DNA of 64,000 nucleotides, from positions 248,001 through 312,000 of the forward strand of contig NZ_JAFMZQ010000001.1 in NCBI RefSeq assembly GCF_024436415.1, written 5' to 3'. The notes under the pieces are model-generated. The model was not told the DNA's origin. It was given only the letters and a program-made list of their open reading frames with translations, and searched no databases. A program made the translations under genes and the position numbers. The stretch's first letter is position 1; every line of letters starts with the position of its first letter. The DNA is from Pedobacter deserti. GTDB taxonomy: Bacteria > Bacteroidota > Bacteroidia > Sphingobacteriales > Sphingobacteriaceae. Positions 1-64,000 of the stretch are shown one piece after another.

Positions 1-1237
1 TGATGCCATACTTATCAATAAGCTTACGCCATGTTGAAATATCTGCATCCAGACAGACATTTACAACGGCAAGGTCTGAATCGTTCGCGAACCGGGCATT
101 GAACGCCGGACGGTGCAGCTCAAATTCTTTTAGGCATGGTGCACAGCTGGTAGCCCAAAAAGTGACATAAATCACTTTCCCCTCGAACGAATCGAAGCCG
201 TACTCCTTTCCGTCGATACTTATCAGTTTCACTTTCGGGATTTTATTGTCAAGCGTCGAGATTACCTGATCTCTGAAACCACGCAATAAGCGTTTAAATT
301 GCGGATCTTTTATATCGGCAAGCGACTTCTCCAAAACGTTTTGAGCTTCTGTGAAGTCGTAATTTTTAAAAGCATCTATGCTAATTGATGTTAGATACCA
401 GTCCCGAATAAACTCGTCTGCTATTTTACTGGATTTCCGATAGTCTATCCAGGGAGCGGCTTTCTTTGCGTCGCCATACTTCCCATACAGAGCGTCGTCC
501 GTTGAATCTCGGATAAAGAATCTGTGCCTCAAGTATGTGCGGTAAAAGTCAGAGTTTTCAACTAATTTCCTGGAGACTATTCCCATAGGATCCTCAGATT
601 CTGACAGTAAATTCGATTTGGTGACTTTGGAGAAACGTAGCTTCTGATAATCCTTAACCTCAGTAGTCTTCATATAAAGCAGGTGACTAAAATACAGGTC
701 AGCATAGTATTTGAACGCGTTGGGACCTAGCACTCCCTGCGATTCGTCAATTCTCTTTGCGTGTCTGTCTAGGTTTTTTTGAAAAGCTCCATATGCAGAA
801 TCTTGAGAGATCTGCTTTTCGTTAACGGCTTTAGCTAACATAGCAACATCGTATATCATCTCACCGTTGTAGGTGAAATCAAACCTGTATCTTTTGGAAA
901 TTTCGGGCGTAATTCCAGTGAGGGAAATCAGTTTTTGAGAGGATGCGTCGTAATTAAATATGATATGATCACCAGGTTCGATATATAACTGGTAAATTTT
1001 ATCTGCCAGAACCATCGTCAATGCTTCGTTACCCAAAAGCTTAGACTGGTAATAAAAGGCACCACCAGTATCTGTGGACACTATTTCAATAACATTGGTG
1101 TAGGCGCCTATTCTATTAATTGTGAACGTCTTGCCGCCCAGGTTTTGGATTTTACCTTCCAAAATAAAATCTGCTGCCAAAGCAATATTAGATGCAAAGC
1201 ATATTAAAAGAAGGACAAGGTTAAATTTCAGTTTCAT
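1..1237 (-). CDS. TlpA-type thioredoxin, C-terminus cut by window edge
   Basis: I translated this frame from the ATG at 1237 and it stays open for 412 codons to the left edge, so the C-terminal end is missing. Residues 1-22 form a signal peptide (hydrophobic core, then ALAAD). Residues 23 to about 330 are a long family-specific region I do not recognise firmly; it may include a DUF4369-like start. A TlpA/AhpC-type redox domain begins near 335 with the motif WATSCAPC, giving the redox cysteines C365 and C368. It is likely a periplasmic, membrane-associated thiol-disulfide reductase. Its cis-proline region would lie beyond the edge. It is divergent from the DUF4180 gene, and a possible minus-strand -7 box lies at 1272-1279. 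The family call is firm; the substrate is unknown. Confidence 0.85.
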   Translation of the reverse strand, partial: MKLKFNLVLLLICFASNIALAADFILEGKIQNLGGKTFTINRIGAYTNVIEIVSTDTGGAFYYQSKLLGNEALTMVLADKIYQLYIEPGDHIIFNYDASSQKLISLTGITPEISKRYRFDFTYNGEMIYDVAMLAKAVNEKQISQDSAYGAFQKNLDRHAKRIDESQGVLGPNAFKYYADLYFSHLLYMKTTEVKDYQKLRFSKVTKSNLLSESEDPMGIVSRKLVENSDFYRTYLRHRFFIRDSTDDALYGKYGDAKKAAPWIDYRKSSKIADEFIRDWYLTSISIDAFKNYDFTEAQNVLEKSLADIKDPQFKRLLRGFRDQVISTLDNKIPKVKLISIDGKEYGFDSFEGKVIYVTFWATSCAPCLKEFELHRPAFNARFANDSDLAVVNVCLDADISTWRKLIDKYGI

Positions 1238-1255
1238 AGAGCAGCATTAATTGCG

Positions 1256-1288
1256 TTTGAGGTCATTTTATCAAACTTAATAAATTTG
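1256..1288 (+). promoter_or_regulatory. Bacteroidota-type promoter for the DUF4180 gene pair
   Basis: TTTG at 1256-1259, a 21-base spacer, then TAAATTTG at 1281-1288. This matches the Bacteroidota housekeeping consensus of a TTTG -33 element and a TAnnTTTG -7 element. Transcription would begin near 1293-1295, giving a leader of about 67 bases. A back-to-back -7 candidate (TAAGTTTG on the minus strand, 1272-1279) could serve the divergent TlpA-type gene but has no clear -33 partner. Confidence 0.6.
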
Positions 1289-1361
1289 CATCGGATTCAT
1301 CTATTTAAAATCTCGCGAGTGTTGCTGCCTGCCACTTCCAAAAATTCGATATATTAGCCAT

Positions 1362-1700
1362 ATGCAAATTATCGCTCACAACACAGACAACATCAACACT
1401 GCCGAACTTGTAAGCAGCGATATTCTGATTAATAACCCGGAAGACACGCTTCAACTCATCGTAGATTTGTATTATCAGGACTACGACCGTATTGTGGTTT
1501 CAGAAAAAAACATCGCTCCGGAATTTTTTGACTTGAAGACAGGTCTGGCTGGCGAGATATTACAGAAGTTTGTGAACTATAAAATGCGGCTGGTTATTGT
1601 TGGAGACTTCGAAAAATATACTTCACAGAGTATGAAAGACTTCATTTTCGAAAGTAATAAAGGAATTCAAATAAATTTTGTCAAATCATTTGATCTATGA
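1362..1700 (+). CDS. DUF4180 domain protein
   Basis: A 112-residue cytoplasmic protein spanning the whole DUF4180 family. The family core is visible: an acidic strand-helix start, then FFDLKTGLAGEILQKF (about 56-71), the segment YKMRLVIVGDF (73-83), and a C-terminal FIFESNKG block. No signal peptide or membrane segment is present. No biochemical role is established for DUF4180. The stop codon overlaps the next start (ATGA), so translation of the two genes is probably coupled. A well-formed promoter lies at 1256-1288. Family assignment is confident, function unknown. Confidence 0.85.
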   Translation: MQIIAHNTDNINTAELVSSDILINNPEDTLQLIVDLYYQDYDRIVVSEKNIAPEFFDLKTGLAGEILQKFVNYKMRLVIVGDFEKYTSQSMKDFIFESNKGIQINFVKSFDL

Positions 1701-2365
1701 TCCCTCATTTACACATTGAGCCTGACAGCCCTTCGCCACTCACTGGACTGATCCGTGCCGTTCAGGAATATTACCCGGTGGGCTATCAGATAATGAATGA
1801 GCAATTTGAAGGTTTCCAGAAAGTGAAGAATATCGTCGGCGACAAAATAACTCTGCTGATGAATAACACGCTCCCTGAGCATGTTAACAGGCTTACAGAT
1901 CAACTAAACGACAGCTTCGACGGTCTGGAAGTCTATAATTTTTTTTCTCGTCAGTTTCCCAGTTATACGGGGTCTATTGTTTTGTCTGACACAAAATCGG
2001 AGCGTAATGAGCGCACAGTAATGCTTACGTTCAACATTTCACTTCTGACCAATTGCTATACTTTTTTCGTTGAGGAGCACATCAAGTATCGGGATATTGT
2101 TCATTACGGCCATCCGGCAAGAACCGTAGCCGTATCTCGCCTGAGCCAGACAAATCGGGAAGCTTTGGATGCTATCGAAAAGCTGGATAACGTCATTTTA
2201 TCCTGCTTCCCTGATTACATTTTTGCTGATCATTGCCTGTTATTCAATACCCAAGTGAGTGGTGTACCATACTCGGAAGATGGCTGTGGTCCAGACACGA
2301 AATTCCCTTTGTACAGGTTTTTATTTGATATGAGCTCTTACCCTGCGGCTCAAGTGTTTCCGTAA
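1697..2365 (+). CDS. Hypothetical protein, coupled to DUF4180 gene
   Basis: A 222-residue protein I do not recognise. Its ATG overlaps the stop of the DUF4180 gene by four bases, which argues for co-translation and makes this start convincing. It has no signal peptide and no strong membrane segment, so it is probably cytoplasmic. It has scattered aromatic residues, cysteines near the middle and C-terminus, and a C-terminal stretch rich in Gly, Pro and Tyr. It ends five bases before the convergent TlpA-type gene. Being real is supported by the overlap and the length; no function is offered. Confidence 0.7.
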   Translation: MIPHLHIEPDSPSPLTGLIRAVQEYYPVGYQIMNEQFEGFQKVKNIVGDKITLLMNNTLPEHVNRLTDQLNDSFDGLEVYNFFSRQFPSYTGSIVLSDTKSERNERTVMLTFNISLLTNCYTFFVEEHIKYRDIVHYGHPARTVAVSRLSQTNREALDAIEKLDNVILSCFPDYIFADHCLLFNTQVSGVPYSEDGCGPDTKFPLYRFLFDMSSYPAAQVFP

Positions 2366-2370
2366 GCCTG

Positions 2371-3429
2371 TCACAGCAGCTCACCCGCGGCCTTCCGGTC
2401 AGCTTCTTCTGCTTTCTCAATATCGCCTGCTCGCCGGTACATTAGGGCCATTTTCTTGTACTTAACAGGCACGTTTCCATATTCGGGATACGGATTTTCA
2501 TCTATCCATGCTTGGTAACATGCGGCGCCAAATCTGTAAATCTCTTGCTGTATATCCAGCTTATCAAACTCTTCTTCAATCAATGCTGCGAATGTCAAAT
2601 ACGAAGGATCTTCACGCTCATAAGCTAGAACTTCTCGGGCAAAGTCGATGGCCCTCTGCTGATCGGTCTCTAATAATGCCGAAAACCTGAATGAGGCAAA
2701 ATTCCCATAATATTTCAGCGTTGGTATGTGTTTCACCATTTCATCCAGGATCATCAATATGGAATCGGGAGTGGTCCTGACCTGCTTATAGGTATTACCC
2801 GGTATATCGACTTCCACACGGTCGGTTCTTCTAAGAAATTCGGCTATGGATACAGAATTCAGTTGCCGCAGATATCGTTGGTCGGTCAGCTTAATCCTTG
2901 CAAGTTCAGGGCTCCAGGTTTTGTTTAAAATTTTGGTAAGCACACTGTCCAGGTATTTAGGGTGACCAATCCAGTCGAGCCTGCCATCGTTCACGATAAA
3001 GATCGTCGGTATTCCATAGGTTCCCGAGGTATCCAGCCAGTTTTTCGACATAAACTTACCCTCTTCTATACCCACATGGAAGTTCATTTTATCACCCATC
3101 GTGTCTACGAGCTTCTTTATGTCTGCGATGGGGACATCCTCCTTTTCGTAGACGTCAATAGCCAGAAACGTCGCCTTGTCTTTATACTTCTCTGCCAGTT
3201 TTGATGTGTGGGGCATGGTAACCTTACAGGGTACGCACCAGGTGGCCCAAAAATCGATTACATAAATCTTCTCCTTTTCAAAGGCGGTAACAGGAGTGCC
3301 CTTTATCCAATGCTTAACCTTAATTGCAGGTGCGGGGTCGCCTATATTGAGATGATAAGTTGGAAGGACCTGGGCGACGGCAACGGTTGCCCAAAGCATC
3401 CAAAAAGAGAAGAGCAGTCCAGTTTTCAT
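2371..3429 (-). CDS. TlpA-family thioredoxin with helical C-terminal extension
   Basis: A 352-residue exported protein. Residues 1-19 are a signal peptide ending AVA-Q. A TlpA-like redoxin domain covers about 28-175, with WATWCVPC placing the redox pair at C65 and C68, and a GIPTIFI cis-proline loop near 135-142. Residues 180-352 are a helical extension rich in Arg/Glu, unlike the minimal roughly 150-residue TlpA fold, and may mediate protein contacts. It is divergent from the ECF sigma gene with 166 bases between them. Three TlpA-type proteins lie in the first 12 kb. A periplasmic thiol reductase is the likely role; the partner is unknown. Confidence 0.85.
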   Translation of the reverse strand: MKTGLLFSFWMLWATVAVAQVLPTYHLNIGDPAPAIKVKHWIKGTPVTAFEKEKIYVIDFWATWCVPCKVTMPHTSKLAEKYKDKATFLAIDVYEKEDVPIADIKKLVDTMGDKMNFHVGIEEGKFMSKNWLDTSGTYGIPTIFIVNDGRLDWIGHPKYLDSVLTKILNKTWSPELARIKLTDQRYLRQLNSVSIAEFLRRTDRVEVDIPGNTYKQVRTTPDSILMILDEMVKHIPTLKYYGNFASFRFSALLETDQQRAIDFAREVLAYEREDPSYLTFAALIEEEFDKLDIQQEIYRFGAACYQAWIDENPYPEYGNVPVKYKKMALMYRRAGDIEKAEEADRKAAGELL

Positions 3430-3595
3430 AGAGACCTTATTGGCTTAGTTTTGTGCGTAGCTGTACTTACACAAGATAAGAAATATTTCAAGAATCCGAG
3501 CTTAATAGTTTCCGCCTACCTGAGATTGAAAATAATTGTATAGACTTGCTTTAATTTCTTAGTAAATTTAAACTTGGGATGTTCATCAGGTATTT

Positions 3596-4123
3596 ATGCA
3601 AGTTGGGGATTTAGCTGCTGTTTTTGACCGCTATTACGATAGGCTGGTTTATTTCTGCTATAAAATTGTGGCAGATAAGGAGCAGGCCCGGGATATTGCG
3701 CAGGATGCCTTTTTGAAATACTGGCAGCAGGCAAATTCGGTAGCGGAGAATGAGACTGCCATCAAGAATTTCCTTTACAGCACGGTCCATAACGCGGCTC
3801 TTAACGTCATCAGGCACGGCAAGGTGGTGGATAAGCATCTGGAGCGACAGGACAAGGAGGAGCCGCGCGAGCCTGATGTTATGGAGGCGATGATCAGCGC
3901 AGAGGTTATCGCGGAAATTCACTGCGCTATTGAATCGCTGCCGGAACAGTATAGGCAGATTTCCAGAATGAGCTATTTCGAGGGCAAAAAGAACCAGGAG
4001 ATTGCAGACGAGCTGTGCATGTCGGTAAACACCGTAAAAAAACAAAAACAGAAGGCTTTGGAGCTTTTGAGGTTGAAACTGAGACCGGAAATGTTCGCCT
4101 TGTTCCTATGTGTTTTTAAATAA
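3596..4123 (+). CDS. ECF-family RNA polymerase sigma factor (FecI-like)
   Basis: A 175-residue sigma-70 family protein with only regions 2 and 4, as in ECF factors. Region 2 covers about 10-75 (DRYYDRLVYFCYKIV, then ARDIAQDAFLKYW). Region 4 covers about 113-165, with a helix-turn-helix seen in EIADELCMSVNTVKKQ. The short hydrophobic tail (MFALFLCVF) is common in Bacteroidota FecI-like sigmas paired with FecR. It lies 60 bases upstream of a FecR anti-sigma gene and a SusC receptor carrying an STN domain, the expected partners for trans-envelope signalling. It likely transcribes the SusCD genes when the receptor binds ligand. Confidence 0.93.
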   Translation: MQVGDLAAVFDRYYDRLVYFCYKIVADKEQARDIAQDAFLKYWQQANSVAENETAIKNFLYSTVHNAALNVIRHGKVVDKHLERQDKEEPREPDVMEAMISAEVIAEIHCAIESLPEQYRQISRMSYFEGKKNQEIADELCMSVNTVKKQKQKALELLRLKLRPEMFALFLCVFK

Positions 4124-4183
4124 TTCTTCATTTCGTTATCCACTTTTATTTTTTGGGTGTCTTTATTGTAAAGCGACCAAAAA

Positions 4184-5359
4184 ATGGAGAACTACAGCAA
4201 ATACTACGCTTACGGGCAACTGATCTTGAGGCATTTGAAGGGGGAGCTTGATCTGGCGGAACAAGCTGAACTTGATCGGTGGCTGAATGAGGACTCCAGG
4301 AACCGGGAGATTTTTGAACGCTTGACGGAGGAAGACTGTGTATCGGCAGAGCTGGAACTGTTTGCGGGCAGTGATAAGGAGGCGGCCAGACGGGCATTGA
4401 TTTCCAGGCTTGTTCCGGCCAAATCGGTTCGCCTGTGGCCCCGCATCGCTGTTGCTGCGGCATCGGTTATTGCTATTATCGGCTTGGTGCTGTTTTTTAA
4501 TGCGCCGGATTCTTCGGACATCAAGGGGAAGCAACTTTCAAAATATGACGGCATACATCCTGGTGAAAACCGCGCAACGCTTACACTGTCAAACGGCAAG
4601 ACCATAGCTTTGAACAGCAGCAAGACCGGTGTTTTGGTCGACGCCACTACAATAACCTATGCAGACGGCTCGGAGCTTGACGGTCTGGCAGCCCGGGAAG
4701 CGGATGCTGCGACGATGGTGTCGACGCCTCGCGGCGGAACCTATCAGGTGATCCTGCCCGATGGTTCGAAAGTCTGGCTGAACGCTTCTTCTTCACTCAA
4801 ATTCCCTGCTAGTTTCGCAAATACACAGCAAAGGGAGATTTATCTGCAGGGCGAGGGCTATTTTGAGGTTGCCAAAGACAAGAGCCGGCCGTTTGTTGTA
4901 CACGCGGCCGGGCAGGTGGTAAGGGTGCTCGGGACACATTTTAACCTTAACGCTTATGGCGACGAGCCTGTTGTGAAGACGACCTTGCTGGAGGGCTCTG
5001 TTGTAATTGTGCCGGATAAGACCATAGACGATACGGAGTCTGCCTTACTAAAGCCAGGGCAGCAGGCGGTGTTTAAGGCCGGGCAGCTCAAAATCTCTGA
5101 TGCAGATACGGAACAGGCGGTGGCATGGAAAAATGGATTTTTCATATTTAAGAACCAGACCTTACCGGAAATCATGAAGGAGGTTGCCCGCTGGTACGAT
5201 ATAGAGGTGAGATATGAGGGTTACAAGAGCAATCTGACCTTCAGCGGCACCTTGCCCAGAAACACGGACATCTCGGCTATATTCCGGATGCTGAATGCCA
5301 CGGAAAACATCAGGCTTGAGGTTCGCGGCAAGGTCATCACCATCTACGAATCAAACTAA
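4184..5359 (+). CDS. FecR-family anti-sigma factor (DUF4974)
   Basis: A 391-residue single-pass inner-membrane regulator. The N-terminal cytoplasmic part (1-83) should hold the sigma factor. A membrane segment lies at about 84-104 (RIAVAAASVIAIIGLVLFF). The periplasmic FecR domain covers about 180-280, with TPRGGTYQVILPDGSKVWLN and a GEGYFEVAKD block. The DUF4974 domain covers about 315-391 and resembles an STN fold, ending VRGKVITIYE. In the Fec model it receives a signal from the TonB receptor's N-terminal STN domain and releases or activates the sigma factor encoded just upstream. The gene order sigma-FecR-SusC agrees with that role. Confidence 0.93.
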   Translation: MENYSKYYAYGQLILRHLKGELDLAEQAELDRWLNEDSRNREIFERLTEEDCVSAELELFAGSDKEAARRALISRLVPAKSVRLWPRIAVAAASVIAIIGLVLFFNAPDSSDIKGKQLSKYDGIHPGENRATLTLSNGKTIALNSSKTGVLVDATTITYADGSELDGLAAREADAATMVSTPRGGTYQVILPDGSKVWLNASSSLKFPASFANTQQREIYLQGEGYFEVAKDKSRPFVVHAAGQVVRVLGTHFNLNAYGDEPVVKTTLLEGSVVIVPDKTIDDTESALLKPGQQAVFKAGQLKISDADTEQAVAWKNGFFIFKNQTLPEIMKEVARWYDIEVRYEGYKSNLTFSGTLPRNTDISAIFRMLNATENIRLEVRGKVITIYESN

Positions 5360-5456
5360 AATAAACAACTAACAGAATACTTAACCAACCAAACCAAAAA
5401 CTATGAAACAGATCTACAGCAATCATTGCCGCGGCTAAAGGTTAGGCGTAAAAAAA

Positions 5457-5480
5457 CCGGGAGTGTGCAACCACTTCCGG
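5457..5480 (+). other. Stem-loop in leader of SusC gene
   Basis: CCGGGAGTG (5457-5465) and CACTTCCGG (5472-5480) can form a nine-pair stem with one G-U pair and a six-base loop. It sits between the FecR stop and the SusC start. No T-run follows, so an intrinsic terminator is not supported. It might temper read-through or stabilise the susC message; that is inference. Confidence 0.4.
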
Positions 5481-5575
5481 CTCTTCGGCTTAATCATTAA
5501 ATGAATTAATGAATTTTTCACCATATGATGATGGCTGTTCAGGCAGTCATATGGCGAAGCAACCTAAACAAATGT

Positions 5576-8500
5576 ATGAAATTTTATGCTAGAAAATCAT
5601 GCAGGTCGCGGACCTGTATGCCTCAAATTTTGCGCGTGATGAAACTAACCGTTGTACTGTTAACCGCAGTAATACTGCATGTTAGCGCAAGCAGTAAGGC
5701 CCAGCGGGTAACGCTGAATTTAAAGAATGCGCAGCTTAGCCAGGTCTTTAAGGAAATTATGACCCAGACTGGCTATGGTTTCTTTTATACCGATGTGCTG
5801 ATCGAAAAGACGAAACCGGTGACGGTTATAGGGCGCAACCTTGATGTAAGATCGGTGCTTCAGCAGGTGCTGAAAAATCAGTCGCTGAACTTCAGCATCG
5901 ATGACAAGATCATCGTGATTAGAAAAGGCCAGCAAACACCGCTGGTGCAGAAACCGGCAGCCCCTATTGTGGTGGGCAGGGTAACCGACAAATATGCTGT
6001 GCCGCTTGCAGGGGTTACCGTTACCGTGAAAGACACGCGACTCAATACGGCGACTAACAAAGACGGTATTTTTGTGATCAGCCCACCTCAGGAATCCAGC
6101 ATCCTTGTGTTTACCTACGTAGGTTATAAAACCCTGGAGATCGCGGCAAACGACCCTAAAGTAAAAGCCATTGTGATGATGGAAGATATTGCGGATCTGG
6201 ATCAGGTGCAGGTGCTGGGCTACAGTACCACCACAAAAAGACTGAATACCGGAAGTACGACAACGATCAGGGCAGAAGAGCTTCAAAAAAACCCGGTCCC
6301 GAATGTGCTCCAGGCGCTTGCCTACCGCGTGCCCGGCTTGTCGGTAAACCAGACCACCGGTGTGCACGATGGTGGATTTAAGGTACGGGTAAGGGGTATT
6401 AACGGTTTTAATGCAGTCGATCCTCTGTATATCATCGACGGTGTGCCTTACCCCGCGGGCGGAAATAATGGCAACAATGTGGGCCTGATTGGCGGTCTGC
6501 CTGTGCTGGGTGAAATCAACCTGAGCAGAAACGGGACGTCTGGCACAGGAATGACCGTTGGTGGAAACGCCATGAATTACATCAACATGAACGACATTGA
6601 GAGTATTGATGTGTTAAAAGACGCGGCTTCTACCTCGGTATATGGCTCAAGCGGTGCATATGGTGTCATCCTCATCACCACCAAAAGGGCCAAGGGTGGT
6701 AAACCACGTTTGGATATAAACCTGAACAGGGGTATTGAGGTAAGGGGAACACGCCTGGATCTACTGAATACGGCCGATTATCTGGCAATGCGGCGTGAGG
6801 CGCTTAGAAACGATGGCTTGTCGCCGACCGCTGTTGACGTGGACATCAATGGTACGTATCCCGAAGACCGCTACACGAACTTTCAGAAGGAGCTGCAAGG
6901 TCGTGCCGCAGCGTCCAATAGGGTAAGCGCCAGTTATTCGGGCGGTGCAAACGGCACCAACTACCTGATATCGGGTACATATAACTCCTATGAGGACATA
7001 CAAACTTCGAAGGGCGGCATCAACGAAGGGACGGTGCGCATGAATCTGAACTCGGTGACTCCCGATAATAAGTTTAGTGTGAACGTTTCGGCGAGCTATG
7101 GATCGAAGATAAACGACATGGTGCATTTTGATTTTTCGGGCGACGGGAATTTCACCAGGGCGCCTAATGGCCCGGCTACAATTCTGCCCGACGGTAGTGT
7201 AAACTGGGAAATCCCTCAAAACACGGCCGGACTGAGAAACTCAATGTATAGAGGACTAACCAACAACCTCATCGGAAGCACCAACCTGGTCTTCAGACCT
7301 GTAAAGGGCCTTAGCCTGAAAGCTGATTTCGGATATAACTTGTTAGACATGAGCGAGCTGAGTGCCATTCCGACCACAGCTTTTGATCCGAGAACACAAA
7401 ATGTTAATCAGCAGACCAACAGCGTTATCAATACTTTCGGCATCCGGACATGGACCGTTGAACCAGGAGCTATTTATACCACTAAAGCGGGCGCTAAAGG
7501 TACGCTTACCCTCCGCGCAATAGCGAGCTTTACCGACCGCCTGCAAAACAGGCAGGAGATTAAGGGTGTGGGTTTTAACTCGGACGCCTTGTTGAGAAAT
7601 CCTTCTTCGGGTTCTACCCAGACCATGACTGAACTCACCACCCCTCAGGCAAGAAAGATGGGCTACATCGGCCTGCTGAATTACAACTGGAGTAATAAGT
7701 TTATTGGTGACTTTAGTGTCCGTTATGATGGTTCTGCATCATTCGGCCCGGACAGGCGCTTTGGCACCTTTGCTGCGGGCGGGCTGAGTTATATCTTCAC
7801 CGAGGAGAAATGGATCAAAGAGCATTTCCCAGTCTTAAGTTTCGGTAAGCTGAGGGCAAGTATGGGCACTGCGGGTGGAGATGGCATTCCTCCTTTCAGC
7901 TATCTCGGAAACTTTAGTTCGGGCTTGCCTTACCTGGGTAAGACCACTTTGCAGCCTTCGCGCCTTTCCAACCCTGAACTGGGATGGGAAGAAAACAAGA
8001 AAACAGACATTGGACTCGATCTGGGCTTTTTTAAGGAGCGCATACTGTTGCAGGCTGTTGTTTATAAAAACAGGACAACTAACCAGCTTATCCAAAACCC
8101 TGTTTCGAGTGTAACGGGGTTCACCAGCGTGAGGGCTAACACGCCGGCAATACTGCAGAACCGTGGTGTGGAAACGACGTTGACGACCAGGAATTTTGAT
8201 GGTAGGGATTTCAGCTGGACTTCGAACATCATATTTACTACGGGCGACAGCAAGCTGGTGTACTTTCCGGAAGACCTGACCACGCCGGATATTTCATGGA
8301 GGGTGGGGCAATCAGTCACAGCCATCCGCGTGTATGAATATGCGGGTGTAGATCCCGAGACCGGCCTGTACAACTTCATTAACCGTGAGGGTGTTAAAGA
8401 TCCGTTTACCGGCTTTGTATTCTTAGGCGGTAAGGCGCTCGATCAGGTGCTTGACAGGACCCAGACCGTAGAATTGTTCCCAAAGTACGAGGGCAGCATT

Positions 8501-8965
8501 AGCAATACGATCCGTTACAAGTCGGTGTCGCTCGACTTTACATTCTCATTGATCAACAAAATGGGCAGGAACTACCTGGGGCAACAGGGTTTGATGCCGG
8601 GAAGGATCAACACAAATACCACCTATCATGTATATAATAAACGCTGGCAGAACCCCGGTGATGTTGCAGAAGTGGCTAAACTGACCACTAATACGCTGAC
8701 GTCGGTGCTTGGTCAGAATAACTTTAACAACAGTACCGGCGCATACGAGCGTATCATATTTTCAAAGCTTCAAAATGTGCAGCTTGCCTATTCGCTCTCG
8801 CCTGAACTTCTGAAAAAACTAAAACTCACGCGTGCGAGCGTTGTACTTCAGGGGCAGAATTTGCTGACCATCTCAAAATATGGCTCGCTGGACCCGGAGA
8901 ATATGAGTGCGGGTAATTTGCCGCAGATGCGGATATACAATTTAGGTCTAAATGTTTCTTTATAA
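5576..8965 (+). CDS. SusC/RagA-type TonB-dependent receptor with STN domain
   Basis: A 1129-residue outer-membrane receptor from the start chosen here. An upstream in-frame ATG at 5525 would add 17 residues, but MKFYARKSC followed by a MKLTVVLL hydrophobic core is the usual beginning in this group, so 5576 is preferred. After the signal peptide comes an STN (secretin/TonB N-terminal) domain at about 40-120, a carboxypeptidase-regulatory-like domain at about 130-205, the plug at about 215-370 (with VRVRGINGF, YIIDGVPY and a DVLKDAASTSVYGSSGAYGVILITTK-like block), and a C-terminal barrel. The STN domain is the signal-transducing part in FecA-type receptors, matching the adjacent FecR and ECF genes. 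It is paired with a SusD gene ten bases downstream. The ligand cannot be read from the sequence; no glycosidase or peptidase gene lies next to it. Confidence 0.95.
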   Translation: MKFYARKSCRSRTCMPQILRVMKLTVVLLTAVILHVSASSKAQRVTLNLKNAQLSQVFKEIMTQTGYGFFYTDVLIEKTKPVTVIGRNLDVRSVLQQVLKNQSLNFSIDDKIIVIRKGQQTPLVQKPAAPIVVGRVTDKYAVPLAGVTVTVKDTRLNTATNKDGIFVISPPQESSILVFTYVGYKTLEIAANDPKVKAIVMMEDIADLDQVQVLGYSTTTKRLNTGSTTTIRAEELQKNPVPNVLQALAYRVPGLSVNQTTGVHDGGFKVRVRGINGFNAVDPLYIIDGVPYPAGGNNGNNVGLIGGLPVLGEINLSRNGTSGTGMTVGGNAMNYINMNDIESIDVLKDAASTSVYGSSGAYGVILITTKRAKGGKPRLDINLNRGIEVRGTRLDLLNTADYLAMRREALRNDGLSPTAVDVDINGTYPEDRYTNFQKELQGRAAASNRVSASYSGGANGTNYLISGTYNSYEDIQTSKGGINEGTVRMNLNSVTPDNKFSVNVSASYGSKINDMVHFDFSGDGNFTRAPNGPATILPDGSVNWEIPQNTAGLRNSMYRGLTNNLIGSTNLVFRPVKGLSLKADFGYNLLDMSELSAIPTTAFDPRTQNVNQQTNSVINTFGIRTWTVEPGAIYTTKAGAKGTLTLRAIASFTDRLQNRQEIKGVGFNSDALLRNPSSGSTQTMTELTTPQARKMGYIGLLNYNWSNKFIGDFSVRYDGSASFGPDRRFGTFAAGGLSYIFTEEKWIKEHFPVLSFGKLRASMGTAGGDGIPPFSYLGNFSSGLPYLGKTTLQPSRLSNPELGWEENKKTDIGLDLGFFKERILLQAVVYKNRTTNQLIQNPVSSVTGFTSVRANTPAILQNRGVETTLTTRNFDGRDFSWTSNIIFTTGDSKLVYFPEDLTTPDISWRVGQSVTAIRVYEYAGVDPETGLYNFINREGVKDPFTGFVFLGGKALDQVLDRTQTVELFPKYEGSISNTIRYKSVSLDFTFSLINKMGRNYLGQQGLMPGRINTNTTYHVYNKRWQNPGDVAEVAKLTTNTLTSVLGQNNFNNSTGAYERIIFSKLQNVQLAYSLSPELLKKLKLTRASVVLQGQNLLTISKYGSLDPENMSAGNLPQMRIYNLGLNVSL

Positions 8966-8975
8966 ACTGAATACT

Positions 8976-10418
8976 ATGAAAACCAATATAATAAGAAGAT
9001 CGATGCTGGTAACAGCGCTACTCTTTTTGAGCCTGGCTTTTGGTGGCTGCAAAAAGTTCCTTGATATTGATCTTCCTTCAGATACCATAGCTGGCGAAAA
9101 TGCATTTGTCAGCGACGCCTCCTCCTCGGCGGTTGTGTCGGGAATTTTCCTGAACATGATGAGCAACACCTATTTCACGTCGAACAGCATAGGCCTGAAA
9201 GCGGGTTTGTATGCAGACGAATTGCAGAACCTGGATGTGAATGCCACCAGCAACGAGGCTTTTTACAAAAATGCGCTCAACGCCGGCATAGTTACGCAAT
9301 GGGAAGGCTTATACCGGGAATTGTATAAGTGTAATGTGGCCATCAAGGGCATCAAGGAAAGCTCTGGCCTGAGCAGTAAAAACCAATGGCTGGGCGAGAG
9401 TCTGGTGTGCAGGGCGACCCTGTATTTTTACCTGGTCAACCTGTTTGGTGATGTACCTCTGGCCCTAACGCCGGACCATAACGTAAATAATAAATTGTCG
9501 AGAGCCCCGCGCGAGCAGGTATATCAGCAGATGATCCTGGACCTGAAAGAGGCGCAATCGCTCTTGGGCACGGCCTATACGGATGGATTTGCACAGCCAA
9601 CAAGCACTCGCGGCAGGCCAAATCGCTATGCGGCGACAGCACTTCTTGCAAGAGTGTACTTGTACACGGGCGACTGGGCCAGCGCGGAGGCGGAGGCGAC
9701 AAGTGTGATTGAAGCGGGCACTTCGGTGTTCGACCTCGTTCCGCATGCCAGCGCCTTTTTAGCGAACAGTAAGGAAACCATCTGGGCTTTGTCGCCCCCT
9801 GCTACAGGGCTGGCGCCCGACTATAATCTGTACAATGCCGGTGCGCCGGCGATAGTGGCTACACCGGCAGCGCTTACAGTAAAAACGCCGCTGAGCCAAT
9901 CGCTGATCAATGCCTTTGAACCAGGCGACCTCCGTTTTACGGAGTGGGTGAGGAGAGCAACCACCACTACTCCAGCCAGCACATATTACTATCCTAATAA
10001 ATATAAATCGGCGGTACCCGGAGCAGAATATCAAATCTTGCTGAGAATCGGCGAGCAATACCTGATCAGGGCCGAGGCGCGTGCACAGCGTAATAATGTT
10101 GCGGGTGCCGTGCAGGATTTGAATGCCATTCGGGCGAGGTCCAGAGCGGCAGTTCCAGGAGCACTCCCTGATTATGCGGCAACGATCGGTCAGGACGCCT
10201 GCCTGGCCGCCGTGGCCAAAGAACGACGGACGGAACTGTTTGCAGAGTTTGGCAGTCGCTTCTTCGATCTGAAAAGAACGGCTGCAATCACAGCTGTGAT
10301 GACTGCAGAGGCAGTAGTTAAAGGCGGTGCGGAATGGCAGAATGAGATGCAATTCTGGCCGATCCGTGTAGAAGACACCAGGTTAAATCCTAATCTTAAG
10401 CAAACGCCAGGCTATTAA
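8976..10418 (+). CDS. SusD/RagB-family outer-membrane lipoprotein
   Basis: A 480-residue surface lipoprotein from the ATG at 8976. An earlier ATG at 8952 lies inside the susC coding end and would add eight residues ahead of a good lipoprotein signal, so it is rejected. The lipobox region AFGGC places the lipidated cysteine at C25, followed by KKFLDI, which is typical of SusD. The family features are an N-terminal helical TPR-like scaffold and a C-terminal RagB/SusD domain (RIGEQYLIRAEARA, then AIRARSR, and KERRTELFAEFG near 410-430). SusD proteins cap the SusC barrel and capture the ligand. It is co-transcribed with the receptor. Confidence 0.95.
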   Translation: MKTNIIRRSMLVTALLFLSLAFGGCKKFLDIDLPSDTIAGENAFVSDASSSAVVSGIFLNMMSNTYFTSNSIGLKAGLYADELQNLDVNATSNEAFYKNALNAGIVTQWEGLYRELYKCNVAIKGIKESSGLSSKNQWLGESLVCRATLYFYLVNLFGDVPLALTPDHNVNNKLSRAPREQVYQQMILDLKEAQSLLGTAYTDGFAQPTSTRGRPNRYAATALLARVYLYTGDWASAEAEATSVIEAGTSVFDLVPHASAFLANSKETIWALSPPATGLAPDYNLYNAGAPAIVATPAALTVKTPLSQSLINAFEPGDLRFTEWVRRATTTTPASTYYYPNKYKSAVPGAEYQILLRIGEQYLIRAEARAQRNNVAGAVQDLNAIRARSRAAVPGALPDYAATIGQDACLAAVAKERRTELFAEFGSRFFDLKRTAAITAVMTAEAVVKGGAEWQNEMQFWPIRVEDTRLNPNLKQTPGY

Positions 10419-10438
10419 TCCATAATCAAGTTACATAT

Positions 10439-11632
10439 ATGAAAACACTAAAATGCGGCTTCATAGCGGCCGGACTGCTATTGCTATGCGTATCGCCTGC
10501 TGTTTCGCAGGTGAAGAATTTCAGGATCAACGGAACGCTGAAAAACATGAATCCGATGCCTGCAAAGGTCTATATGAGTTATGATCCGATCACTAAAAAG
10601 GGCCCCGACAGTGCGTTGGTAAAAGATGGGAAATACGCGTTCACGGGTTCGGTTGACGTGCCTGTGCCTTTAACCTTAAGCTTTAAGGCTGGAGAAACCA
10701 AAAAGCCTGGAAGTAACGCACAGTATGTGCTGCTGGCAGACCATGGGGTCATTGATATCGTTTCGGACGCTGCGCTAGGGAATGCGGTGGTCACCGGTAC
10801 CGGTTCGCTTGCCAATACCGAATTCCATAAGGCAACCGACTACTCTTCCAAGGAAGCCGCAGCCATCAATAAAATGATGCAGACGGAGGGCTACGAGGCG
10901 AATGATTCTCTTAAAAAAGAAGTACAATCGAGGAGTACTGCCTTATTGGGCAATGCTTTGGTAAATTTGATCAGCTATATACGTGAGCATCCGGAATCAC
11001 CGGCAAGTCCGTACTTCACTTACTCACTTTTTGCGATCGGCTTTTTAACCCCTGAAATGACGGATACTTTAAACCAGATCTTTCCAGAGAAGCTGCGTAA
11101 TTCCAGCATTGGGCTGGCTATTGATGAGGTGCTGAGACGCAGAAGCGAGGCATTGCAGGAGACACAAAAAAAGGCAGACACAGAGGCCGCAGCAGCGGAT
11201 GCGCTAACGCCGCTCCGGTCAAAAGCGGCCGACTTTACGCAGAACGATGTTGATGGTAAGCCGGTAAGTCTGTCTTCTTTTAAAGGGAAATACGTGCTGA
11301 TAGATTTTTGGGCAAGCTGGTGTGCGCCGTGCCGCGCGGAAAACCCGGTAGTGGTAAAGGCTTATAAAGCTTATAAAGACAAAGGTTTTACAGTTTTGGG
11401 TGTTTCGCTGGATATGCCTTCAGGTAAACAGGCCTGGATTGATGCGATTGCGAAAGATGGACTAAGCTGGACGCATGTATCGGACCTCAAGGGCTTCGAA
11501 AATCAGGCTGCAGTATTGTACGGTGTCAAGGCCATCCCTCAAAACTTCCTGATTGACCCTAACGGGATTATTGTTGCTAAAAACCTGAGAGGACAGGCTC
11601 TTGAACAGAAACTGGCCGAGGTTATGAAGTAG
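10439..11632 (+). CDS. DUF4369/TlpA thiol-disulfide protein
   Basis: A 397-residue exported redox protein. A signal peptide covers 1-24 (cleavage after AVSQ). A DUF4369 domain covers about 27-125, then a linker with helices, and a TlpA-like redoxin domain covers about 258-397. WASWCAPC gives the redox cysteines C295 and C298, and AIPQNF carries the cis-proline near 367. The DUF4369-TlpA arrangement is common in Bacteroidota and often follows SusCD genes, as here (20 bases after susD). It probably keeps disulfides of envelope proteins reduced. It overlaps the convergent next gene by 11 bases. Confidence 0.92.
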   Translation: MKTLKCGFIAAGLLLLCVSPAVSQVKNFRINGTLKNMNPMPAKVYMSYDPITKKGPDSALVKDGKYAFTGSVDVPVPLTLSFKAGETKKPGSNAQYVLLADHGVIDIVSDAALGNAVVTGTGSLANTEFHKATDYSSKEAAAINKMMQTEGYEANDSLKKEVQSRSTALLGNALVNLISYIREHPESPASPYFTYSLFAIGFLTPEMTDTLNQIFPEKLRNSSIGLAIDEVLRRRSEALQETQKKADTEAAAADALTPLRSKAADFTQNDVDGKPVSLSSFKGKYVLIDFWASWCAPCRAENPVVVKAYKAYKDKGFTVLGVSLDMPSGKQAWIDAIAKDGLSWTHVSDLKGFENQAAVLYGVKAIPQNFLIDPNGIIVAKNLRGQALEQKLAEVMK

Positions 11633-12092
11633 TAATGAGAAAGCTCATCCTTTCACGTGCCTCTTCGGGAACATCGAAAATGCGTAAGTCGATCGTCGCG
11701 GTCATAAAGCCGGCGACTTCAAACATGATATAGACGGTGTTCTCGAAAGAGTGGAGGTTAATTTTCTTGGGAATAATATGCAAACCAGAATGGTATGGCG
11801 GTGCAGCTTCTGCCTTATGAAAAATAAGAGGTTTAACGTACAGCTTATGCTTCATCAACCCTGAATAGCCAAACACGAGCACAGCGGAATGAGTTATAAC
11901 CAGATCGCATTTTTTAAAATTAAGGTCTGGTCGCTGGACGCCCGAAATAAAGGTTTCACATTTCAGATCGTATAGCTGCATAAGGATATCGGTCTTAGGA
12001 ACAGACACCAGCGAGGTATAGTTCTTCACAGGTCTGCGCCATAGAAAAAAGAGCACGAAAGCGGCGATTAGTAATACAATGGTAAGCGTCAT
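11622..12092 (-). CDS. Hypothetical small membrane-anchored protein
   Basis: A 156-residue protein I do not recognise. Residues 2-18 form one hydrophobic segment (TIVLLIAAFVLFFLW) followed by RRP, which suggests an N-terminal membrane anchor with the remainder in the cytoplasm. The soluble part is mixed alpha/beta in appearance, with beta-type stretches such as CDLVITHSAVLVFGY and YIMFEVAGFM. It overlaps the convergent TlpA-type gene by 11 bases and is divergent from hemW. No paralogue is visible in the window. Confidence 0.65.
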   Translation of the reverse strand: MTLTIVLLIAAFVLFFLWRRPVKNYTSLVSVPKTDILMQLYDLKCETFISGVQRPDLNFKKCDLVITHSAVLVFGYSGLMKHKLYVKPLIFHKAEAAPPYHSGLHIIPKKINLHSFENTVYIMFEVAGFMTATIDLRIFDVPEEARERMSFLITTS

Positions 12093-12185
12093 GATGGTTG
12101 GCTGAGACTTAACAAGTTAACTTTACCAATATACAATCTTATCGTTAAAACTGAAGAAAAACTGATGCGTTTGAATCCCGAGGTT

Positions 12186-12207
12186 GTCGCGATACTGAGT
12201 ATGCGAC
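12186..12207 (+). other. Stem-loop in hemW leader
   Basis: GTCGC-g-ATAC / tga / GTATGCGAC forms a nine-pair stem with one bulged G and a three-base loop, followed by AAAAAA. A second short palindrome (ATCGC...GCGAT) lies directly before the hemW ATG at 12233. Minus-strand transcription would have its T-run on the wrong side, so this is not a terminator. It may be a regulatory site or a leader hairpin. Confidence 0.35.
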
Positions 12208-12232
12208 AAAAAATCGCGAAATTTGTTGCGAT

Positions 12233-13372
12233 ATGCCCGGAATCTATATTCATATCCCTTTTTGTAAAAAGGCCTGCACCTACTGTGATTTTCATTTCAG
12301 TACTTCACTGAAGTACGCGGATGACATGACCGATGCGATCTGTAAGGAACTGCTGATGAAAAAGGATCGGGTTGCGGGAGAGGTGGGCACGGTATATTTT
12401 GGCGGAGGTACGCCTTCGGTGTTACCGCTGAAGCAACTGCAAAGGATCTTTGATGTGATTCTGGCCAACTATAACGTGGCAGCAGATGCGGAGGTTACAC
12501 TGGAGGCTAATCCGGATGACCTTGACGCGCAGAAGATCGCCGGACTGAGGCAGTTGCCGGTCAACCGCTTCAGCATTGGTATTCAGTCCTTTTTTGAGGA
12601 AGATCTGATCTGGATGAACCGGGCGCATAATGCCATGGAGGCGGAGGACTGTATCAAGCGCAGCCAGGATGCGGGTTTTGAGAACCTGAACGCCGACCTG
12701 ATTTATGGCTATCCCCTGCTTACCGACGCCAAGCTGCTGCATAATATCGCTAAACTTCGGGAGCTGGAAATTCCGCATGTTTCGGCTTATTCCTTAACCG
12801 TGGAGCCGCGCACTGCGCTGGCTAAGGCGATTGAAAAGGGCGCTACCGTACCTGTAAGCGATGAGCAGAGCGCGTCGCAGTTTCTTACGGTGATTGAAAA
12901 GCTTGGTGAGGCGGGGCTGGAACAGTATGAGATCTCTAATTTTGCGAGGCCTGGCAGGTATGCCGTACACAATACGAATTACTGGCGGGGCGTGCCTTAC
13001 CTGGGTATTGGTCCCTCAGCGCATGGCTTTGATGGAAAAACGCGCTATTTGAACATAGCCAACAATGCTTTGTACATGAAGGCAGTTAACGCGGGTAACC
13101 TACCGGAAACAATTGAGCAGTTGAGCGTATACGATCAGTTTAATGAATATATGATGACCTCGCTTCGTACCATGTGGGGTACAGACCTTTCACATGTTAG
13201 CACCGTGTTTGGGGATCACTTTTACCAGGATACGCTGCGGACTTCAGAAAAGTTTCTGCGAAAAGGCTGGTTGACGCAGGACAACGAACTCTTGAGGCTC
13301 TCTGCGGAGGGCAAGCTCTTTGCCGATCATATTGCTTCAGGTTTCTTTTTATCGCCTGAAGATCACCGCTAG
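12233..13372 (+). CDS. hemW: HemW-like radical SAM heme chaperone
   Basis: A 379-residue cytoplasmic radical-SAM protein. The cluster motif CKKACTYC gives C11, C15 and C18 with the HemW-type CxxxCxxC spacing and a following CDFHF. The GGG motif is in YFGGGTPS (about 54-61), and a GIQSF block lies near 118-122. A HemW C-terminal domain follows (ending in the ADHIASGFF region). The CxxxCxxCxF/H form separates HemW from the coproporphyrinogen dehydrogenase HemN, which carries an additional upstream cysteine. HemW binds and transfers heme; that fits a window rich in cytochrome genes, although it lies 34 kb from actA. The convergent DUF1501 gene overlaps it by four bases. Confidence 0.9.
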   Translation: MPGIYIHIPFCKKACTYCDFHFSTSLKYADDMTDAICKELLMKKDRVAGEVGTVYFGGGTPSVLPLKQLQRIFDVILANYNVAADAEVTLEANPDDLDAQKIAGLRQLPVNRFSIGIQSFFEEDLIWMNRAHNAMEAEDCIKRSQDAGFENLNADLIYGYPLLTDAKLLHNIAKLRELEIPHVSAYSLTVEPRTALAKAIEKGATVPVSDEQSASQFLTVIEKLGEAGLEQYEISNFARPGRYAVHNTNYWRGVPYLGIGPSAHGFDGKTRYLNIANNALYMKAVNAGNLPETIEQLSVYDQFNEYMMTSLRTMWGTDLSHVSTVFGDHFYQDTLRTSEKFLRKGWLTQDNELLRLSAEGKLFADHIASGFFLSPEDHR

Positions 13373-14631
13373 GCTTTCATCACGCCGATGTGGCTGCCCT
13401 TCCAGTCTGGAAACAGCACCTTATCATTATTGATGCCCAAATGGCGGTCGGCCACCTCGCTGAATACGCTGCGGAAATCGGTGGTTACCGCAAGGTCTCT
13501 TCCATCTTCCAGATTTTCTTTGGCAAGAGGAGCTACCGATCCATGAACTTTACCACCGTTTACGCTGTTGCCCAGTATAAAATTACAGGAAGCGCGACCG
13601 TGATCAGTACCACCTGTTCCGTTCTGGTGTACGGTTCGGCCAAACTCGGTCATCGTCATCACCGTCACGTCGTCCTGATACGTGCCCAGGTCGGCCCAAA
13701 AAGCCGCGATGCTTTCACTGAGATCGCCCACGTTCCGGGCAAAAATACCCGTGTCTTTACCCTGGTTAAAGTGGGTGTCCCAGCCGCCCGATTCTGCGAA
13801 GGCAACTTCAAGACCTACATCCAGCTTAATGAGCTGGGCAATCTGCTTGAGGGAATTGCCTAATGCGGATGCTGGGTAAACAGCATTATTGGCAGGCTTA
13901 TAATTTCTAACGTCGGCTTTCTGCAGAACTTTCATGGCATCGAAGCTGTCCTTTCCGGTGGTTTTGAGCAGACCGGTGCTGCGGTCGTACAGATCCTCAA
14001 AGCTTTTTGCCGTGGTGTTTACCTCCGCCGGTTTGCCGCGCATCTGTATCTTAAAATCCTGCAGGTTGCTGATGGCCAGTGCAGCCTTTTCGCCATACAT
14101 GGCCCGGGGCAGCGACGAAGTCAGGCTTACACCCTGAAAAGGGGTCGCATGCTCGTGACCGAGTAGCCCGATGGCGCGGTTTAGCCAGCCGGAAGATGTG
14201 CCCTTTTTAAAGGGCGTGCCCGACTCCATATAATCCTGCGCATCAAAATGCGAGCGTGTGGTATTGGGCGATCCGATGCCGTGCACCATGGCCATGCGCT
14301 TCTCGCGAAACAGCGGTTCGAAGACCGACATTGAGGGATGAAGTCCGAAGGTTCCATCCAAATCGATGAGCGACTTGCCACTGCCTTTTGCCGGCGTCAT
14401 GAACAGTCCGGGCCTGGCGGCTTTCAGATGCTGATCGTTGAATGGCGTAAGCGCCATAAGTCCGTCCATAGCGCCGCGCTGGAAAATGCAGACCATGATC
14501 TTGCGTCTCTTAAACAATCCGGGCGCCTGCACGCCGGCTACGGCCTCGGCCAAAAAGCCGGGTATCCCACCGATGCTGATGCCGAACAGGGCTAATCCAC
14601 CTCCTTTAATAAATCCTCTCCTTGAAATCAT
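13369..14631 (-). CDS. DUF1501 family exported protein
   Basis: A 420-residue protein from the ATG at 14631. A longer frame starting at 14712 would overlap the upstream gene and put 27 unrelated residues ahead of the export signal. The N-terminus ISRRGFIKGGGLALFG is a Tat-type signal, so the protein should be exported folded. DUF1501 features follow: FQRGAMDGL, a LHPSM region, GIGSPNTTRSHFDAQDYME, WDTH near 300, and a MTEFGRT block with TDHG. DUF1501 is distantly related to sulfatase/alkaline-phosphatase-like folds; no activity is established. It is seven bases behind the DUF1800 gene, a pairing widely seen in Bacteroidota and Planctomycetes. Confidence 0.9.
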   Translation of the reverse strand: MISRRGFIKGGGLALFGISIGGIPGFLAEAVAGVQAPGLFKRRKIMVCIFQRGAMDGLMALTPFNDQHLKAARPGLFMTPAKGSGKSLIDLDGTFGLHPSMSVFEPLFREKRMAMVHGIGSPNTTRSHFDAQDYMESGTPFKKGTSSGWLNRAIGLLGHEHATPFQGVSLTSSLPRAMYGEKAALAISNLQDFKIQMRGKPAEVNTTAKSFEDLYDRSTGLLKTTGKDSFDAMKVLQKADVRNYKPANNAVYPASALGNSLKQIAQLIKLDVGLEVAFAESGGWDTHFNQGKDTGIFARNVGDLSESIAAFWADLGTYQDDVTVMTMTEFGRTVHQNGTGGTDHGRASCNFILGNSVNGGKVHGSVAPLAKENLEDGRDLAVTTDFRSVFSEVADRHLGINNDKVLFPDWKGSHIGVMKA

Positions 14632-14638
14632 GTCTTGA

Positions 14639-16135
14639 CTATTTGCGTTGAAACTCCGGTGAACCGATATGCACGCCGACCTCACGCGCATTTTTTGAAG
14701 GGCTGGCTGCAAGGAGGTTGACCTTCACTCCTGGGATACGCTCGCCAGTGAGTGCCAGCGCAAAGTTCATGCGGCTGAGCAGTGCACCTGTGCTGATCCA
14801 GTATTGTGCCTTATCGGGAAAGCCTGTAGGGGCCTGGTAATAATATATCTTCTGCCCCATCCTGTTTACCCAATTATAAATCTGATAGGGCTGCTCTATT
14901 TTTGCATCAAGGGTTCTTACCGCACTGATGGCGTATTCGAAGGGCGACTTGGTCTTCTCGCGCAGCGCATCCTTGCTCCAGAAGCCGGGGTCGCTTACCA
15001 TGGTGATAAGTACCTGACGGATATCACCGCCGCTTTGCATAAAGGTCTTCGCCATTTTATCGACCAGCTTCCTATCCGGATCATCTTTAACAAAGCGCAC
15101 CGCGATCTTATGGGAAATGAACTTAGCAGTAGCCGGTTGACTGGCCAGCATCTGTAACAACTGCACGCCTTCCTCATAACCGCCCCCTGCGGCAAACGTC
15201 TTACCTAAAACGGTCTTCTCAGCCTGATCGTGCCGGGCCGCGGCAAAACGGAATTCGTCTTCTGGCGAAACGCCCCAGCCGGTGAGCACGCGTGCCGCTT
15301 CAGTAACGTCGTTCTGCGTATATCCGCCGTCTACGCCTAGTGTATGCAATTCCATCACCTCGCGCGCATAGTTCTCGTTCAATCCACCTTTGCGCGCACC
15401 CTTAGCTTTTGTGCCCGAACTCGTGGCATTATCAAGATAAAGCAGCATTGCGGGCGATTTGGCGGTAGCCAGAAGCAGGTCGCTGAACTTGCCGGTGACA
15501 TTTGGGCGGATCACATCGCGCTCAAATGCGGGAACGTAGGCAGCGCACTGACCTTTAGTGAGCGATACGTTGAAATGATTGAACCAAAAGTCGGTAAGCA
15601 TTTCACTTAACTGGTTATTGCTATAGCTGGCCCGCAATACTTTCTGGCTAATGAACTCGCGGAACAATTCCTGCTCCGTTCCCAGTCCGTGCTTATCCCG
15701 GTACTCCTGCAGCATTCGCCGGTACTCGGTGCGGTCGCCCTTGTTCACCGAATCCTTATGTACAGCCCCGTCACGTATTGCCATCCGGACAAGTTTTGCA
15801 TTGCGCGGAAATTTATCGCCCACCTCCTGGTTGCTCAAATTGATGTTGGGATAACGCAGCAGCTTTAAATTGAGGGAATCATCGGGAAGGCCGCCTTCAA
15901 GTTGTTGCATGAACCACTTTTCGAGTCCGACAGCAAGCAGGGCATCTACGTCGCCGGGCCGGGCACCATAGGTAAACCTGCTGAGCAGGTGTGCCGCAGC
16001 CTGCTGCTCGTTAAGCCCCGAACGCTTGTAAGGAAAAAAGATCTTAGCTGGTTCCGGCTTAGTGAAGGATGAGCACACTAAGGCAGCCACGACCAGAACG
16101 AGAAACGTACCGAAAACTTTTACCTGGACTTTCAT
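14639..16135 (-). CDS. DUF1800 family exported protein
   Basis: A 498-residue protein with a hydrophobic export signal at 6-24 (FLVLVVAALVCSSF). Family features include AAHLLSRFTYGARPGDVDAL near 45-65, LREFISQKVLRASYS-type helices, DFWFNHFNVS, a NENYARELMELHTLG-like block (here NYAREVMELHTLGV), and GYTQNDVTEAARVLTGW. DUF1800 proteins are almost always encoded beside DUF1501 and are thought to act with it in the envelope; a molecular role is not established. It is the first gene of a two-gene unit. The gap upstream (16136-16270) is shared with the divergent JmjC-type gene and shows no clear minus-strand promoter. Confidence 0.9.
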   Translation of the reverse strand: MKVQVKVFGTFLVLVVAALVCSSFTKPEPAKIFFPYKRSGLNEQQAAAHLLSRFTYGARPGDVDALLAVGLEKWFMQQLEGGLPDDSLNLKLLRYPNINLSNQEVGDKFPRNAKLVRMAIRDGAVHKDSVNKGDRTEYRRMLQEYRDKHGLGTEQELFREFISQKVLRASYSNNQLSEMLTDFWFNHFNVSLTKGQCAAYVPAFERDVIRPNVTGKFSDLLLATAKSPAMLLYLDNATSSGTKAKGARKGGLNENYAREVMELHTLGVDGGYTQNDVTEAARVLTGWGVSPEDEFRFAAARHDQAEKTVLGKTFAAGGGYEEGVQLLQMLASQPATAKFISHKIAVRFVKDDPDRKLVDKMAKTFMQSGGDIRQVLITMVSDPGFWSKDALREKTKSPFEYAISAVRTLDAKIEQPYQIYNWVNRMGQKIYYYQAPTGFPDKAQYWISTGALLSRMNFALALTGERIPGVKVNLLAASPSKNAREVGVHIGSPEFQRK

Positions 16136-16242
16136 AAATACTTGTTGCGTTGCCTAAGTTAGACGCGTGTAATTGCGAAAAGATTAATTGTCAGTTATTT
16201 TTAAATTTTGCCGGGCTGCAATACATCCACCCGTTTTTTATA

Positions 16243-16250
16243 TAGCTTTG
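16243..16250 (+). promoter_or_regulatory. -7 promoter element for JmjC-VWA-AAA cluster
   Basis: TAGCTTTG matches TAnnTTTG. Transcription would start around 16255, giving a leader of about 16 bases before the ATG at 16271. No convincing TTTG lies at the proper distance upstream, so the call rests on the -7 box and its position. Confidence 0.4.
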
Positions 16251-16270
16251 TCTATTAACATTGTCTTAAC

Positions 16271-17152
16271 ATGCAGTTTGATTTATCTCCAATAGATATC
16301 GTTGATGATATTTCGAAGGCCGATTTCGAAAAGAACTACCTGAATCCCAGAAAACCGGTCATCATTAAAAACATGAGCAAGTCATGGCCTGCTTATGAAA
16401 AATGGACGCTGGATTATATGAAATCGGTGGTGGGCGATCAGACCGTGCCCTTGTACGACAGCTCCAAAGCCGACCCTTCCAAACCGATCAATGCTTCGGC
16501 AGCTGAGATGAAGTTTGCCGACTATATTGAACTGATCCGCAATACGCCGACTGATTTAAGGATATTTCTGTTTGACCCGATTAAGCATGCTCCGGGATTG
16601 CTCGACGACTACCGGGCCCCGAAAGAGTTGATGGGCGGCTTCCTCGACAGCTATCCGAATATGTTTTTTGGGGGTAAGGGTTCTGTTACCTTCCTGCATT
16701 ACGACATCGACCTGGCGCATATTTTTCACACGCATTTTAACGGCCGCAAACATATTATTCTGTTCGACTATAAATGGAAGGAACGTTTGTACCAGATCCC
16801 TTACGCAACTTATGCACTGGAAGACTATGACGTGGAGAAACCTGACTTCGATAAGTTCCCTGCACTGAAAGGCGTTAAAGGCCTGGAGGGTTTCCTGGAA
16901 CATGGCGATACGCTGTTTATGCCCACGGGATACTGGCACTGGATGAAATACCTTGACGGTTCCTTTTCGATCAGTCTGCGTGCATGGGATAAATCCTGGG
17001 CGGTAAAAGCGAAAAGCTTGTACAACCTGACCCTGCAGCGTAAGTTTGACGACTTTATGAAGGCGAACTTTCGGGAAAAATATATGTCCTGGAAAGAAAA
17101 ACTGGCCGTTAAACGTGCAAACCGGGCGCTCGCGAACAAACAGCCATATTAA
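16271..17152 (+). CDS. JmjC-type cupin-like oxygenase (Cupin_8)
   Basis: A 293-residue cytoplasmic protein of the Cupin_8/JmjC group of Fe(II)- and 2-oxoglutarate-dependent hydroxylases. The iron triad is readable: H143 and D145 in FLHYDIDLAH, and H223 in GYWHW. K160 (GRKHIILF) is in the expected place for 2-oxoglutarate binding. The N-terminal PVIIKNMSKSWPA motif is typical. Such enzymes hydroxylate protein side chains or small molecules; the substrate here is unknown. It is first in a run of five closely spaced plus-strand genes (26 bases to the VWA gene), so one of the next products may be its substrate; that last point is inference. Confidence 0.85.
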   Translation: MQFDLSPIDIVDDISKADFEKNYLNPRKPVIIKNMSKSWPAYEKWTLDYMKSVVGDQTVPLYDSSKADPSKPINASAAEMKFADYIELIRNTPTDLRIFLFDPIKHAPGLLDDYRAPKELMGGFLDSYPNMFFGGKGSVTFLHYDIDLAHIFHTHFNGRKHIILFDYKWKERLYQIPYATYALEDYDVEKPDFDKFPALKGVKGLEGFLEHGDTLFMPTGYWHWMKYLDGSFSISLRAWDKSWAVKAKSLYNLTLQRKFDDFMKANFREKYMSWKEKLAVKRANRALANKQPY

Positions 17153-17178
17153 ATCATCTAAAAAACCGTTGACCGTGT

Positions 17179-18273
17179 ATGAGAGGGTTTCATTTTTCTG
17201 ATTTTAAGCCCGATGATGCACCCAAAGGCGGATTCGAGGATTTACTGAAGTTGTTCATGCAACTGCTCAACTACACCTCGGGCGATGTGGGCGAGGCCTT
17301 GGCCTGGATGAACGAGCTGGATAAGCAGTATAAGCTTACGAACAACGAATATGGCATGGGCGACTTTATTGATGAACTGAAAGAGAAAGGTTACATCACT
17401 GAAGACGGGAATAGTAATATGACCATGACTGCCAAGGCTGAACAGACCATCCGTCAATCGGCCTTGGAAGAGATTTTTGGCAAGCTGAAGAAAGCCGGAA
17501 AGGGCAATCACAATTCAAATATTTCCGGCACAGGTGAAGAGAAAAATGCTGATCGCCGCGAGTTTGCTTTCGGCGACAGCCTGGACCAGATCGACATGAC
17601 GGCCTCCATTCAGAATGCGCAGGTGAATCATGGCATCGGTAATTTCACGCTCACTGAGCGCGATCTGGAAGTGCAGGAGAGGGATTACAAGACGCTGACC
17701 TCCACGGTGCTGATGATCGACATTTCGCACTCCATGATCCTTTATGGGGAAGACCGCATTACGCCGGCAAAAAAGGTAGCCATGGCCCTGGCCGAGCTGA
17801 TCCGTACGCGCTATCCGAAAGACACGCTCGACATTGTGGTGTTTGGCAATGATGCCTGGCCCATTACGGTGAAAGACCTGCCCTACCTGCAGGTTGGCCC
17901 CTATCATACCAATACCTATGCGGGTCTGGAGCTGGCGGCTGATTTGCTGCGCCGCAGGAAAACACATAACAAGCAGATCTTTATGATCACTGATGGCAAG
18001 CCGACCTGTCTGAAGGAAAACGGAAGGTATTATAAAAACAGCATCGGGCTGGACCGAAAGGTGATCAACAAGACCTTGAATATGGCGGCCCAGTGCAAAC
18101 GCCTGAGGATTCCGATTACGACCTTCATGATCGCTAAAGACCCTTATCTGCAGGAGTTTGTACGCCAGTTTACCGAAACAAACGGAGGCAAGGCTTTTTA
18201 CAGTTCGCTGAACGGCCTGGGGGAATATATATTTGAAGACTACATTAATAACAGAAGAAAGCGCTATAACTAA
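17179..18273 (+). CDS. VWA-domain protein paired with MoxR-like ATPase
   Basis: A 364-residue soluble protein. The N-terminal 170 residues are a helical domain with a polar linker near 105-130. The von Willebrand A domain covers about 174-345 with an intact metal-ion-dependent adhesion site: D181-I-S183-H-S185, a threonine in HTNTYAG (244/246), and TDG at 271-273. It has no signal peptide. VWA proteins encoded beside MoxR-type ATPases usually act as co-chaperones or insertases, as in magnesium and cobalt chelatase BchD/CobT. The AAA gene starts nine bases downstream. There is no porphyrin chelatase large subunit nearby, so a chelatase is unlikely. Confidence 0.88.
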   Translation: MRGFHFSDFKPDDAPKGGFEDLLKLFMQLLNYTSGDVGEALAWMNELDKQYKLTNNEYGMGDFIDELKEKGYITEDGNSNMTMTAKAEQTIRQSALEEIFGKLKKAGKGNHNSNISGTGEEKNADRREFAFGDSLDQIDMTASIQNAQVNHGIGNFTLTERDLEVQERDYKTLTSTVLMIDISHSMILYGEDRITPAKKVAMALAELIRTRYPKDTLDIVVFGNDAWPITVKDLPYLQVGPYHTNTYAGLELAADLLRRRKTHNKQIFMITDGKPTCLKENGRYYKNSIGLDRKVINKTLNMAAQCKRLRIPITTFMIAKDPYLQEFVRQFTETNGGKAFYSSLNGLGEYIFEDYINNRRKRYN

Positions 18274-18282
18274 GATTATTAC

Positions 18283-19779
18283 ATGGATTACAATCATATA
18301 AAAACGCTCGGACAACTTAAGGCATCAGCATATCAGCCACTTTTTGTAAAAGACGAGCTCCGCAAGAACCTGATCAAACAGCTTCAGAACAAGGAGGCCG
18401 GATTTGAGGGCATACTGGGGTACGACGAAACGGTTATACCGGAACTGCAAACGGCTATACTTTCGAGACATAATATTCTGCTGCTCGGCTTACGGGGACA
18501 GGCAAAAACGCGTATTGCACGGCTAATGGTGAACCTGCTCGACGAGTATATTCCATACGTGACGGGCAGTGAGATCTTTGATGATCCGCTGAACCCTATT
18601 TCCTGGTATGCGAAACACGAGATCATGATCCACGGCGATGAGACGCCTATAAGCTGGCAGCACCGCAGCGAACGGTACACCGAAAAGCTGGCTACGCCGG
18701 ATGTGACGGTGGCCGACCTGATCGGGGATGTGGATCCGATTAAAGCGGCTACATTGAAGCTTACTTATAACGACGAAAGGGTGATCCATTTCGGGCTTAT
18801 CCCGCGGGCGCACCGCAGTATCTTTGTGATCAATGAGCTGCCCGACCTGCAGGCGCGTATCCAGGTGGCGCTGTTTAATATGCTTCAGGAGAAAGACATT
18901 CAGATAAGGGGCTTTAAGCTGCGTTTGCCGCTCGACGTGCAGTTTGTGTTTACCGCCAATCCGGAAGATTATACCAACCGCGGCTCTATTGTAACACCGC
19001 TGAAGGACCGTATCGAAAGCCAGATCCTGACGCACTATCCAAAGAGCATAGGCATTTCAAGAAAGATCACCTTCCAGGAGGCCAGGCTTACAGATACGCA
19101 GCGGCTGATTGAGGTAGACGGGCTGCTGAAGGACCTGGTGGAACAGGTGGCATTCGAGGCGCGAAAAAGTGAATTTATCGATCAGAAGTCGGGCGTATCT
19201 GCCAGGCTAACCATCAGTGCCTACGAGAACCTGGTGAGCACGGCAGAGCGAAGGATGCTGATCAATGGGGACAAGAACACGTTTGTGCGGCTGTCTGACC
19301 TGACGGGGATCATTCCGGCGGTAACCGGCAAGATAGAACTGGTTTATGAGGGCGAGCTGGAAGGGCCTGCCAAGGTGGCCAACATTCTGATCGGTAAAGC
19401 CATTAAAAGTCTTTTTGCAAAATATTTCCCCGATCCGGAAAAAGCAAAGAAAAGCAAATCGGCCAACCCTTATTCGGAGATCACTGCCTGGTTTACCGAA
19501 GGGAATACAATCGATATCTCTGACGCGCTGAGTACTTCTAAATATAAAAAGACCCTGATGCAGGTGACTGGCCTGAACGCGATGGTCCGAAAGTTTCATC
19601 CTAAGCTGAGCGAAAATCAGACCCTGCTGCTGATGGAGTTTGTACTTCATGGCCTGGCCGAGTATTCGCAATTGAACAAAAACTACCTGGAAGGCGGCTT
19701 TGGCTTTGCAGATATGTTCGACAGCCTGTTTAACGCCGGGGATATGGACGATGAGGATGATTATTCGGATTTCAGATAA
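18283..19779 (+). CDS. MoxR/magnesium-chelatase-like AAA+ ATPase
   Basis: A 498-residue AAA+ protein. Walker A is G69-L-R-G-Q-A-K-T76. The Walker B region reads IFVINEL, ending in Asn-Glu (N185, E186) rather than the usual Asp-Glu. Sensor 1 lies in FVFTANPED (N227), and LKDRIES (about 241-247) may hold the arginine finger. It resembles ChlI/BchI-type chelatase subunits in Bacteroidota, often named sigma-54-interacting or magnesium chelatase. It is tightly coupled to the upstream VWA gene, implying a shared remodelling complex in the cytoplasm. The C-terminal 100 residues end in a very acidic tail (GDMDDEDDYSDF), a possible contact site. Confidence 0.88.
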   Translation: MDYNHIKTLGQLKASAYQPLFVKDELRKNLIKQLQNKEAGFEGILGYDETVIPELQTAILSRHNILLLGLRGQAKTRIARLMVNLLDEYIPYVTGSEIFDDPLNPISWYAKHEIMIHGDETPISWQHRSERYTEKLATPDVTVADLIGDVDPIKAATLKLTYNDERVIHFGLIPRAHRSIFVINELPDLQARIQVALFNMLQEKDIQIRGFKLRLPLDVQFVFTANPEDYTNRGSIVTPLKDRIESQILTHYPKSIGISRKITFQEARLTDTQRLIEVDGLLKDLVEQVAFEARKSEFIDQKSGVSARLTISAYENLVSTAERRMLINGDKNTFVRLSDLTGIIPAVTGKIELVYEGELEGPAKVANILIGKAIKSLFAKYFPDPEKAKKSKSANPYSEITAWFTEGNTIDISDALSTSKYKKTLMQVTGLNAMVRKFHPKLSENQTLLLMEFVLHGLAEYSQLNKNYLEGGFGFADMFDSLFNAGDMDDEDDYSDFR

Positions 19780-19789
19780 CGCAGCATAG

Positions 19790-21061
19790 ATGGGCCGTTT
19801 ACCTCTTATTCTTCTCTTGTCGGTATTCCTGCTGGCATTCGATCTGTATTGCTTCAGGGCCATACTGAGTGTATTTAAATCGTGGCGACCAGCCACCCGC
19901 CGATGGTTCACCATCTTGTGGTGGGGCTATACGGGCCTGCTGGTTATCGGTGTGTTTGCTTCTATTTATCTCCCTTTGTTCCTCACGCTCCGTTCGGTAA
20001 TACTGGTGGCCTTCTTTCTGACTGTAACCTGTAAGATCGTAATGCTGCCTTTTTTGCTTGTGGATGACCTCCGACGTGGGTTTATTGCTTTAACGGCTAG
20101 AAAACGGGCCAGGCCTGTCGACACAGCTGCGGTGACACCTGCAGGCACTGACCCTGCGCAAAAAGGCATCAGTCGATCGGAATTCATTATTAAAGCGGGA
20201 CTGATCACTGCGGCTATTCCGCTGACTTCGCTGACCTGGGGCATTGCAAGTGGTGCCTACGATTACCGGGTTAAGCGCAGGAGACTGGTGCTGCCGAATC
20301 TGCCTTCTGCCTTTGAGGGCATGAAACTGGCCCAGGTGTCTGACATACACTCAGGAAGTTTTTATAACCAGCGGGCTGTGCGCGGGGGCGTGGAAATGCT
20401 GATGGCTGAGAAACCGGACCTGATCTTTTTCACGGGCGACCTTGTGAATAATGTAGCCAGTGAAATGCGCGACTACCAGGATATTTTCAGCAAACTGAAC
20501 GCACCGCTGGGCGTGTATTCGGTATTGGGCAATCATGACTATGGGGACTACTTTTACGGGCGGGAGCCTTCTGCCGCAAAAGCGAAGAATCTACAGGATG
20601 TGATAAAAACCCACGAACTTATGGGTTGGGACCTGCTGATGAACGAGCACCGGCGAATCAAAGTAGATGGCGCTGAGATTGGAATTCTAGGTATTGAAAA
20701 CTGGGGTATGGGGCGTTTCCCGAAATACGGTAAAATGGATCTGGCAATTAAGGACACGGACGACCTGCCGGTGAAGCTTCTGCTTTCGCATGATCCGTCG
20801 CATTGGCGGGGACAGGTGATCGGCGGCTATCCGCAGATCGATGCGATGTTCAGCGGCCATACCCATGGGATGCAGTTCGGAGTGCAGACGGAAAGTTTTC
20901 AGTGGAGCCCCGTCCAGTATATCTATAAGGAATGGGCGGGTTTATACCGTGAAGCTGAGCAGCAATTGTATGTGAACGTAGGATACGGCTTCCTGGGCTA
21001 TCCGGGAAGAGTTGGTATTTTGCCTGAAATCACGATATTTGAGTTGACCCGCAAGGCATAA
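19790..21061 (+). CDS. Membrane-anchored calcineurin-type metallophosphoesterase
   Basis: A 423-residue protein of the YkuE-like phosphoesterase group. The first 95 residues hold about three hydrophobic segments (5-20, 45-62, 66-90), followed by a basic linker and a Tat-like SRSEFIIKAG segment near 128-136 that may be another anchor. The catalytic domain starts near 165 and carries all metal motifs: D185-I-H187, G216-D217, G247-N248-H249-D250, SHDPSHW and SGHTHG. The active site would face the periplasm. The substrate is not evident; members act on lipids, nucleotides or cell-wall intermediates. It is ten bases after the AAA gene. Confidence 0.87.
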   Translation: MGRLPLILLLSVFLLAFDLYCFRAILSVFKSWRPATRRWFTILWWGYTGLLVIGVFASIYLPLFLTLRSVILVAFFLTVTCKIVMLPFLLVDDLRRGFIALTARKRARPVDTAAVTPAGTDPAQKGISRSEFIIKAGLITAAIPLTSLTWGIASGAYDYRVKRRRLVLPNLPSAFEGMKLAQVSDIHSGSFYNQRAVRGGVEMLMAEKPDLIFFTGDLVNNVASEMRDYQDIFSKLNAPLGVYSVLGNHDYGDYFYGREPSAAKAKNLQDVIKTHELMGWDLLMNEHRRIKVDGAEIGILGIENWGMGRFPKYGKMDLAIKDTDDLPVKLLLSHDPSHWRGQVIGGYPQIDAMFSGHTHGMQFGVQTESFQWSPVQYIYKEWAGLYREAEQQLYVNVGYGFLGYPGRVGILPEITIFELTRKA

Positions 21062-21082
21062 TGGCCTGTTAAGGCAGAACGT

Positions 21083-21976
21083 ATGATGAAAAAAGTACTC
21101 CAGCCTGTACTCGATTTTCTGCTCTTTTCGAATCTGTTCATTGCCATTTGCGCAGTGGCGCAGGGATTGGTAACTTATCATTTGCTGAACGCAACGCCAG
21201 ATATCTATATCCTGGCCTTTTTGTTTTTTGCCACGATAAGCCAGTATAATTTCAGCATGGTACTTTCCAAACCGAAGAACCCGTCGCATTCGCCCTATCT
21301 GCGTGTGAGGTGGATCTTCTCGCATTACCGCCTAATCATTTCCATTACCCTCATCGCGGGACTTTGCCTTATCCCGTTGTTTCTCTGGTACCTGAGTATT
21401 GAAGGCCAGTTGCTCATGATCTTTATAGGGGTTCTGGCGGTGGGCTACAGCCTCCCCTTCCTTACGCTTAATCACCAGAAGATCGGTCTGCGCAATATTC
21501 CGGGCATTAAGCTATTTTTAATCGCCTTTGTGTGGTCGGCCGGCACGGTACTGCTCCCGATTGTGGAGATGGAGCACAATCACCAGATCAACATTTCGAC
21601 CGTAGACGCGTTGTTGCTGGTCGCCAAGCGCTTCCTGTTTGTAGCGGCCATAACAGTACCTTTTGATATCAGGGACTTGTTCCAGGACAAATTGTATGAG
21701 CTTAAAACTATTCCGGTGATGCTGGGTGAACGCAAGGCCTATATCTTTTGCCAGGTCCTGCTGGTAGGCTACTTCTTATTTCTGCTTTTATTTAATCAGG
21801 CAACAACCAGCGATGTGCTTGCACTAAGCGCTACGCTGATCGTTACCGGATGGCTCATTTTTCATTCGGGGATCAGAAAAAACGAGTATTACTATTTCCT
21901 CTGGCTCGATGGCACCATGCTGCTGCAATATCTTATGCTGCTAGCTTCGGGCTACATCACAACCCTCGTGGGTTAG
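21083..21976 (+). CDS. UbiA-like integral membrane protein
   Basis: A 297-residue protein with about eight or nine hydrophobic segments. It resembles the UbiA prenyltransferase family: a VGYSLPF loop, LRNIPGIKLF, and a second aspartate motif DIRDLFQD followed by TIPVMLG (about 197-215). The first aspartate motif of active enzymes (NDxxDxxxD, between segments 2 and 3) is absent; the matching place reads QYNFSMVLSK. It may therefore be a non-canonical or inactive relative. It is last in the five-gene cluster and is convergent with the response regulator two bases away. Confidence 0.7.
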   Translation: MMKKVLQPVLDFLLFSNLFIAICAVAQGLVTYHLLNATPDIYILAFLFFATISQYNFSMVLSKPKNPSHSPYLRVRWIFSHYRLIISITLIAGLCLIPLFLWYLSIEGQLLMIFIGVLAVGYSLPFLTLNHQKIGLRNIPGIKLFLIAFVWSAGTVLLPIVEMEHNHQINISTVDALLLVAKRFLFVAAITVPFDIRDLFQDKLYELKTIPVMLGERKAYIFCQVLLVGYFLFLLLFNQATTSDVLALSATLIVTGWLIFHSGIRKNEYYYFLWLDGTMLLQYLMLLASGYITTLVG

Positions 21977-21978
21977 TA

Positions 21979-22665
21979 TTATGGATTGAAACGATAGCCC
22001 ACACCGCGCACGGTTTGCAGCAGCTGCGGGTTATCCGGGTTTTCTTCTATTTTTTTACGCAGGCGTACAATGTGCATATCGAGTGTCCTGGTATTTACGT
22101 CGGAGTTATAGCCCCATACCACCAGCATGAGCTCGTCTCGGTTAATGACCTTGTTTGGATTCCGCAGGAAATACAGCAATATCCGGTTCTCGAGGATGGT
22201 AAGCTCAATCTTTCTACCATTCCTGAACAGCGTATGGATATTAGGCTGATGCTCCATATCGCCGAAACGGTGCACTTCTGTGCGGTCGCTATTTAAAATG
22301 TACTTTACCTTGTTGTCGAGCATGGCCACCAGCACATCCATATTGAAAGGCTTGGTAACATAGTCTGACACGCCAACGTTATAAGCATCTATTTTGTCTA
22401 CATCCTGGGCTTTGGCCGTCATCATAATGATCAGGTTATCGAAGCCCTGTCGGCGCACAGATTCACATACGTCTGCGCCCTGCTTACCTGGCAGCATCCA
22501 GTCGAGCAGCACGATATCAGGCTTTTCTTCAAGAATGACCTTTTCTGCCGTCTCCCCATCTCCCACTTCCAGTATGTCATAGTCTTCAGCTTTCAGACGG
22601 TGCGCCACCAGAAATCTAAGATTTTCATCATCTTCAACAATTAGTATTTTAACCCCTTTTGACAT
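21979..22665 (-). CDS. OmpR-family response regulator (RprY-like)
   Basis: A 228-residue regulator. The receiver domain (1-120) has the acidic pocket E11-D12-D13, phosphoacceptor D55 in LLDWMLPG, T83 in MMTAKAQD and K105 in YVTKPF. The winged-helix DNA-binding domain covers about 130-228, with RTLDMHIVRLRKKIE and VRGVGYRF, typical of OmpR/PhoB. It is five bases behind its histidine kinase. This kinase-regulator arrangement resembles RprXY of Bacteroides. The stimulus is unknown; the S9-like gene at the head of the unit may be part of sensing. Confidence 0.93.
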   Translation of the reverse strand: MSKGVKILIVEDDENLRFLVAHRLKAEDYDILEVGDGETAEKVILEEKPDIVLLDWMLPGKQGADVCESVRRQGFDNLIIMMTAKAQDVDKIDAYNVGVSDYVTKPFNMDVLVAMLDNKVKYILNSDRTEVHRFGDMEHQPNIHTLFRNGRKIELTILENRILLYFLRNPNKVINRDELMLVVWGYNSDVNTRTLDMHIVRLRKKIEENPDNPQLLQTVRGVGYRFNP

Positions 22666-22670
22666 ACAAT

Positions 22671-24338
22671 TTAATCATGATATGGTAATACAATTTTAAA
22701 TTCAGTTCCTTTGTCGACCCGGCTTTTCACGCTGACCTCTCCGCCCATAAAGTTGACCAGTTCCTTACAGAAAGCCAGCCCCAGGCCTACGCTGCCGTTC
22801 TGGTTATATTGGTTCTGTATCCGGAAAAACTTCTTAAAGATATTATTTATTTCGGAAGCAGGTATACCGATACCCTGATCGGCAAACCTGAACACCGCTT
22901 TTCCCTTGACAAGCATAGCACTCACGTGCAGCTTTTTACGGTTTGGCGGCGAGTACTTATACGCGTTTTCGGCCAGGTTATCGAACAAACTTCCCAGCAA
23001 AACCGGATCGGTAATAATGGTCTTGAAGCCAGACACCTCGTAGGTGAATTCGAAGTCAGGGTGCTTGAGCTTATGCGATTCGACGGTACCTGAGATGAAC
23101 TCCTCAATATTGATCAGGTCCTGATTAAGCTTAATAGCGCGGTTCTCGATTTGGGTGAAAGCCAGCAGCTTGTTCATTAAGCCGTTCAGCTTGTCAGCTT
23201 CTTCGTCGAGTATCTTTCCGTAATGCGACAGCTCACGCTGCGACAGTGCCGCTGCGCTTTTTATGTTATTGCCGGCAATCTTAATGACGCTGACCGGCGT
23301 CTTAAATTCATGCGTCAGGTTGTTTACGAAATCGTACTGCAGTTTAAACATTTTCTGGTTGATGTTCAGGTTGCGGTAGATGAGGAAGGCCACCAGCACC
23401 ACAATGCCGTAAAAGAGGAGTATCCCGATGGCAATCGGCAAAAAATAATTGAATATTTCTTTGTCGATGAAAGACTGCGAAGAGATTAGGTAAAGCTTAT
23501 AGTCGGAAAAAGGCCCGGGAAGAGCAATTTCCGTAGAGACGTAGGAGATAGAGGTATCGAGCGGATCGTAAGTAAGCGGCTCAATTCTAACGTGCTGATA
23601 CAGGTGCGGGCGGGTATTGGCGAGCCGTATCTTATAAGGGTCGAGCTGGAAGCTAAGCATATCCTGCTGGTACACCGGCTGTGGTTCCAGGCGCCTTCGC
23701 ATCATGCGTTTGTACATCTTCAGGTCTTCCATCCTTGGGATGTTCAGATAGCTGATCTTATTGGCCCGCACAATGCTGAAATTACTAAACAGTTCCTCCT
23801 GACTGGGCATACTAGTCGTATCCAGGCTTTCTACATAGGCCGCCAGTTTAAGTGCCAGCTGGTTAAAGTCATCACCAGCAATAAAGTTGCGCGTATGGTC
23901 GGTAGAAAAAAGCAGGACAGAATCGGCCGGTACCAGGCTGCCAAACTGATAGATGCGCTTGGGGCCGAAGGAAAACCGCCCGGTGTTTAAGCCGTCGCTT
24001 ACCGGCGTATTGCGCACCTCCGAATCGTAAAAGATGACCTTAGACACAAAGGGATATTCCAGCAATACCGTATCCACAAAGTGGGAGGCTGTGGCAGAAT
24101 CGAGATAGCCGTTATAATAAGAAACCTCGGGAAGCTTTTTCTGGAAGAAATCGTTATATGCTTTTATGCTTTCTTCCAGGACATTAACCTTCTCGGAAGC
24201 AAACTCATTCTCTATGATCTTGGTACTGAACCTGTACGCAAGGAACAGCGAGAGGATGAACAAGACCATCATCAGGATGATGAAGGTGATGATCAGCGAA
24301 AAATTCTTCCGGTAGCCGCTCTTTTTGTCTGAAGACAT
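22671..24338 (-). CDS. Sensor histidine kinase (RprX-like)
   Basis: A 555-residue membrane kinase. Membrane segments lie at about 13-35 and 299-320, leaving a large periplasmic sensor of about 260 residues that I cannot assign to a known domain. The HisKA domain has phosphoacceptor H343 in NLTHEFKTPVS. The ATPase domain shows NLAENAYKYSPP (N box), DQGIGIP (G1) and GLGLAFCKELV (G2). The kinase gene follows the S9-like gene by eight bases and precedes its response regulator by five, so the three are probably one transcript. The likely role is envelope-signal sensing. Confidence 0.93.
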   Translation of the reverse strand: MSSDKKSGYRKNFSLIITFIILMMVLFILSLFLAYRFSTKIIENEFASEKVNVLEESIKAYNDFFQKKLPEVSYYNGYLDSATASHFVDTVLLEYPFVSKVIFYDSEVRNTPVSDGLNTGRFSFGPKRIYQFGSLVPADSVLLFSTDHTRNFIAGDDFNQLALKLAAYVESLDTTSMPSQEELFSNFSIVRANKISYLNIPRMEDLKMYKRMMRRRLEPQPVYQQDMLSFQLDPYKIRLANTRPHLYQHVRIEPLTYDPLDTSISYVSTEIALPGPFSDYKLYLISSQSFIDKEIFNYFLPIAIGILLFYGIVVLVAFLIYRNLNINQKMFKLQYDFVNNLTHEFKTPVSVIKIAGNNIKSAAALSQRELSHYGKILDEEADKLNGLMNKLLAFTQIENRAIKLNQDLINIEEFISGTVESHKLKHPDFEFTYEVSGFKTIITDPVLLGSLFDNLAENAYKYSPPNRKKLHVSAMLVKGKAVFRFADQGIGIPASEINNIFKKFFRIQNQYNQNGSVGLGLAFCKELVNFMGGEVSVKSRVDKGTEFKIVLPYHD

Positions 24339-24346
24339 TACCTAAG

Positions 24347-26239
24347 TTACTTCTTTTTCAGGTTAACTTCCAGAAATTGTTCGAGCGCGTGGTAATAACG
24401 CTGCCGGTTTGTGTCGTCTTTGCCGTGATGAACATTCCCTTCGTTTTCCAGATAGGTAACACTGACTTTGCGCTTTTGAAGGTTGCGGACGAACTGCACA
24501 GTTTCACTGGTATTGTTGTTCGGGTCTTTAACGTCCTGTGCAATAAATACCGGGATGTTGATGCGCTCGGTTTGAAACAATGGCGAGGTATGCCTCATCT
24601 TGTCTACATCGGTTAGCGGATTGCCAAACACTTCGTAAAACATCTGCAGATTAGGCTTCAGATACGGCGGGATGGATTTAAGAAAGGTAAACAGGTTGAT
24701 AACGCCTGAATTGGATGCCGCACAGGTAAAAAGCTCCGGTTCTGAACAGACGGCACTGAGCGCTATGTATCCGCCGAAACCGGTTCCGTATATCCCCACC
24801 CTGCGCGGGTCGGCAATCTTTTGATCTATAAGCCAGTTTACCCCATCGGTAACGTCGTTCTGCACTTTGCCGCCCCATTCCTTAAAGCCGGCCGACATAA
24901 ATTCCTTGCCGTAGCCGGAAGAGCCGCGGTAATTGATCTGAAACACGGCATAACCCCTGTTGGCCAGAAACTGCACCTCCGGATCGTAGCCCCAGAGATC
25001 ACGACGTACGGGACCGTCGTGCGGAAGGACGACCACCGGCAAATTCTGCGACGCCCCGCCTGAAGGGAGCGTCAGATAACCGTTGATCTTCATGCCGTCG
25101 CGCGCCAGAAAACTTACAGGCTTCATATCGCACATAATGGCCTCGCGTATGGCCGGGTTAAAATCACTCAGTTTCCGGAGCTTGTTGGCGTTCTCAAAAT
25201 ACAAATAATAAGCACCTGGATTTCGGTCGGTAAACGTTCGTACAATATAAACAGACTCTGCCTCGTCGCGGTCAATGATCCTGGTCTCAGTTCCAGGAAG
25301 CAACTTGTCGAGTTTTTGATAAAGTGCCTTCACGGAATCGTCGAGGTAATGCTTTTCCTTCTTCCAGGTTTGATACACCACGAAGGCGATCTTCCGTTTT
25401 TTCCGGGAGTATTGGGCGTCGGTGATATTCAGCGTGTCGCTGGCAAACACCTGCCGGATCTCTTTGCCTGTACGGCAATCGAATTCTACCAAAGCACTTT
25501 TATCGCGGTTTATGCTGGAAATGGCATATACGACGTGGGGACTTCCAAAGGCGAATGCCACCGGCCTGAAGGCTGTTTTGAAGTTATTGGTAATTACTGG
25601 TTTAAAACTGCTCTGCTCACTTTCCCGGTACAGCAGGGTTTCGTTAATCCCGTCGCTGCTGGTGGCCAGGCGAAGCTTCCCCTCGGCATCTGTAGTCCAA
25701 CTTGTAATGTTGCCCGGGTTTTGGGCGGCCATTTCCATAGTGCCACTACGCACATTGAGGCGGTAAACATCAAAAACCGTTGAATCGCGTTTGTTGGACG
25801 AGATCAGGATATACTGGTCGTCGATGAGCTGGTCTTCCAAAACTTTGATCTGCCCACGCTCGTTGCTGGTAAGCTGGCGCGTGTCTTTTCCGTCTTTGTT
25901 GACGATGAAAATATCAGACAATTTCTTTAGCGGGTCGGTTTGCTTGAAATAGATCAGCTCGTCCTGGTCCACCCAAAAGTAAAATCCGATATCCCTATCC
26001 TTCAGGTTGGTGATTTTCCTGGCCTTGCCTGTCTGGATGTCTTCCACGTACAGATTCTGATTTCTGTTTTCCAGCTTGAGGTAAGCCAGGTTGAGCCCAT
26101 CCGGTGATATCCGGTAGCTGGTCCTGTCCTGCGCCTTAAAAAAGGCGTCGACCGGCAACTTTTCCATCTCCTGCCTTTGCTGGCAGTCTATGGCAAATAC
26201 CGCCAGGACCAATAAGATATATTTTTTCAGATTGCTCAT
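24347..26239 (-). CDS. S9 prolyl-oligopeptidase-like protein lacking catalytic Ser
   Basis: A 630-residue protein with an N-terminal hydrophobic segment (about 5-18) that suggests export. A beta-propeller-like region covers about 35-370. The S9 alpha/beta-hydrolase domain covers 380-630, with clear family blocks: PHDGP (usually HGGP), WGYDPEVQFLANRGYAV, INYRGSSGYGKEF and ADPRRV. The nucleophile motif GxSxGGY reads G485-T-G487-F-G-G-Y, so the serine is glycine. The catalytic His position in the usual EGHGF reads EGNVH; the Asp (D572) remains. It is thus probably a non-catalytic binding protein. It heads a unit with the kinase and response regulator. A frameshift is unlikely since the frame is intact throughout. 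Confidence 0.88.
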   Translation of the reverse strand: MSNLKKYILLVLAVFAIDCQQRQEMEKLPVDAFFKAQDRTSYRISPDGLNLAYLKLENRNQNLYVEDIQTGKARKITNLKDRDIGFYFWVDQDELIYFKQTDPLKKLSDIFIVNKDGKDTRQLTSNERGQIKVLEDQLIDDQYILISSNKRDSTVFDVYRLNVRSGTMEMAAQNPGNITSWTTDAEGKLRLATSSDGINETLLYRESEQSSFKPVITNNFKTAFRPVAFAFGSPHVVYAISSINRDKSALVEFDCRTGKEIRQVFASDTLNITDAQYSRKKRKIAFVVYQTWKKEKHYLDDSVKALYQKLDKLLPGTETRIIDRDEAESVYIVRTFTDRNPGAYYLYFENANKLRKLSDFNPAIREAIMCDMKPVSFLARDGMKINGYLTLPSGGASQNLPVVVLPHDGPVRRDLWGYDPEVQFLANRGYAVFQINYRGSSGYGKEFMSAGFKEWGGKVQNDVTDGVNWLIDQKIADPRRVGIYGTGFGGYIALSAVCSEPELFTCAASNSGVINLFTFLKSIPPYLKPNLQMFYEVFGNPLTDVDKMRHTSPLFQTERINIPVFIAQDVKDPNNNTSETVQFVRNLQKRKVSVTYLENEGNVHHGKDDTNRQRYYHALEQFLEVNLKKK

Positions 26240-26252
26240 ACTTTCTGCCCGA

Positions 26253-26260
26253 CAAAACTA
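26253..26260 (-). promoter_or_regulatory. -7 promoter element for S9-like/two-component unit
   Basis: The minus strand reads TAGTTTTG, matching TAnnTTTG, 13 bases before the ATG at 26239. The leader would be only about ten bases. No TTTG lies at the proper -33 distance, so confidence is moderate. Confidence 0.35.
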
Positions 26261-26345
26261 CGCATCATCAGTTTGGTATAGCTACTCTACACTAATATTG
26301 TTACTTTGCTTTTGTAATTTGTAATTTTAAGAATTCCCTTCGAAT

Positions 26346-28154
26346 ATGAAAAATCTCATTGTTACGCTGTGCATATGGATGTCCTCGATATGCTGCTTTG
26401 CGCAGCAGAACACCGGCGAGATGCAGGCTTATGAGCACTATCATCGGGGCGAGTTTGAGGAAGCGGCACGGCTTTTTGAACAGGCCTTTGCACGCTCGGG
26501 AAACGATCAGATCTATGATTTTTACGTGAACGCCCTGTTTAAACTGAAAAGACTGGAGGAGGTAGAGAGGCTGACTAAAAAACTGCTGAAACAGGATGCA
26601 AAAAACCCGCACTACCGCATTGCGCTGGGCAGGCTGCAGCTAGAGAAAGGTTGGGCGGAGGCAGCAAACCGGACCTTTGCTTCTGTGATCAACGACCTGC
26701 CGGCAAACGAGCTTCGGATACGCGAGCTTTCTAATATCTTCAATAGTTTTCAGGCGTACGACCAGAGCGTATCCACCTTGCTGCAGGGACGAAAAATACT
26801 CAATAACCCCATGGCCTTTCATTACGAACTGGTGAGTGTTTACCGCTTTCGTAAAGACAAGTACATGCTGATTGGCGAATACCTCAACGTACTCGAGGAA
26901 GAACCTGAACTTTTGCCTCAGGCAGAGAGTGTATTGTCGACCGTCCTCAGTGAACGCAGTGATTTTCTTACGCTTCAATCGGCGCTCCTCAAGAAATTAC
27001 AAAAAAAACCGGACGCTGAAGCGCTTACGCAATTGCTTATTTGGCAATATATGCAGTTGCAGGAATATGAGATGGTATTAAAGCAGCTGATCGCACTCGA
27101 TAAACGGCTGAACGGCGACGGAACGCCGGTGTTTCATGCGGCTTCGACTTTTTTGGGCAACAAGGCCTACCACACTGCTATAAAGGCTTTTGAATATCTG
27201 ACGGCAAAGGGCCGCGAAAACCCTTACTTCATCCAGGCCAGGATCGGGCTCATTGAAACCAAATACGAGCTGGCTGTTTCAGGTAAGTTTGAACGGAAGG
27301 ATATTCTGACGCTGGCGGCTCAATATGATACGCTGATCAACGAATTCGGCAAGACGGCGCAGACAGTATTTGCCATGAAGAAGCTGGCCAACCTGCAGGC
27401 GCATTATGTTAAGGATCTCAAAGCAGCGGAAAGGACTTTAGAGGAAGCACTTGCTGTGCCGCAGCTCAGGCCTTTGCTCCTTGCTGAAATCAAGCTTGAT
27501 CTGGGAGACATTTATGTGCTTACTAACCAGCCATGGGAGGCTTTCCTGGTGTATGAACAGGTATCGAAGCAGTTTGAAGGGCAGCCCGTAAGCAGCGAGG
27601 CCCGTTTCCGTTCAGCGCGGTTATCTTTTTACCAGGGAAATTTCGACTATGCCCGCTCGCAGGCCGATGTGTTGAAGGCTTCGACTTCCCAGTTGATGGC
27701 AAATGATGCCCTTAATCTGAGCCTGCTTATTTCAGACAACCTGCAGAACCCGGCAGACAGCAGCGCGCTGAAGATGTACGCGGATGCGAAGATGCTCGAG
27801 TTTAGAAACCTGCGTCCGCAGTCGCTTGCGAAGCTGGACAGTATCGGCAAAGCCTTCCCGCAAAACAGCCTGGCCGACGACATACTGATGGCCAAGTCGG
27901 CCATTTACATCAGCACTGGCGAACTGCGTAAGGCAGAGGAAGTGCTTAAGGCGCTCATTGGCCTGGGCAACCAAAGCATCTGGGCGGACGATGCGCTGTT
28001 TACCCTGGCCGGTCTCTACGAGAAAGACCTGCAGCAGCCGGAACAGGCCAGGCTGCTGTACGAGCGACTGATCAACGACCATCCGGGCAGCCTGCTTGCG
28101 GACGAAGCCAGGAAGCGCTTCCGTAAACTTCGGGGCGACAATATTGAGACTTAG
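26346..28154 (+). CDS. Exported tetratricopeptide-repeat protein
   Basis: A 602-residue protein with a signal peptide (1-19, ending CFAQ). The rest is almost entirely helical pairs. TPR-type units are recognisable, for example YEHYHRGEFEEAARLFEQAF near 29-48 and the C-terminal pair LRKAEEVLKALIGLG / LYEKDLQQPEQARLLYERLI near 540-580. The final repeats resemble YbgF/CpoB-type tetratricopeptides. Such periplasmic solenoids act as scaffolds in envelope complexes. It is divergent from the S9-like gene and 16 bases ahead of the DUF4286 gene. No enzymatic domain is visible. Confidence 0.85.
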   Translation: MKNLIVTLCIWMSSICCFAQQNTGEMQAYEHYHRGEFEEAARLFEQAFARSGNDQIYDFYVNALFKLKRLEEVERLTKKLLKQDAKNPHYRIALGRLQLEKGWAEAANRTFASVINDLPANELRIRELSNIFNSFQAYDQSVSTLLQGRKILNNPMAFHYELVSVYRFRKDKYMLIGEYLNVLEEEPELLPQAESVLSTVLSERSDFLTLQSALLKKLQKKPDAEALTQLLIWQYMQLQEYEMVLKQLIALDKRLNGDGTPVFHAASTFLGNKAYHTAIKAFEYLTAKGRENPYFIQARIGLIETKYELAVSGKFERKDILTLAAQYDTLINEFGKTAQTVFAMKKLANLQAHYVKDLKAAERTLEEALAVPQLRPLLLAEIKLDLGDIYVLTNQPWEAFLVYEQVSKQFEGQPVSSEARFRSARLSFYQGNFDYARSQADVLKASTSQLMANDALNLSLLISDNLQNPADSSALKMYADAKMLEFRNLRPQSLAKLDSIGKAFPQNSLADDILMAKSAIYISTGELRKAEEVLKALIGLGNQSIWADDALFTLAGLYEKDLQQPEQARLLYERLINDHPGSLLADEARKRFRKLRGDNIET

Positions 28155-28170
28155 TCGCTATCTTTACCAC

Positions 28171-28470
28171 ATGCTTTTATACAACGTTACCATTATTATT
28201 GAAGAGGATATTGCGGCCGACTGGCTCCGGTGGATGCAGGAAGATCATATCCCTAAAGTGCTGGCGACCGGCAAGTTTGTATCTAACAGGCTCCTGAGAG
28301 TGCTCGATTCGCCGAATGAGGGGGTAACCTATTGCGCACAGTATGTTGCGGAGAATATGGAGGAGTATAACGACTACCAGCAACGTTTTGCACCCGGTCT
28401 GCAAGCAGAACTTACAGACCGGTATGAAAACAAATTCGTAGCCTTCAGAACGCTTATGGAATATGTTTAA
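28171..28470 (+). CDS. DUF4286 family small protein
   Basis: A 99-residue cytoplasmic protein from the ATG at 28171. A longer frame from 28096 would read through the end of the TPR gene and is rejected because the family begins MLLYNVT. The DUF4286 core is clear: TIIIEEDIAADWLRWMQEDHIP at about 6-27 and a C-terminal ENKFVAFRTLMEYV. The fold is probably a dimeric ferredoxin-like alpha/beta domain. The function is unknown. It is convergent with the OmpA gene with only two bases between stops. Confidence 0.88.
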   Translation: MLLYNVTIIIEEDIAADWLRWMQEDHIPKVLATGKFVSNRLLRVLDSPNEGVTYCAQYVAENMEEYNDYQQRFAPGLQAELTDRYENKFVAFRTLMEYV

Positions 28471-28472
28471 GC

Positions 28473-29315
28473 TTATTGCTTAATCAATTCATAGAGTTCG
28501 TCGAGTTTAGGTGACAGCACAATCTCGATCCTGCGGTTTCGGCTGCGTCCTTCTGCGCTCGTATTTTCGGCAAGAGGCTGATATTCGCCCTTACCTGTAG
28601 CGGTCATGCGTACGCTTTCTACTTTACTCACTTCGGTAAGATACCTGACCACGGAGGTTGACCGCAGTACACTTAAGTCCCAGTTGTCTTTGATCTGCCC
28701 CAGGTTGGTGATCTTTTGAGAATCTGTATGGCCTTCTACCGCGATGTTGATCTCGGGCTGCTGCTTGAGCACCTCGGCCAGCTGACTCAATGCCTGACGG
28801 CCTTTTTCATCGATAATGATGCTTCCTGAGGGGAATAATAGTTTATCGGTAAGTGAAACGTATACCTTTCCGTTCCTGATCTCGACAGTAAGTCCGCTCT
28901 TAGCAAATCCGAGCAGAGCCTGCTGTAGTTTTTCTTTAAGCTGGTTGGTTGCCTCATCGCGCTTGCGCAGGATCTCCTCTACCTCCTTGAGCCGCTGCTC
29001 ACGTCGTTTCAGGTCGCCCGACAATTTATTGATCTCGTTCGAACTGTTCTGGCGCAGCTTGGCGTAGTTGCTGTCCATCTCGGTATAACGGTTTCTTAGC
29101 TCGGCCAGGGCACTGTTTAAACCAGTAGTGTCACGCCGTAAACGATATATGAGGTTTTCAAGACTTTCGTTTTTAGCCTGGGCTTCCGTCCACCCTGCAC
29201 TTAAAGAATCTTGTTTAGAAAGCAGTGATTTGTACTTTTTGGGCGATAAGATAACGCAGGAACTGAATGCACTTGCCATCATCACGGCAAATAATAGAAA
29301 ACTGATCTTTTTCAT
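28473..29315 (-). CDS. OmpA/MotB-domain lipoprotein
   Basis: A 280-residue lipoprotein. The signal ends AFSSC, placing the lipidated cysteine at C20. Residues 30-130 form a long coiled coil with heptads (repeats of Leu with Arg/Glu, such as SGDLKRREQRLKEVEEILRKR). The OmpA-like peptidoglycan-binding domain covers about 150-275, with VEGHTDSQKI, RSTSVVRYLTE and SRNRRIEIVL. It should anchor in the outer or inner membrane and grip peptidoglycan. Gene order puts it at the end of the long minus-strand run, 34 bases after DUF2461. Confidence 0.93.
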   Translation of the reverse strand: MKKISFLLFAVMMASAFSSCVILSPKKYKSLLSKQDSLSAGWTEAQAKNESLENLIYRLRRDTTGLNSALAELRNRYTEMDSNYAKLRQNSSNEINKLSGDLKRREQRLKEVEEILRKRDEATNQLKEKLQQALLGFAKSGLTVEIRNGKVYVSLTDKLLFPSGSIIIDEKGRQALSQLAEVLKQQPEINIAVEGHTDSQKITNLGQIKDNWDLSVLRSTSVVRYLTEVSKVESVRMTATGKGEYQPLAENTSAEGRSRNRRIEIVLSPKLDELYELIKQ

Positions 29316-29349
29316 CTGGTTGTTGGTTTCATTTGAGTGTGTGCCCGCA

Positions 29350-30012
29350 CTATTGTACTACGGCATTCCTCAAAAATAGCATAAAAGGATATACAGCTTC
29401 AAACGCAGTTTTCAACTTATCCACGATTGCTGGCTGCAGAAAGTCTTTCTCTTTTAACGGATAAATGGCTATGAAGCTCTTCAGTTTAAGCAATTCGATC
29501 TGCGGGTGACTGGCCTCATAGCCTTTCGGAGCCGTTTTCAGCTTGTCTTCGTCGCTCAAACTAAAGCGTTTGCGAAATTCAGGCGCTTCAATGATCTCCA
29601 GAAACTCGGTGGTGTTGTAGTCAATTTCTTCACGTATCTTTTTCAATACATGACTTTCGGGCATCCAGAAGCCTGCTGCAAAAAAGCATTCGCCGGGCTG
29701 AATGTGCAGATAGTATCCGGGTTGCGGAATACCTTTGCCTTTGGCAGTAAAAGAGATCCCGTAATTGGTTTTATACGGGTCTTTGTTTTTACTGAAACGT
29801 ACATCCCGATAGATACGCAAAAGGCACTTTTTGGCAGGCGTATCCAGGGGAAACTCCGGATCAACCGCTGCAAGTTCAGGAATAAGCTGCTCTACAAAGG
29901 CGAGGACATTAGCCTTGGCATCCTCATAACGGTGTTTGTTTTCAGCAAACCACTCCCGGTCGTTATTTTCGGCAACGTCTGCAATGAACTTTAAACTTTC
30001 AGGCCTGATCAT
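29350..30012 (-). CDS. DUF2461 family protein
   Basis: A 220-residue soluble protein of DUF2461 (TIGR02453). The family pattern is evident: LKFIADVAENNDREWFAENKHRYEDAK near 6-32, IYRDVRFSKNKDPYKTNYGISF near 69-90 and GYYLHIQPGECFFAAGFWMP near 97-117. No catalytic residues are established. Its start overlaps the stop of the DUF983 gene by four bases (ATGA), so translation is probably coupled. It sits near the oxidase assembly genes but DUF2461 is widespread and not specific to respiration. Confidence 0.92.
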   Translation of the reverse strand: MIRPESLKFIADVAENNDREWFAENKHRYEDAKANVLAFVEQLIPELAAVDPEFPLDTPAKKCLLRIYRDVRFSKNKDPYKTNYGISFTAKGKGIPQPGYYLHIQPGECFFAAGFWMPESHVLKKIREEIDYNTTEFLEIIEAPEFRKRFSLSDEDKLKTAPKGYEASHPQIELLKLKSFIAIYPLKEKDFLQPAIVDKLKTAFEAVYPFMLFLRNAVVQ

Positions 30013-30407
30013 GGCTTATCATACTGGGGTTTATACGATATTTTTGGCGAGAGCAAATGCAGCAGCAGCACCCTCGAATAACGGTAATTGAAAGGCGCCA
30101 GTAACAGACAGCCTACCAGGATAACGGTAAGATAAAGCCATAATGACTCATAACTCAGGTCACCGCCCGAAAAAACATAGGTTGCTACAGCCAGCGTCAC
30201 CATCTCGGCAACGTTCATAGCGTAACTGACATACATGGCCGCGTAGAAATATCCGGGCTCAATTTCAAAGCGCTGACCACAGTGCTCGCAGGTTTCCCTC
30301 GTGCGTTGTATGTTGAAACCGTATAAACTGCCTGTAAAGATATCGCCTCTTCTGCACTGGGGGCATTTGGCGTTTACAATAGCGTAAAGCTTAGATGTTT
30401 CCGGCAT
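30009..30407 (-). CDS. DUF983 membrane protein with zinc-ribbon-like cysteines
   Basis: A 132-residue protein. An N-terminal Cys-rich part has C15-P-Q-C18 (CPQCRRGDIFTG) and C36-E-H-C39 (CEHCGQRF), a likely zinc ribbon. Two hydrophobic segments follow, at about 60-78 and 88-108. DUF983 genes commonly lie next to cytochrome oxidase genes in Alphaproteobacteria and Bacteroidota, which suggests an assembly role; that is association, not proof. It overlaps the small CxxC protein gene by 17 bases and DUF2461 by four. Confidence 0.88.
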   Translation of the reverse strand: MPETSKLYAIVNAKCPQCRRGDIFTGSLYGFNIQRTRETCEHCGQRFEIEPGYFYAAMYVSYAMNVAEMVTLAVATYVFSGGDLSYESLWLYLTVILVGCLLLAPFNYRYSRVLLLHLLSPKISYKPQYDKP

Positions 30408-30645
30408 ATCCTGTCGTTTTTTTACGGTATTTCACATACCATAATATGCCCATACCCGATATAAGCAGATAGGGAATAGCTAAAAGATACAAGATACCTG
30501 AATTGAGACCTTTACCCTGGGTATTGCCATTTTTTACGCTTTGCTCCGCATTAACGCTGCACATGGCGCACTGCGCTGAAGCTTGTTGCGCAGAAGCTGC
30601 CGACAGCAACAATACACAAAAGAAGATATAGACTATCTTTTTCAT
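30391..30645 (-). CDS. Small exported CxxC membrane protein
   Basis: An 84-residue protein. A signal peptide (1-24) ends in a Gln/Ala-rich stretch (AQQASAQ), then C26-A-M-C29 follows at once in the mature protein. One C-terminal membrane segment covers about 51-70 (LYLLAIPYLLISGMGILWYV), then a basic tail inside. The exposed CxxC could bind copper or act in thiol exchange at the membrane face. Similar small proteins occur beside oxidase clusters in Bacteroidota; I know of no assigned function. It lies directly downstream of the DUF420/SCO-like genes. Confidence 0.75.
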   Translation of the reverse strand: MKKIVYIFFCVLLLSAASAQQASAQCAMCSVNAEQSVKNGNTQGKGLNSGILYLLAIPYLLISGMGILWYVKYRKKTTGYAGNI

Positions 30646-30680
30646 GTGGTAAATATACGAAAGAAATGAAAAAGAACCGT

Positions 30681-31280
30681 CTAAAAGTTATAGTATGGCG
30701 AGATCATCAGATATACGATGACTCCCGTCACTGCCACATAAAGCCATACCGGAAAAGCCCATCTTACAATTTTTTTATGCCGCTCTATCTGCATACTGAA
30801 TCCTCTTAGGAAGCTGATCAAAATCAACGGCAGCACAATAATCGCCAGCAATATATGCGTCAACAATATGAAGAAGTAGAAATACCTTGTCGCGCCCACC
30901 GCCGCGAGTTCAGTTGCAGAAAGCAGCCCGTCATGATCCACGTCACCAAAACGTGTGTCCTTTTCGTACAAGTGAAACAGGATATAGAAAATCAGAAAGA
31001 TAGCTGACAAAATGAAGGTAATCACATTAGTCACCTTATGTGCCTGAATGTTCTTGCGCTTGATGAATATGAAGGATACCACAAGTAAAACCGAGCATGT
31101 GGCATTAATGGCACCAATAAGGTGCGGAAGGATATAGATAAAGGAAGGCTTCGCTTCCGGTGGCGGTACAAGCTTAAGCGCTATAACAACCAGCAGCACA
31201 ACTGCAGTTACGATCCATATGAGTTTAGAAAAAAGCTTATCGCTTGAATTCATCGGGGGAGTTTGAAGGCTACCTTCCAT
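30681..31280 (-). CDS. DUF420 (CtaM/YozB-like) membrane protein
   Basis: A 199-residue integral membrane protein with about five hydrophobic segments (18-36, 48-68, 79-100, 130-155, 174-196). It matches DUF420, the family of Bacillus YozB and Staphylococcus CtaM, which is required for maturation of the heme-A oxidase. Family blocks include LPHLIGAINATCSVLLV and a conserved HKVTNVI. A downstream ATG at 31253 would remove the 11-base overlap with the SCO-like gene and is also plausible. Location in the oxidase operon supports an assembly role. Confidence 0.85.
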   Translation of the reverse strand: MEGSLQTPPMNSSDKLFSKLIWIVTAVVLLVVIALKLVPPPEAKPSFIYILPHLIGAINATCSVLLVVSFIFIKRKNIQAHKVTNVITFILSAIFLIFYILFHLYEKDTRFGDVDHDGLLSATELAAVGATRYFYFFILLTHILLAIIVLPLILISFLRGFSMQIERHKKIVRWAFPVWLYVAVTGVIVYLMISPYYNF

Positions 31281-31980
31281 CTTTTGTATTTCTTAAAACT
31301 TCGGCAAGTAAAACTTTAATCTCGTCATTCAGCCTTGCCACTGCTTCATGATTATAGGCCTCGTAGTAGCCCCTGATCTGCCGGCTGGGGTCAACCAGTA
31401 CAAGCATGTTCCCGTAGGAAAACTGTTTGCCGCCGCGGCCATAAGCCGTTGCTGCATCAACAAACAACTGCTCGTTGATAAACTTGAAAACCTGGGCACT
31501 ATCACCGGTCACCAGATTCCATTTTCCAGGCATAGCGTTCAGGCTGTCTGCGTAAATGCGCAAACGATCCGGACGGTCTGCTGTAGGATCAATGGAAAGG
31601 CTCACAAATCTTATACGCGGATTTCTCTCGTACGCTTTATTCAGCATCTGAACTACGCCGTTCACTGCTTTCAGTCCGTCGGTATGACCCCAGGTGTAAA
31701 ACAGGTTGAACACTGTAATATCGCCCCCATAATTCGCCCAGCTTAAGGTATCGCCCTTCTGATTTAAAAATTTAAAATCACCAACCTTGTGAAATATGGT
31801 GTCCGGTATCAGCTTGCCCCGCTCTGAATGGAAGCTTCCGCCGATTTTTACCGGGTGAAAACGCGGTAAAGGCCTGTACCTGTTCTTTCCCTGATCCTGA
31901 AGGATATAATATAAAAATCCTGGCACCGCCAATATGGTTACCAGGATTAATACTTTTTTTAATGAAGTTTTATTATTCAT
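31270..31980 (-). CDS. SCO1/SenC-like protein without copper ligands
   Basis: A 236-residue protein with an N-terminal membrane anchor (about 9-26) and a thioredoxin-fold SCO domain outside. The fold is recognisable from NYGGDITVFNLFYTW, RFVSLSIDPTADRPDRL and MLVLVDPSRQIRGYY. The copper motif CxxxC, which normally follows FTxC, is replaced by G98-H-T-D-G102, and the distal His normally eight residues before the LVDP aspartate is Y189. All three Cu ligands are thus lost. SCO proteins deliver copper to the CuA site; this one may have another role such as a scaffold. It is in the oxidase operon, three bases after subunit IV. Confidence 0.85.
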   Translation of the reverse strand: MNNKTSLKKVLILVTILAVPGFLYYILQDQGKNRYRPLPRFHPVKIGGSFHSERGKLIPDTIFHKVGDFKFLNQKGDTLSWANYGGDITVFNLFYTWGHTDGLKAVNGVVQMLNKAYERNPRIRFVSLSIDPTADRPDRLRIYADSLNAMPGKWNLVTGDSAQVFKFINEQLFVDAATAYGRGGKQFSYGNMLVLVDPSRQIRGYYEAYNHEAVARLNDEIKVLLAEVLRNTKDGR

Positions 31981-31983
31981 CGC

Positions 31984-32337
31984 CTAGCCCATATGCACGC
32001 GCAGATAATCGCCCTCAATAAGCATCAGGACGATAAAATATATGATGAAAATGAAAGACAGTGTCAGCGACAGCTGCAGTCCGACTTTCTCATATTTCAG
32101 GTGCATGAAGTAAGCAACGATATAATAGGCTTTCAGAATCGTTAAGGCGATGTAGATGAAGTTTCCAACACCGTGAGACATATAACCTTTTGGAAGAACC
32201 CAAAGTGCTATAAAAAATTCAATTACAGTGATCAGCAACAGAATACCGAATACCTGCCAGATTCTCTTTTTGTCCAGTCCAGCATGCTCTTCGTGTGCAT
32301 GCGATTCATTAGCGTGGTCTGTATGTATTTGTGACAT
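31984..32337 (-). CDS. Cytochrome c oxidase subunit IV (prokaryotic type)
   Basis: A 117-residue protein with three hydrophobic segments (about 26-46, 56-76, 85-107) and a His-rich N-terminus. It fits the prokaryotic COX4/CtaF-type family (caa3 subunit IV), with the helix IYIALTILKAYYIVAYFMHL. It sits 12 bases after the first subunit III gene. It is a small accessory subunit that packs against subunits I and III in the inner membrane; it has no redox centre. Confidence 0.88.
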   Translation of the reverse strand: MSQIHTDHANESHAHEEHAGLDKKRIWQVFGILLLITVIEFFIALWVLPKGYMSHGVGNFIYIALTILKAYYIVAYFMHLKYEKVGLQLSLTLSFIFIIYFIVLMLIEGDYLRVHMG

Positions 32338-32349
32338 AATTTTTGAAGA

Positions 32350-33057
32350 TTAAACAAGATAGAAGAATGTAAATACGAATACCCATACAAGGTCCACAAA
32401 GTGCCAGTATAAGCCTACTTTTTCAACCATTAGATAATGGCCGCGTCTCTCAAACGTGCCATTGATCGTCATGCAAAGAATAATGATATTGATGATGACA
32501 CCACTGAATACGTGGAAACCGTGAAAACCAGTGATCGTAAAGAAAAGGTTCGAGAATTGCTGTGCAGCTACCGTATCCACCTCACCGTTAAACAAGTGAC
32601 TCAGCGTTTCCATGTTCGGGATTTTGCCCCAGCCAAACCCTTCGTGGAACAAATGGGTCCATTCTGCAGCCTGACAGCCAAGGAACATGAAACCACCAAT
32701 AATGGTAGCTACCATCCACCAGATCACCTCACGTTTAGCACCCCTGTGTCCTGCTTCAACAGCTAGTACCATTGTTACCGAACTCATAATCAGGATAAAA
32801 GTCATAATACCTACGAACACCAAGGGGGCGCCGCTGTCGGTTATACCGGGTATAGACTGAAATACCAGATCCGGATCAGGCCATGTAAATTTACTGAAGC
32901 GCTGAGCTCCATAATAGATCAATAATGACGAGAAGGTAAAGGCATCGGAAACAAGGAAAAACCACATCATTATTTTGCCGTACTCTACCGACCAAGGTGA
33001 GCGGCCTCCACTCCATGGAGTAGTTTTTACCTGATCCAACTGTGATAATGAACTCAT
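32350..33057 (-). CDS. ctaE: Cytochrome c oxidase subunit III
   Basis: A 235-residue protein with about five membrane helices. Subunit III blocks are visible: WFFLVSDAFTFSSLLI, an ITGFHGFHVFSGV segment with paired histidines, and GLYWHFVDLVWVFVFTFFYL at the C-terminus. It stabilises subunit I and supports proton uptake. It lies 30 bases behind a second, shorter subunit-III-like gene, and both are in the caa3 cluster. Lengths differ (235 versus 196), so they are paralogues and not a repeat or duplication artefact. Confidence 0.92.
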   Translation of the reverse strand: MSSLSQLDQVKTTPWSGGRSPWSVEYGKIMMWFFLVSDAFTFSSLLIYYGAQRFSKFTWPDPDLVFQSIPGITDSGAPLVFVGIMTFILIMSSVTMVLAVEAGHRGAKREVIWWMVATIIGGFMFLGCQAAEWTHLFHEGFGWGKIPNMETLSHLFNGEVDTVAAQQFSNLFFTITGFHGFHVFSGVIINIIILCMTINGTFERRGHYLMVEKVGLYWHFVDLVWVFVFTFFYLV

Positions 33058-33087
33058 TTTATGTTTAGTAATAATTTGTTAAAAAAT

Positions 33088-33678
33088 CTAACTGTTCAAA
33101 AGTAAAAAAACATACAGATATATCCACAATATATCTATAAAATGCCAAAATATGGATGCTATATCCATGCGGTATTTGCGTCGCTCCGCGCTGATCTGTC
33201 CATACGATCCGGCGATTGCAGATACCATCAGCGCGATGCCGGCAACGATGTGCAGCAGGTGAAAGCCCGACACAATGTAGATCATGGAGATAGCGGCATT
33301 ATTGTTCGTCAGAAATGCCCCGGTGTCTACCAGGACGCGCCAGGCAGAAAACTGCATATATGCAAAAACAAGGCCCAGAATCAAGGTGATCCACAACCAT
33401 ACGCGCTGCTTACCCAGTGCTCCCGACTTAAGGGCACGGGAAGCCAGAAACAAACAGGCACTGCTTACAACCAGTACGATTGTGCTGTAAGTAAACAGCT
33501 CCGGAAGCACCAGGCCATGCCCTTTACCTTTCGCCGCCGAGAATACGATGTAATAACTTGTCCAGCCACCGAACATAATTGTCGAAGACACGACAAACAG
33601 CCAAAGAATAAACTTCTTTGGTTTCATATCCATCCCTTCCCCTAACCCCTCATTTTGCTTGTCTAATGTATGTACCAT
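33088..33678 (-). CDS. Second cytochrome oxidase subunit III-like protein
   Basis: A 196-residue protein with about five membrane helices, beginning ILWLFVVSSTIMFGGW and ending with IASIFWHFIDILWIYLYVFLL. The YIVSGFHLLHIVAGI segment with paired histidines and the WHFIDILW block mark the subunit III superfamily. It lies two bases behind the heme O synthase gene and 30 before the longer subunit III gene. Tandem subunit III genes recur in Bacteroidota caa3 clusters. One plausible reading is that the pair forms the N- and C-terminal parts of the interface with the Act complex; this is inference. Confidence 0.88.
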   Translation of the reverse strand: MVHTLDKQNEGLGEGMDMKPKKFILWLFVVSSTIMFGGWTSYYIVFSAAKGKGHGLVLPELFTYSTIVLVVSSACLFLASRALKSGALGKQRVWLWITLILGLVFAYMQFSAWRVLVDTGAFLTNNNAAISMIYIVSGFHLLHIVAGIALMVSAIAGSYGQISAERRKYRMDIASIFWHFIDILWIYLYVFLLLNS

Positions 33679-33680
33679 AT

Positions 33681-34559
33681 CTATTTATTTATAAAATCAA
33701 ACAATAATACCAGTTGTACAACCGGCAGGTAAAAGAACGAACAGAACATCACCTTTCTGGCACTGCTCATCTCCATATTCATCCACATTTTAAATGCCAG
33801 CCAGGCAAATACGGCTCCGAAAATGACCGATGCCCCGGCTAGATAATAGCCGCCGAATCCGTAAAAGACAGGCAGTAAACTTACCGGTATCAGCACCAGT
33901 GTACTAAGAAATGTGATAAAGGCGCTCGCCTTGTCCCTTTTGGTGGTTGGCAGAAGTCTGAATCCCGCCTTCTTATAGTCGTCATCCAGCACCCAGGCGA
34001 TCGACCAGAAATGCGGGAACTGCCATACAAACTGAATAAGAAAAAGGATAACCGCAATGCCGTCTATTCTGCCATGGGCGGCGACATATCCGATCAGCGG
34101 AGGCAGGGCGCCTGGAAAAGCCCCGACAAATACCGCAATAGGCGATTTCCTTTTCAGCGGCGTATATGCAAAGGCATATAAAAATATAGAGAATACCGAG
34201 AGCAACCCGGTTTCTATGTTTAGTTTGCCCAGAAGCCAGGTACCTAACATCCCCATCACCAGGCCTGATACGAGTCCCTGACCCGTGGTCATATGGCCGG
34301 CCGGCATAGGCCTGTCCTTGGTACGGCTCATCAGCTTGTCCAGGTCAACTTCAATAACTTCGTTGAAACAATTGGCGGCCGAGGTTACCAGAAAACCTCC
34401 CGCAATCAGGATAAGCCAGTTCATCCAGTTGATTCCAGGCACAACACCGTCTACAGGTACCTTAGAGCCAATCAGGAAGGTGACCGAAGCAGAAAACACC
34501 ACCAGGAAGGTAAGTCTGAACTTAATGAGCTTGGAAAAATCTTTCAAAAACTGCTTCAA
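33681..34559 (-). CDS. ctaB: Protoheme IX farnesyltransferase (heme O synthase)
   Basis: A 292-residue UbiA-family enzyme with about eight or nine membrane helices. The first aspartate-rich motif is in NCFNEVIEVDLDKLMSRTKDRP (about 63-84) and the second in DDDYKKAGFRLLP (about 192-204). It attaches a farnesyl group to heme B, producing heme O, which CtaA then converts to heme A for the oxidase. It lies ten bases after ctaA and two before the shorter subunit III gene. All key residues appear present, in contrast to the UbiA-like gene at 21.1 kb. Confidence 0.93.
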   Translation of the reverse strand: MKQFLKDFSKLIKFRLTFLVVFSASVTFLIGSKVPVDGVVPGINWMNWLILIAGGFLVTSAANCFNEVIEVDLDKLMSRTKDRPMPAGHMTTGQGLVSGLVMGMLGTWLLGKLNIETGLLSVFSIFLYAFAYTPLKRKSPIAVFVGAFPGALPPLIGYVAAHGRIDGIAVILFLIQFVWQFPHFWSIAWVLDDDYKKAGFRLLPTTKRDKASAFITFLSTLVLIPVSLLPVFYGFGGYYLAGASVIFGAVFAWLAFKMWMNMEMSSARKVMFCSFFYLPVVQLVLLFDFINK

Positions 34560-34569
34560 GATATTTATA

Positions 34570-35634
34570 TTAATTCGTTTGGTTAAAGCTGCCTGTCTTG
34601 TAAACTAATAAATACAGATAATATTGCAGCCCGAACAGCATGGTGCTGAAAAGGATATGCATAGCCTGTGCATACGGCGGTAAGGCAAAATTAGCAAGAA
34701 GCACCCCGGTGAGCAATTGTATCAGCAAAACGATCACGACGGCATTGGCAACGAACATTTGTTCTTTGCTACCTTTGTACAGGCGCCTCATAATCGCATA
34801 TATAATAATATTTATGACCAGCACAGCGATTGCCAGGTCCCTGTGATATAGAAAATGTGTTCCTACTTTGCCCACCCAGGTCTCGCGCTGAGCATAAAAA
34901 AGTGACTTTGCAATAGCGTCGATAGCCTCCCTTACTTCCGTTCCCACTACGATCTGCACAACACTCAATGCGATTGACAGAAACAGTATCATTGTTAATG
35001 TACCGGTTTTACCGGCAGCAAGAACAGCCTGCTGCCTCATCTTCCTCGCGTAATAATAGGTGTAGATGAGTATGGCAAGGATTACCAAGGCCAATAACAT
35101 GTGTACAGTAACAATCCAGGGCATCAGGTTGGTAGACACGACAATGGATCCGAGCCAGGCTTGATAAGCCACTACAAAAATGTTCAGTATGCTGAGCACA
35201 ACGATGCGCTTCGCTGTTTTACGATACGTAAAAGATGCGATGGCAACCGCCAGAAGCATAACGCCTGTAAGCGCTCCGACCAGACGGTTTATATATTCCG
35301 TCCAGGTTTTTGCGACATTAAATTCCTCTGGTTCACGAATCGACTCGTCATGCCTGATGCTGTCAGCGAGGTGCCCCTTACCTAACCTTTCCAGGGTTTT
35401 GGCAAAACGCTCATTCTTGGCAATACGCCCGTTCACATATTTCTCCTTATAGTCGGCCGGCAACTGAGAGGCAGAGGTAGGCGGCACGTACTGGTCGAAG
35501 CATTTTGGCCAATCCGGGCAGCCCATGCCTGAGCCCGTGCTCCGCACAACCCCTCCTGCGAGAATAACCAGTAGGGTAATTACAATCGTAATTAAGTTAA
35601 GCCTGATAAACCTACGCTCAGATTTAGGAACCAT
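34570..35634 (-). CDS. ctaA: Heme A synthase (CtaA/COX15)
   Basis: A 354-residue integral membrane protein with about eight helices. The hallmark STGSGMGCPDWPKCF near 32-46 carries the extracellular cysteine pair. Three of the heme-ligand histidines are clear: VTVHMLLAL, THFLYHRDLA and QAMHILFS. The usual EYxHR motif after the first loop reads EYINR, with Asn in place of His. It oxidises heme O to heme A. It is the first gene downstream of a strong hairpin after ctaD, so its expression may depend on read-through. The family call is secure; the changed residue is noted separately. Confidence 0.92.
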   Translation of the reverse strand: MVPKSERRFIRLNLITIVITLLVILAGGVVRSTGSGMGCPDWPKCFDQYVPPTSASQLPADYKEKYVNGRIAKNERFAKTLERLGKGHLADSIRHDESIREPEEFNVAKTWTEYINRLVGALTGVMLLAVAIASFTYRKTAKRIVVLSILNIFVVAYQAWLGSIVVSTNLMPWIVTVHMLLALVILAILIYTYYYARKMRQQAVLAAGKTGTLTMILFLSIALSVVQIVVGTEVREAIDAIAKSLFYAQRETWVGKVGTHFLYHRDLAIAVLVINIIIYAIMRRLYKGSKEQMFVANAVVIVLLIQLLTGVLLANFALPPYAQAMHILFSTMLFGLQYYLYLLVYKTGSFNQTN

Positions 35635-35657
35635 TATATATGTGAATTTAAAAAGAA

Positions 35658-35693
35658 GGGTATCTGGTAAGCTTATACTTACAGCAGATACCC
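35658..35693 (-). terminator. Hairpin terminator or attenuator after ctaD
   Basis: GGGTATCTG (35658-35666) pairs perfectly with CAGATACCC (35685-35693), and the interior adds GTAAG/CTTAC, giving a long stem with a two-base bulge. On the minus strand the stem is followed by TTCTTTTTAAA, as expected for intrinsic termination. It lies between ctaD and ctaA in a same-strand operon. No promoter was seen between it and ctaA, so partial termination or 3'-end protection of the upstream message is likely. Confidence 0.7.
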
Positions 35694-35713
35694 GTCCCGT
35701 TATAAACTATAAA

Positions 35714-37603
35714 TTAGTCTAGTTTTGATCCTGCTGAAGCTTTCTCCTGCTCCTCCCACTCTCTTTGGATACGCTCAAATTCAGGATTTCCTTCAAAATC
35801 GTGCGGCATATTAGAACTCATGGTTTGTGAGAAAGGAATTGTCTGAGGAATAAAATCCTCTTCTGCACCAGGCTTGCTATAGTCATACGGCCAGCGGTAT
35901 ACTGTCGGAATTTCTCCTGGCCAGTTTCCATGGATATGTTCTACAGGAGCGGTCCATTCTAGTGTATTCGCGCCCCAAGGGTTTTGAGGTGCACGCTTTC
36001 CTCTGAAGATCGAATAAAAGAAGTTCCAAAGGAATGCTACCTGAGCTAAAGCTCCGATGATAGCCGCCCAAGTCACAAATACGTTTACAGTAAGCCATTT
36101 TTGCATAAACTCAAATTCCGTAAATGCATAGTAGCGACGCGGAACGCCGTCCAGACCGAGGAAGTGTAATGGGAAGAACACCAGATAGGCTGCGATGAAT
36201 GTTAACCAGAAATGCAGATAACCTAATTTGGCACTCATCATACGTCCGAACATCCGGGGATACCAGTGATATACACCAGCAAGCATACCGAAGATAGCCG
36301 CCGAACCCATTACCAGGTGGAAGTGAGCGACAACGAAGTAAGTATCGTGAAGGTTGATATCGAGCGATGCGTTACCCAGGAATATACCGGTCAAACCACC
36401 TGAGATGAAGAATGACACCAAGCCAATTGCGAACAGCATAGCTGGCGTAAACTTGATATTACCACGCCAAAGTGTAGCCAAGTAGTTAAAGGTCTTTACA
36501 GCGGAAGGCACAGCGATAATCAGTGTGGTAATCATGAACACACCACCCAGCAACGGATTCATACCCGTCACAAACATGTGGTGACCCCAAACAATGAAAG
36601 ACAATACGGTGATACCGATCAGTGAATAGATCATCGCATGGTATCCGAAGATCGGCTTCCTTGAGTTAACCGAAATTACTTCCGATGAGATACCAAGGGC
36701 AGGCATGATAACGATATATACCTCCGGGTGACCCAGGAACCAGAACAAGTGCTGCCACAGAATCGGCGATCCACCCTCATTTGGCAGAATCTGTGTACCC
36801 AAAACAATATCGGATAAGTAGAAACTTGTGCCAAAGCTACGGTCAAAAATAAGAAGGACGACACCCGCAACCAACACAGGGAATGAAAGGATACCCAGGA
36901 TAGCGGTGAGGAAAAACGCCCAGATAGGCAGCGGCATTTTCCAAAGGTCCATGCCTTTTGTACGCATGTTCAATACTGTACTCACATAGTTGATACCACC
37001 CATAAGCGATGAAGCAACGAACAGCACCATACTGATCAGCCAAAGCGTCATACCAAGTCCGGACCCGCTGATTGCTGTTGGCAAAGCTGACAGCGGCGGA
37101 TAAATTGTCCACCCCGCACTGGCCGGACCAGTCTGGATGAAGAACGAACTCATCATGATAACGCAGGCGGTAAAGAAGAACCAGTACGAAAGCATGTTCA
37201 GGAAAGGAGATGCCATATCGCGTGCACCAATCTGCAGTGGGATCAACAAGTTACTGAACGTACCACTCAGCCCTGCAGTCAATACAAAAAATACCATGAT
37301 GGTACCATGTATAGTAACCAGCGCAAGATAGAAATCAGGCTTAATTCTGCCGCCCTCAGCCCATTTACCAAGGAAGCTCTCCAAAAGCGGGAAAGTTTTG
37401 TCTGGCCAGGCCAATTGTAACCGGAAAAGGATCGATAAGATCATTGCAATCACAGCCATGATAATACCAGTTATCAAGAACTGCTTGGCGATCATTTTAT
37501 GGTCCTGACTGAAGACGTATTTCGTGAAAAACGTCTCTTTGTGATGACCATGATCGTCATGGCTATCGTGTTGGTGAGTATCGTGTAATGATATAGTTGA
37601 CAT
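35714..37603 (-). CDS. ctaD: Cytochrome c oxidase subunit I
   Basis: A 629-residue heme-copper oxidase core with about 12 helices and a His-rich N-terminus (residues 7-21). Heme ligands are in VTIHGTIMVFF (low-spin heme a) and AHFHLVMG (low-spin and high-spin hemes). CuB ligands are in FLGHPEVYIVIMP (His, with the cross-linked Tyr) and VWGHHMF (two His). HPEVY places it with the A1-type proton-pumping oxidases. The C-terminal 60 residues form an acidic tail. It reduces O2 with electrons from CuA in subunit II. It follows ctaC by 23 bases, and a hairpin follows it. Confidence 0.96.
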   Translation of the reverse strand: MSTISLHDTHQHDSHDDHGHHKETFFTKYVFSQDHKMIAKQFLITGIIMAVIAMILSILFRLQLAWPDKTFPLLESFLGKWAEGGRIKPDFYLALVTIHGTIMVFFVLTAGLSGTFSNLLIPLQIGARDMASPFLNMLSYWFFFTACVIMMSSFFIQTGPASAGWTIYPPLSALPTAISGSGLGMTLWLISMVLFVASSLMGGINYVSTVLNMRTKGMDLWKMPLPIWAFFLTAILGILSFPVLVAGVVLLIFDRSFGTSFYLSDIVLGTQILPNEGGSPILWQHLFWFLGHPEVYIVIMPALGISSEVISVNSRKPIFGYHAMIYSLIGITVLSFIVWGHHMFVTGMNPLLGGVFMITTLIIAVPSAVKTFNYLATLWRGNIKFTPAMLFAIGLVSFFISGGLTGIFLGNASLDINLHDTYFVVAHFHLVMGSAAIFGMLAGVYHWYPRMFGRMMSAKLGYLHFWLTFIAAYLVFFPLHFLGLDGVPRRYYAFTEFEFMQKWLTVNVFVTWAAIIGALAQVAFLWNFFYSIFRGKRAPQNPWGANTLEWTAPVEHIHGNWPGEIPTVYRWPYDYSKPGAEEDFIPQTIPFSQTMSSNMPHDFEGNPEFERIQREWEEQEKASAGSKLD

Positions 37604-37626
37604 AATATGCTAATCCAGTATAAATA

Positions 37627-38862
37627 TTAATTGTTTGGGGTAGAAGTCGCAGTTGTATCACTATCTGTCGACGTTGAATCGTTTAACGCTGGCGAAGTAG
37701 CCGGTGGAGCGATTACAGGGGAAATGTACCTGTTCCTCAGCTCATCGGTAATATACGTTGGCTGCTCAGCCACCCACTCTTTGTATTCCTGCTCCGAAAC
37801 CACGCGAACTTTACGCTGCATCTTGTAGTGACCATCGCCACATATTTTGGCGCAAAGAAACAGGTAATCAAATTTAGGGTCGTTTGTTTTCGCCTTCATC
37901 TCCTCTGTGGTGATCGTCGGAGTAAACTCAAAGTAGCTGGTCATACCAGGAACAGTATTGAGCTGAACCCTAAAATGCGGCATATAAAAACTGTGGATAA
38001 CGTCCTTACTGGTCAGAATAAGACGTACCGGCTTATTTACAGGAATAACCATTTCGTCGGCGATCTGATCATCCAGTGCCTTCCTGTCTTTGAAATCAAC
38101 ACCCAAAGCATTTTCTGCCGTGATCAGCTTGTAGTTCTTTAAACCTACCACACCATCAGCTCCGGGATAACGGATAGCCCAGGCGAACTGCGATGAGGTA
38201 ACTTCAATGTTGATCGGCTTGTTATTCGGATCCTCAATTTTGTAGAAAATAGACCTCCAGGTGAAGAAACCCATAAGTACCAAAACGGTTAACACCAATG
38301 CCGGAATAATAGTCCAGATTCGCTCCAAAGCATTATTATGCGGATAGAAATAGGCTTTTCTCTTGCCGTCGAACTTATAGAAATAAGCAAAGGCGAACAG
38401 CAGGATGTGTGTAAGGATAAATACAATGGTAGTAATGATCAGTGTGATCTCAAACATGTTATCGATCTTGGCACCATGCTCTGAGGCCGCCTCCGGAAGG
38501 ATCATGCTTCCGTGTACGGTATATTCCCAGTAAACACCATACAAACCAACAATAAGGAATAGTGCGAACAGCACACCGTTAACGGTATTCCAGTTGATAC
38601 CCCGTGTCCTTCCCTGTGCCTCTCTTGTAAGTTCGTATACCTTTAACGCTTTACCGACTATTGCTATAAATAAGCAAACCAGTAAAAAGGCCATCACATA
38701 AAAAACTGCCGACTTATAAACAGGTCCCATATCAACGGCCTGCTCTGCACTTGCAGCGCCTGCAGCCGCCTGGGCGAAGGCCCCGCGTGTATCAGCAAAC
38801 ACAGTTACAATCGCCGCCAATGCTGCTATTGTCTTATTACCTATATATTTTCTTAAACTCAT
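37627..38862 (-). CDS. ctaC: Cytochrome c oxidase subunit II
   Basis: A 411-residue subunit from the ATG at 38862, whose product begins with a signal-like sequence (MSLRKYIGNK, hydrophobic core, GAFAQ). A frame from 38925 would add 21 polar residues ahead of it and leave two bases to actF, so the shorter form is preferred. About four membrane helices precede the CuA cupredoxin domain. CuA ligands are H290 (DVIHSFYMPH) and C337-x3-C341-x3-H345-x2-M348 (CAKICGDGHYKM). The C-terminal tail is Ser/Thr/Pro-rich and lacks the heme c domain of true caa3 subunit II. Electrons therefore likely come from the Act complex cytochromes. Confidence 0.93.
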   Translation of the reverse strand: MSLRKYIGNKTIAALAAIVTVFADTRGAFAQAAAGAASAEQAVDMGPVYKSAVFYVMAFLLVCLFIAIVGKALKVYELTREAQGRTRGINWNTVNGVLFALFLIVGLYGVYWEYTVHGSMILPEAASEHGAKIDNMFEITLIITTIVFILTHILLFAFAYFYKFDGKRKAYFYPHNNALERIWTIIPALVLTVLVLMGFFTWRSIFYKIEDPNNKPINIEVTSSQFAWAIRYPGADGVVGLKNYKLITAENALGVDFKDRKALDDQIADEMVIPVNKPVRLILTSKDVIHSFYMPHFRVQLNTVPGMTSYFEFTPTITTEEMKAKTNDPKFDYLFLCAKICGDGHYKMQRKVRVVSEQEYKEWVAEQPTYITDELRNRYISPVIAPPATSPALNDSTSTDSDTTATSTPNN

Positions 38863-38927
38863 TTCCTTAAAGTAGTAACGCTGTACTTCTGTTGTACTAT
38901 TATTTATTTTACTCTTTTGAATCAATC

Positions 38928-40148
38928 CTACAAATGATGATGTAAACTCTCCTGCAGGAACGGATGGTTCCTTGCTATTAGCGCACGCTTGCTTAGCGCT
39001 GATAATACGGTGAAAGTAAACAATCCGACAAATCCTAAAGCGACACCGATCTCGATAAATCCAAAGCCGTTATGGGTATCAACAGTTCCCGGCATGATCA
39101 TCTGGTAGTAATCTACCCAGTGGCCGCACAATACTACGATAGATACACCAAGCAATACATTTTCATGACGTTTATTATCCCTGTCCATCAGCAACAGCAC
39201 AGGAGCCAGGAAATTCAGGACCAGGTTCAGGTAAAACCAAAACTCATAGCTCTCGAAGCGCTTGTAAAAGTATACGGTTTCTTCCGGAATGTTCGCATAG
39301 TAAATCAGCATAAATTGTGCAAACCAGGTGTAAGTCCAGAAGATAGAAAAACCAAAGATAAACTGGCCAAGGTTGTGCAGGTGGCTATTGTTCACCCAAC
39401 TCATATAACCCGACTTCTTCAAAAGGATAATGATGATCGCTATCGTTGCCAGACTGCTCACCCACATTGCAGCAAAGTTATACCAGCCAAACATGGTGGA
39501 GAACCAGTGCGCCTCAAGAGACATCACCGTATCGAAAGCAAATACCGGCGTGGTAAAGCCATAAATAACCAAAAATATACAAGAGTATTTGAAACTCTTC
39601 CTGTAAGAGTTCAAACCGCCCTCCAAATCCTCATTTGCAGACAGCTTGGAAAGAAGCACCGCAAAAATACTGTATGCACCCAGGAAAATCACCTGACGTG
39701 CCATAAAGAAAGGCACATTAAGGAAAGACGACTTTCCGTCGATCAGCTTGTCGTAGTTGGGGCTGTTAGGGTCGGTAAGACCTTCAGCATGCCAGTGGTG
39801 GTATAAGTTATGTGTATAAAGTCCGGCTCCGATAACGGCGATCAGAATAACAACTGCAATAGGCAGTGTTCTGGCCATAGCCTGAGGTACACGTAGAATG
39901 GAAGCCGACCATCCCGCCTGAGCAACGAATTGTACAGCAAGGAAAAAGGCACCCGACATACATACGCAGGCGAAGTAATAAGCCATTAGCAACAGGTTCG
40001 CAAACGTACGCTCATGCATGATGTGGTCGTGGCTCGAAAATCCGTAGACAATCGCTGCCAGTCCGATCACAACGCCAATGATGCTCAACGTTTTTGCCTT
40101 TCCTGCAAACTCAAACTGTTCAGTTAAATTATAATTATGAGTTCCCAT
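38928..40148 (-). CDS. actF: Alternative complex III subunit ActF
   Basis: A 406-residue quinol-cytochrome c oxidoreductase subunit of the ActF family with ten predicted membrane helices. It resembles ActC but is not an NrfD sequence in detail. Motifs such as SLEAHWFSTMFGWYNFA and FWTYTWFAQFMLIYYANIPEE are characteristic. In the complex it forms half of the membrane arm opposite ActC. It is 12 bases after actE, and the subunit II gene follows, joining complex III and oxidase in one operon. Confidence 0.9.
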   Translation of the reverse strand: MGTHNYNLTEQFEFAGKAKTLSIIGVVIGLAAIVYGFSSHDHIMHERTFANLLLMAYYFACVCMSGAFFLAVQFVAQAGWSASILRVPQAMARTLPIAVVILIAVIGAGLYTHNLYHHWHAEGLTDPNSPNYDKLIDGKSSFLNVPFFMARQVIFLGAYSIFAVLLSKLSANEDLEGGLNSYRKSFKYSCIFLVIYGFTTPVFAFDTVMSLEAHWFSTMFGWYNFAAMWVSSLATIAIIIILLKKSGYMSWVNNSHLHNLGQFIFGFSIFWTYTWFAQFMLIYYANIPEETVYFYKRFESYEFWFYLNLVLNFLAPVLLLMDRDNKRHENVLLGVSIVVLCGHWVDYYQMIMPGTVDTHNGFGFIEIGVALGFVGLFTFTVLSALSKRALIARNHPFLQESLHHHL

Positions 40149-40160
40149 TTTTCTTCTTTA

Positions 40161-40748
40161 CTAATTTCCTTTTTGTAATTCTTGTACGTACATCACCACT
40201 TTCCATCTTTCATCAGGCGTAAGCTGCGAAGCATATGAACCCATCATGTTAACCCCATACTTAATGGTATGATAGATTTTACCTGCAGTCAGGTCTTTCA
40301 TTAACCCACCGCGTGACGATGCTTTCTCCGGATCAAAAAATGACGGTACACCATTGAATTTCTCAATCTTTACGAGGTGTCCCTGTCCGTCACCCTTCTC
40401 GCCGTGGCAAGGTCCGCACATCACCATATACAAATGCTGTCCGTCTTTAAGGTTCTTCTCAGATACTTCGAGCGGGTTAGCAAGGCTGCTTGAAGCTTCG
40501 TAACCTTCTTTAGTATTCGGATAAACATCCGACTCTACAAATCCAACCGGAGCGGTGTGAGCAGGAGGCGTTTGTGCCGTTTGTCCGTTTGCAAAGTTCT
40601 TATTCGGCTGGTCCGGGTTATAAGCAAGCGGATCATACATATTTCTTGCATACTCCATTCCCGTGCTGCGCTTATCCCTGCATGCCGAAAATACAACAGC
40701 ACTTGCCAGGATACAAAACGAAGCTAAAACCACTCTATTCTTATTCAT
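40161..40748 (-). CDS. actE: Alternative complex III cytochrome c subunit ActE
   Basis: A 195-residue lipoprotein from the ATG at 40748; a frame from 40769 would add seven residues before the signal. The lipobox VFSAC puts the lipidated cysteine at C23. One heme c site, C111-G-P-C114-H115, is followed by GEKGDGQG, and an MMGSYASQL segment offers the axial Met. In the Flavobacterium complex ActE carries one heme and receives electrons from ActA. The ATG overlaps the actD stop by eight bases. Confidence 0.92.
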   Translation of the reverse strand: MNKNRVVLASFCILASAVVFSACRDKRSTGMEYARNMYDPLAYNPDQPNKNFANGQTAQTPPAHTAPVGFVESDVYPNTKEGYEASSSLANPLEVSEKNLKDGQHLYMVMCGPCHGEKGDGQGHLVKIEKFNGVPSFFDPEKASSRGGLMKDLTAGKIYHTIKYGVNMMGSYASQLTPDERWKVVMYVQELQKGN

Positions 40749-41277
40749 AGCTAACATACTTCCTTTCATTGTACTTCACTTCCAAAGCACCCGCATCTTT
40801 TAATAATTCATCGATTTTACTGTGGGCTACGTTCTGGTTTGCATCAATAGCGATTACAAACCTGTCGTCAGTAGCTCTAAGATCCATTACCCTTGGTGCG
40901 CGACCAGGGAACAAATGCGTAGATGCGTAATATGCGCCCACCAAACTAAATGCACAGAACAAAACGGTAAGCTCAAACATAATCGGAATAAAATCCGGAA
41001 GCGCAAAAGCGGGCTTACCGCCAATATTATGTTTCCAGTCCACTACCGAAGTCAGATAGATCAGCGCAAATGCCGACACGGTACCTGTCAATCCGCAGAA
41101 GAACGCAAGAACGTCAAGTCGTGATCTTTTAACCCCCAATTTTGCTTCGATGCCGTGAATAGGCATTGGCGTGTACACATCATAAATCTTGATGTTGTTT
41201 TCCTGCAGTTTCTCAATGCCATGCATCATCTCATCAGGATCACCAAAACTGCCTAAAATATATTTGATATTACTCAT
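40741..41277 (-). CDS. actD: Alternative complex III subunit ActD (DUF3341)
   Basis: A 178-residue protein of the DUF3341 family. The N-terminal cytoplasmic domain (1-60) has YDVYTPMPIHGIE, a signature stretch. Two membrane helices follow at about 57-80 and 93-115, with a C-terminal soluble domain ending in YNERKYVSYE. It links ActC to the rest of the complex. It is two bases behind actC and overlaps actE, so the act genes are probably translated together. No cofactor-binding residues are expected or seen. Confidence 0.92.
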   Translation of the reverse strand: MSNIKYILGSFGDPDEMMHGIEKLQENNIKIYDVYTPMPIHGIEAKLGVKRSRLDVLAFFCGLTGTVSAFALIYLTSVVDWKHNIGGKPAFALPDFIPIMFELTVLFCAFSLVGAYYASTHLFPGRAPRVMDLRATDDRFVIAIDANQNVAHSKIDELLKDAGALEVKYNERKYVSYE

Positions 41278-41279
41278 TG

Positions 41280-42752
41280 TTATATTTTTGCGTATTCTTC
41301 TTGTTTAACACTATCAAACTTATTTAAAGAGTCGATATACTCAGCCACCTGCTCTTTATCCAGATGACCTTCCTTGATCTCCTCAAGCTTAGCCTGCTCA
41401 CTCGCGCTCTTCAGCAGAAGTTTAACTTCAGCAATCGCGATAGACGGCAATACCCTTAAGAACAGCAGGAACAAAGTAAAGAATACCCCAATTGAGCCTA
41501 CGAAAACGCTCACATCTACCCAGGTTGGATAGAACATGGTCCAGCTTGATGGAATATAATCCCTGTGAAGTGACGTAACGATGATCACGAAACGCTCGAA
41601 CCACATACCAATGTTTACCACGATAGAAAGAATCCAGGTAGCCGCGATGTTGGTGCGGATTTTCTTGAACCACAGCAACTGTGGTGAAATCACGTTGCAG
41701 GTCATCATCATCCAGTATGCCCACCAGTAAGGACCGGTTGAACGGTTGATAAACGCATACTGCTCATATTCAGAGCCTGAATACCAGGCAATGAAAAACT
41801 CTGTTAAATAAGCGACACCCACAATAGAACCTGTAAGCATAACGATCTTGTTCATCGACTCAATGTGGAACATGGTGATGTAGTTTTCAAGACCCAAAAC
41901 TTTACGGGCAACAAGCAAAAGTGTCAATACCATCGCGAAACCAGAGAAGATCGCACCTGCCACGAAGTATGGCGGGAAGATCGTGGTATGCCATCCCGGA
42001 ATTACCGAAGTAGCAAAGTCCATGGATACGATGGTGTGTACGGAAAGTACCAGTGGTGTGGAGATACCAGCCAGAATCAGCGAAACGGCCTCAAAACGCT
42101 GCCAGGTTTTAACACTTCCACTCCATCCGAAAGAAAAGATGGAATAAATACGGCGTCTTAAACCGGTAGCACGGTCGCGGATGGTAGCGATATCCGGCAA
42201 CAGACCTGTATACCAGAACAGCAAAGATACCGAGAAATAAGTCGAGATCGCAAACATGTCCCATACCAGCGGTGAGTTGAAGTTTACCCATAGCGAACCA
42301 AACTGGTTTGGCAGGGGAAGTACCCAGTATGCCAGCCATGGACGGCCCATGTGAGAAACAACGTAGGTCGCCGCACAGATAACCGCAAAGATGGTCATCG
42401 CCTCAGCAGAACGGTTGATGGAGTTACGCCAGTTCTGACGGAAAAGCAACAGTACCGCAGAGATTAGTGTACCGGCGTGACCGATACCAACCCACCATAC
42501 GAAACCTGTGATATCCCAGGCCCATCCTACAGTCTTGTTCAGACCCCATGCTCCAATACCTTCCCAAAACGTGTAACCTACAGCTACCACCCAGAGTGCA
42601 GCGCCGCAAAGCGCCATGATAAATCCAATCCACCAAGCTCTGTTAGGCTTGTTCTCAACCGGCAACAGGATCTCGTCCGTTATTCTGGAATAGGTAATAT
42701 CCTTTCCGGTGATTAGTGGTTCTCTTAATATTGATTCCTTATGTCCTGACAT
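41280..42752 (-). CDS. actC: Alternative complex III membrane subunit ActC (NrfD-like)
   Basis: A 490-residue protein with ten predicted membrane helices, of the NrfD/PsrC family. Sections such as WAWDITGFVWWVGIGHAGTLISAVLLLFRQNW and SVHTIVSMDFATSVIPGWHTTIFPPYFVAGAIFSGFA carry the quinol-pocket His and Asp residues (H72, H226 and D231 region). It binds and oxidises menaquinol, feeding ActB's iron-sulfur clusters. It is 18 bases behind actB. Long motifs are quoted in part only. Confidence 0.93.
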   Translation of the reverse strand: MSGHKESILREPLITGKDITYSRITDEILLPVENKPNRAWWIGFIMALCGAALWVVAVGYTFWEGIGAWGLNKTVGWAWDITGFVWWVGIGHAGTLISAVLLLFRQNWRNSINRSAEAMTIFAVICAATYVVSHMGRPWLAYWVLPLPNQFGSLWVNFNSPLVWDMFAISTYFSVSLLFWYTGLLPDIATIRDRATGLRRRIYSIFSFGWSGSVKTWQRFEAVSLILAGISTPLVLSVHTIVSMDFATSVIPGWHTTIFPPYFVAGAIFSGFAMVLTLLLVARKVLGLENYITMFHIESMNKIVMLTGSIVGVAYLTEFFIAWYSGSEYEQYAFINRSTGPYWWAYWMMMTCNVISPQLLWFKKIRTNIAATWILSIVVNIGMWFERFVIIVTSLHRDYIPSSWTMFYPTWVDVSVFVGSIGVFFTLFLLFLRVLPSIAIAEVKLLLKSASEQAKLEEIKEGHLDKEQVAEYIDSLNKFDSVKQEEYAKI

Positions 42753-42770
42753 AATTTATATTCTTTAAGC

Positions 42771-45700
42771 TTACGCTTGAACTGTTGTACCTGTATTTCT
42801 AATTTTTGTCATGTAACCGATGCCTGGCTGAACGTTGATCTCTTCCAGCACATAGTAGGTCCGCTCGCTGCGCAAGGCCTTTGAAACCTCCGAGTTAGGA
42901 TCGTTGCCATCACCGAAGATGATTGCGTTAGCGGAGCATGCTTCCTGACAAGCCATTTTGATCTCACCATCTCTTAGCGGACGCTTTTCGATCTTAGCCT
43001 GCAGTTTGCCACCTTGTATACGCTGTATACACATCGTACATTTCTCCATCACCCCTCTTGAACGTGCGGTTACGTCAGGGTTTAACAACAGCTGCGTAAA
43101 TTCATTGTTAAGATAGTTGTCAAAACGGGAATCGTTCCAGTAGTTAAACCAGTTGAAGCGGCGTACTTTGTACGGACAGTTGTTCGCACAGTAACGTGTA
43201 CCCACGCAACGGTTGTAGGCCATATGGTTCAAGCCGTCTGATGAGTGTACAGTAGCGAGAACCGGACAAACCGTTTCGCATGGTGCGTGCTCACAGTGCT
43301 GGCAAAGCATCGGCTGATGTACCACAGAAACGTTGTCAAGATTTTCCATCTCGGCGATCTCTTTCTCTTTGGTTACCGAATTGATACCATTGCCATGCGT
43401 ACCGTGGGCACCTTGAGACTTGTCGTGCTGACCATGATCTTCACCGCCTTCTACATTGTTATAGCTATAATAACGGTCGATACGGATCCAATGCATCTCC
43501 CTCCGGTTACGCACCTCTGTTTTACCAACGACCGGAATATTATTTTCTACGTTACAAGCCACCACACATGAACCGCAGCCGGTACAAGCATTAAGGTCGA
43601 TGGCCATTACCCAGTTATGACCAGGCTTTTCGTAGGTATCCCAAAGATCGTAGGTCTTGTGCTTAGGATGATCGTTACCCGAACCTGCGGCCGGATTTTT
43701 CTTATAGGCCTCAAAGCTGGCTTCACGAATAACATTTCTGCCTTCAAAAGAGTGGTGCGTTTGTGTCTGCGCCAGTTCTTCCCTTCTGCCTGTTCCGTCT
43801 AACTTAACCGTGGTGGCATACTTTAACGTGCCATTAGCGAAACCTACAAACGGATAAGCATTCTTACCAACGTTATCACCGGCCTTACCCGCTTTAACGC
43901 GACCGTAACCTAAAGCTATCGAAGCAGTTCCCTGAGCTTGTCCGGGTTGGATCAACACCGGTAACTCAATGGTATATCCTTTATCGTCTTTAATCGAAAC
44001 AATATCAAATTCCTTATAGCCCAGTTTCTCTGCAAACTTAGGTGCAAGGGAAATATAGTTGTCCCAGGTAACTTTGGTTACCGGATCAGGAAGCTCCTGA
44101 AGAAATGCGTTATTGGCATATTTACCGTTACGCATCGGTACGCTTTCATAAACCTGAAGCTCAATATCTTTAGCAAGCGCCTTGCTATTATTAACAATTG
44201 TTGGAACAACTGCGGCAAGTGACTGTGTGAAAGCATATGTCCCAGCTGGCTTAGCCACAGAGGCAAAGACACCAGTCTGCAAAACATCCTGCCATGTTTT
44301 ACCTAAAGCAGGTAAAATGGTCGACTCCCAGTTGTTGCGTACATACTGGTAGTAATCTTTAACTGGTGCGTTAGACCAGATCAGTAAGCTCTGCTCTGCC
44401 TGACGTGAGTTAAACACCGGGTTGATGGTAGGCTGTACAATAGAATAATACCCTTCATAAGTGTTGGCATCACCCCATGATTCCAGATAGTTGTGGTTTA
44501 TCGCTACAACATCACACAAATCAGCAGTCTCGTCATTCCTGTCGGAGAAAGAAACTTTCAATCCGACTTTAGCCAAACCTTCTGTAAATGCTTTGGTATT
44601 TACCGCGTCGTAAGCAGGGTTGCTGTCGAGGAAAAATACCGCGGCAACTTCAGCCCTGTTCATTTCATTAACAAACTCTGCAAACTCTGCGTCATTACCT
44701 GCAAAACGCTTGCATGGATTATCCAGGTCAATGGTTGTACCGTAGCTGCCTATAGCGGCGTTGATAGCGTTTACCAGGATCTGGGTAGACACATCGTTTG
44801 ATCCGCAGACAACCAGGCCTTTTCCCCTGTTCTGCAAAAGTTCTTTGGCTACAAGTTTGATCGCTTTATCCGCGATAGTATTATTTGGCAAAGCACCGCC
44901 GGCCAGATTTGCACCGGTAACGGCATTATACAAAGCGATCAGTGCCGGACCTTCTTCAGACAATTTAACCGGAATACGCGTATCGGCATTCGTACCTGTA
45001 AGGCTCATGCCTGCTTCAAACTGGAAGTGACGTGACATCTTGCCCGCTTTCAGTGATTTCGCGTTACGGTTACTTACATACTGGGCAGTAAACTCCTCGC
45101 CGCTGATCCAGGTACCCAGGAAATCCGCTGCGAAACTCACGATCAGGTCTGCCCGATCAAAGTTGTATTTAGGAACAACCGCTTTACCAAAGCTGTTCTC
45201 ATTGGCTTTAATAATGCCCGTATATGAAATTGCGTCATACTGAACATGTTTAGTATTCGGATACGCCGCAGTAAAATCTGCAATGACAGCCTTTGTAGAA
45301 GGGCTATGCACTGAAGATGAAACGATTCTGATCTTTTTACCCGAGGCCTGAACCTTGTTCAATTCAGCCGTGATGAACTGGTCAACGTTTGCCCAGGTGC
45401 TCTCCTGCTTTTTAACCAGGGGAGACTTAAGTTTAGACACATCATAAAGATCCAAAACTGAAGCCTGTGCCTGAGCATCCGTACCGCGGAAAAACTCACC
45501 CGCGTTTGGATTTGGTTCGATCTTGATCGGCCTTCCCTCTCTCGTTTTAACTAATACACTCTGACCGTTAAAGCTGGAAACATAGTAATTCGGGATACCC
45601 GGAGTTACTTCTTCAGGCTTAACTACGTAAGGAATGGCCTTGTGAACCGGGGCCGACTGACATGCAGCCAGTGTAACAGCACCCAAACCAAAACCCAGGG

Positions 45701-45863
45701 CCTTAAGAAAGTCCCGGCGCGGCGTTACAGTACTCAATCCTGCTTCGTTTAAAACATCTTCTATTGGAAGCGGTTCAGCAAATTCGTTTTTGTTCTTTTC
45801 AACAAAATCCGGAGTGTTGTTATACTCTTCTAAACCCTTCCAGTATCTTTTATTGCTTTCCAT
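42771..45863 (-). CDS. actB: Alternative complex III iron-sulfur subunit ActB
   Basis: A 1030-residue two-part protein. A Tat-type signal R49-R50-DFLKALG is followed by a lipobox-like TLAAC (C68), consistent with an exported lipoprotein. Residues about 75-720 resemble a molybdopterin oxidoreductase that in this family carries no cofactor. Residues about 745-1000 are an electron-transfer domain with four cysteine groups: CTGCGSCVVAC, CQHCEHAPCETVC, CVGTRYCANNC and CTMC...CQEAC. Fifteen cysteines fit three [4Fe-4S] and one [3Fe-4S] clusters. A His/Gly-rich loop lies near 815-835. It carries electrons from ActC toward the ActA hemes. Confidence 0.95.
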   Translation of the reverse strand: MESNKRYWKGLEEYNNTPDFVEKNKNEFAEPLPIEDVLNEAGLSTVTPRRDFLKALGFGLGAVTLAACQSAPVHKAIPYVVKPEEVTPGIPNYYVSSFNGQSVLVKTREGRPIKIEPNPNAGEFFRGTDAQAQASVLDLYDVSKLKSPLVKKQESTWANVDQFITAELNKVQASGKKIRIVSSSVHSPSTKAVIADFTAAYPNTKHVQYDAISYTGIIKANENSFGKAVVPKYNFDRADLIVSFAADFLGTWISGEEFTAQYVSNRNAKSLKAGKMSRHFQFEAGMSLTGTNADTRIPVKLSEEGPALIALYNAVTGANLAGGALPNNTIADKAIKLVAKELLQNRGKGLVVCGSNDVSTQILVNAINAAIGSYGTTIDLDNPCKRFAGNDAEFAEFVNEMNRAEVAAVFFLDSNPAYDAVNTKAFTEGLAKVGLKVSFSDRNDETADLCDVVAINHNYLESWGDANTYEGYYSIVQPTINPVFNSRQAEQSLLIWSNAPVKDYYQYVRNNWESTILPALGKTWQDVLQTGVFASVAKPAGTYAFTQSLAAVVPTIVNNSKALAKDIELQVYESVPMRNGKYANNAFLQELPDPVTKVTWDNYISLAPKFAEKLGYKEFDIVSIKDDKGYTIELPVLIQPGQAQGTASIALGYGRVKAGKAGDNVGKNAYPFVGFANGTLKYATTVKLDGTGRREELAQTQTHHSFEGRNVIREASFEAYKKNPAAGSGNDHPKHKTYDLWDTYEKPGHNWVMAIDLNACTGCGSCVVACNVENNIPVVGKTEVRNRREMHWIRIDRYYSYNNVEGGEDHGQHDKSQGAHGTHGNGINSVTKEKEIAEMENLDNVSVVHQPMLCQHCEHAPCETVCPVLATVHSSDGLNHMAYNRCVGTRYCANNCPYKVRRFNWFNYWNDSRFDNYLNNEFTQLLLNPDVTARSRGVMEKCTMCIQRIQGGKLQAKIEKRPLRDGEIKMACQEACSANAIIFGDGNDPNSEVSKALRSERTYYVLEEINVQPGIGYMTKIRNTGTTVQA

Positions 45864-45909
45864 TTAAGCTATATTACTGTTATCGAACGTTCTTTTTAAT
45901 AAACTCTAA

Positions 45910-47214
45910 TTAATAATGGCACTTACCACACTCTAAACCACCCAGGGCAGCAGGAGTCATCTTCTCGCCTTTTTTGATCTTCTCGTGAGCCTCAATAACC
46001 TTGTCATAGTAGCCATTGCCTTTTACGTCAAGCTCAGCTTCCCTGTGACAGTCGATACACCATTTCATGGTAAGCGGAGAGTACTGATAGATCTCTTCCA
46101 TGGTATTCACCGGACCGTGACAGGCGAAACACACCGGCTCATTCGGCTGCAAGCCCTTCTGCTTTCTGATCGCCTGCTCACCAACTATAGTGTGCTGCGA
46201 GTGGTTGAAGTAAGCAAAATCCGGCAGGTTGTGAACACGCACCCACTCAATTGGCTTCTCTTTGCTCTTATCGTAAGTCATCGTCTCCGGATCATAACCG
46301 ATAGCGCTGTAGATCTTCATAATTTCCGGAGAGATTTCCCCGTCGTACTTTTCTGTAGCCTGTACCGACTTGTGACAGTTCATACAAACATTCGCAGATG
46401 GGATGGTCGCGTTTTTAGATTTAAACGCACCCGCATGGCAGTACTGGCAGTCTATCTGGTTAGTTCCCGCATGCAGTTCGTGAGAGAACTTGATTGGCTG
46501 CACAGGTTGGTATCCGGTATGAACACCCGTATCCCACATGCCCATCCATCCGTAAGTACCCAGGCTTACCACAAGGCACAGAATTAAAAAGAATACAAAC
46601 TTTTTGTTTTTGAACAACCTTCTGGAGCCCTCAGCAAAAGAAAGGCTTTCCTCTTCCACCACAACAACACCCTGCTTTTGAAGAATCAGGCGTTCGAGCA
46701 TTTTTATCGCACGTCCTAAAACAACCAGAACAACGATTGAGATCAGGATGATTACAGCAATACCGGCAATTGAGAAGTCAGAAACACCTTCCGATGTACC
46801 AGCTTCTGCACCCTGTCCTCCGGCAGCTTCACCTTCCTTCTTAGGCTCGCCGGCCTGAGCATAGGCAATGATGTTTCTGATCTGATCATCAGTTAGACGG
46901 GTAAAAGCAGTCATCTCCGCAGGAGAAAACTTCGAAGCCTCTACCGCCTGAGGATCACCTGAGGCGATCAGCGCCGGAGCATTCCGGATCCACTTGATTG
47001 CAAAAGCTTCATCAAGCTCTGTAAGCTTCGGTGTTAACGCCGGACCGGTGCTGTTGCGGTCTAACTGGTGACAAGAGGCACAATTATCCTTAAATAACTT
47101 TCGGCCCTCAGCTACATCTTGCGCGTGTGTTACAGAAACGGTTAAAACAGATAAAGCCGTCAGCATAAACGTCGACTTCAAAACTCTTTTAACGATCAAT
47201 GAGATATCCCTCAT
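45910..47214 (-). CDS. actA: Alternative complex III multiheme cytochrome ActA, with extra heme domain
   Basis: A 434-residue protein starting with a signal peptide (1-31). Residues 32-120 form a monoheme cytochrome c domain with C45-A-S-C48-H49. A linker with Gly/Ala/Glu follows, then membrane segments at about 148-168 and 208-224. The C-terminal part has five CxxCH sites (CQYCH, CMNCH, CFACH, CIDCH, CGKCH), making six in total. ActA is usually described as pentaheme; the sixth comes from the fused N-terminal domain. It passes electrons to the oxidase CuA. It is the first gene of the long operon, with a promoter at 47296-47329. Confidence 0.93.
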   Translation of the reverse strand: MRDISLIVKRVLKSTFMLTALSVLTVSVTHAQDVAEGRKLFKDNCASCHQLDRNSTGPALTPKLTELDEAFAIKWIRNAPALIASGDPQAVEASKFSPAEMTAFTRLTDDQIRNIIAYAQAGEPKKEGEAAGGQGAEAGTSEGVSDFSIAGIAVIILISIVVLVVLGRAIKMLERLILQKQGVVVVEEESLSFAEGSRRLFKNKKFVFFLILCLVVSLGTYGWMGMWDTGVHTGYQPVQPIKFSHELHAGTNQIDCQYCHAGAFKSKNATIPSANVCMNCHKSVQATEKYDGEISPEIMKIYSAIGYDPETMTYDKSKEKPIEWVRVHNLPDFAYFNHSQHTIVGEQAIRKQKGLQPNEPVCFACHGPVNTMEEIYQYSPLTMKWCIDCHREAELDVKGNGYYDKVIEAHEKIKKGEKMTPAALGGLECGKCHY

Positions 47215-47295
47215 AATGAGTACTTTATACTATTTTTTAAAAAACTTGTTTAACGTAATTGATGTTTGAACTCAGGTACTCCACCAAAACGTCCA

Positions 47296-47329
47296 CAAAA
47301 GTAAAATTTATTAAATTACCAATGACAAA
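47296..47329 (-). promoter_or_regulatory. Promoter for act/cta respiratory operon
   Basis: On the minus strand TTTG (47326-47329), a 22-base spacer, then TACTTTTG (47296-47303), matching TTTG and TAnnTTTG. Transcription would start near 47290, giving a leader of about 77 bases before actA. It is the only convincing promoter seen for the 19 genes from actA to the OmpA lipoprotein. Confidence 0.6.
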
Positions 47330-47393
47330 GAAATGACAGTAAATACAATTTATAATCAATCTAAATAGGTGCCTTCAAAGGCCTTTAAACGAA

Positions 47394-47428
47394 GAAAATC
47401 AGCAATTTTTTGAAGATTGCTGATTTTC
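47394..47428 (-). terminator. Hairpin after deoxyhypusine synthase-like gene
   Basis: A perfect 13-base inverted repeat, GAAAATCAGCAAT and ATTGCTGATTTTC, with a nine-base loop lies about 40 bases beyond the stop of the deoxyhypusine synthase-like gene and upstream of the act promoter. It is A/T-rich and lacks a long T-run, so termination efficiency is uncertain, but the position insulates the respiratory operon. Confidence 0.5.
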
Positions 47429-47467
47429 AAATGAGGGTGTATCCGTTGCCGGATTTGCATATTTAAA

Positions 47468-48448
47468 TTACATTTTCAATATCCACGCAAACATCAGCGG
47501 AGCCACTATGGTAGCGTCCGATTCGACGATAAATTTTGGGGTGTTGATGTCCAGTTTCCCCCAGGTAATCTTCTCATTTGGCACCGCTCCTGAGTATGAT
47601 CCGTAAGAGGTTGTTGAGTCTGAAATCTGACAGAAATAACTCCAGAACGGAATGTTCTCCATTTCCATATCCTGATACAGCATAGGAACCACGCAAATCG
47701 GAAAATCACCGGCAATACCGCCCCCGATCTGGAAGAAACCAATGCCCTTACCTTCGCTGTTGGCGATATACCAGTTGGCCAGCCAGCCCATATATTCGAT
47801 CCCGCTCTTCATGGTAGAAGCCTTGATTTCGCCCTTCATCACATATGACGCAAAAATATTGCCCATGGTAGAATCCTCCCATCCCGGAACCACGATTGGG
47901 AGGTTCTTTTCCGCAGCTGCCAGCATCCATGAATTTTTGGGATCTATTTCGTAGTATTGCTCCAGGTCGCCGCTGAGAAGCATTTTATACATGAATTCGT
48001 GCGGAAAATAACGCTCACCTGCATCATCGGCATCTTTCCATATCTTGTGAATGTGCTTTTGCAGTCTACGGAAGGCCTCTTCTTCCGGGATACAGGTATC
48101 GGTTACGCGATTATAATGGTTCTCAAGTAAGTCCCACTCGTCTTGTGGACTAAGATCGCGATAATTTGGCACTCTCTTGTAATGCGAATGTGCTACCAGG
48201 TTCATAATATCCTCTTCAAGATTGGCCCCGGTACATGATATAATAGAAACTTTATCCTGACGGATCATTTCAGCAAGGGAAATACCTAATTCGGCTGTAC
48301 TCATCGCGCCGGCAAGTGTTATCATCATTTTGCCGCCCTCATCCAGATGTGCTTCATATCCTTTCGCTGCATCCATCATGGCCGCCGCATTAAAATGGAG
48401 ATAGTTACGCTCCATAAATTGTGATATAGGTCCTCTCGTTGTATTCAT
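47468..48448 (-). CDS. Deoxyhypusine synthase-like protein
   Basis: A 326-residue cytoplasmic protein of the deoxyhypusine/homospermidine synthase fold. Family blocks: GKMMITLAGAMSTAELGISLAEMIR near 39-63, ISCTGANLEEDIMNLVAH, GIGFFQIGGGIAGDFPI and the active-site region ITWGKLDINTP, in which WGK contains the lysine that forms the covalent intermediate in the eukaryotic enzyme. Bacteria lack eIF5A, so the substrate is different; polyamine synthesis such as homospermidine-like products, or modification of another protein, is possible. It is transcribed toward a hairpin terminator. Confidence 0.88.
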   Translation of the reverse strand: MNTTRGPISQFMERNYLHFNAAAMMDAAKGYEAHLDEGGKMMITLAGAMSTAELGISLAEMIRQDKVSIISCTGANLEEDIMNLVAHSHYKRVPNYRDLSPQDEWDLLENHYNRVTDTCIPEEEAFRRLQKHIHKIWKDADDAGERYFPHEFMYKMLLSGDLEQYYEIDPKNSWMLAAAEKNLPIVVPGWEDSTMGNIFASYVMKGEIKASTMKSGIEYMGWLANWYIANSEGKGIGFFQIGGGIAGDFPICVVPMLYQDMEMENIPFWSYFCQISDSTTSYGSYSGAVPNEKITWGKLDINTPKFIVESDATIVAPLMFAWILKM

Positions 48449-48477
48449 GCTCTTTTTTGTATTTTCTTATTGAAGCG

Positions 48478-48485
48478 CAAAAATA
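48478..48485 (-). promoter_or_regulatory. -7 element for deoxyhypusine synthase-like gene
   Basis: The minus strand reads TATTTTTG, a TAnnTTTG match, 29 bases before the ATG at 48448. The leader would be about 25 bases. No good -33 element is seen, so this is tentative. Confidence 0.3.
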
Positions 48486-48537
48486 GCTATTTAATTACAG
48501 CTTCCATAATCACCATTTGCAGCCACCTCGTGGGTGG

Positions 48538-48609
48538 TGAGTCCGCCATGAGTCCGGGGTGAGTCCGGGGTGAGTCCGCCTTTTCCCGGAAAAAAGGCGG
48601 ACTCATGGC
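48538..48609. repeat. Tandem 11-base repeat overlapping alternative hairpins
   Basis: Four adjoining 11-base units begin TGAGTCCG (48538-48548, 48549-48559, 48560-48570, 48571-48581); the outer two end CCA and CCT and the inner two GGG. The last unit pairs with a downstream copy: GAGTCCGCCTTTT (48572-48584) against AAAAGGCGGACTC (48592-48604), loop of seven. The first unit boundary, GCCATGAGTCCG (48545-48556), can instead pair with CGGACTCATGGC (48598-48609). These two foldings exclude each other. The block lies in the gap between two divergent genes and codes for nothing visible. The remaining 48610-48727 holds only an ATGGC-AGT-GCCAT palindrome and A/T-rich sequence. Confidence 0.8.
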
Positions 48610-48727
48610 AGTGCCATAGTGGTAGCAAGGCGCTCTCACCCCAAAAGGATATAGGGCAGTAGCCGTATTATGGCCTTAAACTTGCTTCGCTGAACGAAAA
48701 ACAAAAATATTCTTTTATTTTAGGCAG

Positions 48728-49858
48728 ATGAAGAAACTATCGCTTTGCGCCATGCTGGTCGTGCTGGCGTTAAACGTTGTGGGACAGAAAAAGTTAATCG
48801 AGCGCTATTTATCAAATAAAACGGACTCTTCCAGAGGGCCAAGTTTTATGCCCGTGCCTGTTTTCCGCTACAGTCAGGAAATTGGCGCCGAACTGGGGCT
48901 GGGACTGATTTATTCGGCCTATATGGACCGGGCCGACCTGACTAACCGAAGTTCGAACTTTACCGGCGTGGCCTCTGCTTCTACCAAGGGGCAGTACAAC
49001 ATCTCTTTAAAAAGCGATATTTGGACTAAAGGAAACATCTATCACCTCGTCAACGAGATCAGGTTCAGAAAAATGCCGTTCGACTTCTTCGGAGTTGGTA
49101 ATGAAACCATCGAGGCAGACAAAAACAGGCTGGTACAGGGCTCGGTAAAAATAGTTGTGGAAGCAGAAAAGAAGCTTGTACCACGAATGTATACCGGTAT
49201 TTCTGCGGGATTTGAAAACTATCATTTTACCGATAAGCAGGTAACGGGAACATTTGCTGCGAATGAAGAACTGGTCCATAAGGTAGGGGGGTCTGTAATT
49301 TATGCCGGGCTTTCGCAAAGTTTCGACACGCGGGACAATGCAAACTATACCACTGCAGGTTTTCTGGGAAGGATAAGCTACCAGTATGCGCCCGACTTTT
49401 ATGGGGGCGATAACTTTACGGGTTCCATGATCAGGGTCAATGTACGCAACTTCTGGTCGCTCAACCGCAAACTTGTTCTCGGACTAAACGGTCTTTATCA
49501 CACCGTACAAGGCAAAAATACGCCGTTTTATATGTTGCCGCAACTCGGCAACGATGAGATGATGCGAGGGTATTATACCGGAAGGTACCGCGACAGGAAC
49601 CTGCTTGCAGCACAGGCAGAGTTGAGGTTCCGGTACAATAACCGGTTTGGACTGGCTGTATTTGGTGGAGGCGGACAAGTTTTCGACAATGGCGGCTTTG
49701 CTTTTAAGTCTTTCAAACCATCGTACGGCGCTGGTGGCCGCTATTTCTTTGATCCGGAGAAAGGCCTGAGTGTTCGGGTCGACTACGGCATAGGCGAGAA
49801 ACGCGCCAACGAGAAGCGTCAGACCGGCTTTTACGTAAGCTTGGCCGAAGCGTTTTAA
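48728..49858 (+). CDS. Omp85/BamA-type outer-membrane barrel protein without POTRA
   Basis: A 376-residue exported protein. A signal peptide covers about 1-19 (ALNVVGQ). The remaining sequence is beta-strand rich, with alternating aromatic residues and an Omp85-type barrel (Bac_surface_Ag family). The MMRGYYTGRYRDRN block near 278-291 resembles the conserved RGF-type loop of BamA-like proteins, and the C-terminal strand ends in FYVSLAEAF. At only 350 mature residues there is room for the barrel but no POTRA domains. Its role could be a porin-like or secretion partner, or a simplified Omp85 relative. It overlaps the convergent methyltransferase gene by four bases. Confidence 0.8.
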   Translation: MKKLSLCAMLVVLALNVVGQKKLIERYLSNKTDSSRGPSFMPVPVFRYSQEIGAELGLGLIYSAYMDRADLTNRSSNFTGVASASTKGQYNISLKSDIWTKGNIYHLVNEIRFRKMPFDFFGVGNETIEADKNRLVQGSVKIVVEAEKKLVPRMYTGISAGFENYHFTDKQVTGTFAANEELVHKVGGSVIYAGLSQSFDTRDNANYTTAGFLGRISYQYAPDFYGGDNFTGSMIRVNVRNFWSLNRKLVLGLNGLYHTVQGKNTPFYMLPQLGNDEMMRGYYTGRYRDRNLLAAQAELRFRYNNRFGLAVFGGGGQVFDNGGFAFKSFKPSYGAGGRYFFDPEKGLSVRVDYGIGEKRANEKRQTGFYVSLAEAF

Positions 49859-50637
49859 AACTTCAGCTTAAAGTGCTCTTTGGCCTGACCTTTTCTGAAA
49901 AACACCAATCCAATCCAAAAGAGGTCTACAGTTACCCGCACGTCGGGATGAGCCTTGATCTCTTCCCAGGCTTCTTTCATGCCCGGGCTCCAGTAAATAT
50001 CGTCGAAGATCAACAGTGTGTCTTCGTGGACTCGGGGCAAACACCATTTGAAGTAGTTTAAGGTTGCGTCTTTACGGTGGTTGCCATCGATATAAACAAA
50101 ATCGAGCTTCTCTTGCTGTTCGAGCAGATCGGGCAGTAGCAGATCGAAGTTTCCTACCTGAAGCTCTACATTTTCGAGTCCGAGTTCCCTGAAATTCCGG
50201 TAGGCTACCTCCGCTGTTTCAGGACAGCCTTCTATGGTGATAATATTGGTATTGGGGCATGCTTTGGAAAGGTAAGCGGTGGTGATCCCCAAGCAGGTGC
50301 CCAGTTCGATGATGGTATCTGGCTTGGCCATTTTCGCAAGGCGATAGATGAGCTGCGCCAGCCTCGGGCTTTTTAACGCATTCCTCGCAATCTGACTGAT
50401 CTTCTTGCGCCGATTCCTGTTGAGGTGCGAACCAGCACCTAGGTCGGTCACTGTAATGGTGGAATCGTCACGGTAAAGTTTTTTTCGCTGCGCCTCCACG
50501 GCTTCGTATGCATCTTTATTGCTAAAGTCGTAAATTACCTCATCGGCTAGCTTGTATATGAATGGGGAATGTGTCCCATGCCGGCTCTTAGCAGTGAGCC
50601 GGTGCGCCACATAATCCCTGAAAAAGTTCAAGACCAT
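49855..50637 (-). CDS. Class I SAM-dependent methyltransferase
   Basis: A 260-residue protein from the ATG at 50637; a longer frame from 50673 would give 12 extra residues that overlap the divergent gene. The SAM-binding motif I is in IIELGTCLGITTAYLSKA, with an acidic end of strand 2 in NIITIEGCPE, and the Asp of motif II in FVYIDGNHRKDATLNYF. The overall layout is like O-methyltransferases of the class I Rossmann type. The N-terminal RHGTHSPFIYKLADEVIYDF block is characteristic of a Bacteroidota group. Substrate unknown. Confidence 0.87.
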   Translation of the reverse strand: MVLNFFRDYVAHRLTAKSRHGTHSPFIYKLADEVIYDFSNKDAYEAVEAQRKKLYRDDSTITVTDLGAGSHLNRNRRKKISQIARNALKSPRLAQLIYRLAKMAKPDTIIELGTCLGITTAYLSKACPNTNIITIEGCPETAEVAYRNFRELGLENVELQVGNFDLLLPDLLEQQEKLDFVYIDGNHRKDATLNYFKWCLPRVHEDTLLIFDDIYWSPGMKEAWEEIKAHPDVRVTVDLFWIGLVFFRKGQAKEHFKLKF

Positions 50638-50677
50638 AGCTGGCAAAAATAGGCATTCAATTTGATTGGACAATAAA

Positions 50678-51547
50678 GTGGAACACAGTAAAGAAATAAG
50701 TGCTTTAGTAAGGCTGCTAGATGACCCTGATATGGAAATTTATCAGCATGTGGAAGACAAGCTTCTTGGCTATGGCAATGAGGTGATCGGGTATTTGGAG
50801 AATGCCTGGGAGCAGTCGCTCGACAGCCTGCTGCAGCAGCGTATCGAAAATATCATCCATAAAATTCAGTTTTCTACGGTTAAGGAAGATCTTAGTTTAT
50901 GGTTTCAGAGTGGGGCTTTTGACCTGCTTCAGGGGGCACTCATCATCAACCGCTACCAGTATCCTGACCTGGATGAGGAGAAACTGATTCTACAGATTGA
51001 GGATATTAAGCGTGATATCTGGCTAGGTCTGCAGTACGAAATGAGTGCGATTGAGAAAATTAAACTGATTAACCACATCTTTTACAATGTTTACGGCTTC
51101 GGGGGCAATACGAAGAACCATCAGGATCCGCAGAATTCCTACATCAGCCAGGTGCTGGAGAGTAAAAAAGGTAATCAGATCTCGCTGGCGATTATCTATT
51201 CCACGCTTGCACAGAAGCTGGATATTCCTGTGTACGGCGTCAATCTGCCACAGCATTTTATCCTGGGCTACATTGATGAAACGCGCCGCGATGAGCAGGA
51301 ATTCGGCGTACTGTTCTACATCAACGCCTTTAACAAGGGCGCTATTTTTGGCAAACATGATGTAGACCAGTTTTTGCGCCAGCTAAACATAGAGCCGATG
51401 CCCGGTTTTTATATGCCCTGCAGCAACGTAGAAATCATCAGGCGTGTGATCCGCAACCTGATTACGGCCTATCAGAATCTTGGGTCGGCAGAAAAGGTCG
51501 AAGAACTTAAAGAACTCCAGGATATCCTCAATATTCCTGAAGTATAA
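50678..51547 (+). CDS. SirB1-like transglutaminase-fold protein
   Basis: A 289-residue protein. The frame has no ATG near its beginning: TTG at 50666 and GTG at 50678 are both possible; GTG gives MEHSKEISALVRLLDD and is preferred. The transglutaminase-like core 2 (SirB1-type) domain is visible: FDLLQGALIINRY, a YGFGGN loop, GNQISLAIIYSTLAQKLDIPV and LPQHFILGYID. The Cys normally at the nucleophile position in active transglutaminases is Ser here, as in many SirB1 relatives. Residues 1-90 form helical HEAT-like repeats. Function unknown; catalysis is doubtful. Confidence 0.8.
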   Translation: MEHSKEISALVRLLDDPDMEIYQHVEDKLLGYGNEVIGYLENAWEQSLDSLLQQRIENIIHKIQFSTVKEDLSLWFQSGAFDLLQGALIINRYQYPDLDEEKLILQIEDIKRDIWLGLQYEMSAIEKIKLINHIFYNVYGFGGNTKNHQDPQNSYISQVLESKKGNQISLAIIYSTLAQKLDIPVYGVNLPQHFILGYIDETRRDEQEFGVLFYINAFNKGAIFGKHDVDQFLRQLNIEPMPGFYMPCSNVEIIRRVIRNLITAYQNLGSAEKVEELKELQDILNIPEV

Positions 51548-51567
51548 GCCTGCATCGTATTGCCTGT

Positions 51568-52642
51568 TTAAAATTCCATCAGGTAGGCTTTCAGAAAGCC
51601 ATTTAGATCGCCGTCGAGCACTGCCTGCGGATTGGAGGTCTGGTAGTTGGTCCGGTGGTCTTTAACCCTGCGGTCGTCGAGCACGTAACTCCGGATCTGA
51701 GAGCCCCATTCTATTTTCTTTTTACTGCCTTCGATGGCGGCTACGGCTTCCATGCGCTTGCGCATCTCGATTTCATAGAGCTGCGACTTTAGCAAGCGGA
51801 TGGCGTTTTCTTTGTTCTGAAGCTGTGAACGTGACTCCTGGTTCTTAATGATGATACCGGACGGTTTGTGATAAAGCCTGACTGCGGTTTCCACCTTATT
51901 TACGTTCTGCCCACCGGCCCCACCGGAACGGAAGGTCTCAAATTCTATATCTGCGGGGTTAACCTCGATCTCTATGGTGTCGTCGACCAGCGGATAAACA
52001 TACACTGAGGCAAATGAGGTATGCCTGCGCGCATTAGAATCAAAGGGAGAAATACGCACCAGGCGATGAACGCCGTTCTCGCCTTTGAGATAACCGTAGG
52101 AGAAGTCGCCCTGAAACTGGAGGGTAACTGACTTAACGCCAGCAACCTCACCTTCCTGATAATCCTGCTCGGTGACCTTGTAGCCATTCTTCTCGCCCCA
52201 CATAATATACATCCGCATAAGCATGCCTGCCCAGTCGCAGCTCTCCGTTCCGCCGGCACCGGCTGTGATCTGCATCACGGCCTGCAACTGATCTTCTTTG
52301 CTGCTCAGCATGTTCTTCAGTTCGAGTTCTTCTATGGTTTTCAGCGCCTTATCGAACTGCTCCTGCATTTCTTCGGCAGAAGCATCGCCCGCCTGAAAAA
52401 AGTCAAAAAGAACTTCTGTGTCTTCCAGAACAGCGTTGGCCTGCTGCCAGCCATCGGTCCATACTTTCTTGGAATTGATGGAAGCGAGAAGCTGTTCGGC
52501 TTTTTTGGGATCGTCCCAGAAGTTGGGATGGAGCGTCATCTGCTGCTCCACATGTATTTCCTCTAAACGTGCTTCGACGTCAAAGATGCCTCCTCAGGGA
52601 AGTTACTCTATCCCTTAAATCCTGAATTTGTTCTTTTGTCAT
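51568..52642 (-). CDS. prfB: Peptide chain release factor 2, with programmed +1 frameshift
   Basis: The gene starts at the ATG at 52642 and runs 20 codons to an in-frame TGA at 52580-52582. The surrounding CTT TGA C and an upstream AGGAGG with one codon between them match the classic prfB frameshift site. Skipping one base at 52582 gives the downstream frame (52581-51568), so the product has 357 residues. SPF ([12 protein letters not shown]) recognises UGA and GGQ ([11 protein letters not shown]) cleaves the peptidyl bond. RF2 thus controls its own level: scarcity favours frameshifting. The product resembles full-length RF2 rather than a pseudogene. It is divergent from pgi. Confidence 0.96.
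52580..52594 (-). promoter_or_regulatory. prfB programmed frameshift site
   Basis: On the minus strand the order is AGG AGG CAT CTT TGA C (AGGAGG at 52589-52594, CTT at 52583-52585, TGA at 52580-52582). The +1 shift onto GAC continues into the RF2 body. A Shine-Dalgarno-like hexamer in this spacing is the stimulator in Escherichia coli. Confidence 0.92.
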
Positions 52643-52647
52643 AACTG

Positions 52648-52678
52648 CAAACTTAGAGAAAACCCCTACATTTACAAA
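52648..52678 (-). promoter_or_regulatory. Promoter for prfB, nearly leaderless
   Basis: Minus-strand TTTG (52675-52678), a 19-base spacer and TAAGTTTG (52648-52655) match the Bacteroidota consensus. The ATG at 52642 is only five bases from the -7 box, so transcripts would have little or no 5' leader. That fits the near absence of Shine-Dalgarno use in this phylum. Confidence 0.55.
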
Positions 52679-52693
52679 AACACAATATTAATT

Positions 52694-54340
52694 ATGCTTC
52701 CTACGGTCAATTTTACTGAAACAGCAGCTTATAAATACCTTGCTGACCATTTTATCGATATTAACGAAAAGAGCCTGAAAGAATTGTTTGCGGAGGATAA
52801 GGGCCGCTTTGAAAAATTTTCCATTTTATTTGAGGATATCCTGGTCGACTACTCGAAAAACAGGATTGATGATACCACACTGGCCTTACTGATACAGCTC
52901 GCTAAGGAATGTAAACTGGACGAGGCCATTAAGGCTATGTTTACCGGTGCCCGCATAAATCAGACAGAGGGAAGGCAGGTGCTTCATGTGGCCTTGCGTA
53001 AGCCGGCAGATAGTGCTCTGGAAGTGGAGGGCCGAAATATTGTTGCGGATGTTCACGCTGTCCTGAATAAAATGGAGAAGTTTAGTGATGCGGTGATTTC
53101 AGGTGCATGGAAGGGCTATACCGGAAAAGCCATCACTGATGTTGTGAATATTGGCATAGGTGGTTCAGATCTGGGTCCGGTTATGGTCACTGAAGCTTTA
53201 AAAGCTTACAAGAACCATCTGAACATGCATTTCGTGTCGAACATCGACGGCACGCATATCGCCGAAACGCTAAAACTGGTAAATCCGGAGACCACACTGT
53301 TCCTGGTGGCCTCGAAGACCTTTACTACACAAGAAACCATGACCAATGCGAATACAGCACGCGAATGGTTTCTGAACAGCGGCGCTTCCAAGGGCGATAT
53401 TGCGAAACACTTTGCCGCCTTGTCTACAAACGCTAAGGATGTATCTGCGTTTGGTATCGACACCGAAAACATGTTTGAATTCTGGGACTGGGTAGGCGGA
53501 CGGTATTCGCTGTGGAGTGCTATCGGATTGCCGATTGCGCTTAGCATCGGTTTTTCCAACTTCAGGCAGTTGCTTGAAGGGGCTAATGCAGCCGACGAAC
53601 ATTTTGAGAAGGAAGAGTTTGGCAGCAATATCCCGGTAATCCTCGGACTGATCGGTATCTGGTATATTAACTTCTACGGAGCTGAGACCCAGGCGATATT
53701 GCCATACGATCAATACATGCACCGCTTTGCCGCTTATTTCCAGCAGGGCGATATGGAAAGCAACGGAAAACATGTAGACCGCAATGGCATTGAAGTGTCG
53801 TATGAAACAGGGCCAATTATTTGGGGTGAGCCGGGAACTAACGGTCAGCATGCTTTTTACCAGCTTATACACCAAGGGACAAGGCTTATTCCGTGCGACT
53901 TTATCGCTCCGGCGCAAAGTTTGAACCCGCTAGGCGACCACCATCCTATCCTGTTGTCTAATTTTTTTGCGCAAACAGAAGCGCTGATGAATGGAAAGAC
54001 TCACGAGCAGGTGGTAGCAGAACTTGAGAAAGAGGGCAAGACTACCAGTGAGATTGAAAAACTGGCGCCTTTTAAAGTGTTTGAGGGTAACCGGCCAACG
54101 AATTCTATTTTGCTGAGAAAAGTTACGCCACGCAGCCTGGGCAGTCTGATTGCTTTCTATGAGCATAAGATATTTGTCCAGGGCATCATCTGGAACATCT
54201 TCAGTTTTGACCAGTGGGGTGTTGAACTTGGCAAGCAACTTGCCAAGAACATTCTGCCTGAACTCGCCGATGAGCAACCTGTTTCTTCGCACGATGCTTC
54301 TACAAACGGCCTGATCAACCAGTATAAAGCCTGGCGATAA
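52694..54340 (+). CDS. pgi: Glucose-6-phosphate isomerase
   Basis: A 548-residue glycolytic enzyme from the ATG at 52694; a TTG at 52628 would add 22 residues of unrelated sequence. The phosphosugar-isomerase (SIS) domains show [13 protein letters not shown] near 155-168 (sugar-phosphate binding), [12 protein letters not shown] (a strong PGI signature) and [13 protein letters not shown]. The catalytic Glu is in GNQHAFYQ-like context (here [16 protein letters not shown]). Length matches the roughly 550-residue bacterial type. It interconverts glucose-6-phosphate and fructose-6-phosphate in the cytoplasm. Stand-alone gene between prfB (divergent) and DUF4251. Confidence 0.97.
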
Positions 54341-54453
54341 TGACCTTGGTTTTATAAAATTCGGCGACGGCAGTTTAAACCATACCGGCGCTAATTTGTT
54401 CTAATACAATACCGTAGATATAAATTCGTATATTTATGATAAAGGGAGTTGTT

Positions 54454-54990
54454 ATGAACACTATAAAGAATTTTCTGGTTGCTGTAGCTGTGCTGTTGGC
54501 GGGACATGCATCGGCGCAGACCGACAAAGCGACGACTGCGAGGCTGGTTGACGCTAAAACACTTGTTTTTAACGCCACAACCGCTATGCCGCTTGCCAAT
54601 GCCGACATCAATGCTGTGCTTAGCAAGATACCTGGTGGACAGGGCGGAAACATCATGCTCAGCGGCGGACAATACCAGCTTGTGATTGGCAAGGACAGCA
54701 TTGAAGCTTATCTTCCGTACTATGGAAGAGCCTTCAGTCCGCCAACACGCGATATTAATGATTCCGGGATCAAATTCAAGTCGAAAGACTTTGAGTACAC
54801 CAGCAAAAAGAATAAGAAGGGAAACTGGATAATCAGCATTGATCCTAAAGACACCAGGGATGTGCAATCGATGACGCTGACCGTTACTCAGAACGGATAC
54901 GCTTCACTTCACGTGAACAGCAATTACCGTCAGCCCATAAGTTTCAACGGCTTCATTTCCGAGCCGGCAAAGAAACAGGCTTCAAAATAA
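54454..54990 (+). CDS. DUF4251 family exported protein
   Basis: A 178-residue protein from the ATG at 54454, preceded by an AGGGAG that lies at a suitable distance; an ATG at 54436 adds six residues. The signal peptide covers 1-16 (VAVLLAGHASAQ). The mature DUF4251 region includes VDAKTLVFNA, IMLSGGQYQL and AYLPYYGRAFSPP. It is a beta-rich lipid- or envelope-associated fold in Bacteroidota whose function is not known. It is convergent with the glutamine cyclotransferase gene, 21 bases apart. Confidence 0.85.
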   Translation: MNTIKNFLVAVAVLLAGHASAQTDKATTARLVDAKTLVFNATTAMPLANADINAVLSKIPGGQGGNIMLSGGQYQLVIGKDSIEAYLPYYGRAFSPPTRDINDSGIKFKSKDFEYTSKKNKKGNWIISIDPKDTRDVQSMTLTVTQNGYASLHVNSNYRQPISFNGFISEPAKKQASK

Positions 54991-55011
54991 TGAGGCGGCC
55001 TGTGTACCTGG

Positions 55012-56112
55012 CTATTTTTTCGGTAATAATACGATCTCAAAAAGTTTCGGCCATTTTTTGCCGGTAACGAAAAGGCGTTTGCCTTGCTTATCCCAGGCTA
55101 TACCGTTTAAGACATCATTGGCTCTTTCGAATTCATCTTTGAAATAGCTTTTGCTGAGAAGGCCCTGAAGATTTATCTTTTTCTCCACAATCCCCGTAGC
55201 CGGATTAATGACAACGATATAGTCTTCCTGATAAACGTTGGCGTAAACTTTTCCGTCTATGTATTCCAGTTCGTTGATGTATGTTACTGCACCTTTGTTA
55301 TCGTACACATCGATATAGGCTTCTTCCTTATAGGTATCCTTGTTTAAGAAGTACAGGCGGTTAGTACCATCTGATTTGATCAGTCGGCTGCCGTCGAAGA
55401 CCAGGCCCCAGCCCTGCTTACTGTTTTCGTAAGGAAATGTGGAAAGCTGTTTGAGTGTTTTGGCTTCATACACAAAGCCGATGTTGCTTCTCCAGGTAAG
55501 CATAACGATCTTATCCCCAACCAGGGTTGCGCCCTCACCAAAGTATTGGTCAGCCAGCTTTTCCATCTGCACCGGCTTACCGCTCGCAGGTTCAACCCAC
55601 CTTATCGTTGAGTGCCCTTCCTGCCCTGTACTTTCCAGAAACAGGCCGTTGTGATATTCCAGGCCTTGAGTGTAGGCGGAGGTATCGTGCGGATATTCCT
55701 TAACAATCTTGTAGGCATATTCTTCCGGAGGCAGACCTGAGTTCATCTGTACCTTTATTTCGAGTGTATCTTTATCGCCGTCCTTGTCTACAATAGCGGC
55801 AATGGTTTTAAAACCTACTGATAGCCCTTTGGTGCTGATCATGAAAGGTGCTGCGCCCTGCCCTGTACCTATACTTTTACCGTCAATCAGGTATTCGACC
55901 GACCCGATATCCTCACCTTTTGGCACATCAAGCTCCACTTTGATGTCCTGACCCAGGGGGAGGGACTGATCGGCTATGGGCGACTTAAACCAGAGGGTTG
56001 AAACACCCGGCTTATCCTGACAGGAGGCGGTAAACAACAGGGCTAGCAGTAAGCATACCATGGATAATGCGTTAGATGGTTTATTAAAAGTCTCAACTGG
56101 GCCAGAATGCAT
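55012..56112 (-). CDS. Glutaminyl-peptide cyclotransferase (beta-propeller type) lipoprotein
   Basis: A 366-residue protein from the ATG at 56112. Frames starting further upstream (56169) lie deep in yraN, and the ATG at 56061 would lack a charged n-region; 56112 remains a judgement. The lipobox LFTASC places the lipidated Cys at about residue 31. A linker domain (about 40-125) precedes the glutamine cyclotransferase domain (about 130-366) with AYTQGLEYHNGLFLESTGQEGHSTI and QGWGLVFDGSRLIKSDGTNRLYFL. It converts N-terminal Gln to pyroglutamate on exported proteins. It overlaps yraN by 20 bases. Confidence 0.85.
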   Translation of the reverse strand: MHSGPVETFNKPSNALSMVCLLLALLFTASCQDKPGVSTLWFKSPIADQSLPLGQDIKVELDVPKGEDIGSVEYLIDGKSIGTGQGAAPFMISTKGLSVGFKTIAAIVDKDGDKDTLEIKVQMNSGLPPEEYAYKIVKEYPHDTSAYTQGLEYHNGLFLESTGQEGHSTIRWVEPASGKPVQMEKLADQYFGEGATLVGDKIVMLTWRSNIGFVYEAKTLKQLSTFPYENSKQGWGLVFDGSRLIKSDGTNRLYFLNKDTYKEEAYIDVYDNKGAVTYINELEYIDGKVYANVYQEDYIVVINPATGIVEKKINLQGLLSKSYFKDEFERANDVLNGIAWDKQGKRLFVTGKKWPKLFEIVLLPKK

Positions 56113-56455
56113 CTTCAATATGATTAATTTTATAAATGTCCTTATTTTCAAAAACAATTGCAATAACATCGAACCGAATCTCCTTCTGATGGTTCGTCAT
56201 GTCTATATAAACGGACGAAGCGTACTCCAGCTGCCGTTCTTTATGATAACTTACAAACTCTTCGGGCTGACCGTAATCTACCGAGCTGCGTGTTTTTACC
56301 TCGACAAAGATCACCGTGCCCTCGTGACTTGCAATCAGGTCAACTTCAGCGCGTCCGCATCGCCAGTTCATTTTAAGAATGGAATAGCCTAAATTTTCCA
56401 GATACTCCCGCGCAATCTGTTCTCCGCGCTTTCCCAGATCGTTGTGAAATGCCAT
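56093..56455 (-). CDS. YraN/UPF0102 family endonuclease-like protein
   Basis: A 120-residue protein of the YraN (UPF0102) family with a Holliday-junction-resolvase-like endonuclease fold. The signature is intact: GKRGEQIAREYLENLGY, MNWRCGRAEVDLIASHEGTVIFVEVKTRSS with the D-ExK catalytic residues, and a Tyr-rich C-terminal part. The physiological role is not known; predicted nuclease. It starts directly after dnaG, without a gap. Codon use looks like its neighbours. Confidence 0.9.
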   Translation of the reverse strand: MAFHNDLGKRGEQIAREYLENLGYSILKMNWRCGRAEVDLIASHEGTVIFVEVKTRSSVDYGQPEEFVSYHKERQLEYASSVYIDMTNHQKEIRFDVIAIVFENKDIYKINHIEDAFWPS

Positions 56456-58417
56456 TTATTTTATAATAACCGATCCAAGGTACTTCGAGATTTCCCGTTC
56501 GACGCCCTTGATGAACGTATAACGCTGCATTAATATTTCCTGATTGGCGGCGTCTGTCTCGGTCCTGAGCTCCTGAAGCAGGCTGTCTAACATCCTTTCT
56601 ACTTTGCGCTTTTTTAAATGAAAGAGGCCTCCAAGGATCGTCGCTTTTAGGTTCACCGTTTCATCGCGCACGTAGATGAGATGCTTGTTATACCAGTTAT
56701 CGCTCAAGGTATAGGGCGAAGTTGAAAGCGTAATGGCGAGATCAGCGATGTCGCGGTCGGGGCTTTTAATAAACTGACTGGCTACGGGGAGGTGACCACT
56801 ATCTATCTCCTGCCGGTAGGTGTCGATGATCCGGACACAAAGTGGATCTTCAAAGGTCACATCAGCGAGGTTCTGAACAATAAATGAACCTATGTACATG
56901 TTATCTATGTCGTCCCAGTTCACGAGCTCATGACCAAAGGCAAGCAGTAACCGCACAATTTCACGTTCCTGTATCTGATCATTATCGGCAGCAGCTTCAG
57001 TTGCTCCACCAGAAAGCGGGTCAGGGTGCTCAAACAGATTGTCGGGAGGCATATCTGCAGAAAATGCTTCAGGAGCCTTAACCTGGGGCGCAGCCTGACC
57101 AGTCTTCTTCAGCTTTGCTGCTCTGATCTTGTTAAGCTCAGACAGAAGCGTTCGTTCCTCGATCTGCAGCAGGTGGCTGCATTCACGGATAAATACCGAG
57201 GCTTTTATATCGTCTGGAATCTTCGCAATGCTTTCCACGATGTCTCGTATAATGCCCGCACGCCTGATGGGATCCTTTCCAGCCTCTTCGAGCAAGATAC
57301 CTGCCTTATAAAGAATAAAATCCTTCCGGTTGTTCTCTATGTATTTTCTGAACTCGCCAGACCCTACATGGTGCATATAGGAATCGGGATCGTGGCCATC
57401 CGGAAACAGGACGACCTTGACGTTGAGCCCTTCTTCAAGGATCATGTCCAGTCCGCGCAATGACGCCTTAATACCTGCGGCATCACCGTCGTACAGAATC
57501 GTCACATTCTGGCTGAACCTGCCGATCATCCTGATCTGCTCTGTGGTTAGCGAAGTACCAGAAGAAGCGACAACGTTTTCAATACCTGCCTGGTGTACCG
57601 ACAGGACGTCGGCATATCCCTCTACCAGATAGCAGTTATCCGCATCACGTATAGCTTTCTTGGCATGATATAGGCCGTATAGAACGTTGGACTTATGGTA
57701 AATATCGCTCTCCGGGGAGTTAACGTATTTAGGGACGTTTTTGTCGGTTTTTAAAGTACGTCCGCCAAAACCAATGATACGGCCTGTAAAGTTGTGGATG
57801 GGAAACATGACACGACCGCGGAAACGGTCGTACAACTTACCCTTGTCGTTCCGTATAGCCAGTCCGGTCTTTTCAAGGTATTCCTCGCGGTGTCCGGCAT
57901 TAGCTGCATGCTGAATAAGCGCATCCCAGGCATCCGGGGAATAGCCCAACTGGAATTTTTTTATAATGTCTTCGCGAAAACCTCGCTCCTTAAAATAGCT
58001 AAGGCCTACTGCCTTACCTTCCTGGCCGGACCAAAGCTCATTGGCAAAGAACGAAGCCGCATATTCCGAGACAATGTACAGGCTTTCCCTCGCATTCTGG
58101 GCTTCAATGTATTGTGGCGATTGTACCGTTTCCTCTACTTCAATATGGTACTTGGAAGCCAGGTATCGAAGTGCCTCCGGATAAGAATACTTCTCGTGAT
58201 CCATGATAAAATGGACCGCATCGCCACCTTTGCCGCAGCCAAAGCATTTATATATGCCTTTGGCTACCGAAACATTAAATGAGGGGGTTTTCTCGTTGTG
58301 AAAGGGACAATTACCGATCAAACTGGAACCACGCTTTTTTAAAGCTACGAAATCACCAACCACCTCTTCAATACGGGCGGCATCCATGATTTTATTTATG
58401 GTATCCTGGTTGATCAC
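56456..58417 (-). CDS. dnaG: DNA primase
   Basis: A 653-residue primase. The zinc-binding domain has C37, H40, C58 and C61 (CPFH...CFGC). The core shows FPIHNFTGRIIGFGGRTL and the Toprim motifs: LVEGYADVLSVHQAG with the metal-binding Glu, and ILYDGDAAGIKAS with the DxD-like pair. The C-terminal DnaB-binding helical domain covers about 480-653. It makes RNA primers on the lagging strand. It is followed at once by yraN and preceded by an SGNH gene 11 bases away. Nothing is missing. Confidence 0.97.
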   Translation of the reverse strand: MINQDTINKIMDAARIEEVVGDFVALKKRGSSLIGNCPFHNEKTPSFNVSVAKGIYKCFGCGKGGDAVHFIMDHEKYSYPEALRYLASKYHIEVEETVQSPQYIEAQNARESLYIVSEYAASFFANELWSGQEGKAVGLSYFKERGFREDIIKKFQLGYSPDAWDALIQHAANAGHREEYLEKTGLAIRNDKGKLYDRFRGRVMFPIHNFTGRIIGFGGRTLKTDKNVPKYVNSPESDIYHKSNVLYGLYHAKKAIRDADNCYLVEGYADVLSVHQAGIENVVASSGTSLTTEQIRMIGRFSQNVTILYDGDAAGIKASLRGLDMILEEGLNVKVVLFPDGHDPDSYMHHVGSGEFRKYIENNRKDFILYKAGILLEEAGKDPIRRAGIIRDIVESIAKIPDDIKASVFIRECSHLLQIEERTLLSELNKIRAAKLKKTGQAAPQVKAPEAFSADMPPDNLFEHPDPLSGGATEAAADNDQIQEREIVRLLLAFGHELVNWDDIDNMYIGSFIVQNLADVTFEDPLCVRIIDTYRQEIDSGHLPVASQFIKSPDRDIADLAITLSTSPYTLSDNWYNKHLIYVRDETVNLKATILGGLFHLKKRKVERMLDSLLQELRTETDAANQEILMQRYTFIKGVEREISKYLGSVIIK

Positions 58418-58428
58418 TTGTTAGGTTC

Positions 58429-59094
58429 CTATTTAACCAGTGGCAGTAAACTATCGGCCACAGTTTTGTTCCCTTTCTCGTTTAAGTGTACCCGATCAGT
58501 CGTAAGAATGCCACGATCGTTGTCGCCCGGGTTGTTAGTCTTGGCATACTCCGTAAAAATGGTTCTCAGATCGCACAGTGGCAGGTTGTTTTTCGAAGCG
58601 ATTTCACGTATTGCCCCTGAATATTTATCGAGATCGGTATCCATTTCGTTAGCACCATTTTTCTTTTCACCGATCACTGCTGGCGTGCAAAGGACGACTT
58701 TAGCGCCATTGTTCTGAATCTTCTTGATAAGTGCCTCGTAAAAACGGATAAACTTGTCGTAATCTGTGCCGGTCTTGCTCAGTTGTTTGTGCCACACATC
58801 ATTTACACCGATATAAATAACCACCAGGTCGGGCTTTTTATTAAGCACATCCTCTTCCATGCGGAGGTAAAGATCGTAAACTTTGTTGCCTCCGATACCT
58901 GCGCCGATGACTTCATATTTGGCCGGATCGAGAGCCTTGCGGATGAGGTCGACATACCCTCCAGGCTGCACGCCGGCCTGGGTAATTGAATCTCCGAAAA
59001 AGATAATTTTTTTGGGTTTGAAGGTCATTGCCGACAGTAATACAACCACGGCGATGGCCAGGGTAACAGTAAGGGTTTTGGTAGCGGTTTTCAT
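58429..59094 (-). CDS. SGNH/GDSL-family hydrolase
   Basis: A 221-residue exported enzyme with a signal peptide or anchor (about 8-26). All four family blocks are present: FFGDSITQAG (nucleophile Ser), GIGGNKVYDLYL, IYIGVNDVWH and DRVHLNEKGNK (catalytic Asp and His). It may be an esterase or acetylhydrolase acting on polysaccharides or lipids in the periplasm. It is transcribed with dnaG and the secA-side genes in the same direction. Substrate unknown. Confidence 0.9.
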   Translation of the reverse strand: MKTATKTLTVTLAIAVVVLLSAMTFKPKKIIFFGDSITQAGVQPGGYVDLIRKALDPAKYEVIGAGIGGNKVYDLYLRMEEDVLNKKPDLVVIYIGVNDVWHKQLSKTGTDYDKFIRFYEALIKKIQNNGAKVVLCTPAVIGEKKNGANEMDTDLDKYSGAIREIASKNNLPLCDLRTIFTEYAKTNNPGDNDRGILTTDRVHLNEKGNKTVADSLLPLVK

Positions 59095-59147
59095 TGTGTT
59101 GGTTTATTAAGGTTAAGTATTGCTGGTCTGTTTGCGAAGTTATAAAA

Positions 59148-60089
59148 TTACTCGCCCTTTTCAAGCCGGTAATCCTTATGGACGATGAGAAAACTGGCGC
59201 GCTCTTCTTTCTTAAAAGGATGGTCCCAGTTTCCCTGATACGCAACTTTTGTGGGTAGTTTCTCGCCCTCAAAATAGCTCATTTCTATGTTCATCTGCAC
59301 ATCAAAATCGAACAGCATATTTCCATACTTCATATCTACATACCTGCCCAGTATCTCGAAGTTTCGCTTGTCAAAGATGGTGGTCAGCGTCTTGATCATC
59401 AGTCCATTTTTGGTACCGCGGCTGATATCGTCTTTTACAGATACCGTGAACCGGTACACCGGAATAGAATCAAGATAGGTTCCGCTTTCATACTTATAGT
59501 CGTAGTACTGACGCATGTTTGCCGTAAACAACTCCGTTTTATTGCCAATGAAAGGCAATCCTTTAATGGGCTTCCCAGGTGAAAACAAAAGCGTCTTAAG
59601 CTTGTCCTTGTAACTTTCGTTGGTACTGCCGGGCTTCCCCGCTGTTCCTGTAGCCTCCACATAAGGCGTCTGATAAGCGTTCAGAAATATGAAATCGAAC
59701 ATTTCGACCGTATAGAGCTGATACTTACCGTTCTTCTTATACACGTTCCCCTGATCTGACTTAGCCAGATACTCCATTTTCTTAGGCCCCGAGTTGTAAT
59801 GCTTGATTTTACGATACAACTGGCCATCTACCTTGTTCTGTTTGTTATATGTATAGATGTTGTTCTCGGCAATAAAGCTATAACGCTTCATTTCACGGAA
59901 TGCCTGATAGAAGGTATTGTCGTTGATAATGGCATTGATGAATGTTTCCACGCCGAACTTCTGCGCTTTGATGTTAATTACAGAATCGAGCTGTATGGTC
60001 TTGATCGTGTCCGGATTAAACCGCTCTATCTCCTGTGTATATGCTCGGACAGGCAAAAACGCCACTGCAAACAGCCATAAATACCTCAT
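59148..60089 (-). CDS. Hypothetical exported protein
   Basis: A 313-residue protein with a signal peptide (1-19). I do not recognise it with certainty; the central block (FYQAFREMKRYSF, then IKHYNSGPKKMEYL) is reminiscent of the DUF5686-related N-terminal regions of Bacteroidota carboxypeptidase-like proteins, but nothing more is claimed. The mature part appears beta-rich with many Tyr and Lys residues. It is 11 bases after the amidohydrolase gene and 53 before the SGNH gene. No cysteines in the mature part suggest no disulfide chemistry. Confidence 0.65.
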   Translation of the reverse strand: MRYLWLFAVAFLPVRAYTQEIERFNPDTIKTIQLDSVINIKAQKFGVETFINAIINDNTFYQAFREMKRYSFIAENNIYTYNKQNKVDGQLYRKIKHYNSGPKKMEYLAKSDQGNVYKKNGKYQLYTVEMFDFIFLNAYQTPYVEATGTAGKPGSTNESYKDKLKTLLFSPGKPIKGLPFIGNKTELFTANMRQYYDYKYESGTYLDSIPVYRFTVSVKDDISRGTKNGLMIKTLTTIFDKRNFEILGRYVDMKYGNMLFDFDVQMNIEMSYFEGEKLPTKVAYQGNWDHPFKKEERASFLIVHKDYRLEKGE

Positions 60090-60100
60090 AAAATTTGTTG

Positions 60101-61288
60101 TTAATTACCCAACTGCTTCAGTGCAGCATAGGCCATTAAGCCGGTTGATAGCTGAAGTGCATCTTCGTCGATATCAAAATTTGGCGTATGTACAGAATAC
60201 GTTGTATTTTTCGCTTTATTGCCTGTGCCCAGCCGATAAAAACATGCATTGGTGACCTGCGAATAATAGGCAAAATCCTCGGCGGCCATCCAGATGTCGA
60301 GGTCGACGACATTCTCTTTGCCCAGGTAATCTTCTGCAAATTCACGGACGTTAGCCGTTAATGCCGGTTCATTGATGAGAAACGGATAGCCGTCCATAAT
60401 ACGAAATTCACAACTACCGCCCATACTCTCCGCCATGCCTTCAGCCATCTTTTTCATACGCAGCTTAGCCTCCCTTCGCCAGTCCTCATCAAGTGTACGA
60501 AACGTACCCTCTATCTTGACCTCGTTGGGGATAATGTTGGTAGCTCCGTTTGCCTCCAGTTTACCAAACGAAAGGACAGAGGGCAATCTAGGGTCGGCAT
60601 TGCGGCTTACTATCTGCTGAAGCGCTACAATAATATGCGATGCGATGAGGACGGGATCAATATTCTGATGTGGCTGTGCCCCATGTCCGCCTTTTCCTCT
60701 GACAGTCACATAAAGTTCATCGGTAGAGGCCATATAAATGCCCGACCGGAAACCTACCTTGCCTGCATCGATAAGCGGCATTACATGCTGACCGATGATG
60801 TGCTGCACTGGAGGACTTTCAAGAACACCCTCTTTAATCAGAATGCTGGCACCACCCGGAAGCAATTCTTCTGCGGGCTGAAAGATAAGTTTAACGGTTC
60901 CTGCAAACTTATCTTTTAGTGTATTTAGGATATATGCGGTACCGAGCAAAGAAGAACTGTGTACATCATGACCACATGCATGCATAACCCCAGCATTCTT
61001 TGACGCGTATGGCTTATCATTTGCCTCCAAAATAGGCAAAGCATCCATATCCGCCCGCAGGGCGATAACGCGTTCTGACGGCAAAGCTCCTTCTATCAAT
61101 GCCACTACACCGGTATCCGCCATTTCTTTAAAAGGAATTCCCCATTCGGACAGCCTTGCTTTGATAAATGCAGAAGTCTCATACTCTTTAAACGACAGTT
61201 CAGGATTCGCATGAAGATGCCTGCGGTAACCCACCACCTGCTCAAAGATATCAGCAGACAACTGTTTGATCTGGTCTTTGTGTATCAT
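60101..61288 (-). CDS. M20D-type amidohydrolase (N-acyl-amino-acid type)
   Basis: A 395-residue cytoplasmic zinc hydrolase of the M20D family. Metal and catalytic residues are visible: LRADMDALPI, MHACGHDVHSS (Cys/His/Asp), FQPAEELLPGG with the Glu pair, and WMAAEDFAYYSQ near the C-terminus. The dimerisation lid domain covers about 180-290. Such enzymes split N-acetyl or N-acyl amino acids (hippurate hydrolase-like). It overlaps the SPOR-like gene by one base and is 11 bases ahead of the 313-residue gene. Confidence 0.93.
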   Translation of the reverse strand: MIHKDQIKQLSADIFEQVVGYRRHLHANPELSFKEYETSAFIKARLSEWGIPFKEMADTGVVALIEGALPSERVIALRADMDALPILEANDKPYASKNAGVMHACGHDVHSSSLLGTAYILNTLKDKFAGTVKLIFQPAEELLPGGASILIKEGVLESPPVQHIIGQHVMPLIDAGKVGFRSGIYMASTDELYVTVRGKGGHGAQPHQNIDPVLIASHIIVALQQIVSRNADPRLPSVLSFGKLEANGATNIIPNEVKIEGTFRTLDEDWRREAKLRMKKMAEGMAESMGGSCEFRIMDGYPFLINEPALTANVREFAEDYLGKENVVDLDIWMAAEDFAYYSQVTNACFYRLGTGNKAKNTTYSVHTPNFDIDEDALQLSTGLMAYAALKQLGN

Positions 61289-61716
61289 TAGTATTCTAAG
61301 CTTGGTGCATTGATCTTCTCTCTGTAAATAAAGAGTGTAGGGAAGTCGGGTCTAAGCTCATTCATTAATCGCTGGGCTTCGAGCCTGGTACGAAAATCTC
61401 CTACTCTTAAATAATAATTCGGCTCCTTATAGGTGATGTAAGTATTTAAGGAGGGGTACAGTACTTTGAAGCGAGCCTGTTCGCTAAACACCTTCCGACG
61501 GTCTGATCCGTAAAATATCTGCACGCGGTAACCCGTCTGTGAAACAACCGGGCCTGGCTTTGGTGCTCCCGGACTGGCTGCTTTGGTACTGAGCTGAATT
61601 CTTTTGGCAATAAGACTATCGATCATGGGATCTTTAATAACCGTGACAGTGCCGCGCGACTGCGAGAACAGCTGCAGTGAACAGAAACAAAAAATCAATA
61701 TGAACGATAGTCTCAT
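61288..61716 (-). CDS. SPOR-like domain exported protein
   Basis: A 142-residue exported protein with a signal peptide (1-18). The C-terminal region (about 65-130) has RVQIFYGSDRRKVF and YYLRVGDFRTRLEAQRLMNELRPDFP, matching the SPOR-type beta-alpha-beta fold that binds denuded glycan at division sites or elsewhere in peptidoglycan. Its short form lacks a separate enzymatic domain. It overlaps the amidohydrolase start by one base and is 12 bases after secA. Confidence 0.83.
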   Translation of the reverse strand: MRLSFILIFCFCSLQLFSQSRGTVTVIKDPMIDSLIAKRIQLSTKAASPGAPKPGPVVSQTGYRVQIFYGSDRRKVFSEQARFKVLYPSLNTYITYKEPNYYLRVGDFRTRLEAQRLMNELRPDFPTLFIYREKINAPSLEY

Positions 61717-61728
61717 CTGAGTGCTTAT

Positions 61729-64000
61729 TTATAGGCCGGCACCATGACAGTTCTTGAACTTCTTCCCGCTTCCGCATGGGCAGGGTTCATTCCGTCCTAT
61801 AGTTACTTCTTTACGGACAGGCTGTTGAGGTGTCATTTCCCTGGTATCTTCCATTTCCGGCATACCCGAATTGCCCGACTGTGCAAACTCTGGCTTTGAG
61901 GTTTTAAGTTTAGCCGGTGCCGGACGTGGGGCTTGCTGAGCAACCCTTACATCGTTAGGGTCGGCCTGGACGGGGATGCTGCCCTTAAACAGGAAGCTTA
62001 CTACCTCCTTATTAACAGCATTCAGCATGTTTTTAAACAGATTGAAAGCTTCCATTTTATAAATAATCAGCGGATCTTTCTGCTCGTACACAGCGTTCTG
62101 CACGGACTGCTTTAACTCATCCATTTCACGCAAATGTTCCTTCCATGACTCGTCGATCAAGGCTAGCACTATTGTCTTTTCGAAAGACTTTGTGACCTCC
62201 CGGCCGTTGTTCTCAATCGCTTTCTTTAAACCGACCGGAACCTGGACATGTCTCAATCCATCTGTAAAAGGCACAACAATCTGCTCAATCTGCTCGCCTC
62301 TTTCGGCATAAACCTGCTTAAGCACCGGCAAGGCCTGCTCAATAATGGCGTCTGACTTACGTACATAAAACGCGCTCACCTCTTCAAACAGCTTTTCTGT
62401 CAGGAGCGCGATGTTTTTAGAACCGAATTCAGCCTCGTCAATAGTTGTATCGGCTGAGAAGTTTTTGATCACCTCCAGCTTAAATCCTTCATAGTTGCCT
62501 GCTTCTTTATATTCAGTAACAATATCTTCTGCAACATCAAAAGTCATGTTGCTCATGTCTACATCCAGACGGTCGCCAAACAACGCATTACGGCGTTTTG
62601 CATAGATTACCGACCGCTGAGAATTCATGACATCGTCATACTCCAGCAAGCGCTTACGGATACCGAAGTTGTTCTCTTCTACTTTTTTCTGTGCACGTTC
62701 TATAGACTTGGTAATCATAGAATGCTGAATCACTTCACCGTCTTCAATGCCCATGCGCACCATGATATTAGAAATCCGTTCCGACCCGAAAAGCCTCATC
62801 AGGTTATCTTCCAGGGAGACAAAGAACTGGGAAGAACCGGGATCGCCCTGCCGGCCTGCGCGACCACGCAACTGCCTGTCGACCCGCCGCGATTCATGTC
62901 GCTCAGTACCTACAATCGCCAAACCTCCGGCCTCTTTAACGCCCGGGCCCAATTTGATGTCGGTACCACGGCCCGCCATGTTGGTAGCAATGGTAACCTG
63001 ACCCGGTTGACCTGCTTCAGCAACAATGTCCGCTTCCTTCTGGTGCATTTTTGCGTTCAGTACGTTATGCTTAATCCCTCTGAGTTTAAGCATGCGACTA
63101 AGTAACTCGGATATTTCCACAGAAGTGGTACCCACCAGGACCGGCCTGCCTGCTTCAGTCAGTTTTACGATCTCTTCGGCTACGGCGTTATACTTCTCCC
63201 TTACTGTGCGGTATACATAATCCTGATGATCCTTTCTGGAGATTGGCCGGTTGGTTGGTATCTCCACAACGTCCAGTTTATAAATAGACCAGAACTCCCC
63301 GGCCTCCGTTGTTGCCGTACCTGTCATACCGCAAAGCTTGTGGTACATCCTGAAAAAGTTTTGCAGGGTAACCGTTGCGTATGTCTGTGAAGCATCTTCT
63401 ACTTTAACATTCTCCTTTGCTTCGATTGCCTGGTGTAATCCATCAGAATAACGGCGCCCGTCCATAATACGGCCGGTCTGCTCATCAACGATCTTAATTT
63501 TACCTTCATCAATGATATACTCCACATCCTTCTCGAAAAGCGTATAGGCTTTTAACAATTGGTTTACGGAGTGAATGCGTTCTGCTTTGATAGAATAATC
63601 ACGCATCAGGGCATCCTTCTGCGTAATCTTGTCCTCGTTGCTTAATGAAGATTTTTCTATATCGGCGATGGCTGTACCAACATCCGGCAAAACAAAGAAT
63701 TGCGGATCTTCACCTGATTTGGTAATCAGTTCTATTCCCTTTTCTGTCAATTCGACCTGATTATTTTTTTCGTCAATATGAAAATACAGTTCAGCATCGA
63801 CTTTAGGCATATTCTTCGACTGATCTGCCATATAGTGATGTTCCGTTTTTAACAAAGTCTGCTTTACACTGCCTTCACTTAAAAACTTAATGAGTGCTTT
63901 ATTTTTAGGCAAACCGCGATAAGCGCGCAATAATGCAAGTCCGCCTTCCCCTTCTTCGGGGCCGGGTTTACCATCATTGATCAATTTCTTGGCTTCGTTT
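61729..64000 (-). CDS. secA: Preprotein translocase SecA, N-terminus cut by window edge
   Basis: The frame continues past the right edge (it is open to base 64000), so only the C-terminal 756 codons are present. Visible parts: nucleotide-binding domain 2 ([27 protein letters not shown] and [10 protein letters not shown]), the helical scaffold and wing ([11 protein letters not shown]-like), and the C-terminal zinc motif [13 protein letters not shown]. The Walker A half lies off the edge. The segment [13 protein letters not shown] with [14 protein letters not shown] is typical of the Bacteroidota SecA insertion. It powers protein export through SecYEG. Confidence 0.97.

Follow-up and report, generated by a model that had tools for sequence, protein, structure and literature searches.

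An S9-fold pseudopeptidase lipoprotein as a probable accessory component of a two-component system in the Sphingobacteriaceae

Introduction

Lipoproteins that act as accessories of sensor kinases and pseudoenzymes of the S9 peptidase family are each already known. The lipoprotein QseG (237 aa) binds the periplasmic domain of the kinase QseE and activates this kinase, and it is called indispensable in Escherichia coli, in the portions of the two papers drawn on here (PMC6075780, PMC12691602). The actinobacterial lipoprotein LpqB, of the MtrAB-LpqB system, is reported to interact with MtrB and to lower MtrB activity in M. smegmatis (PMC5845573). On the pseudoenzyme side, the human S9B pseudopeptidases DPP6 and DPP10 are non-catalytic subunits of Kv4 channels in which the nucleophilic Ser is replaced, by Asp in DPP6 and by Gly in DPP10, and the DPP10 of the fly is both subunit and peptidase, as related in the available text of these papers (PMC4350108, PMC4873792). 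For the hemin system of Porphyromonas gingivalis, a prolyl oligopeptidase gene is also listed with those that are changed and are bound by the regulator (PMC3764172). Among the matches listed in the literature that we searched, which left subscription journals mostly outside, none described a pseudopeptidase of the S9 family in connection with a two-component system of bacteria.

Here we describe such a combination in a stretch of 64,000 nucleotides of Pedobacter deserti DNA (hereafter the window), in which a putative lipoprotein of the S9 fold is encoded next to a sensor histidine kinase and a response regulator (Table 1). The arrangement resembles QseEGF in that a lipoprotein is encoded with a kinase and a regulator, conserved here across the genomes except for five of the genus g11. 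It differs in that the text available to us does not present QseG as a member of the S9 family, and in that these five genomes lack the S9 protein whereas QseG is, in the same text, indispensable in E. coli. The likeness to DPP10 and DPP6 lies in the combination of a propeller with a hydrolase fold, the replaced Ser and the existence of orthologues that still cut, or are expected to; DPP6 and DPP10 are channel subunits, whereas a subunit role is predicted here. These two are, moreover, eukaryotic type II membrane proteins, in contrast to a bacterial lipoprotein that is closer to acylaminoacyl peptidases and whose gene lies next to that of a histidine kinase. LpqB is similar in that it, too, is a lipoprotein accessory to a two-component system; it is not known to be an S9 protein.

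Table 1. Positions in the window of the S9 gene, its two partner genes, key residues and the promoter box.
Feature	Position	Strand	Basis
Pseudopeptidase of the S9 fold, lipoprotein of 630 aa; alpha/beta-hydrolase preceded by a beta-propeller	24347..26239	minus	ORF, PF00326, AlphaFold2 model, Foldseek
Cys19, putative lipid-attachment cysteine	26183..26185	minus	alignment of orthologues
Gly487, where the catalytic Ser is expected	24779..24781	minus	alignment; unlinked rows Ser 80/80
Asp572, retained catalytic Asp position	24524..24526	minus	family alignment
His604, in the catalytic His column, EGHG motif absent; probably chance	24428..24430	minus	alignment, parsimony, model pLDDT
Sensor histidine kinase, 555 aa; HisKA + HATPase_c	22671..24338	minus	Pfam, alignment of 26
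OmpR/PhoB-type response regulator, 228 aa	21979..22665	minus	Response_reg + Trans_reg_C (Pfam)
GTAAC box, GTAACAATATTAGTGTA on the minus strand, putative regulatory site	26288..26304	minus	ends of the box 49 and 65 nt ahead of the S9 start

Results and discussion

The S9 protein of the window

The protein matches Peptidase_S9 (PF00326) over residues 417-629, nearly the full length of the model, at 131 bits (cut-off 22.6). Its closest PDB sequence, the acylaminoacyl peptidase 5l8s (E 1.4e-31), is also the top fold match (Foldseek, E 2.9e-38) of its AlphaFold2 model (pLDDT 88, pTM 0.86). Residues 39-359 of this model are mostly strands, the hydrolase follows, and the Foldseek matches are full-length. 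The two proteins differ in their motif (GGSYGG in 5l8s vs GTGFGG) and in the putative lipid anchor that the window protein carries.

The motif GTGFGGY occupies residues 485-491, which places Gly at 487, and the Ser nucleophile of GxSxGG is absent. Asp572, at the position of the catalytic Asp, is kept. The initial annotation, made from the letters of the window, had claimed a Gly in place of the nucleophile alongside intact Asp and S9 fold blocks, and our results agree with it on each of these points. Its claim of a lost catalytic His holds for the EGHG motif, which is gone, but not for the residue, as His604 of EGNVHH shares a column with the catalytic His of EGHGF in a gapless alignment. This His is probably there by chance and not a functioning catalytic residue, because the same column holds F or V in the close relatives L165 and L167, because a His at this position is found, within the genus members read, in the window species only, and because it lies in the one stretch of the model (602-606) where pLDDT stays under 50 for at least three residues in a row. 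Parsimony scores it as a gain on the tree.

Chance or sequencing error is ruled out for Gly487 itself, both by the genus-wide occurrence of Gly (see below) and by a conspecific genome, in which Gly487 is intact although the S9 gene differs by 33 nt, with 29 synonymous codon changes and four amino acid changes. At the level of sequence, then, the proposed pseudoenzyme status stands, and it is a well supported reading that the window species encodes a non-peptidase of the S9 fold family.

The putative lipid-attachment residue, Cys19, is invariant among 26 diverse orthologues. A Cys is present within residues 13-34 in 119 of the 120 family S9 proteins, and it is preceded at -1 by A, S or G in 114 of these 119, with the Cys chosen by a simple rule; the residue at -1 to Cys19 is Asp in the window protein and Gly in its conspecific. 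Acidic residues following the lipid Cys are a signal for surface export. Since two or more of them at +2 to +6 were found in only 15 of 120 proteins, a periplasmic location is assumed.

Linkage to a two-component system

At a threshold of E <= 1e-60, an S9 match was found in 141 of 151 family genomes, a few of the matches being fragments, and was absent in the other 10. Loci were read for 120 of the 141 matching genomes. In each of these 120 loci the S9 gene is directly followed by the kinase gene in the same orientation, and the regulator comes next after the kinase in 119 of 119, the contig of the 120th ending before that point. The S9 stop and the kinase start are -4 to +43 nt apart in 119 of the 120 loci and 189 nt apart in one, as measured with start codons picked by script; in the window, 8 nt separate the kinase start from the S9 stop, and another 5 nt lie between the kinase and regulator genes. 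The initial annotation had described a tight unit and named the lack of such linkage in relatives as a reason to abandon its proposal; the unit is indeed tight, and the linkage is conserved wherever it could be read. Among named genomes, the operon is present in Pedobacter, Mucilaginibacter, Sphingobacterium, Olivibacter, Arcticibacter and Pelobium. A Pedobacter-like operon, with a kinase that is 70% identical, also occurs in a record titled Flavobacteriaceae bacterium PS02338 (L235), the label of which may be wrong. Two family genomes, G004 and G046, each hold one more S9 homologue, with 40-41% identity (G004:C1:16827-18686 and G046:C29:43999-45849).

Other neighbours of the window operon also have homologues in the fetched stretches, namely a small ORF (window 28165-28467; 110 of 120 loci), a TPR-repeat gene (87), a metallophosphatase gene (63), a UbiA-like gene (56) and an OmpA-like gene (49). 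As these neighbours are fairly conserved too, part of the linkage between S9 gene and kinase reflects general synteny. Evolutionary distances of the kinase and the S9 protein are correlated across 118 of the 120 loci, with a partial r of 0.52 between propeller and sensor and of 0.41 between hydrolase and sensor; the pairs are non-independent and carry no significance test, and the correlation gives weak support to the pairing.

The phospho-acceptor H343 and the ATP-site residue N454 of the kinase are invariant among 26 aligned sequences, and both a receiver and a winged-helix effector domain were found in the window response regulator, for which PhoB is the closest NCBIfam model, at a score under the model cut-off. 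The periplasmic sensor of the kinase spans approximately residues 36-300 (model pLDDT 88). Comparison of the sensor model with double-Cache domains by VIA-align gave Z scores up to 10.4, with 190 of 269 residues aligned at an rmsd of 4.2, a moderate match. A Foldseek search with the same model returned nothing at E <= 0.001 (best E 4.1e-3), and because every E lay above this value we call the fold double-Cache-like only tentatively. Among the 247 genomes of the class sample, with the best few candidates per genome scored, a kinase with such a sensor was found in 8, all of them Sphingobacteriaceae. A further comparison of sensors covered 80 of 81 chosen ones, with L143 omitted.

Loss of the catalytic residues

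The nucleophile column of the 120 family rows holds Gly in 75, Ser in 38, Arg in 6 and Asn in one. The catalytic His is kept in 47 of 120; in the acidic column, 118 rows have Asp and the other two Asn. By these residues, 37 members retain both Ser and His, 72 retain neither, 10 have His alone and one has Ser alone. Within the genus of the window, Gly is found in 49 of the 50 genomes in which the motif was read (L438 is a fragment lacking the motif), so that the Gly at 487 is shared in the same gene context, a point that the initial annotation had proposed to check. The sole genus member read with a Ser, L049 (1-11884, genome G115; the same gene as L019), has the motif GTSFGGF and has lost the His motif; its Ser appears as a gain by parsimony.

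Parsimony on a tree of 142 rows, 22 of them an outgroup used for rooting, requires at least 13 changes for Ser (12 losses and one gain) and 10 for His (nine losses and one gain), and 12 independent pairs fall on supported branches. The tree was built by a quick method and leaves 34 forks open, so that the figure of approximately 12 Ser losses is an estimate. The Ser codon is AGT or AGC in all 38 Ser-bearing members, one step from codons for Gly, Arg and Asn, which helps to account for the recurrence of Gly and for Ala never being seen. Eased strain at the nucleophile elbow may be an additional cause of the recurrent Gly.

Unlinked homologues form a different picture. The class sample contributed 22 of them and named records the other 58, which include metagenome bins that carry no family label, and the 80 rows are 79 distinct ones (L198 and L245 are identical over the last 500 residues). 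Ser is found in 80 of 80 and His in 79 of 80. The exception in the His column is Parachitinimonas caeni (L284), which keeps the Ser and has the His loop EGLGF. No homologue of the kinase or the regulator was found within 1.5 kb of the 22 class-sample genes. Beside the 58 named homologues, no kinase homologue was found in the fetched stretch (less than 600 nt downstream in three of the 58), and the only regulator match, at L255, is weak (29.8%). Given that these unlinked relatives are of the active type and kinase-free, the family S9 protein most likely descends from an active ancestor without the linkage, and the linkage as well as the decay belong to the Sphingobacteriaceae. With one origin of the linkage as far as can be seen, the contrast between linked and unlinked members is by itself no proof of cause.

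Selection on active and dead members

To compare members that have lost the catalytic residues (dead) with those that retain them (active), dN/dS of the S9 gene was estimated for 17 pairs, three of which had saturated dS; values ranged from 0.025 to 0.149 in seven dead pairs vs 0.039 to 0.083 in seven active pairs. Fifty-four positions are conserved at 95% or more in the dead, active and outside groups alike. Relaxation confined to the dead members was seen in the Ser and His columns and at R190, E328, Y510, Y526, I560, G569, R574 and E602, eight further positions at which the active and the outside rows show conservation; L049, with Ser kept and His lost, was placed in neither group. The dead S9 proteins are thus under strong purifying selection and are maintained for a role other than S9 catalysis. 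One internal stop each was seen in the S9 orthologues of five genomes (G048, G057, G096, G142 and G123), owing to decay or to sequencing error.

Genomes without the S9 gene

Five of the genomes lacking an S9 match belong to g11 (G010, G033, G049, G060 and G070; loci L315-L319) and measure 1.7-2.0 Mb. They carry the kinase and the regulator by the same TPR gene and no S9 orthologue, and no ORF of at least 70 aa was found between their TPR gene and the kinase. The remaining five, G067 (100% complete) and G008, G009, G043 and G080 (71-83% complete), gave matches to the kinase core only. In the kinase tree, where bootstrap values are not fully settled, the g11 rows fall beside L145, the S9 protein of which is of the active type, at 100/100, nested among S9-bearing lineages. 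This position indicates that the S9 gene was lost in g11, a reduced genus which, as judged from its genomes, presents a natural S9 deletion. Because kinase and regulator are kept there, the S9 protein is not obligatory everywhere, and since the kinase appears able to serve without it, a modulator fits better than an obligate receptor.

Role of the S9 protein

We propose that the S9 protein is a periplasmic accessory (third) component of a Sphingobacteriaceae two-component system, with a non-catalytic role kept by selection, and give this reading a probability of roughly 0.6. The non-catalytic job would have arrived with the linkage to the kinase, after which catalysis would have become dispensable, and certain lineages would still hold both functions. 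The lipoprotein would most likely dock on the periplasmic sensor of the kinase and report a bound ligand or the state of the envelope. It would then work like the accessory lipoproteins of other kinases, QseG above all, and like DPP10 among S9 pseudoenzymes. Peptide binding and the passing of information to the kinase, which the initial annotation had suggested, are hypothetical parts of such a role. A caveat to the idea that linkage frees catalysis is that the linkage has, as far as can be seen, a single origin, with repeated losses after it.

The protein could instead be co-regulated but separate, sharing the operon while performing an envelope job of its own (peptide binding, chaperone or scaffold) and making no contact with the kinase. 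The g11 genomes, which have kept kinase and regulator without it, speak for this, as does the putative regulon of other envelope proteins, the PF14905 barrels discussed below, into which a regulated envelope protein would fit. We nevertheless consider a separate job rather unlikely, given that the S9 gene sits directly upstream of the sensor kinase at all 120 S9 loci read and that, among the best few candidates scored per genome, a kinase with this sensor was seen in this family only. It is much harder to maintain that hydrolase activity persists by means of a substitute nucleophile or a reorganised active site. The Asp present in nearly all rows and the His604 of the window protein would suit such an enzyme, but a replacement nucleophile close by was rejected: no Ser or Cys is conserved beside Gly487 among the family motifs, the preceding residue varying among T, S, N, Y, A, V and others. 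Also telling against it are the eight active-conserved positions that are relaxed in dead members, the poorly modelled His loop and the finding that a Ser put into human DPP10 restored no activity, as given in the accessible part of that paper (PMC4350108).

Finally, the internal stops in a few genomes and the complete loss in the five g11 genomes could be taken as signs of a decaying leftover peptidase, retained by its operon position alone. We give this almost no credence, in view of the low dN/dS of the dead pairs and of an orthologue match in the great majority of family genomes, a few of them fragmentary; for the window lineage, pseudogene decay is rejected by dN/dS and by the four amino acid changes against 29 synonymous ones.

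An accessory component of the kinase therefore remains our preferred reading, and we extend it only tentatively into a fuller scenario that we find somewhat doubtful. A secreted enzyme of the S9 aminopeptidase type would have been captured once, at the base of the Sphingobacteriaceae, as an extracytoplasmic receptor or adaptor subunit of a new sensor kinase; the non-catalytic role would have prevailed, and the protein would have discarded its catalysis a dozen times, making it a bacterial counterpart of DPP10 with Kv4; in Pedobacter, the system would control its own operon and two barrel proteins via the TGTATTTNAAATGTTAC box. The active, half-dead, dead and deleted versions found beside the same kinase amount to a natural mutant series for the non-cutting role.

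Promoter boxes and candidate regulon

The sequence TGTATTTTAAATGTTAC occurs with 0-2 mismatches in the 300 nt upstream of 62 of the 120 operons, in one orientation in all 62. As controls, the coding sequences of the kinases had none (0 of 120), shuffled sequences had one in 120, and the upstream regions of the unlinked S9 genes had none (0 of 58). The exact 17-bp TGTATTTNAAATGTTAC was found at 53 sites in 37 of 60 genus genomes, with none for the reversed control. Surroundings were fetched for 31 of these 53 sites; the gene downstream of the site encodes a PF14905 outer-membrane barrel in 29 cases and the S9 protein in two. In the Pedobacter loci looked at (L350, L358, L371 and others), two adjacent PF14905 barrel genes follow gcvH and a VanZ-like gene, near sprA. 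The box is present upstream, at 1-2 mismatches, in 24 of 27 close barrel orthologues, while L384 has four mismatches and L396 and L397 are partial. From this distribution we infer that the operon's own regulator may bind the 17-bp box and that the barrel genes are putatively controlled by the two-component system, which makes the predicted box and the barrel genes a candidate readout of the system.

The window genome has no exact TGTATTTNAAATGTTAC, its operon promoter is missing the stronger 17-bp box, and it has no close barrel orthologue (best identity 32-36%). Its promoter keeps only a second, reversed GTAAC box, which as GTAACAWTNTTR was counted by eye in 19 of 20 aligned genus promoters.

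A genome-wide search allowing up to two mismatches proved too loose, as the hits were similar to those of the reversed control in several of nine genomes (G013, 4 vs 11; G150, 10 vs 8), and we therefore used only exact or promoter-restricted matches. TTG-N-TAnnTTTG is a promoter motif of the Bacteroidetes; a loose pattern for it occurred in only five of 120 upstream regions and was left unused. The TPR-repeat gene of the window (26346-28154) is divergent from the S9 operon, and the intergenic region is common to both.
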